Below, one piece after another: positions 1-32,925 of a stretch of 32,925 nt of DNA. Within the stretch, counting starts at the first letter, position 1. The number at the start of each line of letters is the position of its first letter. Source of the stretch: a virus. Under the pieces are notes generated by a model, which was not told the DNA's origin, did not search any database, and saw nothing but the letters and a program-made list of their open reading frames with translations. The stretch spans positions 1-32,925 of IMG/VR virus record IMGVR_UViG_3300038701_000746; one strand, written 5' to 3'. The translations under genes were made by a program, and so were the position numbers.

Positions 1-428
1 ACAGTTAAATCATTTAACTGGTTCTGGTTAAATTCTTTTACTAGTAAAGTTTCTTTACTACCTTTTCCCTTGTTAATATTACGATGAATTAATCCGTCGA
101 TGTCGATGTTTGTGCCAATTGACCATGCCTGCCCTTTATTACCTGCTTTACCGATTTTCACCAGCAAACGGTACTGAACCAGCTGGTCTAATGCGCTTGT
201 GATTGTCGGACGTGACAGACCAACGCCACCGAATCGACTAAATCCATCCTCAAACATCGACAGACTGATGTTGGCATACCCACGCTCGACTTTGTCCTGC
301 CACCCGTAAATGTGACGAACAGCGAACATGTACACCTTGTATTCGCTACCTGTCAACAGGTGCATCAAATCATCAACCACGAAATTACCAGTCTGAAACC
401 AACCGGGTACTACGTCAAACTTTGCCAT
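1..428 (-). CDS. Replication initiator, N-terminal part (lambda O-like winged helix; continues at the right end)
   Basis: The ATG at 428 follows a GGAGG ribosome site. The frame stays open to base 1 and continues in the same frame at the right end, giving about 316 residues over the join. Residues ~15-105 look like the N-terminal winged-helix domain of phage replication protein O: a segment beginning LLTGSEYKVYMFAVRHIYGW, then GLSRPTITSALDQLVQYRLL as recognition helix and wing. Such proteins bind iterons at the origin and recruit the helicase. The DnaB gene follows at once, which supports this role. The leader (429-621) carries a candidate antisense RNA. I see no separate helicase loader, so the C-terminal half may do that job. 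The family call is by motif, not by search. Confidence 0.8.
   Translation of the reverse strand, partial: MAKFDVVPGWFQTGNFVVDDLMHLLTGSEYKVYMFAVRHIYGWQDKVERGYANISLSMFEDGFSRFGGVGLSRPTITSALDQLVQYRLLVKIGKAGNKGQAWSIGTNIDIDGLIHRNINKGKGSKETLLVKEFNQNQLNDLT
2..126. repeat. Left copy of the 125-bp terminal direct repeat
   Basis: Bases 2-126 are identical to 32800-32924; the flanking bases (1 against 32799, 127 against 32925) differ. The repeat lies inside the initiator gene, whose frame is open through both copies. The simplest reading is an assembly overlap of a circular or circularly permuted genome, with the outermost base at each end unreliable, rather than a biological terminal repeat. Confidence 0.93.
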
Positions 429-468
429 TGTTACCTCCAAGTAACTAGTGGAATTATTGTACCGCGTC

Positions 469-496
469 TTGTTACGTCGAAGGAGTGTGCTATAAT
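469..496 (+). promoter_or_regulatory. Plus-strand extended -10 promoter
   Basis: TTGTTA (469-474), a 16-base spacer and TATAAT (491-496) preceded by TGC, giving the extended -10 form TGnTATAAT. It points right, opposite to all genes, and would start RNA near 503. On the minus strand this is the initiator leader. Confidence 0.6.
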
Positions 497-502
497 AGGA
501 GC

Positions 503-575
503 TGAAATCAAATACGTTTATTTCCTTTTTTTGCTCCTGTTGTCTCCTACCTCCTGAGACGCGGGGCTTTTTTTT
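503..575 (+). ncRNA. Candidate antisense RNA 1, opposite the initiator leader
   Basis: The predicted transcript starts with a hairpin GAAATcAAA/TTTATTTC around TACG (504-524). It ends in an intrinsic terminator: GCTCC (533-537) pairs with GGGGC (563-567, one T-G pair), enclosing GTCTC/GAGAC (542-546, 556-560), followed by eight T (568-575). The apical loop shows CTACCTCCT, complementary to Shine-Dalgarno sequences. No ORF follows it. It lies wholly within the leader of the initiator gene on the other strand, the arrangement of plasmid copy-number antisense RNAs. Its existence is inferred from promoter and terminator only. Confidence 0.5.
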
Positions 576-621
576 ATGCCCTGACAACGATTCTACCCCA
601 TCATCAGGTAATGTGCCAGAC

Positions 622-819
622 TCATTCAGCGTTCAATGCGTCATCGAGTTCATCACGTCGGATGCACAGGTCAATGATTTCACTGTACAGCGCATCCATC
701 ATCGCCTCGCACTCACGTCCGCTGTAGCCTAGTTTGCTACGGATTTTCCATCGCACAATGTCATCTTCAACACGTTTAATTTCATCTCGAATCGCGTCTA
801 TGTCGTGCCAAAAATTCAT
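622..819 (-). CDS. Small coiled-coil protein, paralogue of the 1924-2118 product
   Basis: This 65-residue ORF has its ATG overlapping the TGA of the gene before it (ATGA), so it is translationally coupled. It is helical and charged, with heptad-like spacing (IDAIRDEIKRVEDDIVRWK), and resembles the 64-residue product at 1924-2118 ([19 protein letters not shown]), with a similar C-terminal stretch of L/I-rich helix ending in a RD pair. The two are probably duplicates. I recognise no family; an oligomerisation or adaptor role near the initiator is only a guess. After its stop come 193 bases of leader before the initiator. Confidence 0.75.
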   Translation of the reverse strand: MNFWHDIDAIRDEIKRVEDDIVRWKIRSKLGYSGRECEAMMDALYSEIIDLCIRRDELDDALNAE

Positions 820-1124
820 CGTGTTTTCAGTCCTTCCATGTCTGGTGATGCGTTTACGCCGTATTCTGTGCCATCTCGTGTCATGTTGCGTTCGTTGATG
901 ACATTGTACTGGATCAACGCCGTCAGTGCAGTCAATGCACGCTGTCCATCCAACCCGGTTGCGTCCATCATCTGCGTCGGTGTCAGTGTTGCCAAATAGG
1001 TGTCGCCGTCGAATGCCATCCGCGCGATGTACAGAAATAGTTTCGTTTCGTCACCTGTCAAATACGTCGCAATTTCGTCAATGAAATGCGTCAGCACATC
1101 GCTCAATATAACGTCTGATTTCAT
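816..1124 (-). CDS. Stand-alone winged-helix protein resembling the initiator N-terminus
   Basis: The 102-residue product has YLTGDETKLFLYIARMAFDG followed by LTPTQMMDATGLDGQRALTALTALIQYNVI. This matches the pattern of the initiator's DNA-binding domain (LTGSEYKVYMFAVRHIYG ... GLSRPTITSALDQLVQYRLL) but lacks the linker and C-terminal domain. It could be a competitor or autoregulator at the initiator's binding sites, or a transcription regulator. AGGAG lies 8 bases before the ATG. Its 239-base upstream region is highly structured and holds a candidate antisense RNA, like the initiator leader. The relation to the initiator is seen by eye and should be tested by profile comparison. Confidence 0.78.
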   Translation of the reverse strand: MKSDVILSDVLTHFIDEIATYLTGDETKLFLYIARMAFDGDTYLATLTPTQMMDATGLDGQRALTALTALIQYNVINERNMTRDGTEYGVNASPDMEGLKTR

Positions 1125-1143
1125 AGAATTTTCTCCTGTCGTA

Positions 1144-1152
1144 TGGTATAAT
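1144..1152 (+). promoter_or_regulatory. Plus-strand extended -10 promoter
   Basis: TGGTATAAT fits the extended -10 form TGnTATAAT; at 17 bases spacing the -35 (TAGAAT) is poor. It points right, away from the 816-1124 gene, and would start RNA near 1159, exactly at a 5' hairpin. Confidence 0.5.
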
Positions 1153-1158
1153 CATTCT

Positions 1159-1232
1159 AGCATAATCGATGCTGCTTCTCCTCCTCAGAGAACACACAGA
1201 GACCTCGTCACACGGCGGGGTTTTTGTTTTTT
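1159..1232 (+). ncRNA. Candidate antisense RNA 2, opposite the leader of the winged-helix paralogue
   Basis: The predicted RNA begins with hairpin AGCAT/ATGCT (1159-1173), continues with TTCTC/GAGAA (1176-1192) whose loop CTCCTCA is complementary to Shine-Dalgarno sequences, and ends in terminator ACCTCG/CGGGGT (1202-1207, 1216-1221) followed by TTTTGTTTTTT. It has the same plan as candidate RNA 1: 5' stem, anti-SD loop, GC terminator, no ORF. The segment CTCCTCAGA can pair with TCTGAGGAG in the leaders at 3274-3289, 7124-7137 and 30903-30916. Expression is inferred. Confidence 0.48.
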
Positions 1233-1234
1233 AA

Positions 1235-1274
1235 ACACAAACGGACTCGTCATCATGATTGAGTCCGTTTGTGT
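1235..1274. other. Long perfect hairpin in the 1125-1363 intergenic region
   Basis: A 14-bp perfect stem ACACAAACGGACTC/GAGTCCGTTTGTGT (1235-1248, 1261-1274) closes a 12-base loop. Neither strand has a T-run directly after the stem, so it is not a standard terminator. In minus-strand RNA it sits in the long leader before the 816-1124 gene, between the Dcd-end promoter and the SD. Confidence 0.7.
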
Positions 1275-1337
1275 GTCGCAGTCATAGCCCCGGTATAATT
1301 TACAAAAATAAACTACATACCATGACGCGCATGGCAG

Positions 1338-1346
1338 ATTATAGCA
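1338..1346 (-). promoter_or_regulatory. Minus-strand extended -10 promoter just after dcd
   Basis: On the minus strand TGC-TATAAT lies 20 bases after the dcd stop; there is no good -35. It would give a ~205-base structured leader to the 816-1124 gene and then the initiator operon. Confidence 0.45.
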
Positions 1347-1363
1347 CAGGCTCGCCTGCAATG

Positions 1364-1915
1364 CTACATACGTGGTGGCACAACACCGAACTGGTTCTGG
1401 TATTTGCCACGCTTGTCAGCATATGACTGTTCGCACGTCTCATCTGCCTCGAAGAACAACACCTGCGCCAGTCCTTCATTGGCGTATACCTTCGCTGGTA
1501 GTGGCGTGGTGTTGCTGATTTCCAGTGTCACATAACCCTGCCATTCTGGCTCGAATGGTGTCACATTCACAATCAATCCACAGCGTGCATAGGTGGACTT
1601 TCCGACGCAAATTGTCAGAACATTACGTGGAATGCGAAAATACTCAACAGAGCGTGCCAATGCAAACGAATTGGGCGGTATAATGCACACGTCGCCCTTG
1701 AAGTCAACAAACGAATCCTGTGCAAAGTTTTTTGGGTCAACAATCGCAGAATGTACATTGGTGAAAATCTTAAATTCATCAGCAACCCGCAAGTCATAGC
1801 CGTATGATGACACGCCATAGCTGATGACGCGATCACGTACCTGCGACTGCTCAAACGGTTTAATCATGCCACGATGTGCCATTTTACGAATCCAGCCGTC
1901 ATGTTTTAATCCCAT
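1364..1915 (-). CDS. dcd: dCTP deaminase
   Basis: The product (183 aa) deaminates dCTP to dUTP, feeding thymidylate synthesis; in bifunctional relatives it goes on to dUMP. Visible family motifs: SSYGYDLRV (~36-44), [16 protein letters not shown] (~105-120) with Ser107 and Arg111, [11 protein letters not shown] (~125-135) with the likely catalytic Glu132, [12 protein letters not shown] (~144-155), and a C-terminal [11 protein letters not shown] lid. The length is usual for Dcd. The partner ThyX is encoded at 3454-4152, so the phage carries a dCTP-to-dTMP route and may maintain its own dTTP supply. The SD AGGTGAGG lies just before the ATG, 8 bases after the preceding stop. Confidence 0.95.
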
Positions 1916-1923
1916 AGCCTCAC

Positions 1924-2118
1924 CTACCCTGCCATCATCGCGTCACGTTGTTTGCGCAACCCGTCCAGTTCGTTGTGTAGCAGTGCCAGTATGTTGACAC
2001 AGTCCATTGTGTTGTACAGCGTAAACATCAGCTGGCTAGATTCTAGGTGGCGTTTCCACTTCTGGATGTCATGCTCAACTTCTTTGATGGCGTTTTCAAT
2101 TCCTGTGATGTCATTCAT
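1924..2118 (-). CDS. Small coiled-coil protein, paralogue of the 622-819 product
   Basis: This 64-residue product is helical, with [19 protein letters not shown] near the N-terminus and [16 protein letters not shown] at the C-terminus, aligning with the 65-residue product at 622-819. It lies directly before dcd. The leader has GAGGAG inside a weak hairpin and, further up, an 18-bp palindrome. Function unknown; membership of a two-member family in this genome is the main thing to say. Confidence 0.75.
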
Positions 2119-2125
2119 TTTGTCA

Positions 2126-2140
2126 ATTTCTCCTCAAAAT
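2126..2140 (-). promoter_or_regulatory. SD-in-loop hairpin before the 1924-2118 gene (weak member)
   Basis: On the minus strand ATTTT-GAGGA-GAAAT forms four A-T pairs and a T-G pair around the GAGGA Shine-Dalgarno core. It is the weakest of four such hairpins (see 3274-3289). Confidence 0.4.
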
Positions 2141-2155
2141 CCGTTTATTTATGTG

Positions 2156-2173
2156 GCTGTATATATATACAGC
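2156..2173. other. 18-bp AT-rich perfect palindrome
   Basis: GCTGTATATATATACAGC is a perfect palindrome between the nuclease gene and the 1924-2118 gene. On the plus strand it is followed by GGAC and six T (2178-2183), resembling a plus-strand terminator, though I see no plus-strand promoter upstream. An operator or cruciform is the other reading. Confidence 0.55.
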
Positions 2174-2188
2174 GGACTTTTTTAGCGA

Positions 2189-2464
2189 TTAACGCAATTC
2201 CGCCGCTTCCAGTGCCTCGTCAATTGTGGTGACGATGGCGATTTTGTAATTGTAGTCATCTGCCATGCTGGTGTGCAATCGTTGCTGGTACTCCGTCAAT
2301 TTGCCTGTTTTGGTTTTCACTTCCATGGGCACCCAGTAGGGCAGGTGTGGCGGTAGCACCCATAGGTCGACATTGTTTTCCTGAATGACCATGCACCCGG
2401 CGTTTCGTAGCGCGTCAATGATGTCGCGTTCGTTGGTGTCGCGTTTTCGTGCGTAGCGTGACAT
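2189..2464 (-). CDS. VRR-NUC / PD-(D/E)XK family nuclease
   Basis: The 91-residue product begins MSRYARKRDTNERDIIDALR. It shows the fold's markers in order: a Glu in the first helix, NNVDLWV with the metal-binding Asp, VPMEVKTKTGKLTEYQQ with the E-x-K pair and a following Gln, and a terminal helix. Length and motif order match stand-alone VRR-NUC domains, which act on branched or flap DNA in phage replication and recombination. The upstream neighbours are the annealing protein and a small ORF, consistent with a recombination set. An earlier in-frame ATG at 2566 would overlap the upstream gene; the 2464 start directly follows that gene's TGA and is preferred. Confidence 0.85.
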   Translation of the reverse strand: MSRYARKRDTNERDIIDALRNAGCMVIQENNVDLWVLPPHLPYWVPMEVKTKTGKLTEYQQRLHTSMADDYNYKIAIVTTIDEALEAAELR

Positions 2465-2465
2465 G

Positions 2466-2699
2466 TCATCTCCATGTGAATTTCCAGATTGTCTGGTGAC
2501 CGTCGGCATATTTTGCGATTCGTGCGACGGTAACCAGTTCCAACCATTCGGACTCGTCAAAACCATTAATGGGGCTGGAATCGGATGTGCTGGTCGTCAG
2601 TGCAATGTACATGACATCCAGATTCCAGCGTGGCAATTGTCGGAGGTATGCAATCCATGCGTCAGCGTCTGGCGTTGTTGGTGGTTGCATACCAGACAT
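2466..2699 (-). CDS. Small hypothetical protein between annealing protein and nuclease
   Basis: The frame is longer, but the part upstream of 2699 overlaps the annealing-protein gene in another frame and reads as a shadow; the first ATG clear of that gene is at 2699, one base after the upstream TAG. This gives 77 residues, starting MSGMQPPTTPDADAWIAYLR; the second Met (2690) is an alternative start. The product is acidic in its middle (GFDESEWLELVTVARIAKY) and ends in WKFTWR. I do not recognise it. Tight spacing on both sides makes it part of the recombination operon. Confidence 0.68.
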   Translation of the reverse strand: MSGMQPPTTPDADAWIAYLRQLPRWNLDVMYIALTTSTSDSSPINGFDESEWLELVTVARIAKYADGHQTIWKFTWR

Positions 2700-2700
2700 C

Positions 2701-3270
2701 CTATTCAGTTGCGATGTGAGCGTCAGCGTTCGCCAGCAACCATGCTTTGACCGCGTTGAATCCGCTCGCGACCACGTCCTCGGGGTAAAACCCGACGCGA
2801 TCACGAAGCACCGATTCGTCAGTGTATGCGGATTTAATTTGCGCATCGTTTCGGAGCGCATTCCAAATCGCCAGTTTTGCTGATGCGTTACCACCAGCTG
2901 GGCGTTGCACAGGTGTGTCTGCGAGGTAGTCGCCCTCTGACATCTCATCTAGTGCGAACTGTGTGCCAAACCCACTGTGTGCCAGTGCGCGCCCAATCGC
3001 GGCGGTTTCCGCTTTTTCAAGCTCACGCCCGTCCCAGCTGGTGCCCTTGCCACTTCGAACAGTTGCCAGTCCTGTTGCCAGAATGCGCTCATCTACGATG
3101 ATTTCACATTTGACAGCCACCACGTTGTTACCAGCTGTCACCGGAGTTGTGATGATTGCGCCATTGGGGTGTGCCTCTCTGAACCAGAGAAGGCGACCCG
3201 CGACGATCATGTAGTCGCGCCCCTTGAGTTTCGTCATGTACGGTTGTTGCATGTAGATTTTTTTGCTCAT
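2701..3270 (-). CDS. Rad52-superfamily single-strand annealing protein (Erf/Sak/DdrA-like)
   Basis: The 189-residue product has YMIVAGRLLWFREAHPNG near the N-terminus, a beta-rich stretch, then the signature LEKAETAAIGRALAHSGFGT and QFA (about residues 85-107), which I associate with phage Rad52-like annealing proteins and DdrA. The C-terminal ~60 residues form a separate helical tail (AIWNALRNDAQIKS ... FNAVKAWLLANADA). Such proteins coat ssDNA and anneal strands in phage recombination and in making concatemers. It opens an operon with its own promoter (3321-3350) and a hairpin holding its SD. The SSB gene is in the neighbouring operon. The exact subfamily needs a profile search. Confidence 0.85.
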   Translation of the reverse strand: MSKKIYMQQPYMTKLKGRDYMIVAGRLLWFREAHPNGAIITTPVTAGNNVVAVKCEIIVDERILATGLATVRSGKGTSWDGRELEKAETAAIGRALAHSGFGTQFALDEMSEGDYLADTPVQRPAGGNASAKLAIWNALRNDAQIKSAYTDESVLRDRVGFYPEDVVASGFNAVKAWLLANADAHIATE

Positions 3271-3273
3271 AGC

Positions 3274-3289
3274 AATTCTCCTCAGAATT
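3274..3289 (-). promoter_or_regulatory. SD-in-loop hairpin before the annealing-protein gene
   Basis: AATTCT-GAGG-AGAATT on the minus strand forms a perfect 6-bp stem with the SD core GAGG as a tetraloop, 4 bases before the ATG. Related hairpins precede the genes at 7119 (5 bp) and 30897 (GTTCT/AGAAC, with a paired A-T to G-C change). Confidence 0.65.
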
Positions 3290-3320
3290 ATGTGGACGTA
3301 ACCAATTGGCTACTCTCTAC

Positions 3321-3350
3321 ATTATACCATTGTTGTACAAAATGACACAA
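3321..3350 (-). promoter_or_regulatory. Promoter with TTGTACAACAAT operator core, driving the recombination operon
   Basis: Minus strand: TTGTGT, 18 bases, TATAAT. The spacer holds TTGTACAACAAT, two bases before the -10, as at the 7173-7202 promoter. CAATAG-g-CTATTG (3348-3360) lies just upstream and overlaps the -35. A shared regulator is inferred. Confidence 0.72.
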
Positions 3351-3370
3351 TAGGCTATTGCACTAATTTG

Positions 3371-3399
3371 GAAACAAAAACCGCGACACTAGGTCGCGG
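3371..3399 (-). terminator. Rho-independent terminator after thyX
   Basis: On the minus strand CCGCGAC-CTAGT-GTCGCGG forms a perfect 7-bp stem followed by TTTTTGTTT. It ends the 7119-3454 operon just before the next promoter. Confidence 0.92.
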
Positions 3400-3453
3400 C
3401 TGCAGTCATGTAATGAAACGGAGTTATTTGGATGTGGCAATTATACCACAGCG

Positions 3454-4152
3454 TCACAGTCTGTAAAGTTCAAACGCCTCTGCAGTCCATGGCAGGGCAG
3501 GTTTGAAAAAATGCTGGTAGATGGCATCGGCATACACGCGGATCTCGTGCTGTGCATCGCTAGCCATTCGCAGTCGCAGGAAGTGCATCAGGTTGTGTGC
3601 ATCCACTTTGACAACCCATGTGTAATACACGCCAAACGCTGGCAAAAACAGACGCGCCATCTCCTTTGACACACCTGCATCCAGTGCCTCGGTATATAGC
3701 GCAAAACTGTCATCATAGTGCCGTGCCAGCTCGTCAGACAGGTAATCGTTGACATCCTGTGTCACGTGTCCGTCGCTAGCCTGTTTGTTGTCTTTTGCCT
3801 GCAGTCGCCACACGTCAGGCAAATAGAAATCATTTTCCTCGAATGGCGTGTAGCGTCCAGATTGCGCATTGAAGTTCCACGTACGATGCCGTGCCCATTG
3901 CCACCATGTCACCAGTGGCGCACGAACACGGAACTTGAACTCTACCATTTCGAATGGTGATGTATGGTGATTGCGCAACAAATAGAACAGCAACTTCTTG
4001 TCCTGTTCGTCGCCTTTGCTTTCACCTAAGAAACTGACCCGCGCCGCATTCACAATGGCGAGGTCACCCGGTATGTCGGACTCAGGATGTGGCATGATGT
4101 CAACTAGTTCAATCCATCCTTTGTCGAGTACGTCAATTCGTTTACCAATCAT
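3454..4152 (-). CDS. thyX: Flavin-dependent thymidylate synthase
   Basis: The 232-residue product methylates dUMP to dTMP using FAD, NADPH and methylene-tetrahydrofolate. The ThyX signature RHR-x7-S is present as RHRTWNFNAQSGRY (Arg88-Ser98, with Arg100). NAARVSF (~35-41) and a C-terminal LRLRMASDAQHEIRVYA segment (~190-207) also fit. The length is typical. Its start overlaps the SSB stop as TAATG, so translation is coupled. With Dcd (1364-1915) it forms a pyrimidine route from dCTP to dTMP. Confidence 0.96.
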   Translation of the reverse strand: MIGKRIDVLDKGWIELVDIMPHPESDIPGDLAIVNAARVSFLGESKGDEQDKKLLFYLLRNHHTSPFEMVEFKFRVRAPLVTWWQWARHRTWNFNAQSGRYTPFEENDFYLPDVWRLQAKDNKQASDGHVTQDVNDYLSDELARHYDDSFALYTEALDAGVSKEMARLFLPAFGVYYTWVVKVDAHNLMHFLRLRMASDAQHEIRVYADAIYQHFFKPALPWTAEAFELYRL

Positions 4153-4526
4153 TAGAACGGAATGTTGCCGTCTGGTGATTGCTGATTGCCGTTGCCAGCT
4201 GGTTGCGTGTTGTTGCGTTCCAGTGGCGTGAAATCTGTGACATCAACCTGAATTGGTTGTCGTTTCGTGCCGTCATTGGCAGTGTACTCATCTTGCCACG
4301 GTGTACCGATGATCTGGCACGCCATCCCTTTTTTGAGCCGCTCATTCATGCGTTCGGCAGTTTTGCCAAACGCCGTCAGGTTGTACCATGTGGTTTTCTG
4401 ACGTTCACCCCAGCCAGTTTTCACTGCCAATGACGTTTTGGTCATCGGCGTGCCACTGCTGGTGTATTTCAATTCAGGCTCGCGCCCCAGATGGCCGACA
4501 ATGATGATTAGTGCGCTGTTTGGCAT
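4152..4526 (-). CDS. ssb: Single-stranded DNA-binding protein
   Basis: The 124-residue product has an OB fold with the SSB pattern: IIIVGHLGREPELKYTSSG, MTKTSLAVKTG, TTWYNLTAFGKTAERM, LKKGMACQIIG. It ends with a polar Q/N/G-rich linker and the tail DGNIPF, which matches the protein-docking tip DDDIPF of bacterial SSB although less acidic. It protects ssDNA in replication and probably docks host partners. It sits between a hypothetical gene and thyX, with a TAATG overlap to thyX. Confidence 0.95.
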   Translation of the reverse strand: MPNSALIIIVGHLGREPELKYTSSGTPMTKTSLAVKTGWGERQKTTWYNLTAFGKTAERMNERLKKGMACQIIGTPWQDEYTANDGTKRQPIQVDVTDFTPLERNNTQPAGNGNQQSPDGNIPF

Positions 4527-4527
4527 A

Positions 4528-4800
4528 CTATGCCTCCAATACGTGGTAAATAGGTGGAATCGTCGTTAAAACAGCCTCAATCCATTCGTACAGATCGCCG
4601 TCGACTTCGTGTCCGTCAAAACGAACATCCAGCGCGTTACCAGCGATTTTAACATTAGCATCGATGCCAAGGTTCATGTCCAGCTGGATGCGGCATTGTT
4701 CGCAGTAGTGCGTGTGCGTTGCGTTAACGTCGCAGTTCTCCATCTCACGTGCGCACAACCACGATGCTGGAATGTTGACTGCATATTGTTTGTTGCTCAT
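4528..4800 (-). CDS. Hypothetical protein preceded by a tRNA-like element
   Basis: The start at 4800 (MSNKQYAVN) is chosen over an upstream TTG because GAGGAAGGAAG lies right before it. The 90-residue product carries clustered Cys/His (NATHTHYCEQCRIQL with an earlier Cys-x8-Cys pair), suggesting a small metal site, then an alternating beta region (VKIAGNALDVRFDGHEVDG) and a C-terminal helix. I do not recognise the family. Its leader is the shorter-linker copy of the acceptor/T-arm element shared with the 5281-5637 gene, and the ~25 bases between element and ATG are also conserved, so both genes may share a control. Confidence 0.75.
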   Translation of the reverse strand: MSNKQYAVNIPASWLCAREMENCDVNATHTHYCEQCRIQLDMNLGIDANVKIAGNALDVRFDGHEVDGDLYEWIEAVLTTIPPIYHVLEA

Positions 4801-4829
4801 CGCTTCCTTCCTCAATTAATTATACACAG

Positions 4830-4872
4830 AACGTGTGGCAGGAATCGAACCTGCCAGAAACCGTTACACGTT
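4830..4872 (-). ncRNA. tRNA-like minihelix A (acceptor stem plus T-arm)
   Basis: Minus strand 5' to 3': AACGTGT (4872-4866), a 10-base linker, GGCAGG, loop TTCGATT, CCTGCC, ACACGTT (4836-4830). The 7-bp acceptor and 6-bp T-stem are perfect and the loop fits the universal tRNA T-loop consensus. D and anticodon arms are absent and no CCA is encoded. It is followed by TATAAT, 19 bases from the acceptor end in both copies or close to it, then the SD. The 5' strand overlaps the last codons of the 4864-5052 gene. Confidence 0.7.
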
Positions 4873-5052
4873 TTTATGGTAGTCACGCTGTTCATCAGCG
4901 TCAAAATTAACGCCATTCGCAGCGCAAATCATTGCCAGTGCTTGCCTGTAAAACTGTTGCTTATTGCGCTCGCCTGCATTGCGAATCGCACGTTCTACCG
5001 CGCGCCATTGTGCATCCGTCAGTGTTACCCGAAATTGACGTTTATTCGCCAT
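4864..5052 (-). CDS. Ribbon-helix-helix (Arc/CopG-like) DNA-binding protein
   Basis: The start MANKRQFRVTLTDAQ at 5052 is used; an in-frame ATG 36 bases earlier would lengthen it without benefit. The 62-residue product has the RHH pattern: a short beta strand RQFRVTLTDAQ, helix WRAVERAIRNAG, turn ERN, and helix KQQFYRQALAMICAANG. Such dimers bind short palindromes as repressors. Encoded in the operon driven by the 7173-7202 promoter, it is a good candidate for binding the TTGTACAA operators there and at 3333-3340, but this is inference. It overlaps the gene before it by 11 bases. Confidence 0.72.
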   Translation of the reverse strand: MANKRQFRVTLTDAQWRAVERAIRNAGERNKQQFYRQALAMICAANGVNFDADEQRDYHKNV

Positions 5053-5281
5053 GACGGTGCTCCATGAAAAACCAACCAGCACCGTCATTCATCCGCACCA
5101 GCCATTGCGTAACGCGTGGCGTGCAAACGCTATATTCCACACGTCCGAGCTCTGTGTGAAATTGCGACGAGAACGATGGATGTTTTTGCATTTGCATTTT
5201 GATGTCACGCGCTTCCACATCGGTCACGGTGTAGCGTTTTGCGGTCTGGCGTGCGTGCTGGTATTGTAGTGGTGTTGGCAT
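5042..5281 (-). CDS. Hypothetical protein
   Basis: The 79-residue product starts at the ATG at 5281 that forms TAATG with the stop of the upstream gene. N-terminal helix (QYQHARQTAKRY), then a segment with VEARDIKMQMQKHPSFSSQF, then beta-like CTPRVTQWLVRMNDGAGWFF. I recognise no family. Coupling on both sides places it firmly in the early operon. Confidence 0.72.
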   Translation of the reverse strand: MPTPLQYQHARQTAKRYTVTDVEARDIKMQMQKHPSFSSQFHTELGRVEYSVCTPRVTQWLVRMNDGAGWFFMEHRHGE

Positions 5282-5637
5282 TATTCCACCTCCGCATCTG
5301 CGTAGGCTTCCGTGCATGACAACCCACGACAGCCGACCACACGTCCATCCTGATCTCGCACCAGTTGACCCGGTGCGAAAACGTCAGGGCGCGTCTGCAC
5401 ACGATCCAGAACCATCCCTGACACAATATAGTATGTGTCGGGTTGTGGTTCTGGCAATCCTGTCACATCCGACAGCACGGACAACTCGACAGGGATGCCA
5501 CCAACACCAATTGTGCCACACGGAACGCGGTGTGTTTCCACCCGAGCCACATCCCCTGACGGTGGAATGATGAGATTCGGCATGTCTGGACGCTCAACAT
5601 TGACCGCATGTGGGGTTAGATTAACGAAAACAGGCAT
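5281..5637 (-). CDS. Conserved phage protein of unknown function (NLTPHAVNV family)
   Basis: The start at 5637 follows GAGGAAGGAAG; the frame extends upstream only through a TTG. The 118 residues begin MPVFVNLTPHAVNV, followed by IPPSGDVARVETHRV, LPEPQPDTYYIVSGMVLD, a segment RPDVFAPGQLVRDQDGRVVG and a Cys pair. I recall similar proteins, with the same N-terminal LTPHA signature and YIVS segment, in many actinophage and other phage genomes, without known function. The leader carries tRNA-like element B. Confidence 0.8.
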   Translation of the reverse strand: MPVFVNLTPHAVNVERPDMPNLIIPPSGDVARVETHRVPCGTIGVGGIPVELSVLSDVTGLPEPQPDTYYIVSGMVLDRVQTRPDVFAPGQLVRDQDGRVVGCRGLSCTEAYADAEVE

Positions 5638-5669
5638 TTTAGCTTCCTTCCTCAATTGATTATACAAAA

Positions 5670-5711
5670 ACCACGTGGCGGGAATCGAACCCGCCTAGAA
5701 CCATTCGTGGT
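5670..5711 (-). ncRNA. tRNA-like minihelix B (acceptor stem plus T-arm)
   Basis: Minus strand: ACCACG (5711-5706), 10-base linker AATGGTTCTA, GGCGGG, loop TTCGATT, CCCGCC, A, CGTGGT (5675-5670). Relative to element A, the acceptor stem is almost wholly different yet still paired, and one T-stem pair changes A-T to G-C. A linker core AAYGGTTYT is shared. The T-run after the acceptor could also give weak termination. It lies 8 bases after the 5719-7119 stop. Confidence 0.7.
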
Positions 5712-5718
5712 GTGCTGG

Positions 5719-7119
5719 TTACACAGGTGTGCCGATTGTCAGGTAGCCATGATCTGGGTCAATCATGACCCAGTCGCTGTACAATGACGGAGTCGCATCT
5801 TCGCTGTCCGCGTCGGCGCGTTGGGCATACAGTCGCAGTTCGTTGTCCCACCACCCATCAACAAACACGTTCCATCCCTCATACGCGTCTGCGTCGAGAA
5901 TGTCGTCAATGTCCGCAATTGTCACTGGTTCGTCGCTGTCACCGAACAGGTCAGTTGTCAGACGGAACTGTTTTTCGAGCCGACCGTCCATCACGTTTGC
6001 CAGTTCCTCATATTTGCCGTGTAGATTGAACACGGCGTATTCCTGTGGCAATTCAATGGTGAGGTCGCCGTGATTTTCGTCGTTGTAGTCATCATCATCA
6101 TCTGCTGGTTCTGGGACTGTTACCATCAAGTCCCAGAGTGCAGTGTATTCGTTGTTGAAGTATTTCAGCAATCCACGTTTGACCAAAGCGTTGAGCGTGT
6201 TTTTGCTGATGCCAGCGATTGCCAACCAGTGACTGGTCTCTTTGCCACCACGACGCTCAATGAGGTCAACTGCGTGTTGCATCAGGTCGCTTAGGTCAAA
6301 ATCTTCGAGCTTCGGTGCTGGTGGATTTGGATTTTCGCGAGTGATTTGAGCAATGCCGACTGTCATCGTGTTGTCGCCACTGACAATTACGTATTCATCT
6401 GCTGACCACATGTGGCTGACTTGCCATTCCAGATTTTCGTGAGCAGATTTGAGCCAGACAATGTCGCCTGATTTCAGTGGAGTGTAGTTCCAATTGAGTG
6501 AAATGGTTTTGCCGTTGACTGACAGAAAATCCGCGCGACGTTCCGCATGGTAAAACGCAGTGATTTTGTTGTCTTTGAAGCATTCTTTTTCTTGACCAAG
6601 TGGTGTTTCGATTGTGATGACGTAGTCATCGTCGTCGTCTGCTGGTTCGGTGTCAGCTACCGGAGTTTCCTCCGGTGCTGGTGTGTCATTGCTGTCGTCG
6701 TCTGCTGGTGCTTCCTGTGCTTCAGCATGCACTTCCTTCACAATAGCCCAAAAAGATTCACGACGCTTTTCTTCCAGTTTTGCTTCGTATTCTTCCTGAA
6801 ATTTACGCTCACGCTCGATGCGTTCGGCTTCTTCGCGGTCACGTGTTTCCCAAAACTCAACAAAAATTTCACCGAGTTGCCATTTGTAATAGAAGTCAGG
6901 CGTACGCTCGCGCAAGAAATAACCTTGCTCAAGCATGTCCATCCAAAAGTAGCCATAACGACGTTGTGTTTTCCAGTTAAGGTTTTCCCACCATGTGCGG
7001 ATGTCTTCTGGTGTTTCCTCGCGGTCGCAAATGATGTGGTCAAAGTCAATGTATGTCATTTCATGCATTGCGCGGATGATGTATTGTGTTGCTTTGAATT
7101 TCATTGTTTGCTTTGCCAT
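5719..7119 (-). CDS. Large acidic modular protein, first gene of the strongest early-type promoter
   Basis: The 466-residue product is not one I recognise. N-terminal ~120 residues: aromatic and charged (TWWENLNWKTQRRYGYFW, KWQLGEIFVEFWETRD) leading to a long E/K/R helix, likely coiled coil. Then acidic linkers with EPADDDDDY appear twice (~160 and ~340), separating a beta-rich module (~170-270) from a helical segment containing SHWLAIAGISKNTLNALVKR, which looks like a helix-turn-helix, and a C-terminal acidic beta module. Being first after a consensus promoter with an operator suggests abundant early expression, perhaps in host takeover or as a DNA mimic; both are guesses. Confidence 0.85.
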   Translation of the reverse strand: MAKQTMKFKATQYIIRAMHEMTYIDFDHIICDREETPEDIRTWWENLNWKTQRRYGYFWMDMLEQGYFLRERTPDFYYKWQLGEIFVEFWETRDREEAERIERERKFQEEYEAKLEEKRRESFWAIVKEVHAEAQEAPADDDSNDTPAPEETPVADTEPADDDDDYVITIETPLGQEKECFKDNKITAFYHAERRADFLSVNGKTISLNWNYTPLKSGDIVWLKSAHENLEWQVSHMWSADEYVIVSGDNTMTVGIAQITRENPNPPAPKLEDFDLSDLMQHAVDLIERRGGKETSHWLAIAGISKNTLNALVKRGLLKYFNNEYTALWDLMVTVPEPADDDDDYNDENHGDLTIELPQEYAVFNLHGKYEELANVMDGRLEKQFRLTTDLFGDSDEPVTIADIDDILDADAYEGWNVFVDGWWDNELRLYAQRADADSEDATPSLYSDWVMIDPDHGYLTIGTPV

Positions 7120-7123
7120 TTCA

Positions 7124-7154
7124 ATTCTCCTCAGAATCCGAGGCGTTGCGCCTC
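7124..7154 (-). promoter_or_regulatory. Leader hairpins before the 466-residue gene, one holding the SD
   Basis: On the minus strand a GAGGCG-CAA-CGCCTC hairpin (7154-7140) is followed by ATTCT-GAGG-AGAAT (7137-7124), a 5-bp stem with the SD core in its loop, 4 bases before the ATG. Both lie in the short leader from the 7173 promoter. Confidence 0.65.
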
Positions 7155-7172
7155 TGTTTATATGATGTCTAC

Positions 7173-7202
7173 ATTATATAATTGTTGTACAACAATTGTC
7201 AA
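7173..7202 (-). promoter_or_regulatory. Consensus sigma70 promoter with palindromic operator
   Basis: Minus strand: perfect TTGACA (7202-7197), 18 bases, perfect TATAAT (7178-7173). The spacer is covered by the 18-bp perfect palindrome AATTGTTGTACAACAATT (7180-7197). A second TTGTACAA lies upstream at 7212-7219, centre 27 bp away. This is the best promoter in the window and is likely repressible. Confidence 0.88.
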
Positions 7203-7231
7203 GGACTAATTTTGTACAATTTTCAGGCAAC

Positions 7232-7257
7232 AAAAAACCGCATCAATTGACACGGTT
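7232..7257 (-). terminator. Terminator at the end of the late (tail) operon
   Basis: Minus strand: AACCG/CGGTT stem (7257-7253, 7240-7236) with a 12-base loop containing TCAATTGA, overlapping and followed by TTTTTTG. It separates the small membrane gene from the next promoter. Confidence 0.72.
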
Positions 7258-7280
7258 TGTTGTGTATTGCTCGGACAATG

Positions 7281-7511
7281 CTATTCTACCGGCGTTTGCG
7301 TGTTTTCGCCATTGGCAATTCGGATGTCGTTGATGTATTCCATGATGTCCACCAGCGCGTCATCCAACCGTGACTCCGTACGCATCGCCATTTCAGTCAA
7401 TTGTGTAATCAGTTCAGCGGTTTTGTCTGGTGGAAAACTGCGATGTTGCCAGTAAAACGCCAATACCACTGCCACCAGTACCAATACCTGCATCAATTCC
7501 TGAATTTCCAT
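7281..7511 (-). CDS. Small membrane protein with coiled coil (lysis candidate)
   Basis: The 76-residue product has an N-terminal membrane segment (LMQVLVLVAVVLAFYW, ~6-21), then HRSFPPDKTAELITQLTEMAMRTES and an amphipathic helix to the C-terminus. It is the last gene of the tail operon, the usual place of holins and related lysis genes, and has the size of a small holin or inner-membrane spanin. One membrane helix with an N-out/C-in or reverse orientation cannot be settled by eye. No endolysin lies beside it. Confidence 0.7.
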   Translation of the reverse strand: MEIQELMQVLVLVAVVLAFYWQHRSFPPDKTAELITQLTEMAMRTESRLDDALVDIMEYINDIRIANGENTQTPVE

Positions 7512-7521
7512 TGTTATACTC

Positions 7522-9450
7522 CTATGTGATTATGATTGTTTGCGTGATTTCGTATACCTCAATTGTAACCTGCACTCGACCTTGTCCGCTAGTGCACGCG
7601 ACCTCAATGTCATGCACCTGTCGCAATCCACCGCTCGCGTTCTGGATGGCATCGGTCAGCTCGGTAACATCTGCCACACGGTTGATGAATCCGCCACTCG
7701 GAGCAAGTGTGGCCTGACCGAATAAATCATTCGTCAAATCTGTGCCGTTCACAGACACCGTAACCGCAACAGGTGTCACGCCCGTGTTGTCGAAAATGCC
7801 GTAGGTCATGTCATGGGTGTGGTCTGGGATGGTGATGTCATGGGTGTGCGTGCCTGATGCCCCTTCGGTGTATAAATCAGCAGTTGCGCCTAGGTACGGT
7901 GCAAAGATTGTTAAATCGCCACTGAATGGCGGACCCGCATTTACAATATACTCTGCACCTGTCGTAAATGTACCAGACGTGTAACCCACCCAGCGAAACA
8001 TTCTATGCCTATGGTCTCCACCGCCTGCACTGGTCTCGGTGCTACCACCACCGGATGCGGTTGCCGTGACATTAGCCCGAAGTGGGCGCGTCTGTATGCG
8101 CATCCTGATTTGTTGCAACAATAGCGTCGTGTTCGTAAACTCAACAGGGATCGTGACGCTGTTGCTACCATCCATGTCCTCGTAGTACACATACGAACGC
8201 ACACTTCCAGTCGTTGTTGGTTGTAGATTGCGCAGGTTGATTTGCTCAATGGCATTCATCATCTGCTCGGCAGGGGTTGTCACGCGCTGGTCAACGTTGC
8301 TGATGGTCAGTGTCGCCGATGTACCCGACGAGCTGACGCTTTCATTGACATCCAAAATCCAGAAATCATCGCGGATGCTCAAATAGTCCACAAATCCTGA
8401 TTCAGTCTGTACTCGTGCCTTATAGTCCACGTGTATTTTGTCGCCGGGTTGAATCGTCTGCTGTACGTTTTTGACCGTGACGCTGTACTGTTCCTGTTGC
8501 TGTGTGTGTCGCTGTAAATCCTCAACCGCCGCGTCATACAGCGCATTCGCAGCCGCTACAATGTCCGTGTTTGTGTTGCCAGCTGGCGCGATTTCTTTGA
8601 ACTGTCCAACTTTTTGAATTGTGCCATACGTGCTGATGGAAGAGGCATCACTGATGTAATACAGCGTGCGCCCATCGCCTGCGGTCGTGCTCTGAATTGT
8701 GTATGGTGATGTGCGTGTCGATTTTTCCAGTGTTAGCGCAGCAGTTCCCTCACCAGCACCAATCGGCAACAGCCAGTTGTAAATCTGTTCGGATGTTTGC
8801 CCCTGTGACAACCGTTGCACCATCAACAGCTCACTGTTCTGGATGGTCTCTGTCGTCACAACCTCGATTTTGCTGATGCGTAGTCCGTTGTCATCTCCAA
8901 ACTCACTGATTTCCAGTGTCCGTGCTGTACTGCTCGACAGTCGCAGATGGTAGCCATAGCGGTCTGCGATGTTTTGAAGTGCCGCCAACACCGAAACGCC
9001 ATCATACCGCACGTCAATTGTATTTGAGGCGATGCTGGCATCCACTGTCGCTGTCCATCCTGTCGCAAACGCTAGCAGGTTATTTACAACGTTTTGCACG
9101 GTGTCACGGTACGTACGAGCCAATAGCGTGTTGGCACGTTTGAGCTCATCCAGTGCGTCAGGTCCGCTCACCTGCAATGTCACACCGCCTGATTGTTCGG
9201 TTATGTTACGCTGTCGGATGATGCCATCACCTAGCACACGCGCTGTCCCATCGAGCGTGGTGCCATAAATGCGCACACGTCGTTCATTGGTCAACAGCGT
9301 CAATGCTTGCTCATGAGTCCCAACCAATGACATGTTGAATGTGCCCGCACCATCAAACGCACGTCGGAATGATGCCGATTTTATAGCTGTGACAGGTCCA
9401 TCGCCCAATCGGTTGTAATTGTTGTCAAATACGTCACACCATACGCGCAT
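7522..9450 (-). CDS. Baseplate/tail-tip protein with His-rich fibre-like C-terminus
   Basis: The 642-residue product begins like siphovirus tail-hub proteins: MRVWCDVFDNNYNRLGDGPV, AFDGAGTFNMSLV, then a segment of DRYGYHLRLSSSTARTLEIS type with a mid-region of tail endopeptidase-like beta domains (GDKIHVDYKARVQ, FWILDVNESVSSSG). The C-terminal ~200 residues change character: HRHRMFRWVGYTSGTFTTG, then GTHTHDITIPDHTHDM, with paired His-x-His motifs as in trimeric fibre tips that bind metal. It probably forms the tail tip and contacts the host surface. Stop and downstream start are well spaced. Hub assignment rests on position and N-terminal pattern. Confidence 0.8.
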   Translation of the reverse strand: MRVWCDVFDNNYNRLGDGPVTAIKSASFRRAFDGAGTFNMSLVGTHEQALTLLTNERRVRIYGTTLDGTARVLGDGIIRQRNITEQSGGVTLQVSGPDALDELKRANTLLARTYRDTVQNVVNNLLAFATGWTATVDASIASNTIDVRYDGVSVLAALQNIADRYGYHLRLSSSTARTLEISEFGDDNGLRISKIEVVTTETIQNSELLMVQRLSQGQTSEQIYNWLLPIGAGEGTAALTLEKSTRTSPYTIQSTTAGDGRTLYYISDASSISTYGTIQKVGQFKEIAPAGNTNTDIVAAANALYDAAVEDLQRHTQQQEQYSVTVKNVQQTIQPGDKIHVDYKARVQTESGFVDYLSIRDDFWILDVNESVSSSGTSATLTISNVDQRVTTPAEQMMNAIEQINLRNLQPTTTGSVRSYVYYEDMDGSNSVTIPVEFTNTTLLLQQIRMRIQTRPLRANVTATASGGGSTETSAGGGDHRHRMFRWVGYTSGTFTTGAEYIVNAGPPFSGDLTIFAPYLGATADLYTEGASGTHTHDITIPDHTHDMTYGIFDNTGVTPVAVTVSVNGTDLTNDLFGQATLAPSGGFINRVADVTELTDAIQNASGGLRQVHDIEVACTSGQGRVQVTIEVYEITQTIIIT

Positions 9451-9905
9451 TATAACGTGACCAAACTACTCGCCGCGTAAATCGCAATTGCCAACAGTTC
9501 GTCTTTGTCTTCCTGCGATGCCGTCTTAAACGTGTTGATGAATGCCAACAGTCCAGCGCGTGCCTCATCGTTCTGGGCATATACTTGTTTCGCCGCCACT
9601 TTCATGTCTGCCATGCTACCGCCCATTTGCAACTGCTCAAACGCGGCATAAATCGCGCCCATGTGGATGGATTCCACGTGTTTGTTTTTGCTCGCTTGAA
9701 ACAGTGCCATCGGCGAAACTTTCGATGGCGGGGTGTAACCAATGTCAAACAGCGTCGTGGCGTTGTCGATGCCGTACGCGATCAGGTTTGTACCACTGGG
9801 TAACAACACATCCGTCATGCGCACTGTGGCATTGTCTCGCACCAAATACACCGCACTCATGCGCCCATCTACCATCTCAGTGTATTTATAAACAATTGCT
9901 TCCAT
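9450..9905 (-). CDS. Hypothetical tail-region protein
   Basis: The 151-residue product lies between the adhesin-like and hub genes, coupled to both by TAATG overlaps. N-terminal half beta-like (AIVYKYTEMVDGRMSAVYLV, LLPSGTNLIAYGID); C-terminal half helical (MGAIYAAFEQLQMGGS, AKQVYAQNDEARAGLLAFINT, KDELLAIAIYAASSL). I do not recognise it; a tail accessory or fibre-assembly role is inferred from place only. Confidence 0.75.
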   Translation of the reverse strand: MEAIVYKYTEMVDGRMSAVYLVRDNATVRMTDVLLPSGTNLIAYGIDNATTLFDIGYTPPSKVSPMALFQASKNKHVESIHMGAIYAAFEQLQMGGSMADMKVAAKQVYAQNDEARAGLLAFINTFKTASQEDKDELLAIAIYAASSLVTL

Positions 9906-11926
9906 TATTGAACCTCAACTTCTGCGACGATGTCCAATGACCCACCGCTCGTATTTTTAAACGTCGTCTGTGTGTTCGGGCTACCTGCACCGCCATCATC
10001 AAACCGAACAGCGATGTCACGTGTCCCGCCTGACCATCTGCCAACTACACATCGCTCATCATACTGTGTGGTTGGTGCTGTCACGGTAAACACGGCATCC
10101 GCTGACAATGCACCCCACGTGCTCGCGTCCTCACCAAACATTGCGCCATCTGCATAGCCCGGCGTGCTCGTGTCCGCGCCCCACACGACATAGTTTGTGT
10201 TCGACTGACTGTCCGCCGTCGTTAGTACAATCCAATAGGTCGTGCCTGATGCCAGTGATGGGTTGCTAGCAAATGAGAATGTGATGTCGCCAAATGATGT
10301 CGTGAGCGTCGATGCTGAAACCGTGTTAGATGTGCCGTTTGTTACTGCCGTGCCCGACGGTTCGCCCGCGCTGTCGGTTTGAATCTCAACCGTCATGTTG
10401 CCAGTGGGTGAGCCAATTTTTTTGAGCCATAAATCAACTTCGCTCACTGTTGATGCCGTGCTAATCTGGAACGATTGTGCTAATTTGTCGCTCGTTGTGA
10501 CTGCTGATGTCGTGACCTCGAATTCAGCGTCATCTGTTGATGATGTCCACAATGAAAACGCGTCCCCTTTTGTACCAGTTAGTCGCACGTGGCTCGCATA
10601 TACGTCGCTGGTTGCCCGTTGCCACTGGTAGCGTTGATTTGTTGATTGGTCAATAGTATTCAATATAATCCAGTATTTCGTGCTACCATCCAGCAGCGGC
10701 CCATCTGTCACAGTAATTGTATTTTCTACTGACGGCGTAGGTGACCAGCTACCGCTTGCCAGTATTGTTCCGTCTGGTAAATCACTGCCATCGTCCTGCT
10801 GAATTTGGTAGTAAATTTGACCCGTCGGCGACCCATTATTCCCAGACAATGTGATTTTAAATTGTGTCAATTGCCCGCTTGCTGATGGTGTAAATTGTTG
10901 AGCTGTGCTCCGTTCTAAATCGCCAACATCACCAATAGCCGACACAGCACCACTACCGTTGACATCCAACGTACCACCCGCACCCTCAAATCCTGCCAGT
11001 GTGAACTCATCATCCTGATTGGTGTCTGCATATTCTGCCACTGCCGAACCTGCCACCGTCGTGCCAACATATGCGCGTACATCTCGTTTCCGCGTCTGGG
11101 CATCGCTGTGGTGTTCAATGCTCAATGTGCCATCATTTGCCAGCGTCTCGCGTTTTGCGTAAATCACTGGTTTCGGGTCAATGAAAATGATTGTCGTACT
11201 CACAGCGTAACCCATCTCAGCGATGGCAATTTGTGACCCGCCATCACTCACAGCAGGGCGGGTCTGTGTGTAGCTCCCTGCCGTTGTCGTGCCATAAACC
11301 CGTGTCCATGCTGTCAATCCAGTAAACCCTGAGACCTCGCCTAAAATCCGCACGCTTCCTGTGCTCGCTGATGCGATGCCACCTGCCTCATTGACGCAAC
11401 CACGCAACGCGCCCGCTTTAATTGACGATGTCGCATCCACGTCTAGCTTGAACCACGTGCCCGACGACTCGTCTAAATAAACCATGTCACGCAATGCCAG
11501 CGTCTCGCCTGCCGTCGCGGTCAAATCGATGGGTTGCGCGCCACCACCGCCAACAGATGCCCACGATGCGCCACCCGTCCCATCTGCTGTCAATACGTAA
11601 CCGTTTGTCGCGGTCTCGCTGTCAATGGCATCCGCTAGTAATTGTCCACCACCCGCCGTGTCCTGATGGTTGTGCGTTGCCAGTGTGACCGTCATGGATT
11701 CATCCGCGCCATCATCCACTGTCGCAATCGTGATGCCTGTGCCTGCTGTCAGTGCATCCTCTAAATGTTTAACGTGTGTGTCATTTGCACTGACCCGTAA
11801 CCATCCCTGCTGTAATTCGGTTTGCGCATCATCAAATGCAACGGTAACATCCGCCGCGTCAATTGTTTGTCCATCAGCGACGGCATTGTCATTGATGGTA
11901 ACGCTCGTTTTCGTTTGACTTGTCAT
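9905..11926 (-). CDS. Large tail fibre / adhesin-like protein
   Basis: The 673-residue product starts with fibre-type repeats (LTAGTGITIATVDDGADESM, TATNGYVLTADGTGGASW and a Gly-rich stretch at ~125-135), common in phage tail fibres. Two similar beta-sandwich modules follow, each with a phrase like AQ(S/Q)F..S.. and SPTGQIYYQIQ or SPTGNMTVEIQ, then STKYWIILNTIDQSTNQRY or GTTYWIVLTTADSQSNTNY (~340-430 and ~465-590). These resemble carbohydrate-binding or choice-of-anchor domains. The C-terminal 60 residues form a further beta domain. It is rich in Thr, Ser, Gly and Asp and has almost no Cys. Host-surface binding is the likely role. Confidence 0.82.
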   Translation of the reverse strand: MTSQTKTSVTINDNAVADGQTIDAADVTVAFDDAQTELQQGWLRVSANDTHVKHLEDALTAGTGITIATVDDGADESMTVTLATHNHQDTAGGGQLLADAIDSETATNGYVLTADGTGGASWASVGGGGAQPIDLTATAGETLALRDMVYLDESSGTWFKLDVDATSSIKAGALRGCVNEAGGIASASTGSVRILGEVSGFTGLTAWTRVYGTTTAGSYTQTRPAVSDGGSQIAIAEMGYAVSTTIIFIDPKPVIYAKRETLANDGTLSIEHHSDAQTRKRDVRAYVGTTVAGSAVAEYADTNQDDEFTLAGFEGAGGTLDVNGSGAVSAIGDVGDLERSTAQQFTPSASGQLTQFKITLSGNNGSPTGQIYYQIQQDDGSDLPDGTILASGSWSPTPSVENTITVTDGPLLDGSTKYWIILNTIDQSTNQRYQWQRATSDVYASHVRLTGTKGDAFSLWTSSTDDAEFEVTTSAVTTSDKLAQSFQISTASTVSEVDLWLKKIGSPTGNMTVEIQTDSAGEPSGTAVTNGTSNTVSASTLTTSFGDITFSFASNPSLASGTTYWIVLTTADSQSNTNYVVWGADTSTPGYADGAMFGEDASTWGALSADAVFTVTAPTTQYDERCVVGRWSGGTRDIAVRFDDGGAGSPNTQTTFKNTSGGSLDIVAEVEVQ

Positions 11927-12819
11927 GTGTACGCCTCGTAATACCTAAACTCTAACTTGGCAGCATCGCCTGCATTGTCCATCAACACCCTGATGGTGTT
12001 TGCGCCCGGTTGTAATCGAAACCAGCTCGCATTATTGTATGTAAAGTCCGACGTGTAATGGCTCACGCTGTTCAGTGTGACGCGGTTTGCCCGCGTGTTG
12101 ATGATGAGCCTGTCATTATTTCCTAGTATACCACCATATGCGACCTGATCGACGACGCTACCATTCAAAAACCGTTGTATGCGGATGTTCTCTGCTGTCT
12201 GCGACGCGCCACATTGAATGATGATGCGTGGGAATGTTTCCGCGTTCCCTGTTGGTGTCACGGTAAACTCTGTCAATGTGCCACTCACAGCGTATGTCGG
12301 GGCAGTGCCACCCCATGAAGAGCCCGCACCCCATGCCGAGCCATCACCCCACGCCGGGGCTTCTGTCCCTTGTGAATACCATCGCGGATTTGTCACCTGC
12401 CAATTGACTTGTACACGTAATCGTGCATGCGGTTGGTCTGCTGATGTCTCTGTGTATGAAATGTTGCTGATGGATGCCTCGCAATAACGCACATCTAGCG
12501 TGGCATCTGTTGGTTGTTTGTATAGCCGTTTGACCCCAAACGATGACATCCGCGCCACGTCTGATTTGAGTTGTTCCATCTGCTGTCCCTGCTCATCAGG
12601 TGTCAAATGCTCATCAGCAATCAGCCAAAACGTCGCCTGCACATTACCGACAGCGCGAGGCGATGGCGCAACGCCGTACTCATTCACACCACCAGACAAC
12701 CCTGGCAGGCGTGTCGCACGTTGTACCAAATCACGGAAATTGTCGCGCAATGACACCAGCCGTGACTGGTCAAACGTGTACTGTTCTGCGCCTTGCCCAA
12801 ATCGTACCAGTGTGTCCAT
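11923..12819 (-). CDS. Distal tail protein (Dit-like)
   Basis: The 298-residue product follows the tape measure gene (TAATG overlap), the usual place of Dit. N-terminal ~140 residues include LTPDEQGQQMEQLKSDVARM and a beta pattern with RYCEASISNISYTETSADQP and LRVQVNWQVTNPRWYS, typical of the phage tail N-terminal domain. A Gly/Trp-rich hinge (AWGDGSAWGAGSSWGG) leads to a C-terminal beta-sandwich (FPRIIIQCGASQTAENIRIQ ... FRLQPGANTIRVLMDN) of galectin-like type. It would form the hexameric ring joining tube to tip. Confidence 0.85.
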   Translation of the reverse strand: MDTLVRFGQGAEQYTFDQSRLVSLRDNFRDLVQRATRLPGLSGGVNEYGVAPSPRAVGNVQATFWLIADEHLTPDEQGQQMEQLKSDVARMSSFGVKRLYKQPTDATLDVRYCEASISNISYTETSADQPHARLRVQVNWQVTNPRWYSQGTEAPAWGDGSAWGAGSSWGGTAPTYAVSGTLTEFTVTPTGNAETFPRIIIQCGASQTAENIRIQRFLNGSVVDQVAYGGILGNNDRLIINTRANRVTLNSVSHYTSDFTYNNASWFRLQPGANTIRVLMDNAGDAAKLEFRYYEAYT

Positions 12820-15347
12820 TACCCACGACTCCTCATGATTTCTGCCAATTCCTGCTCAAATGATCGCGCCAATTGTGCGCCATCCACGTCACCTGTTGCA
12901 TTGATGTTGATTGTGCCAATCTCAATGCGACCACCTAGCGCATCATTCGGTATGATTGTCCCTGATGATGATGGTACAAACAGCTCAGGTCCCACTTCGC
13001 CCACGATGTATGGATTGCCTGCCATCACTGGACCACCATTGGCACGCATCTCAACCTCACCTTCACCAAACGGATTCCAGCCGAGAATGTTGATGTTTTT
13101 AATCTCATCTTCAATCGGCTTGATGAACGTGTCATAAATCCACGTGCTGATGTTACCAATGCCGTCTGCCATGGCGGTCAACAAACTGCCACCCAGGTCA
13201 ATTAGTTTGTCATATAAATCACCAACGCCGATGAAGTTCCCGATGGCATTAATAATCGGTTGCATCAGTGTCTCTCTCAACCACACTCCGACATCACGGA
13301 CAAACGTCAGACCGTTGGCAATCTGGTCGAGAAAAATTTTACCAAGGTCTGCTAGAGCCGTGCTCATTTCGCTCCCGTCCTTCGTCTGGTCTTCAACACC
13401 ACCAAACAAAGGCGCAATAAGATTGTCGTATAACCAAGTCGCAATGTCCTTAAAGAAGGTCAAGCCGTTTCCAATCGCGTCAAGGAACATCTGCCCAAAC
13501 TCTGACAGTTTCTGCCAAACTTGTCCAACTGGTCCCGTCTCGCCACCAGTTGCGTCAATGATTGGCGCAATGAGATTGTCGTATAACCAAGTGCCTATAT
13601 TTTGAAGGAATGTAATCCCAGCAGCAATTGCATCAAGGAACATTGCACCAAGCGCTTGTAAATCTTCCACCAACTGTCCACTGTTAACGTATTGCACAAC
13701 CGCATCAGCAATGGGCTTGATGACATTTTCAAACACCCACACATGGAAATTACGCACAAACGTAATACCATCAGCAATCACGTTCAAAAAGATGCCACCT
13801 AAATCCTTTAGCGCAGTCATCAAATCCCCGCCATTCATTAGTGCTTGAAAAACACCAACAATCGGCTGGACAATGGTGTCATTGACCCACGTCACGGCAC
13901 TACCAACCGCCTCAGTTAAAAACTCCCAAAGCTTGCTAAACCACGGCATAATATTGGCTTCAAACCACGTCCGAATGCCACCAAAATCTGTAACAAATGC
14001 AAGTGCCAACGCGGCGACTGCTGCGACAATCAACCCAATGGGGCTAAACAAAACGCCTAAAATACCACCAAGCACACTGATTGCCGTACCTGCAATACTC
14101 GCTGCAGTCCCAATTGCCATCAGCACAGGACCGACCGCAACCAGACCGCCAAGAACCGCAATGATGATGTTACCGATTTGTTGATTCGACTCATACCATA
14201 CACTGAACTGATTCACCACCGACGCAATTTGTAAGACAATCGGCTTTAAAAAGGTGTCCATGAATGGTTTTAAGGCTCGTGTATTCAACTCTTCTACACT
14301 ACCTTGAAGGAACGACACGGCACCGCTAAATGTTTCCATTCTCGCATCGGCAAGATCGGCGATGTCTGCTCCATCTGCCATTGCATCAACCGTGGTCGAA
14401 ATACCATTTGAAGCTAGCAAGGTGGACAAGCCCATCTGCCCATATGTTCCTGCTAAGGCAGTTATAATTTTGTTGGCTTCCTCTGGGGTTTTGTCTGCTA
14501 GACCTGTGTTGATGTCTTTGATGACATCGTCAAAGTTTCTCATCGAGCCATCAGCGTTGTAGAATGATGTACCGAGAGCATCCCAAGCGTCTGTTACTGA
14601 ACCAGTAGTTCGTGTCATGTTGTTAAGCAATGACCGAAGTTGTGTACCTGCTTCCGCGCCTTTGATTTGATTATTGTTAAATAGGGCAAGCGTCGCAGAA
14701 ACTTCTTCAACAGACAGTCCAAATGTAGCAGCGGCAGGACCAATATTACTGAACCCCTCGGCTAATGTTACAAAATCGGCACTAGAAACGCTCGTGGCAT
14801 TTGTCAGCGTCTGCATGGCTTTGGCACTGTCCTCAACACCCAACCCCATAGCCGACATAATGTCCGTCAGCGCATCGGCTGTAAATGCCAAATCTGTACC
14901 GTTGGCAGACGCGCCAATAATAACAGCATCTAATTGAGCCATTGCCTCTTCAGCAGAACTCCCTGTTGTCACAAGTTGAAGGAACGCATCGGCAATTTGA
15001 GTAGGTCCGTATTGAGTAGCTCGGCTCAAATCGTACGCTTTGTCTTCAATGTCACCCATTTGGTCAGCAGTCAAACCAGCACGAACCTCAATTTGTTTGA
15101 GTGCATCCTCAAATGCCATTGCCTGCGTAACACCGACAATACCCATCGCAGCAATCGGAGCAGTTACGAGCGATGCCTGCATACCCATAGATTGCAAATT
15201 GCCCCCGAGGTTCTTTAGGCTTGCACCCATGTTTTGAAATGTGCCACCGATGCCACTGATTTTCTGTTCAGCGTTGCGCATCCCTCGTGTAAATCCGCTG
15301 TCATCCAGTGACAATAATGCAGTTAAACTTGCGACTTCTGTTGCCAT
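12819..15347 (-). CDS. Tail tape measure protein
   Basis: The 842-residue product sets tail length. The N-terminal part is LLSLDDSGFTRGMRNAEQKI; residues ~70-270 match the TP901-type core (YDLSRATQYGPTQIADAFLQ, IIGASANGTDLAFTADALTD, NATSVSSADFVTLAEGFSN, NNNQIKGAEAGTQLRSLL). Hydrophobic segments follow (~390-450). Five repeats of ~55-70 residues occupy ~515-746. The C-terminus has GGRIEIGTININATGDVDG. By the common rule of ~0.15 nm per residue the tail would be near 125 nm. It is preceded by the frameshifted chaperone genes and overlaps the T stop as TAATG. Confidence 0.96.
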   Translation of the reverse strand: MATEVASLTALLSLDDSGFTRGMRNAEQKISGIGGTFQNMGASLKNLGGNLQSMGMQASLVTAPIAAMGIVGVTQAMAFEDALKQIEVRAGLTADQMGDIEDKAYDLSRATQYGPTQIADAFLQLVTTGSSAEEAMAQLDAVIIGASANGTDLAFTADALTDIMSAMGLGVEDSAKAMQTLTNATSVSSADFVTLAEGFSNIGPAAATFGLSVEEVSATLALFNNNQIKGAEAGTQLRSLLNNMTRTTGSVTDAWDALGTSFYNADGSMRNFDDVIKDINTGLADKTPEEANKIITALAGTYGQMGLSTLLASNGISTTVDAMADGADIADLADARMETFSGAVSFLQGSVEELNTRALKPFMDTFLKPIVLQIASVVNQFSVWYESNQQIGNIIIAVLGGLVAVGPVLMAIGTAASIAGTAISVLGGILGVLFSPIGLIVAAVAALALAFVTDFGGIRTWFEANIMPWFSKLWEFLTEAVGSAVTWVNDTIVQPIVGVFQALMNGGDLMTALKDLGGIFLNVIADGITFVRNFHVWVFENVIKPIADAVVQYVNSGQLVEDLQALGAMFLDAIAAGITFLQNIGTWLYDNLIAPIIDATGGETGPVGQVWQKLSEFGQMFLDAIGNGLTFFKDIATWLYDNLIAPLFGGVEDQTKDGSEMSTALADLGKIFLDQIANGLTFVRDVGVWLRETLMQPIINAIGNFIGVGDLYDKLIDLGGSLLTAMADGIGNISTWIYDTFIKPIEDEIKNINILGWNPFGEGEVEMRANGGPVMAGNPYIVGEVGPELFVPSSSGTIIPNDALGGRIEIGTININATGDVDGAQLARSFEQELAEIMRSRG
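13108..13803 (-). repeat. Five tandem modules within the tape measure gene
   Basis: The encoded repeat has the form (F/L)LxxIAxGxTFxxxxxxWxxxNLIxPI. Examples: FLNVIADGITFVRNFHVWVF, FLDAIAAGITFLQNIGTWLY, FLDAIGNGLTFFKDIATWLY, FLDQIANGLTFVRDVGVWLR, LLTAMADGIGNISTWIYD. The DNA is also similar: a run reading AGATTGTCGTATAACCAAGT on the plus strand occurs near 13419 and again near 13574. Unequal recombination could change tail length. Confidence 0.88.
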
Positions 15348-15954
15348 TATTTACGTCTCCGATTCTGACTCTGTTGCCATGCCTGAATCTCATTATTAGC
15401 CGAGTAGATTTCTAGTACATCGGCGACATCCTGTGCTGGCATACTGTCCACGTCATGAGGTGGCATGTGCAAAATTAGTGCCACCTGTGCGCGTTCGATG
15501 CGGTCAACTTCATCCGCGTCCAATTGCACCCCGCCGATTTTTTTGACAGCGTGGACGTATGCCAGATTTAGTTTTTTGCCGATGCCTGGCGACTACTACC
15601 TGCCAATTGCACAAGCTCATCAAATCGGTCTGCTTGCAACCAATCCAGATCATCGACATCGTCCCATGACAGGTCATCAGGTGCGCCATCAACGAGCCAA
15701 TCCATCGGCACATATTCCAGAACCTGAATCAGCAGGGCATCGCGCTCGTCTTCTAGTTTGAAAATCTCATCCATCGACGCAATGCGCCCGGCATTCAACG
15801 TCTGCTGTTCTTCTGGTGTCAAATCGTCACGCGCATCAGCACCAATCACAACGGCATGTTGCGCCATCGAAACCTGTGTGCGGGCGAACTGTTTCGCCCA
15901 TTTACGCGACACATTACGGAAATTAAAGCGTGGGGTTTCGTCCTTTTTAACCAT
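15347..15954 (-). CDS. Tail assembly chaperone GT fusion (-1 frameshift product)
   Basis: The upstream frame (15954-15568) ends ...SAKN-stop. Just before that stop lies A-AAA-AAC (15577-15571), a classic -1 slippery heptamer. After a -1 shift the next codon is CTA at 15571-15569, and the frame then stays open to a TAA at 15347, adding 74 residues (LNLAYVHAVKKIGG, then VQLDADEVDRIERAQVAL and a basic end NRRRK) for a total of 202. This is the conserved G/GT arrangement directly before the tape measure in siphoviruses. A stand-alone T ORF would need a GTG at 15529 without an SD. Confidence 0.9.
15568..15954 (-). CDS. Tail assembly chaperone G
   Basis: The 128-residue product lies between the tail tube and tape measure genes. 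It begins MVKKDETPRFNFRNVSRKWA, has a helical middle (LTPEEQQTLNAGRIASMDEI, LEDERDALLIQVLEYVPMDW) and an acidic segment (APDDLSWDDVDDLDWLQADR). Such proteins bind the tape measure protein and help load tube subunits. The major product stops at 15568; a fraction shifts at 15571-15577 to make GT. Confidence 0.88.
   Translation of the reverse strand: MVKKDETPRFNFRNVSRKWAKQFARTQVSMAQHAVVIGADARDDLTPEEQQTLNAGRIASMDEIFKLEDERDALLIQVLEYVPMDWLVDGAPDDLSWDDVDDLDWLQADRFDELVQLAGSSRQASAKN
15571..15577 (-). promoter_or_regulatory. Slippery heptamer for -1 frameshifting
   Basis: A-AAA-AAC read in the frame of G, immediately followed by its TAA stop. It fits X-XXY-YYZ exactly, and the -1 frame is open to the tape measure start. 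Confidence 0.9.
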
Positions 15955-15956
15955 GA

Positions 15957-16379
15957 TTAGAATGTGTCTCCATTAGGAATGGTTGCTGTTGGTGTTGCTG
16001 CGCCCTCAAAGCTCAGTTCAAACATGACCATGCCTTTTGCAATCGTTGGTGATGGTCCTGTCACGCTGGACAAAATCATTACGCACTCAAATTTCGGTTT
16101 GCCAGCTGTGTTGCCCTCTGGTCCAAAGATCAGCGTGCCTTTTGTGCCTGATTTGAGTTTGCCAACGTATGTCGCCAAATCCGCATCATCATACACGATG
16201 TTGAATGACATACTGTTGTCTAGCAATCCGCTCGCACGTTCTACGTGTGTCGCACCGCTCCCAGCTGTGATGTCGACAGTAGAGACCGATTCGTCTTTGC
16301 TCACGTCACCTGTCCAGTACCCATCAATTTGCGTACCGTCCCATGACAGGTACACGTTGTTGCTGTTTAATGTTGCCAT
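15957..16379 (-). CDS. Major tail tube protein
   Basis: The 140-residue product has the features of siphovirus tube proteins: NVYLSWDGTQIDGYWTGDVS, DESVSTVDITAGSGATHVER, LDNSMSFNIVYDDAD, TKGTLIFGPEGNTAGKPKFE and KGMVMFELSFEGA, an almost wholly beta pattern. It lies between the tail terminator and chaperone genes as expected, with only one base to the upstream stop. Confidence 0.9.
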   Translation of the reverse strand: MATLNSNNVYLSWDGTQIDGYWTGDVSKDESVSTVDITAGSGATHVERASGLLDNSMSFNIVYDDADLATYVGKLKSGTKGTLIFGPEGNTAGKPKFECVMILSSVTGPSPTIAKGMVMFELSFEGAATPTATIPNGDTF

Positions 16380-16796
16380 TTAGAGTTTCTCCATAACTAT
16401 GTTGTACTGATGCCCGCTGTTGTATAGCGGTTTGTCATCACTAATCATTTCAATTTGCTGTATGATGCGCAATTGCTCAACCGTTGTGATTGTCCAGTTG
16501 GCATCACCTGTTATTGTACCACCGTCCTGCGAACCCTGATTATTCAACAGCGCACTGATTCGGCTCGCACCTGCCATCGCATCCGCCATTTGCAATGCTA
16601 CACATTTGACGCTGATGGTAAACTCGGCATCATCGCGTTTGAGGTCATTGCGCTCACCACCACTACTGACAAAAAACACCACATATGGGCGTATAACCTG
16701 CGCTGGTACGATTTCAGGGTAAACCCTGTCCTGCCATAGCGTGTCATTGCGTAACGCGCTGTATAGACTCGTGTACAGTGTTTCCAATGCGCTCAT
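16380..16796 (-). CDS. Tail terminator / completion protein
   Basis: The start MSALETLYTSLYSALRNDTL at 16796 forms TAATG with the preceding stop; the frame opens further upstream inside that gene. The 138-residue product has a short N-terminal helix, VYPEIVPAQVIRPYVVFFVS, a beta strand pair (EFTISVKCVALQMADAMAGA) and VEQLRIIQQIEMISDDKPLY with a final beta hairpin, the DUF3168-like pattern of proteins that cap the tube at the head side. Confidence 0.84.
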   Translation of the reverse strand: MSALETLYTSLYSALRNDTLWQDRVYPEIVPAQVIRPYVVFFVSSGGERNDLKRDDAEFTISVKCVALQMADAMAGASRISALLNNQGSQDGGTITGDANWTITTVEQLRIIQQIEMISDDKPLYNSGHQYNIVMEKL

Positions 16797-17206
16797 TAGT
16801 CTATGTCCAGATTCCGATTCGCATCGTCCATAATCTTCTTTTGCCATTCAGCAAAAACAGGGTTCACAAACGGACGCGCCGCCATCTTCTCTGTGCCTAG
16901 TTCTAAGTGCACACCGTACTCAACACCGTCATGGATTTCGTATGTCATGTTGCCGAGCTTACGCAATCCCATACTGCCACGCAATGCGCCTGTGTCGATG
17001 TTCGGAGGGTAGCCGGGTTGTGATGCCACATGTTTGACCGTGCCTCGTGTGTGCGTTTTGCCATCAGGCGATGTGCCAAATGACAGTTGAATGTCGCCTA
17101 GGATTTGCATCCCAACGCCACGCAACCACGCATCAGCACGTGAGGGCTCGCTGGCAATGATTTGTTGTAGTTTGCGCTTGTCTACTTTGATTTGCAGGTC
17201 TGCCAT
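16796..17206 (-). CDS. HK97 gp10-like head-tail/tail component
   Basis: The 136-residue product shows the gp10 family pattern: N-terminal helix (KVDKRKLQQIIASEPSRAD), AWLRGVGMQILGDIQLSF, HVASQPGYPPNIDTGALRGS, VEYGVHLELGTEKMAARPFV and PVFAEWQKKIMDD. Length and place, between stopper and terminator, are usual. The phrase YGVHLELGT-xx-MAARPF is the clearest signature. Confidence 0.9.
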   Translation of the reverse strand: MADLQIKVDKRKLQQIIASEPSRADAWLRGVGMQILGDIQLSFGTSPDGKTHTRGTVKHVASQPGYPPNIDTGALRGSMGLRKLGNMTYEIHDGVEYGVHLELGTEKMAARPFVNPVFAEWQKKIMDDANRNLDID

Positions 17207-17207
17207 G

Positions 17208-17573
17208 TCATCGTTCCCGTTCTACGAGCACATGCACGTCTAACTCATCTGTGCGGTCGTCCGTGACTTTTGTCACACGGTACACATGACCACCAACTGT
17301 GATGCGGTAGTCAACACTTACATCAGTACCTGCCACCAGCACAATTTTGTATTCGTCGATCATCAATTCCTGATTACCCATCATCTCATTCATATTACGA
17401 CCGCCACCACGTGTGATGACCCGACATTTGACATTTAATGCCACTGTTTCCCAATCGTGCACCTGCTCGCCATAGATGCCCCGTGTGTCAGATTCACGCT
17501 CAATAAACGCTGTCTCTGTTAACCATCGGTTTGTTTGTTTTTGCAATTGCGCACGAATGCTATTGGGTAACAT
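17208..17573 (-). CDS. Head closure (stopper) protein
   Basis: The 121-residue product has ETAFIERESDTRGIYGEQVH, DWETVALNVKCRVI, GNQELMIDEYKIVLVAGTDV, YRITVGGHVYRVTKVTDDRT, a small beta barrel as in the head-tail connector stoppers of SPP1/HK97 type. The gene directly follows the adaptor with TAATG overlap. Assignment rests on order and fold pattern. Confidence 0.8.
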   Translation of the reverse strand: MLPNSIRAQLQKQTNRWLTETAFIERESDTRGIYGEQVHDWETVALNVKCRVITRGGGRNMNEMMGNQELMIDEYKIVLVAGTDVSVDYRITVGGHVYRVTKVTDDRTDELDVHVLVERER

Positions 17574-17959
17574 TAGACATCCTCATCTGTGTTGTCCTCT
17601 GTATAGTCAGGTTCGGATTCCTGACGACTGTCAGCACGGTATGTATGCGTAACAGTCGCCACAAGCTTCTTTAGCCCAAATTCGCGCCGTTTGTCAATCA
17701 ATAGCATCCGCCATGCATCAATTGACGATTTCGGATTGACTGACAACCAGTCAGAACTAAATTGTGGCGTACGGGCGAGGGTCGTGATGTACTGCTCAAT
17801 GAGACTCACAACGGCACGTTGCCAACTCCCATCATTTAACGTGATGGCATAGGTGATGTCTTCATCAGTCCAGATCGCATCCGCCTCAACGGTGTCCGCG
17901 AGGTGGTAGCGTACACGTGTGATGTCTGTTGGGTTGCTCGTGTCGTATGTGAATGTCAT
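17573..17959 (-). CDS. Head-tail adaptor (gp6-like)
   Basis: The 128-residue product begins YDTSNPTDITRVRYHLADTV followed by AIWTDEDITYAITLN, the usual opening of gp6-like adaptors, then helices WQRAVVSLIEQYITTLARTP and IDAWRMLLIDKRREFGLKKL and an acidic tail. It would sit beneath the portal. TAATG overlaps on both sides. Confidence 0.87.
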   Translation of the reverse strand: MTFTYDTSNPTDITRVRYHLADTVEADAIWTDEDITYAITLNDGSWQRAVVSLIEQYITTLARTPQFSSDWLSVNPKSSIDAWRMLLIDKRREFGLKKLVATVTHTYRADSRQESEPDYTEDNTDEDV

Positions 17960-18324
17960 TAGCCTCGACCGCCCTCATTTACTAGCAACGTAACCACTGC
18001 ACTCCCCGGATTGGATTGTGCAATCGATGCCGTCACGTAACTGTCAACAGCATATGGGCACGTCTGTTTGTTTATTGCAGAGCCCGTGTTGTCGTGAATT
18101 TCAGGATGCGGGTAGTACCAACCATCAGCATTGACATTGGTAAGTGTCAAAATCGGTTGCCCATGACCATCCACAATCGTTGTGTCTGCTGTGGATGCCT
18201 GACTGGTAAAATCGATTTTAATTGCTGCAATCATGCCATTGACTGGTCGTGATGTCGTGCCACTTCCTGTCGCGCTTCCTGCTGTTCCTGTTGTCGTGAT
18301 GTCAATTGTATACGTCCGAATCAT
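17959..18324 (-). CDS. Putative structural protein, beta-rich
   Basis: The 121-residue product has Thr/Gly-rich segments (DITTTGTAGSATGSGTTSRP), AAIKIDFTSQASTADTTIVD, DGWYYPHPEIHDNTG and VTASIAQSNPGSAVVTLLVN. The pattern is like small virion proteins carrying one beta barrel. Its place between capsid and adaptor suggests a head or neck accessory protein. I do not recognise the family. Confidence 0.75.
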   Translation of the reverse strand: MIRTYTIDITTTGTAGSATGSGTTSRPVNGMIAAIKIDFTSQASTADTTIVDGHGQPILTLTNVNADGWYYPHPEIHDNTGSAINKQTCPYAVDSYVTASIAQSNPGSAVVTLLVNEGGRG

Positions 18325-18335
18325 CGCGCACCGCC

Positions 18336-18740
18336 TTAGGCAGCAAACGTGATGGCATCAGACACAACCAACTCACCACTAGGCATCACTAGCACGATGT
18401 AGTATGTCGCCGCGCCACTAGCATCACCAATGGTCACATCGATGTCGCCATCGGCTTCACTGATGAGTACGCCTGCGCTGTTTGCGATGTGTTCAATGAT
18501 GAGCCCGTCTGTACCGATTGCCAGCGATGTTGTCGCAGCAACTAGCGTGTCGCCGTTTGCATTGTCACTTAGGTAGAACTGCACAGCAGAGCGTGTCGCC
18601 ATCGCGTCGCCGTTGCCATCCAATAATTGAATGACCACATTGATTTCGTTGCTTGTTTCGTCACCAGCTGTGAATGTCGCACCATTAGGTGATGCAAACC
18701 CTGACACGCTGATGCCGTTTGGAAAATATGTTAAACCCAT
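18336..18740 (-). CDS. Putative head decoration / Ig-like protein
   Basis: The 134-residue product begins MGLTYFPNGISVSGFASPNG. The rest resembles an Ig-like fold (INVVIQLLDGNGDAMATRSA, VQFYLSDNANG, LISEADGDIDVTIGDASGAA, YYIVLVMPSGELVVSDAITF). The phrase YFPNGISVSG recalls phage head-associated proteins encoded right after the capsid. Its SD TGGAGG is strong. It lies behind the hairpin at 18761-18779. Confidence 0.78.
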   Translation of the reverse strand: MGLTYFPNGISVSGFASPNGATFTAGDETSNEINVVIQLLDGNGDAMATRSAVQFYLSDNANGDTLVAATTSLAIGTDGLIIEHIANSAGVLISEADGDIDVTIGDASGAATYYIVLVMPSGELVVSDAITFAA

Positions 18741-18760
18741 GTATTGCCTCCAATAGGTCA

Positions 18761-18779
18761 GGGGCGCATTGTACGCCCC
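18761..18779 (-). other. GC-rich hairpin after the major capsid gene
   Basis: GGGGCG/CGCCCC with a 7-base loop lies in the 52-base gap after the capsid stop, with no T-run. It could protect the 3' end of capsid mRNA or cause partial termination. Confidence 0.68.
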
Positions 18780-18792
18780 ATCATCGTGTCAA

Positions 18793-19704
18793 TTAGCTAA
18801 CGTTGTGACCGTAAACCCAACGCCAATCGTCCCAACCGTAGGAGTAGCGCATGTACGCTTCATATACTGCCTCGGTTGCTGTCTGGTCTGCCACACTGAT
18901 TTCTAGTGGTGTGCGGTTGTACCATTTCAGGCTAAGATTCATCCAGACGGTGTCCATCATAAACCAGTTGTTGCTGTCGTTCAGGTAGTGCCACGGAATG
19001 ACAGTAAAGCGACCCGCTTGTGGGTTAATCGCGTTGTTTGCTGATGTTGGGTCTTGCAAACTGTTCACGATTTCCAGTGCCGTGTCTTCGAGTTCAGGAG
19101 GTACCATGAGCGCGTTTGGCATCATGCCGAGAATATTACCAGCATCGTCCTCTGTGCTCATCATAGCCTGACGTGTTTCGCTAACCGCCGCCTTTGTTAG
19201 TGCGGATGTACCAGCGTTCACGAGGTTACCTGATTTGTTCGGGTTACGTGGGTGTGTGGTCGAGCACAATGGCTTGCCATCAGCACCTGTGTAGGATGCG
19301 CTAAACGCATTGTTGAATACACTCGCCGCGTCGATTTCCATTTTCTGGGTTGCGCTTACACCGAGTTTGCGTGCACGTTCGCCTGCAACGATGCCGTATT
19401 GGTCATCATCCAGCAGTTTGCGTTCAACCTCGAAGGTGACCACATATTCCTGATGTTCGTAAGTCGCAGTGTAACCTTTGTCGAAGTCGACGCGACCCTT
19501 TACGCCTGATGCCTCGTAGTTGTCCCACGCATCAGGAGCGATGCCACCATACCCAACGTTGCGTTCGTCTGCACGTGAGCTGGTTTGTACGTTGTAGATT
19601 TGTGGGCGCAATTCAGGACGCAATTGACGACCGATGTCGTAAAAATTGTAGATTGTTGGGAGCAGTAGTTCTGCCCAGTTAGATGATCGCATTGGCATTG
19701 TCAA
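18793..19704 (-). CDS. Major capsid protein (Mu gpT-like)
   Basis: The 303-residue product starts MRSSNWAELLLPTIYNFYD, then ERNVGYGGIAPDAWDNYEAS, VVTFEVERKLLDDDQYGIVA, RKLGVSATQKMEIDAASVFN, GADGKPLCSTTHPRNPN, LMVPPELEDTALEIVNS, GRFTVIPWHYLNDSNNWFMM and a C-terminal YMRYSYGWDDWRWVYGHNVS. This set of phrases is that of the gpT-type HK97-fold capsid family. The length suits a T=7-like shell, which is an inference. A scaffold gene is encoded upstream, so no protease is required. Confidence 0.93.
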   Translation of the reverse strand: MTMPMRSSNWAELLLPTIYNFYDIGRQLRPELRPQIYNVQTSSRADERNVGYGGIAPDAWDNYEASGVKGRVDFDKGYTATYEHQEYVVTFEVERKLLDDDQYGIVAGERARKLGVSATQKMEIDAASVFNNAFSASYTGADGKPLCSTTHPRNPNKSGNLVNAGTSALTKAAVSETRQAMMSTEDDAGNILGMMPNALMVPPELEDTALEIVNSLQDPTSANNAINPQAGRFTVIPWHYLNDSNNWFMMDTVWMNLSLKWYNRTPLEISVADQTATEAVYEAYMRYSYGWDDWRWVYGHNVS

Positions 19705-19710
19705 TTACTC

Positions 19711-20133
19711 CTAATTGTCTGCATGCTCGCCATGAGTAATCATGACCAGCGTTTCTTCGTCTGCTGTGGATGGGGCATATACGGTAACATCCGCATTGCT
19801 CGATGTTGTCACGGTCATAGCACCTGTTGTGCCACTGATGTCCAATGTCGCGCCTTTAACGCGAGCACTAGCATCATAAACGCCGTAAATAGCGTCAGCG
19901 TCCACAATCACCTCATAGGTGGTGGTGCTGTCTGTACCTGCTGCAGTGTTCAATACGACACCAAGAATCGTGCTGTCGTCTGTTGCTGCCAAATCGATTT
20001 CACCTGATTCAAGTGTTACCAGATCGCCTTTGGTGAGCGTCTCGGTGTCCTTGATGGTTAGCGTCTGGATGGTGGGTGGCATTTTGGAAACGCGCCCACG
20101 GTAGCGGAAACCCGCTGATGTGTCTACTGCCAT
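19711..20133 (-). CDS. Putative capsid decoration protein
   Basis: The 140-residue product lies right before the capsid gene (6 bases apart). After a basic N-terminus (FRYRGRVSKM) it is beta-rich: IQTLTIKDTETLTKGDLVTL, STILGVVLNTAAGTDS, TTYEVIVDADAIYGVYDASA, ATLDISGTTGAMTV. The layout 'turn on, value, G-(V/I)-V' is shared with the 22330-22743 product and with DUF2190-type decoration proteins. Confidence 0.77.
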   Translation of the reverse strand: MAVDTSAGFRYRGRVSKMPPTIQTLTIKDTETLTKGDLVTLESGEIDLAATDDSTILGVVLNTAAGTDSTTTYEVIVDADAIYGVYDASARVKGATLDISGTTGAMTVTTSSNADVTVYAPSTADEETLVMITHGEHADN

Positions 20134-20151
20134 GTTGTTGCTCCTAGTCTA

Positions 20152-20445
20152 TTACCATTTGACTTTGTCAGACCAATACGCCCCGGACATTTTGCCCTTG
20201 GCGATGTTTTTTGCGTGACGCGCCTTAAAGCTGGCACGCTTGGCTTTGTCCGCTTTTGTTTCGTTCTTACGAGGCGGTTTGGTGTCCGCACCCTGTTGAC
20301 CAAAGCGGATGAGCTTAAATTGCCCTTTTTCCTCTGCCATCACGACATGTGATTTCGTTGGATGGTTGGGCGTGCGTTTGGGTGTGTTGACATCGCGGAT
20401 GCCCTCACGTTTCATGATTGTTTTTACACGTTTTGGGATTGGCAC
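20152..20445 (-). CDS. Conserved basic phage protein next to the scaffold
   Basis: The 97-residue product is strongly basic and carries phrases PKRTPNHPTKSHVVMAE, IRFGQQGADTKPPRKNE, KAKRASFKARHAKNIAKGKM and SGAYWSDKVKW at the C-terminus. I recall closely similar small proteins in many unrelated phage genomes, always of unknown function. Its place between scaffold and decoration genes and its charge suggest a role with packaged DNA or capsid assembly. Confidence 0.82.
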   Translation of the reverse strand: MPIPKRVKTIMKREGIRDVNTPKRTPNHPTKSHVVMAEEKGQFKLIRFGQQGADTKPPRKNETKADKAKRASFKARHAKNIAKGKMSGAYWSDKVKW

Positions 20446-20457
20446 GTCATCACCCCC

Positions 20458-21030
20458 CTAACTGCCAAATATGCGCTGTTTGTACTTGGCGTAGTCTTCA
20501 AAACTAACACCAGTGTCACGCGCGACTTGCTTCTCTTCATCTGTCAAATTAATTGCAGACCCGCTACCACTCGCACCGCCGTCCAGCTTTGGCGCAGTTG
20601 GTTTTGTCAGTCGGTTCAAATTGGCATCGAGCCATCCTGCTAATTTCTCGGGCGCGTAATCTGTTGGGACAAGCGGTCGCATGTCCTCGGGTATGGATTC
20701 AATGCGCGATTTATTGCTGTCACGAATCATCGATTCCAGCGCATCGGCACGCTCACGGTATGGTGCGAGGTCATTCAATTCGCTCGCCCGCGATTCTGCC
20801 AGCTCTTTCCATTTACCCTGTTCTGCTAATCGCTCCTGATCACGTTTGCGCGTCTCTTCCTCATACTGCTTCAATGCGACGCGACGTTCTGCCGCCTCAC
20901 TGCGCAACGATTTAATCATGTCCCGCGCCCATGATGGCAATTCGTCAACCGATTGGGTGTCTGCGCCATCGTTTGTTTCAACAGCGTCGAGCTGTTCTGT
21001 TGTTTCGATGTTGTTTGTTTCGTCTGCCAT
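20458..21030 (-). CDS. Capsid scaffolding protein
   Basis: The start at 21030 (MADETNNIETTEQ) follows AGAGGAG; the frame also has an ATG at 21054 that overlaps the SD. The 190-residue product has an acidic N-terminus, a long E/R/K coiled coil (YEEETRKRDQERLAEQGKWK ... LESMIRDSNKSRIESIPEDM), a segment PTDYAPEKLAGWLDANLN and a basic C-terminal part ending YKQRIFGS. This acid-coil-C-terminal layout and its position before the capsid gene are those of scaffolds. Confidence 0.88.
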   Translation of the reverse strand: MADETNNIETTEQLDAVETNDGADTQSVDELPSWARDMIKSLRSEAAERRVALKQYEEETRKRDQERLAEQGKWKELAESRASELNDLAPYRERADALESMIRDSNKSRIESIPEDMRPLVPTDYAPEKLAGWLDANLNRLTKPTAPKLDGGASGSGSAINLTDEEKQVARDTGVSFEDYAKYKQRIFGS

Positions 21031-21084
21031 CGTGGCATCTCCTCTATACGGCATCTAGCCGTTTCTGGTTGTCTGTATATATGT

Positions 21085-21103
21085 ATTATAACGCATGTGT
21101 CAA
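21085..21103 (-). promoter_or_regulatory. Late-promoter-like element, copy 2, before the scaffold gene
   Basis: Minus strand: TTGACACATGCGTTATAAT, with TTGACA only 7 bases from TATAAT. It is identical at 16 of 19 positions to the element at 26813-26831. It overlaps the MuF stop and lies 55 bases upstream of the scaffold ATG. Confidence 0.6.
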
Positions 21104-22116
21104 CTGAATCGTTTAAATGGTCGCTCGCGCAACATGCGCCCAAATGTTGGGTCGGTGTATTCCTCTGACATCTCATCCCATCGGATGTCGCCACGCTGTA
21201 ACGCCTCGTATTTTGCAGGTCCTGCCAGTGCCAACTGTTGCTCTTGTGGAAGTGATGCATACCAGTCGGGTCCGCTTTGAATCTGCCGAGCGCGTCCAGT
21301 GACCAGTGGAATGCTGATGCACCGCCCCTGATGGTGGTCATCCACACGCTCGCCGACTTTTAATACCTGCCCATGCAACGCCACACAGCTCATACACACG
21401 CGACCATCGAGTGACGCGATGCGCACATGACCGTCTAGGATGTCCTGATTTGCCACCATGTTTGCTGCGCTCCCTGTACGGTACGATTGCAGTTGTAGCG
21501 TCCTCATCAGATTGTTCGCCTGATGTGCTGGCAATGCCTCTGATGTACGTCTGATTTCCCGTGCGGTTTTTAACGGGCTCCATCCCTCAACCACGCCACG
21601 AATAGCTTGATTGCGAATCGTTGCTTGAATCCGCGTCGGGTATGCTGACAACTCATCCTGCCATGATTCCATGTCGGCAAAGTCGATGAGTGATGCGACC
21701 GCTTCCTCTGATGGCGTATTCCATGACACGCCCAACACCGTACGCAACTGATCATCAGGCACATTGGGCAGGGCTAGCCGTCGCGTCAATTCATTAGCCG
21801 ATTGAATGCCAGACTGTTGCAAATCAGGCGTAGCATCATTAATGCGTCGGGCATCGTTTGACAGCGTGTCAGACAAATCAGCAAGCAGGGCACGCACCAC
21901 AGGGTTCGTGGGCAACAGCCGTTTGTTTGCATCTGCCAATCGGCGCGCCTCGTCATCGAGTTCAGTGAGCCGTTGTGCGATGATGCCTGTTGTGCTGTCA
22001 CGAACGATTGCACGAATGATTTGGTCAGTCGCACGGGTATACCCTTTGTCGAGTAATCGTGAGACCAATTGTGTCAGTCGTACCGCTGGTGATTGCGCGC
22101 CCTCATTGCTATTCAT
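21100..22116 (-). CDS. MuF-like head morphogenesis protein (SPP1 gp7-like)
   Basis: The 338-residue product is helical in its N-terminal ~200 residues (VRLTQLVSRLLDKGYTRATD, IIAQRLTELDDEARRLADAN). The MuF domain follows: YRTGSAANMVANQDILDG, RIASLDGRVCMSCVALHGQV with the Cys-x2-Cys pair (~247-250), then DDHHQGRCISIPLVTG with His and Cys (~272-280). These residues form the family's metal-binding set. The C-terminal 60 residues (WYASLPQEQQLALAGPAKYE) are also typical. A few copies enter the head with DNA or scaffold. The gene follows portal as usual. Confidence 0.9.
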   Translation of the reverse strand: MNSNEGAQSPAVRLTQLVSRLLDKGYTRATDQIIRAIVRDSTTGIIAQRLTELDDEARRLADANKRLLPTNPVVRALLADLSDTLSNDARRINDATPDLQQSGIQSANELTRRLALPNVPDDQLRTVLGVSWNTPSEEAVASLIDFADMESWQDELSAYPTRIQATIRNQAIRGVVEGWSPLKTAREIRRTSEALPAHQANNLMRTLQLQSYRTGSAANMVANQDILDGHVRIASLDGRVCMSCVALHGQVLKVGERVDDHHQGRCISIPLVTGRARQIQSGPDWYASLPQEQQLALAGPAKYEALQRGDIRWDEMSEEYTDPTFGRMLRERPFKRFS

Positions 22117-22330
22117 CGTCGGATTGTACCTGCCGTTTCGTCACGGTGCGCTTTGGTGCCTTTTTAGCCTCAAACGCCGTGATTTTAAACCCCGTGTCCG
22201 TCAATTCAATGGTGATGTCGTCATCAGGCAAAATGCCTGACGCTCTGTCTTCACGGTGTCCTAACTTCCACATGTGCAATGTGTTGGCTAGTAGCCGTCC
22301 CAATTCGTTGCGTGTCTGTTGGCTAGCCAT
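22109..22330 (-). CDS. Small hypothetical protein between decoration and MuF genes
   Basis: The 73-residue product begins MASQQTRNELGRLLANTLHM, with WKLGHREDRASGILPDDDIT, a beta-like ITIELTDTGFKITAFEAK and a basic C-terminus. Coupled by overlaps to both neighbours. I do not recognise it. Confidence 0.7.
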   Translation of the reverse strand: MASQQTRNELGRLLANTLHMWKLGHREDRASGILPDDDITIELTDTGFKITAFEAKKAPKRTVTKRQVQSDDE

Positions 22331-22743
22331 TACGCAGGTACTGCCACACCGCTGTTGAGAATACCGAGCAACAGGTTGTCTGCTGTTTGCGCCACACCGA
22401 TGATGCTCACATATTCACCCGCGCTTAAATCGCCTTTAGGTGCGATGCCACCAGCAGATGCCGCGCTCAACACGTAAATTTCACCGACGGTCAATGTCAC
22501 ACCCAAATCAACAACGCCACCCGTCAAAACTTGCAACGGTTGCCCATCAGATGCGCCATGTGCTGCGATGCCCACAACAGCGTCAGTCGCCGCGTCATCG
22601 CCTTGTGCCAGCGCGTATTTGCCTGATGTGCTGTTGAGGTATACCAATTGACCTGCTGTGATGGTCGCACCAGCTGTACCGCGTGCTGATGTCGCCCCCG
22701 AAACTGCTACCACGTCACCTGCTACTACTACTAAATCTGCCAT
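22330..22743 (-). CDS. Putative decoration protein (DUF2190-like)
   Basis: The 137-residue product is rich in Ala, Gly, Val: VVAVSGATSARGTAGATITA, QLVYLNSTSGKYALAQGDDA, AVVGIAAHGASDGQPLQVLT, GEIYVLSAASAGGIAPKGDL, GEYVSIIGVAQTADNLLLGI. This is the pattern of trimeric beta-barrel capsid decoration proteins such as DUF2190 members. It lies between portal and MuF, away from capsid. It resembles the 19711-20133 product in layout. Confidence 0.8.
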   Translation of the reverse strand: MADLVVVAGDVVAVSGATSARGTAGATITAGQLVYLNSTSGKYALAQGDDAATDAVVGIAAHGASDGQPLQVLTGGVVDLGVTLTVGEIYVLSAASAGGIAPKGDLSAGEYVSIIGVAQTADNLLLGILNSGVAVPA

Positions 22744-22758
22744 TGTTTAGCTCCTATG

Positions 22759-24150
22759 CTATACATTGAAATTGTCAAACCCCGGCAGGCTACCTGCCAA
22801 CGCACTCATCGCTTGCGCGGTTTGCGCTTGCTTCTCTTGCTGGATTTCCTCTTGTTTCCCCATGCCATAACCATACACCTCTGCTATTAATCGTAATGTC
22901 TCACGTTCGCCAACGATGTCACGAATGGCGAGGGCATTTTGAATCATTTGCGCCTCATTGCGTACCTGCGCGTCACGCCATACACATCGCCATATGCTCT
23001 CAGGAGCGCGTGTTGGTGCGAACGTATTATACAGCATAACTGCCATCCGCATCATGTCCTCATGACTGTTGCCAATCTTGACCTGCGCTTTGCGAACTTT
23101 TGCCAACAGACCAGACTCACGTTGTTTAAGTGCCTCACCTGACGCATTCGCACCACCGAGCGTCGTTGGTAGTGGTGTGCGACTGATGGTGGCAATTTGC
23201 TCAATTAGATGATTCGCTTGGTCGATGAATGGCACGATGCCACCCGGCTCAAGTGTAAATGCATCGGCAACCTGATCATTGCTCAAACCTTCCGCGCCGA
23301 TGGTAATCCACATACCAGGAGAGACCTCTGCAGGTGGCTCGAATCCTTTAGCCACGCGGATGAGAAACGCTGTCAATTCGGCAGTCATCACCATGCTCAT
23401 CAACCCACGATTCAACGCATCCTGTAACGGTACGACTGATGCAAGCTCGCTGATGCCATATTGTGTCATGGTACGGGCACGGTTGCGGAAATGCACCACA
23501 GGAACAAACCCCGGTAACCACTCAGCAATGCCACGCTCATCTGTGCTGTCATCAACATACGGTTGCATGCCGTAGCCTGACTCATCGCCAATGTATTTCT
23601 CAACACGGTCAGGGTAGTAGAAGTTGACGCGCCTCGCATCGTCCAGACCCTCATACCACACTTTGACAGCAACTAGAATGTTTTTGAGCCGTCGGTCATA
23701 CACCGCAATCATTCCTGTCTCGCCATCCCAGCACGGCTCATGACTAAACACCACACTGTCGCTGTCGCTGTCATATTCCAACAGCACAAACGTGTCGCCA
23801 TCGCGAATCGTAGCCTCGTGGATGTCCATCTGCAGACCATCGAAACGGTTGGCGTCGAGCAGTTCAGTCGCCCAATTGGTCGCCTCATCGTCATTGCCTT
23901 GCATACGGTCAACAAGCAAACGATCAGCATACGTGTCCACAACCAGACCGCAATAGTTCTCATTGAACTGGTCATGCGCATCGCCACTGATGCGTAACAT
24001 GCGTTTCATGTTGCCCGTCAATTTGCTACGATGATTGCCGTCGTAGTAGTCACGAAACAATTTGACGCGGTCACCCCAATCGTCTGTCTCAACCAACCAC
24101 TCATCACGTACGAGCGTCTTCGGTAACATCTCATAGATTGTACTAAGCAT
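22759..24150 (-). CDS. Portal protein (SPP1 gp6-like)
   Basis: The 463-residue product shows portal features: DRVKLFRDYYDGNHRSKLTG, ENYCGLVVDTYADRLLVDRM (~64-83), HEATIRDGDTFVLLEYDSDS, YYPDRVEKYIGDESGYG, HFRNRARTMTQYGISELASV, ISRTPLPTTLGGANASGEAL, and a helical crown at the C-terminus with Q/E-rich end (KQEEIQQEKQAQTAQAM). It lies directly after the large terminase with 8 bases of overlap. The dodecamer is the DNA channel of the head. Confidence 0.95.
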   Translation of the reverse strand: MLSTIYEMLPKTLVRDEWLVETDDWGDRVKLFRDYYDGNHRSKLTGNMKRMLRISGDAHDQFNENYCGLVVDTYADRLLVDRMQGNDDEATNWATELLDANRFDGLQMDIHEATIRDGDTFVLLEYDSDSDSVVFSHEPCWDGETGMIAVYDRRLKNILVAVKVWYEGLDDARRVNFYYPDRVEKYIGDESGYGMQPYVDDSTDERGIAEWLPGFVPVVHFRNRARTMTQYGISELASVVPLQDALNRGLMSMVMTAELTAFLIRVAKGFEPPAEVSPGMWITIGAEGLSNDQVADAFTLEPGGIVPFIDQANHLIEQIATISRTPLPTTLGGANASGEALKQRESGLLAKVRKAQVKIGNSHEDMMRMAVMLYNTFAPTRAPESIWRCVWRDAQVRNEAQMIQNALAIRDIVGERETLRLIAEVYGYGMGKQEEIQQEKQAQTAQAMSALAGSLPGFDNFNV

Positions 24151-25459
24151 AGCGCACCGCCGATGCCTTGATTGCCTTACGTTTTGGTTTGTCTACTGCC
24201 ATAATTAAATACCTCATCGCGTCCATAGCGTGGTCATTGGATTTGACAGGCGCATCATGCAACCCGTCACGGCTTTCGCGCCATTGGTACTGTTCAAACT
24301 CACTGATTAGATTAACACACGAACGATGAATGACCAAACGTGGCAAACTACCGCGTGCTGTTTCGGCACGGGTTGCGAGCCGATGTTTTACCGCCTGAAT
24401 GCCTGTCATGACCGCGTTGTTCGCTTGCGTTGCACTAACCCCCGTTTGTTGCAATGTGCGGATGTAATCAGGCTCAGACGGGTCGCATACAAATTGATTA
24501 GCTCCATAATTTCCCCTGATGTCGAGTGCGACTGATGCCCACTCTTCAATTCGTTGTTGTCGTTGGTAGCGTTCTGACAAAATCCAAATGCGCCCATCAC
24601 CATCGATGCCACCAACCAGCATCACACCCGGATTCGCATAACCCCAATCCACACCCACGATTATGTCATGAAATGTTTCAGGCGTTTCACTGACCACGTG
24701 GCGGTCCTGACTGAACTCTTCATATACCAGACCCTGATGCGCAATGAATTCACCTAGCAATTCCTGACGCGCAAAATCACCACTGTACTCAGATTGCCAC
24801 GCCTCAATAATGTCATCTGCGAGGTACACATTGTCTGCTGATGATGCCCTGATGAGTTCATATTTGTCATCGGCATCACGTACAAACAACTGGTAAATCC
24901 AATCACGTCCTCGGGGCGTGGTCGTAATCCATGCCGAGCCCATGACACCAAATTGACGCAAACGCCCAATCATGATGCGCCAAATGTCGGGCTTGTAAAG
25001 CGCGGCTTCATCACCATACCACCATGAAATGTTAGGACCACGCAACCTGTCGGGGTTGTCGGCTGTCCGCAATAGAATCTCACTACCGTTGGTCATCGTG
25101 ATCGTCATTGTGCCTCTGTTGATTTTCGCAATGTAATCACCTGCTACATCCTGAAACGTGCGGATTGTCGCATCCTGTAACATCGGGTAGGTCGGTGCTG
25201 TGATGACTCCCAGATTCGGCGTTGGGATGCTACGGTTGCCGATCTTGCCTAGTGACGCATTGAGCGCACGAACACAACCAGCATATGTTTTACCGCTACC
25301 GATGCCTGCCACAAATGCAGAATACGCGCTGTCAGTGTCAACAAACGCGCGTTGCTGGTCATATAGCTCTATGTCGACATCGTCACGCTGTTTCAGGTTG
25401 TCAAACAGTCGCTGTGCAATGTCACTCGCCGTTATTGCTGATTTTTTCTGCTTCGGCAC
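24143..25459 (-). CDS. terL: Terminase large subunit
   Basis: The 438-residue product has the full motor and nuclease set: Walker A AGIGSGKT (~51-58), Walker B WWYGDEA with Asp150 and Glu151, coupling motif ITTTPRG (~178-184), nuclease acidic residues in VGVDWGYANPG (Asp271), FVCDPSEPDY (Asp326) and KSNDHAMDAMRY (Asp409, Asp413). It packages DNA into the prohead and cuts it. The packaging mode is not shown directly; a circular assembly is compatible with headful packaging, or with cos cutting joined in assembly. It overlaps the small subunit by 38 bases. Confidence 0.97.
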   Translation of the reverse strand: MPKQKKSAITASDIAQRLFDNLKQRDDVDIELYDQQRAFVDTDSAYSAFVAGIGSGKTYAGCVRALNASLGKIGNRSIPTPNLGVITAPTYPMLQDATIRTFQDVAGDYIAKINRGTMTITMTNGSEILLRTADNPDRLRGPNISWWYGDEAALYKPDIWRIMIGRLRQFGVMGSAWITTTPRGRDWIYQLFVRDADDKYELIRASSADNVYLADDIIEAWQSEYSGDFARQELLGEFIAHQGLVYEEFSQDRHVVSETPETFHDIIVGVDWGYANPGVMLVGGIDGDGRIWILSERYQRQQRIEEWASVALDIRGNYGANQFVCDPSEPDYIRTLQQTGVSATQANNAVMTGIQAVKHRLATRAETARGSLPRLVIHRSCVNLISEFEQYQWRESRDGLHDAPVKSNDHAMDAMRYLIMAVDKPKRKAIKASAVRYA

Positions 25460-25835
25460 GGATTAACGCCTCAAATTCTCGTACGATGTCAGACTCACTG
25501 ATGCCTAATTCGTTGGCTAGTTTCAATGTGTCTGGTGACACGGACAATCCAATGTCATGCCGTTCAATGTAGCCGCGATGTTTGCCGATGGTTTTCAGGT
25601 AAAAAATTATGGCGGTAATGTTGCCATCCTGAATCTGATTTGCCAGTTGCAATTCGGCATTGTCTAGCATCCCAGCACGCGAGTCCGCAACCGCCTCACG
25701 GCATACCTCAAAATTGTTGATGTAGTTGTGTACTGTTGACCGATTACATCCGAGCATTTTTGCCGCGTATGTAATCATCCCCTTCGATTTTGTAATCGCA
25801 TCCGCGACATCCTGTGCCTTATAGCGTCTAGCCAT
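25422..25835 (-). CDS. terS: Terminase small subunit
   Basis: The 137-residue product begins MARRYKAQDVADAITKSKGM, then a helix-turn-helix (ITYAAKMLGCNRSTVHNYIN, ~21-40), a middle helix (AELQLANQIQDGNITAIIFY) and KTIGKHRGYIERHDIGLS, the usual TerS tail. It recognises the packaging start site. The position before terL and the overlap fit. Confidence 0.92.
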   Translation of the reverse strand: MARRYKAQDVADAITKSKGMITYAAKMLGCNRSTVHNYINNFEVCREAVADSRAGMLDNAELQLANQIQDGNITAIIFYLKTIGKHRGYIERHDIGLSVSPDTLKLANELGISESDIVREFEALIRAEAEKISNNGE

Positions 25836-25847
25836 GGTTAGCTCCTT

Positions 25848-26360
25848 TTATTCTGTTGCATTTGTTGTTAGTTCAGCACCGCACGTAGGGCATGTTGCTG
25901 ACCAATCAGGTTGTTCATCTGCAGTGTCATTGTGTGCAATGTTGTTTAATGCACCGAGTTGACCTGCCATTTCTGCCACCATTGCCTGCACGCGATCATC
26001 ATCACTGTTAAACTCTCGCAGTAGGTCATCCAGAATCTCATTGTCATACACTGCCAGTTGCGTAATCCAGTCGTGTGATGCCAATGCCTGCGCTTCTTCT
26101 GCCTCTGACAAATCGACAACTAGCACGGGCATGGTCGCGTTCTCATCTGCTGTCAACTGTTCCTCAACACGTGCATGACCGTCAACGATGTAGCCTGTGC
26201 GCTGGTTCATGATGACAGCGTCATAATACCCTAGCGTTTCCAAACTGCCACGTAATGCCTCGCGCTGTTTGGCAGGATGCCGTCTAGCGTTTAATGGATG
26301 TGCCAGCAACTGGTTCGCTGGAATGTATTCTAATCGTACAATTCTATTCTGTATTGTCAT
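25848..26360 (-). CDS. ParB-like N-terminal domain protein with a C-terminal zinc knuckle
   Basis: The 170-residue product begins VRLEYIPANQLLAHPLNARR, RHPAKQREALRGSLETLGYY, then IVDGHARVEEQLTADE with the ParB box GHxR, PVLVVDLSEAEEAQALASHD. This is the ParB/Srx fold, found in many phages beside terminase. The end has CPTCGAEL, half of a zinc ribbon. Roles proposed for the family include DNA nicking, CTP binding and partner of DNA methylases; none can be chosen here. It overlaps the upstream gene by 17 bases. Confidence 0.88.
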   Translation of the reverse strand: MTIQNRIVRLEYIPANQLLAHPLNARRHPAKQREALRGSLETLGYYDAVIMNQRTGYIVDGHARVEEQLTADENATMPVLVVDLSEAEEAQALASHDWITQLAVYDNEILDDLLREFNSDDDRVQAMVAEMAGQLGALNNIAHNDTADEQPDWSATCPTCGAELTTNATE

Positions 26361-26751
26361 TTGCCTGCACTTTTAATGGTGGCTCTGGAATCGTTAAATC
26401 GTTTTTGCGCAATTCATGTTCTAGCTGTGCCACCCGCGCACGAAGTCGGCTGATCTGGTCTGCCTGCTGGTTTTTGTAGGTTTCGAGTTCGGCATTGCGC
26501 GTCTCTAAATCCTGCAGACGGGTCGCCATCGCCGCTATGGTGCGTTCGTTCTCATCGACTCTGTCCATTAACCTCCGCATCATCTCTGTTTGTGTTGCTG
26601 TCACGTCCAATGATTGCCCAAGCATAGAATCGTCCTCGGGATCGGCTTGCATCAGCTTTTCGGATTTCACAATCGCTCTGATGATGACTGCAACGATTGC
26701 GCCAACCGTACCAGCAACTGCAATCGCATTTTCTAGGTTCATGTTGTCCAT
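26344..26751 (-). CDS. Membrane-anchored coiled-coil protein (possible lysis or ejection role)
   Basis: The 135-residue product has one N-terminal hydrophobic helix (AIAVAGTVGAIVAVIIRAIV, ~9-28) and then a long coiled coil (MMRRLMDRVDENERTIAAMA, RLQDLETRNAELETYKNQQA, ISRLRARVAQLEHELRKN). It is the first gene after a late-promoter-like element, before ParB and terminase. Holin-like or spanin-like function is possible, but no known family is evident. The second such protein is at 7281-7511. Confidence 0.78.
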   Translation of the reverse strand: MDNMNLENAIAVAGTVGAIVAVIIRAIVKSEKLMQADPEDDSMLGQSLDVTATQTEMMRRLMDRVDENERTIAAMATRLQDLETRNAELETYKNQQADQISRLRARVAQLEHELRKNDLTIPEPPLKVQANDNTE

Positions 26752-26812
26752 TGTGTTCTGTGTCCATATTTTAACCTAATCTAAAAATGACCGCATGGTA
26801 CGGCTCATCTTC

Positions 26813-26831
26813 ATTATAACATATGCGTCAA
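26813..26831 (-). promoter_or_regulatory. Late-promoter-like element, copy 1, before the packaging operon
   Basis: Minus strand: TTGACGCATATGTTATAAT. TATAAT is preceded by TGT (extended -10) and TTGACG lies only 7 bases upstream. The same layout recurs at 21085-21103. It lies 62 bases upstream of the 26751 start and just after the nuclease stop. Confidence 0.66.
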
Positions 26832-26846
26832 TAATCATGTGTTGGT

Positions 26847-27440
26847 CTATAAATCCACGATGTGCACAGCATCCGCCACGTATTTGATGGGGATGTACAC
26901 GTTGTGCGTGGTTTTGGTTGCGTCCGTTGCAATGAATCGTGAACGAATTGACCGCCGTGCATCGCGTGTGTACGTCTGGAACGCACGTTGCATGTCATCT
27001 AATCTGATGATGTAGAGTTTGTGGACTGATGACCCATACCAGACGATGAGATGCGCTGTTGATCGTGCAGACCATCCCGACGTTGTAGCGCGGGCGGGTG
27101 GGTTGTCGTGGTAGATGCGGTAGGTCTCAAACAGCATGTTGTCTGTGCGCCCAATGTATTTGTCGGATTTAATTTCGATGCGCAGTGGGTCGTGGTTGCG
27201 GATGAGCTGGCGAATGGTGTCAGACACCGGGGCAGTTGATGGTGTCACCAGCACATCGACATCGTCGGTACGCATCTGGGGTTCATCGCGCACGTCCTGC
27301 AGTGACTGACACCATGGTTGTGATGCCAGCCATGCCATGACAATCGCCTCGGCAGATTTACCAACGTCCATGTAACCGCCATCATAACTAGGCGGTTTGT
27401 GTTTGCTAGGTCGTGACGAGTTTGCGTCCATGTATGCCAT
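26847..27440 (-). CDS. PD-(D/E)XK-type nuclease-like protein
   Basis: The 197-residue product has GKSAEAIVMAWLASQPWCQS (first helix with Glu), MRTDDVDVLVTPSTAP (metal-binding Asp), LRIEIKSDKYIGRTDNMLFE (E-x-K, followed by helix) and then a beta-rich LIVWYGSSVHKLYIIRLDDM. The order of motifs is that of the fold. It could be a replication or packaging-related nuclease or a restriction-like enzyme. The N-terminal residues are low complexity; a start at the fourth codon is also possible. Confidence 0.72.
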   Translation of the reverse strand: MAYMDANSSRPSKHKPPSYDGGYMDVGKSAEAIVMAWLASQPWCQSLQDVRDEPQMRTDDVDVLVTPSTAPVSDTIRQLIRNHDPLRIEIKSDKYIGRTDNMLFETYRIYHDNPPARATTSGWSARSTAHLIVWYGSSVHKLYIIRLDDMQRAFQTYTRDARRSIRSRFIATDATKTTHNVYIPIKYVADAVHIVDL

Positions 27441-27448
27441 CCATCAGG

Positions 27449-27976
27449 CTAGTTACGTATGTCACCTGTTATGTACTGATTATACTGTGTTTCCGCGTCC
27501 TGTGCCATCTGCTCACGTGCGAACCAGCCCATGTGCTCATACCACAGCAGTTTTGTGATGTCAGCAGACCGACCGACAGCCGATGTCGTGCCGTAGATGT
27601 CCGATGTCAACATCCGCATGTTACGCAACTGCAATCGGATGTTTTCAGTCGAGTAGTTGGCGAGGCGTGCCAGTTCCGGGTTTGTCACGTCAGGATGCTG
27701 TGACAGCGTTGCCAGAATCCGACGGTGCGCCGCCTTCATTGGGATGCCCAGAACGTCAGGATGTGGCACATTGATGTACCCTGCCACATTGAATAGGTGC
27801 AACCGTGTGTTGCGTGATGATGCCAGTTTTGCTGACGTGTTGATGGCGACGCGCAATCGGTACTCTGTGACACCTGACATTGCGTACAATTCGGACAGTG
27901 TGGCGTATGGATTCGTGTAGATGTAGTACAACGCGAGGTTCTGATTGTCCGTCAATTGAGTTTTAAAAAGGGGCAT
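27449..27976 (-). CDS. Multi-HTH family protein, one module (copy F1)
   Basis: The start at 27976 (MPLFKTQLTDNQNLALYYI) follows GAGGAAG; an upstream ATG 18 bases earlier has no SD. The 175-residue product has the module: first half YYIYTNPYATLSELYAMSGV, linker AGYINVPHPD, second half RRILATLSQHPDVTNPELAR with a helix-turn-helix, and the end motif WYEHMGWFAREQMAQDAETQ. This is the most divergent copy. It overlaps F2 by 14 bases. DNA binding is inferred from the HTH pattern. Confidence 0.77.
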   Translation of the reverse strand: MPLFKTQLTDNQNLALYYIYTNPYATLSELYAMSGVTEYRLRVAINTSAKLASSRNTRLHLFNVAGYINVPHPDVLGIPMKAAHRRILATLSQHPDVTNPELARLANYSTENIRLQLRNMRMLTSDIYGTTSAVGRSADITKLLWYEHMGWFAREQMAQDAETQYNQYITGDIRN

Positions 27977-28454
27977 TGTATAACGCTTCCTCATATGCTA
28001 AATCATCCAGTAGTTGCTGGTGGTTAAACCAACCCATATGTCCATAGAACCGCATACGAACAACCCAACCGCGTGAATCCACCTCATTAGCAAACCCGTT
28101 TTTGTAGAAAATCTGTCCGATGTAATGCACGATGCGCGGTGTCGAATACCCCAGTTGTTCAGCAATGACATCATTCGACACAAACGGATCGTCACGCCAT
28201 ATGCTGATGATTTTCTGTTCAATTTGTGACAGGCTACGGTCTGGCTCTGGAATGGTGATGTAACCGAGTTCAACAAACACGGATTTGGATGTGCTACTGT
28301 TTGACATGTGGATTTTTTGACACGCCATGCGAAATGTTGGGTAACTACATCCCGCAATGTCGCAGATTTCATACACGGTGTTATACGGATTGTGGTACAG
28401 CGCGATCAACGCGTCGCGCTCTTTGGGTGTGTGCCATTTTCGGAAAAATTTCAT
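27963..28454 (-). CDS. Multi-HTH family protein, one module (copy F2)
   Basis: The 163-residue product is one full module: ALYHNPYNTVYEICDIAGCS, LGYITIPEPDRSLSQIEQKI, then a stretch like GerE/LuxR DNA-binding domains (IISIWRDDPFVSNDVIAEQL, GYSTPRIVHYIGQIFYKNGF), and the end motif FYGHMGWFNHQQLLDDLAYE. The second half matches the LuxR pattern of L-x2-E-x-x-I-L, E-I-A-x2-L-x-x-S and a final helix ending in K-N-G-F. It couples to the next gene. Confidence 0.8.
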   Translation of the reverse strand: MKFFRKWHTPKERDALIALYHNPYNTVYEICDIAGCSYPTFRMACQKIHMSNSSTSKSVFVELGYITIPEPDRSLSQIEQKIISIWRDDPFVSNDVIAEQLGYSTPRIVHYIGQIFYKNGFANEVDSRGWVVRMRFYGHMGWFNHQQLLDDLAYEEALYNAPF

Positions 28455-28456
28455 AA

Positions 28457-29431
28457 TTAGACTCCTAATTGTTGTTTGTATTGTCGGTTCGCGTCCGCTT
28501 CCAGACGTGCGCGGTCAAACCAGCCCATCCACCAGTAGAATGCCAGTCGGCGATGCATGGAAGCTGATTCGTATTTTTCGCGGTAGCCATACACGTCATA
28601 AATGCGGTCTGCAGCCTCGGCAACCTCCCAGTCAGCTATGCCTGCCATTGCTGCAATCTGTTTTCGTGTCGCTGATGGATGTTGTCGCCATAGATTCATG
28701 ATGCGCAAATCATCGTCTGACAAATATGAGGAACTCATCAGGTGTGGCACACGCACGTAACCCAGACGCATGAAAAACTCCACACGGCGCACACCAGTTA
28801 ATCCTAGCCGTCGCCATATTTCATCATAAACACCAGACGATGAGATGGACAATTCACCGATGCGCTGTTTCGTGTCGAACGGGTTCATGTACAGGTTGTA
28901 CAGGTAATCATGCTGTGTTTCTGTCAGATGAGTCGGGAACAGTTCCAAGGCGAAAAAATCACCACGTTCCAGCGCGTCAGCATCGGCATTCATTGCGTCA
29001 CGGTCTAGCCAGCCCATGTATTCATACCATCGCAACTGATCGCTGCGTTTGCTGGATGAGAAGTCATCAAATCCGAGCGATGCCATCAGTCGCCGTGACA
29101 CGTCTGCCACCCGTGAAATACTGACACCGAGCGCGGTTGCGGTTTCGGTGTAATTGTCTGCTGGGTGCGCACGCCAATGATGCAAGATGGGCGTTGCTAG
29201 CGCGGGCAACTTAACCGAAACATGCACACGACTGATGGTGATGTCGAGGTAACCAAGCGCGTCCATCACATGCAGGACTGTTGGGTACGCAACTTCTGGA
29301 CAGATGGTTCGTGCGATTTTGCGCAATGTTGTCAGTGGTGCTGGTGTACCATGCGGATCACGTAGCCACCACGCCAGACGATGACGCAACGGCAATGACA
29401 GGTGATGGATGTTGTTGCGTTTACTAGTCAT
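28457..29431 (-). CDS. Multi-HTH family protein, two modules (copies F3 and F4)
   Basis: The chosen start (MTSKRNNIHHLSLPLRHRL) at 29431 is 9 bases after GGAG; an ATG two codons earlier sits too close to it. The frame extends further upstream only across the 29424-29771 gene. The 324-residue product has module F3 (ending RWYEYMGWLDRDAMNADADA, ~120-165) and F4 (LYNLYMNPFDTKQRIGELSI, then LGYVRVPHLM, IMNLWRQHPSATRKQIAAMA, ADRIYDVYGY and end motif YWWMGWFDRARLEADANRQY). F4 is most like F6 in the 29768 gene and F3 like F5, so the two-module gene was duplicated whole. Confidence 0.82.
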   Translation of the reverse strand: MTSKRNNIHHLSLPLRHRLAWWLRDPHGTPAPLTTLRKIARTICPEVAYPTVLHVMDALGYLDITISRVHVSVKLPALATPILHHWRAHPADNYTETATALGVSISRVADVSRRLMASLGFDDFSSSKRSDQLRWYEYMGWLDRDAMNADADALERGDFFALELFPTHLTETQHDYLYNLYMNPFDTKQRIGELSISSSGVYDEIWRRLGLTGVRRVEFFMRLGYVRVPHLMSSSYLSDDDLRIMNLWRQHPSATRKQIAAMAGIADWEVAEAADRIYDVYGYREKYESASMHRRLAFYWWMGWFDRARLEADANRQYKQQLGV

Positions 29432-29771
29432 CGTCATTAGCTCCCATGATGAAATCTGCAATGCGCTGTTTTTCACGCATACGATGGATGCGACCGTCAA
29501 AATAAAATTTGTAATCGTGTGCCTCCACAGTTTCTGACAGCTGATTCGACAGTTGGCATTTGTCCACCCATTGCAGTTTTGGATGGACTGCCAGCAACAG
29601 GACGTTAAACGCGGTGTAAATGCGTCCGATTTCAATGAATGCGTCGTGTGTGTCCATTGCCAGTGGTACGAGTTCGTCGAGGCGTTGCATGAATTCCTCT
29701 GGTGACGTGTCCTGCAATTCTAGCAGTGCCAGTAGTGCGTCACGTTTTTGGTTTGCCTGTTCTAGTGTCAT
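29424..29771 (-). CDS. Small helical protein inserted between the multi-HTH genes
   Basis: The 115-residue product lacks the module. It is helical: ANQKRDALLALLELQDTSPE, EFMQRLDELVPLAMDTHDAF, EIGRIYTAFNVLLLAVHPKL, then KCQLSNQLSETVEAHDYKFY and an acidic end. Coupled by ATGA to the gene before and overlapping the next. I do not recognise it; a partner protein of the module family is possible. Confidence 0.72.
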   Translation of the reverse strand: MTLEQANQKRDALLALLELQDTSPEEFMQRLDELVPLAMDTHDAFIEIGRIYTAFNVLLLAVHPKLQWVDKCQLSNQLSETVEAHDYKFYFDGRIHRMREKQRIADFIMGANDDD

Positions 29772-30730
29772 ATTGTTGCTCCTAATTGTGAGTATTGTGT
29801 TTCCGCGTCCGCTTTCAGGCGTGGCACGTCAAACCAGTGCATCCACCAGTAGAATGCGAGCTGTTTAAAATTGCTGCGTGCCAATGGCATCTGATTATAG
29901 CCGTTTTGCTCATAAATTCTGTACACAGCACTGTTTATTGCCGATTCACTGACTCCAAGGCGGTCGGCTACTGTTTTGAGTGAATCACCGGGGTTCGCTT
30001 TCCAGTCACTGACAATGTTGAACTGATTGCCCCATTGTTTTTTTGTGATGTACCCCATATTGATGTAGCCTAGCGTCGTGAAAATCGCAATGCGTGACGT
30101 TGTGCCAAATACCGTCCGTACTGAATAATCGTACATAGACAGGTTACAGCCAGCTAATTCGACAATGTCGCCTCTGGAAGCGAACGGGTTCATGTACAGG
30201 TTGTACAGCACGTCACGTTTTGCAACAGTGATGCCTAGCGGAAACAATGGCGATGATGTGTCTGGTGATTGCAAAAACTGTATGTCAGCATCCATCATGT
30301 CACGGTCTAGCCAGCCGAGATGGTTGTACAATCGCAATCGTGCCAGATCACGACCAGCAACGGGTGGACACCCGACCTGATGAAACAATTTAGCACCGCG
30401 AACCATCACGGTGCTATATGTATACATGATTGCAGATGCGGTTTCAGCGTACGTCGCTGATGGATGTTGACGCCAATATTGCAGAATCTCGTAATCCGTT
30501 TCACCGTCCAGTTCTAGTGACTGAATGTCGGTGATTGTGATGTAACCCAGCGCGTTAAACAGTGACAATCGTGACAAATTGTCCGCATCTGGTGTCAATG
30601 TGTACACCAGACGCTGCATTTGTCGTCGGTTCATCAAATCTTTGAGGCGCGTAAACGGATTGCTTAGCAGTCGCACCAGCAATTTACGCTCCAACGGTGG
30701 TAGTTTTTTTAGATTCTGGCGGGCGTTCAT
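29768..30730 (-). CDS. Multi-HTH family protein, two modules (copies F5 and F6)
   Basis: The 320-residue product begins MNARQNLKKLPPLERKLLVR. F5: LLSNPFTRLKDLMNRRQM, LGYITITDIQSLELDGETDY, EILQYWRQHPSATYAETASA, end LYNHLGWLDRDMMDADIQFL. F6: VLYNLYMNPFASRGDIVELA, LGYINMGYITKKQWGNQFNI, ADRLGVSESAINSAVYRIYE, end YWWMHWFDVPRLKADAETQY. The repeated LYNLYMNPF and W(M)xWxDxxxxxADA motifs tie it to F1-F4. Its ATG overlaps the stop of the 55-residue ORF as TAATG. Confidence 0.82.
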   Translation of the reverse strand: MNARQNLKKLPPLERKLLVRLLSNPFTRLKDLMNRRQMQRLVYTLTPDADNLSRLSLFNALGYITITDIQSLELDGETDYEILQYWRQHPSATYAETASAIMYTYSTVMVRGAKLFHQVGCPPVAGRDLARLRLYNHLGWLDRDMMDADIQFLQSPDTSSPLFPLGITVAKRDVLYNLYMNPFASRGDIVELAGCNLSMYDYSVRTVFGTTSRIAIFTTLGYINMGYITKKQWGNQFNIVSDWKANPGDSLKTVADRLGVSESAINSAVYRIYEQNGYNQMPLARSNFKQLAFYWWMHWFDVPRLKADAETQYSQLGATI

Positions 30731-30897
30731 TATTTGCCACGCTGTGGTTTGATGAGAATGAATGTGAGTTTGTTGAATTTGCCCGTGGCTTCGGTGCTGA
30801 ACAGCGTCCAGCCGAGTTTGATGTAATCAGACACTTCCTGCACGTCGCGTGTGACGACGACGTTGTCGGAATAAATTGGTTGTGTTGGTACGTCCAT
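30730..30897 (-). CDS. Short 55-residue protein after the helicase gene
   Basis: This ORF falls below common length cut-offs. It starts at the ATG at 30897 behind an SD-in-loop hairpin and ends in a TAATG overlap with the next gene. The product reads MDVPTQPIYSDNVVVTRDVQ, EVSDYIKLGWTLFSTEATGK, FNKLTFILIKPQRGK: a short beta-alpha-beta pattern of the kind seen in many small phage ORFs that end LGWXLXXT ... F(I/V)L(I/V)K. It is not a shadow: no other gene uses this stretch. Confidence 0.78.
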   Translation of the reverse strand: MDVPTQPIYSDNVVVTRDVQEVSDYIKLGWTLFSTEATGKFNKLTFILIKPQRGK

Positions 30898-30902
30898 GTT
30901 GC

Positions 30903-30916
30903 GTTCTCCTCAGAAC
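30903..30916 (-). promoter_or_regulatory. SD-in-loop hairpin before the 55-residue ORF
   Basis: GTTCT-GAGG-AGAAC on the minus strand, 5-bp stem with the SD core as tetraloop. Against the 3274 and 7124 copies the outer A-T pair is replaced by G-C, a paired change. Bases 30898-30965 hold nothing else I can name beyond a GTAAAA/TTTTAC inverted repeat. Confidence 0.6.
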
Positions 30917-30965
30917 TAATTAATTGACAATGTAATTGTAAAATATGTTAGCGTTTTACACAATG

Positions 30966-32285
30966 CTAGAAACTGGATTGCTTCGAAAAGAATTGTGTTG
31001 TGTTTGTATTGAAATACACTGGTACGACACCCGGTGAGCCATGACGGTTTTTTGCCACGACAATTTCGCGTTCGTTTGGTACGTTTTCGTCAGGCTTCCA
31101 GAGTAACATCACACGCGCTGATTTTTCCTCGACAGCGGATGAGCGTTTCAAATCTGACAGCGATGGTTTGCCATCCGCGCCAGACCGTCCTATTTGATGT
31201 GTTGCCAGTATGCTGATGTTGTAGTCAATTGCAACAGATTCCAGCGATTCCATGATGGTGTTGATGCGTAGCCAATCCTGATCGGCGTGTGCTGATGTGT
31301 CCAGCTGTAAAATGCCATCCAGCACCAGCAAATCCAGTCCGTTACGTTGGATTTCCTGTTCTACCAGTGATGGCAAATCATCAACATTCAGGCGCGTGGT
31401 GCGTTTAAATCGCAACGGCAACTGACTGACCTGAGAAAATCCGCTGACGTACTTCGTGTACTGTTCGTCCGTAAATGCGCCACGTTCAATCGTTTGCACA
31501 GGAATACCCGTCGACATGGACATAATGCGGTTATTCATGGCAAATTGCGTCATTTCGCCACTAAATACCATGACACGTGCACCGTGTACCGTCTGCCGAT
31601 TGATGCCACGCGCCGCCGCGTTCAATGCAATGGTGAATACCGCCGCGCTTTTGCCTGCACCTGTGTACCCTGCCAACACATTCACATCGCCATAACGGAA
31701 ACCATCCAGCAGTTTGTCGAGGTCATGCAACCCGCTACGGATGCCCAACGTGTACTGTTTGTTCTGCTGGTACAGTTCACGATGTTGCTCCACAATGTCG
31801 AACGTGGTCGCGAGCGATGCGTCAAAATTCACCACATGATCGTCAATGTCTGGTGCTGACATCGATTTCAAATCCGCAATCATTTCATTAATGATGTCAT
31901 TCACTGGTGCGTCGTCCTGCAGTTTGGCATCCAGCTCGTCCGTGTATTCGTGCAATTTGCGTCGTACGGCGACACGTTTCACCATATGGGCATAGATTTC
32001 AGTGTGGCGTTCGCTGTCTAATGCATTAACCAGTTGCATCAGGTACGCACGCCCACCGATGGCATCCAGTGTTTTGTTCGATTGCATGGTGTCACTGAGT
32101 AGCATCAGATTCACATCGCCATATTGCGCCCAGATGTTTTGTGCTGTGGCGAAAATCAGACGGTGGCGTTCTAGCCACAAATCCGTTGGGTCAATGATGC
32201 GCTGGACAGTTAGGTACTGCCCAGTCATTACTGCTCCCATACACGCCATTTCGGCAGATTCTGAGTACAGTGTCGTTACGTCCAT
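30966..32285 (-). CDS. dnaB: Replicative DNA helicase, DnaB family
   Basis: The 439-residue product has the N-terminal helical domain (SAEMACMGAVMTGQYLTVQR, ~10-100), linker, and RecA-like domain with Walker A GYTGAGKS (~206-213), a Walker B strand in LDLLVLDGIL (~305-314) and the DnaB-type ILATHQIGRSGADGKPSLSD and LKRSSAVEEKSARVMLLWKP. It unwinds the replication fork as a hexamer; no primase domain is present, so host primase is presumably recruited. Its start overlaps the initiator stop by 10 bases, as with lambda O and its partner. Confidence 0.96.
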   Translation of the reverse strand: MDVTTLYSESAEMACMGAVMTGQYLTVQRIIDPTDLWLERHRLIFATAQNIWAQYGDVNLMLLSDTMQSNKTLDAIGGRAYLMQLVNALDSERHTEIYAHMVKRVAVRRKLHEYTDELDAKLQDDAPVNDIINEMIADLKSMSAPDIDDHVVNFDASLATTFDIVEQHRELYQQNKQYTLGIRSGLHDLDKLLDGFRYGDVNVLAGYTGAGKSAAVFTIALNAAARGINRQTVHGARVMVFSGEMTQFAMNNRIMSMSTGIPVQTIERGAFTDEQYTKYVSGFSQVSQLPLRFKRTTRLNVDDLPSLVEQEIQRNGLDLLVLDGILQLDTSAHADQDWLRINTIMESLESVAIDYNISILATHQIGRSGADGKPSLSDLKRSSAVEEKSARVMLLWKPDENVPNEREIVVAKNRHGSPGVVPVYFNTNTTQFFSKQSSF

Positions 32286-32925
32286 GGTGTCATTGTCTCC
32301 AAATATTCTCTAATTTCATCATTCATCAAATTGGGTGTGATTGTGTCGTACCCGAGCTCAATCTGTGCCTGTACAGTCAGATCAGGTTGCTGTTGCTGTG
32401 CTGGTGATGACGTTTTGTGACTGTTCAGGAATTCGACGTAATGCATCGTCAATTTACTGCGCTGGCGAACGTACGGCACATTAGGGTATTTTCGTGCGTA
32501 CCACTTCAGAAAATCCGTTACAGCGTGTTTTACATCATCTTTGTTGTCTGGTACATCCCCAACCATTTTATACGCATCACGTACCCCATTAATGACACTA
32601 TAAACAACATGATTGCCTGTTGGGATTGTGTCAGGTGTTGCATTGAACATCGGTTGAGCGACTGCCTCAATGACACCATCGCCGAAGGGGTTTTTGCGTT
32701 TCGTTTTAACGGGGGGCTGTCCGTCCGATTCATCGGGCGGGAAAACTTTGTCTTGTTTTTGATCTTGTGTTTGATTGGGTAAAGTTTTTTTACTAGTACC
32801 AGTTAAATCATTTAACTGGTTCTGGTTAAATTCTTTTACTAGTAAAGTTTCTTTACTACCTTTTCCCTTGTTAATATTACGATGAATTAATCCGTCGATG
32901 TCGATGTTTGTGCCAATTGACCATC
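32276..32925 (-). CDS. Replication initiator, C-terminal part (start lies at the left end of the window)
   Basis: This frame runs open from the right edge to a TAA at 32276. It first repeats the residues encoded at 1-126 (through WSIGTNIDIDG), then a polar linker rich in N, Q, K and T (about residues 128-165), then KTKRKNPFGDG and a helical C-terminal domain of ~130 residues (NGVRDAYKMVGDVP, FLKWYARKYPNVPYVRQRS). The linker is encoded by a dense cluster of AT-rich palindromes (32778-32858), the position of the origin in lambda O. The stop overlaps the DnaB start by 10 bases, so the two are translationally coupled. A separate ATG at 32650 is internal and not the likely start. Confidence 0.78.
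   Translation of the reverse strand, partial: WSIGTNIDIDGLIHRNINKGKGSKETLLVKEFNQNQLNDLTGTSKKTLPNQTQDQKQDKVFPPDESDGQPPVKTKRKNPFGDGVIEAVAQPMFNATPDTIPTGNHVVYSVINGVRDAYKMVGDVPDNKDDVKHAVTDFLKWYARKYPNVPYVRQRSKLTMHYVEFLNSHKTSSPAQQQQPDLTVQAQIELGYDTITPNLMNDEIREYLETMTPWT
32778..32858. other. Candidate replication origin: palindrome cluster inside the initiator gene
   Basis: Within ~80 bp lie GTAAA/TTTAC arms (32779-32793), a 23-bp near-palindrome with 11-bp arms ACCAGTTAAAT/ATTTAACTGGT around one C (32798-32820), the perfect palindrome TTTACTAGTAAA (32835-32846) overlapping a TAGTAAAG/CTTTACTA hairpin (32840-32858), and a repeat of GTTAAAT at 32825-32831. GTAAAGTTT(T/C)TTTACTA occurs twice as a direct repeat. 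The region is much richer in A and T than its surroundings and encodes the low-complexity linker of the initiator, as origin iterons do in lambda O. The 3' part is duplicated at 2-60 by the end overlap. Confidence 0.62.
32800..32924. repeat. Right copy of the 125-bp terminal direct repeat
   Basis: This is identical to bases 2-126. Joining the ends at this overlap gives a circle of about 32,798 bp and restores a full initiator gene in one frame. A 125-127-bp exact overlap is typical of k-mer assembly of a circular graph, which is an inference. Confidence 0.93.

Follow-up and report, generated by a model that had tools for sequence, protein, structure and literature searches.

A family of tandem helix-turn-helix proteins between the replication and late genes of a small tailed phage

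The DNA analysed (referred to as the window) comprises positions 1 to 32,925 of the IMG/VR virus record IMGVR_UViG_3300038701_000746, which derives from a small tailed phage. Bases 2-126 recur at 32800-32924, and this 125-bp end overlap closes the record into a circular genome of 32,798 bp. The main genes all lie on the minus strand and follow one another in the order nucleotide metabolism and recombination, initiator, DnaB helicase, module operon, a 197-aa gene, and packaging and structural genes. The features of the operon and its surroundings are as follows.

32276-32924 joined to 2-440, minus strand: O-like initiator gene across the circular joint, upstream of DnaB (assigned from sequence and position)
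30936..30965, minus strand: putative operon promoter TTGTGT-17-TACAAT (read from the sequence)
30730..30897, minus strand: 55-aa gene that heads this densely packed operon
30730-29768, minus strand: gene A, 320 aa, two modules
30269..30730, minus strand: N-type module of gene A, two helix-turn-helix (HTH) units, delimited by alignment and HMM
29768..30268, minus strand: C-type module of gene A plus stop, pairing with the C-type module of gene B
29771-29424, minus strand: 115-aa non-module gene inside the operon
29431-28457, minus strand: gene B, 324 aa, two modules
28970..29431, minus strand: N-type module of gene B, its ATG overlapping the end of the 115-aa gene
28457..28969, minus strand: C-type module of gene B plus stop
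28454-27963, minus strand: gene C, 163 aa, single module (AlphaFold model)
27976-27449, minus strand: gene D, single module; an alternative upstream ATG at 27994 is possible
26847-27440, minus strand: 197-aa gene in the slot between the modules and late promoter 1
25835-25422: HTH-bearing small terminase, separate from the modules

The six modules counted by the earlier note in four adjacent genes were recovered on the minus strand from 30730 to 27449 in the arrangement 2+2+1+1, as was the inserted non-module gene, which is the 115-aa gene between A and B. The block takes up 3282 bp, or 10% of the genome. The 55-aa gene and A are joined by a stop/start overlap (TAATG), A and the 115-aa gene by ATGA; the 115-aa gene overlaps B, B and C are 2 bases apart and C overlaps D. 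Given this tight packing, the genes are probably translated from one message. The putative operon promoter sits within an imperfect inverted repeat, TTGTGTAAAA...TTTTACAAT. No family match was found for the 115-aa gene in profile searches of the Pfam and PHROGs type.

The open reading frame through the circular joint looks like an O-like replication initiator, and inverted repeats within it (GTAAAGAAACTTTAC and CCAGTTAAATGATTTAACTGG) form a candidate replication origin. Elsewhere in the window, two 64-nt copies that are 81% identical (4802-4865 and 5642-5705, minus strand) resemble a tRNA T-arm (GGCAGGTTCGATTCCTGCC), after which come TATAAT and the next gene's ribosome-binding site; ARAGORN calls no tRNA.

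Genes A and B were split to give six modules of 154-181 residues (~155). Pairs of modules are 21-35% identical, and all fifteen Smith-Waterman scores lay 8.5-48 SD above those of shuffled controls. The motifs LYxLYxNPF, LGYIxIP and YxxMGWF..DA described previously are present in the modules. The N-type modules of A and B scored 153 against each other and the C-type modules 268, with cross pairs at about 100; modules of like type pair across the two genes, and a double gene was therefore itself duplicated, in agreement with the stepwise duplication that had been proposed. An HMM search of the window with the module yielded no further copy.

The structure of gene C was predicted with AlphaFold from an input of eight module sequences (mean pLDDT 86.8, pTM 0.79). 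The model consists of two four-helix HTHs, each closing with a short strand that carries LGYI in the first (helices 10-21, 27-34, 38-49 and 56-62) and MGWF in the second (helices 77-88, 94-101, 105-118 and 130-140), followed by an extra helix at 145-159. Of the single and double modules proposed for prediction by the earlier note, only the single module was thus modelled confidently; the double-module model was poor (pLDDT 63.9) and was left unused. The two halves of the module align with each other as profiles (hhalign E 6e-8, score 41; best of 60 column shuffles 14), and in gene D they are matched independently by Pfam, the first by MarR_2 and the second by HTH_24 at 24.3 bits, above the gathering score of 21.9 bits. 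Together with the C model, this last match places the modules in the HTH superfamily, with its tri- or tetra-helical core. Each module had been described as containing one LuxR/GerE-like HTH: the HTH stands, the half with LYxLYxNPF and LGYI is an HTH in its own right, which makes two per module and twelve units in the six modules, and the likeness to GerE is not specific, since AsnC/Lrp, MarR and HTH_24 score equally well or better, all of them remotely. The invariant residues are structural (the proline of each H1-H2 turn, LGY, G120, YxxMGW and the aspartate of the last helix). Variation is greatest in the two recognition helices, which contain 11-13% K/R, without enrichment, and several modules are acidic.

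The proposal that the modules belong to no known family held in searches of Pfam, PHROGs, NCBIfam and the PDB, all of which returned generic HTH matches only. Among 16 members, Pfam matched HTH_24 in eight, MarR_2 in seven and AsnC in seven (best E 7e-6 to 1e-5); PDB sequence matches of the modules were to Lrp/AsnC, AdcR, GerE and response regulators. Foldseek against the PDB and BFVD gave no match at E <= 0.001 and no protein with the two-HTH arrangement; its better-fitting matches were HTH proteins aligned over one unit only, and a regulator of Streptomyces phage Chymera reached a TM-score of 0.43. From the model and the HTH-only matches it follows that the fold class is HTH, in an arrangement absent from the libraries searched. 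Neither a confident non-DNA-binding fold nor an already characterised family, the two outcomes that had been named as counting against the family, was found.

No module homologue was detected by tblastn in 50,697 phage records, so that no relative from a cultured phage was found, and 84,980 species genomes gave none in two pattern scans; a scan with the helicase found no locus. Module relatives were found in five IMG/VR contigs. Single-protein and alignment scans of viral contigs returned L005 only, where D is complete (89% identical) and C partial, and a scan with the late-promoter DNA motif led to L105, L110, L111 and L118, in which divergent modules were then confirmed. The longest of these relatives, the genome behind L118 (G001, 30,341 bp; also L140/L147), is nearly complete and encodes six modules in five genes, arranged 1+1+2+1+1. 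Its block runs from DnaB through a homologue of the 115-aa gene (112 aa, 47% identity) just before the modules to the late promoter and the first late gene. The location between the helicase and the late genes pointed out by the earlier note is therefore found in the window and recurs in G001. Identity between the two genomes is 68% for DnaB, ~32% for the modules and 92% over 127 residues for the first late gene; their terminases, portals and remaining structural genes are unrelated. In a tree, each half of the G001 double gene falls with the corresponding halves of A and B, and one-to-one orthology of the six modules in the two genomes was unsupported, so their common count of six may be coincidence. 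The equal total is intriguing and rests on two genomes. A 97-aa gene before the G001 modules was considered as a half module and dropped (about 0-2 bits).

Comparison of window positions 26751-18000 with G001 gives the picture of a cassette swap, in which the replication block, modules and late promoter are common and the terminase, portal and capsid differ. The slot between the modules and the late promoter also varies, being filled by nuclease- or methyltransferase-like genes that differ from one relative to another: the 197-aa gene in the window, and T5orf172-like, ParB/methyltransferase and 202-aa genes in G001 (L140, reverse strand 6958-9699).

Among close orthologues dN/dS was 0.16 for D (window versus L005), 0.08 for the part of C and 0.26 for m6. 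On these alignments, the modules diverge rapidly, yet under purifying selection. The important function claimed for them on account of their size is in keeping with this selection and with their retention in a distant relative, and is weakened by the speed with which single modules are lost, gained or replaced.

Four promoter-like sites of two classes were identified, the late class being putative and named from position.

26813..26831, minus strand: late promoter 1, TTGACGCATATGTTATAAT, before the packaging genes
21085..21103, minus strand: late promoter 2, TTGACACATGCGTTATAAT, before the 21054-20458 gene, upstream of the major capsid gene
7178 (region 7165-7219), minus strand: early-type promoter, TTGACA, 18-bp spacer
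3326 (region 3313-3350), minus strand: early-type promoter, weaker TTGTGT, 18-bp spacer

Both late sites carry TTGACRCATRYGTTATAAT (0.09 expected at <=3 mismatches) and conform to TTGACR-N7-TATAAT, without a -35 hexamer at the usual place. This spacing recurs in the related contigs L005, L006, L008, L009, L010 and L011 and was found in 0 of 73 other phage loci; in L009 and L010 the promoter is preceded by other genes over ~1.5 kb (these contigs are short, and modules may lie elsewhere). A match to TTGACRCRTRTGTTATAAT was found in 39 IMG/VR contigs, of which seven, apparently module-free, have a second site of the same spacing.

The two early-type promoters share a TTGTACAA palindrome between -35 and -10 followed by a common ATTCTGAGGAGAATTG leader, and look like a regulated pair; at 7178 a perfect TTGTTGTACAACAA palindrome lies between the boxes (7182-7195). 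The TTGTACAA palindromes were also considered as module operators and set aside, as four sites against 0.9 expected could not be assigned.

Position, fold and retention together with the late promoter point to control of the middle-to-late transition in transcription, and we put the chances that the modules are tandem-HTH transcription factors for this switch at about even. Four paralogous DNA-binding proteins would be made in mid-infection from one packed operon after DnaB and, acting alone or as hetero-oligomers, would turn host RNA polymerase away from early genes and towards those for packaging, capsid and tail, presumably by activation rather than repression. Their candidate targets would be the -35-less TTGACR-N7-TATAAT promoters, the inverted repeat at their own promoter, or both. 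In favour of the switch are the two confident HTH folds per module, with HTH regulators as PDB sequence matches, the two promoter classes (early with 18-bp spacers versus late and -35-less) and the retention of modules and late promoter in G001 despite a different structural cassette. Against the modules as promoter readers, the recognition helices are variable and not basic, and the strong divergence of the modules contrasts with a late promoter that hardly varies. The modules cannot be the sole reader of the late-promoter motif, as it also occurs in IMG/VR contigs in which none were detected. A doubtful extension of the switch is that the modules, always six in total (twelve HTHs) but distributed over genes in different ways, assemble into one complex redirecting host RNA polymerase to TTGACR-N7-TATAAT.

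Because the helices diverge and lack positive charge, and because the motif occurs in contigs without detected modules, host takeover or counter-defence stays a serious, if unlikely, rival. Here the tandem HTHs would bind host DNA, RNA polymerase or a defence protein and diversify in an arms race. The steep divergence of the modules relative to DnaB and the first late gene would be expected, as would the difference between G004 and G001 in the module preceding m6 and the freedom of the recognition helices to vary around conserved structural residues. The low dN/dS values, however, indicate purifying selection, and the block stays with the replication genes and the late promoter instead of being scattered.

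Somewhat less probable again is a role as replication or recombination accessories of DnaB, in which the modules would be origin-marking or helicase-loading DNA-binding subunits. They lie close downstream of DnaB in both the window and G001, and the multi-HTH protein D5 of phage T5, annotated as necessary for both replication and late transcription, is encoded beside the DnaB-like D6. Gene C also weakly matches the DnaB_2/DnaD-like family PF07261 (E 0.026), but under its gathering score. The O-like initiator with its inverted repeats is already present as a separate gene upstream of DnaB, so replication initiation need not fall to the modules.

It is improbable that the modules are Q-like antiterminators, with the TTGACR box as the Q binding element and a hairpin at 26804-26790 as the terminator that they would override. 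They occupy the position of a late factor, the box falls in the stretch separating the -35 and -10 positions, and the hairpin, which is weak and has a T run, stands just after late promoter 1 and is kept in relatives, surviving a G.T to A-T change. Terminator-like sites are nevertheless no more frequent there than chance predicts, conservation extends over the whole region without singling out the hairpin, and searches of the modules against Pfam gave no match to Q antiterminators (PF06530, PF03589, PF06323). Q families are mutually unrelated, and the structural likeness of lambda Q to Q21 and to sigma region 4 is limited to the HTH (PMC7171158). Structural or packaging DNA-binding proteins for pac/cos recognition or genome condensation, as the many HTH units just before the packaging genes might suggest, are very improbable, because a separate HTH-bearing small terminase follows and G001 keeps the modules with an unrelated large terminase and portal.

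Returning to the transcription switch, known systems offer partial parallels. Proteins of the LuxR/GerE type share the four-helix HTH, and GerE (1fse) and NarL/DosR were among the PDB sequence matches, with a Foldseek TM-score of 0.64 on the target side for 6jqs. The modules differ in having two HTHs joined through LGYI/MGWF and in lacking a receiver or autoinducer domain; Pfam GerE gave no match above its gathering score (one of 16 members at E 0.031, below the cut-off). Phages like phiEco32 possess late promoters of unusual architecture that are read by a phage sigma factor with host RNA polymerase (PMC8948821). The late sites of the window are likewise unusual, whereas the modules showed no sigma region 2 match in Pfam and a weak HTH of the region 4 type only (E 0.015).

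T5 D5 resembles the modules in its tandem HTH-like units, in its place beside a DnaB-like helicase and in its annotation. Its family, PHROG 323, was the only PHROG match to span both HTHs of C (E 0.0035). D5 is, however, a single 255-aa protein without the common LGYI/MGWF signatures, and its comparison with the modules (hhalign probability 3%, E 0.017) reveals no homology beyond a single HTH.

With D5, the nearest functional parallels are the late regulators Ltr/RinA of staphylococcal phages (PMC13123087), whose genes, like those of the modules, lie at the end of the early cluster before a late promoter and the terminase. RinA, Ltr and ArpU of Gram-positive phages are each one protein of ~130 aa, in contrast to four genes that together encode six double-HTH modules, and A-D had no NCBIfam match to the RinA/ArpU models at E <= 0.1. 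The homology of G001 and the window around late promoter 1 extends upstream only to about 7 bp from the TTGAC box, so that common upstream repeats are lacking. As judged from these comparisons, neither Ltr/RinA nor T5 D5 is homologous to the modules beyond the HTH. Within the known phage HTH regulators, the modules constitute a real, undescribed family of tandem-HTH proteins, built on an unusual two-HTH unit that is multiplied, fused and split among phages. Should these units read DNA, the family would provide a series of paralogues on one scaffold from which rules of DNA recognition could be learned, and a first handle on gene timing in these uncultured phages, for which the late promoter class is a directly testable prediction.
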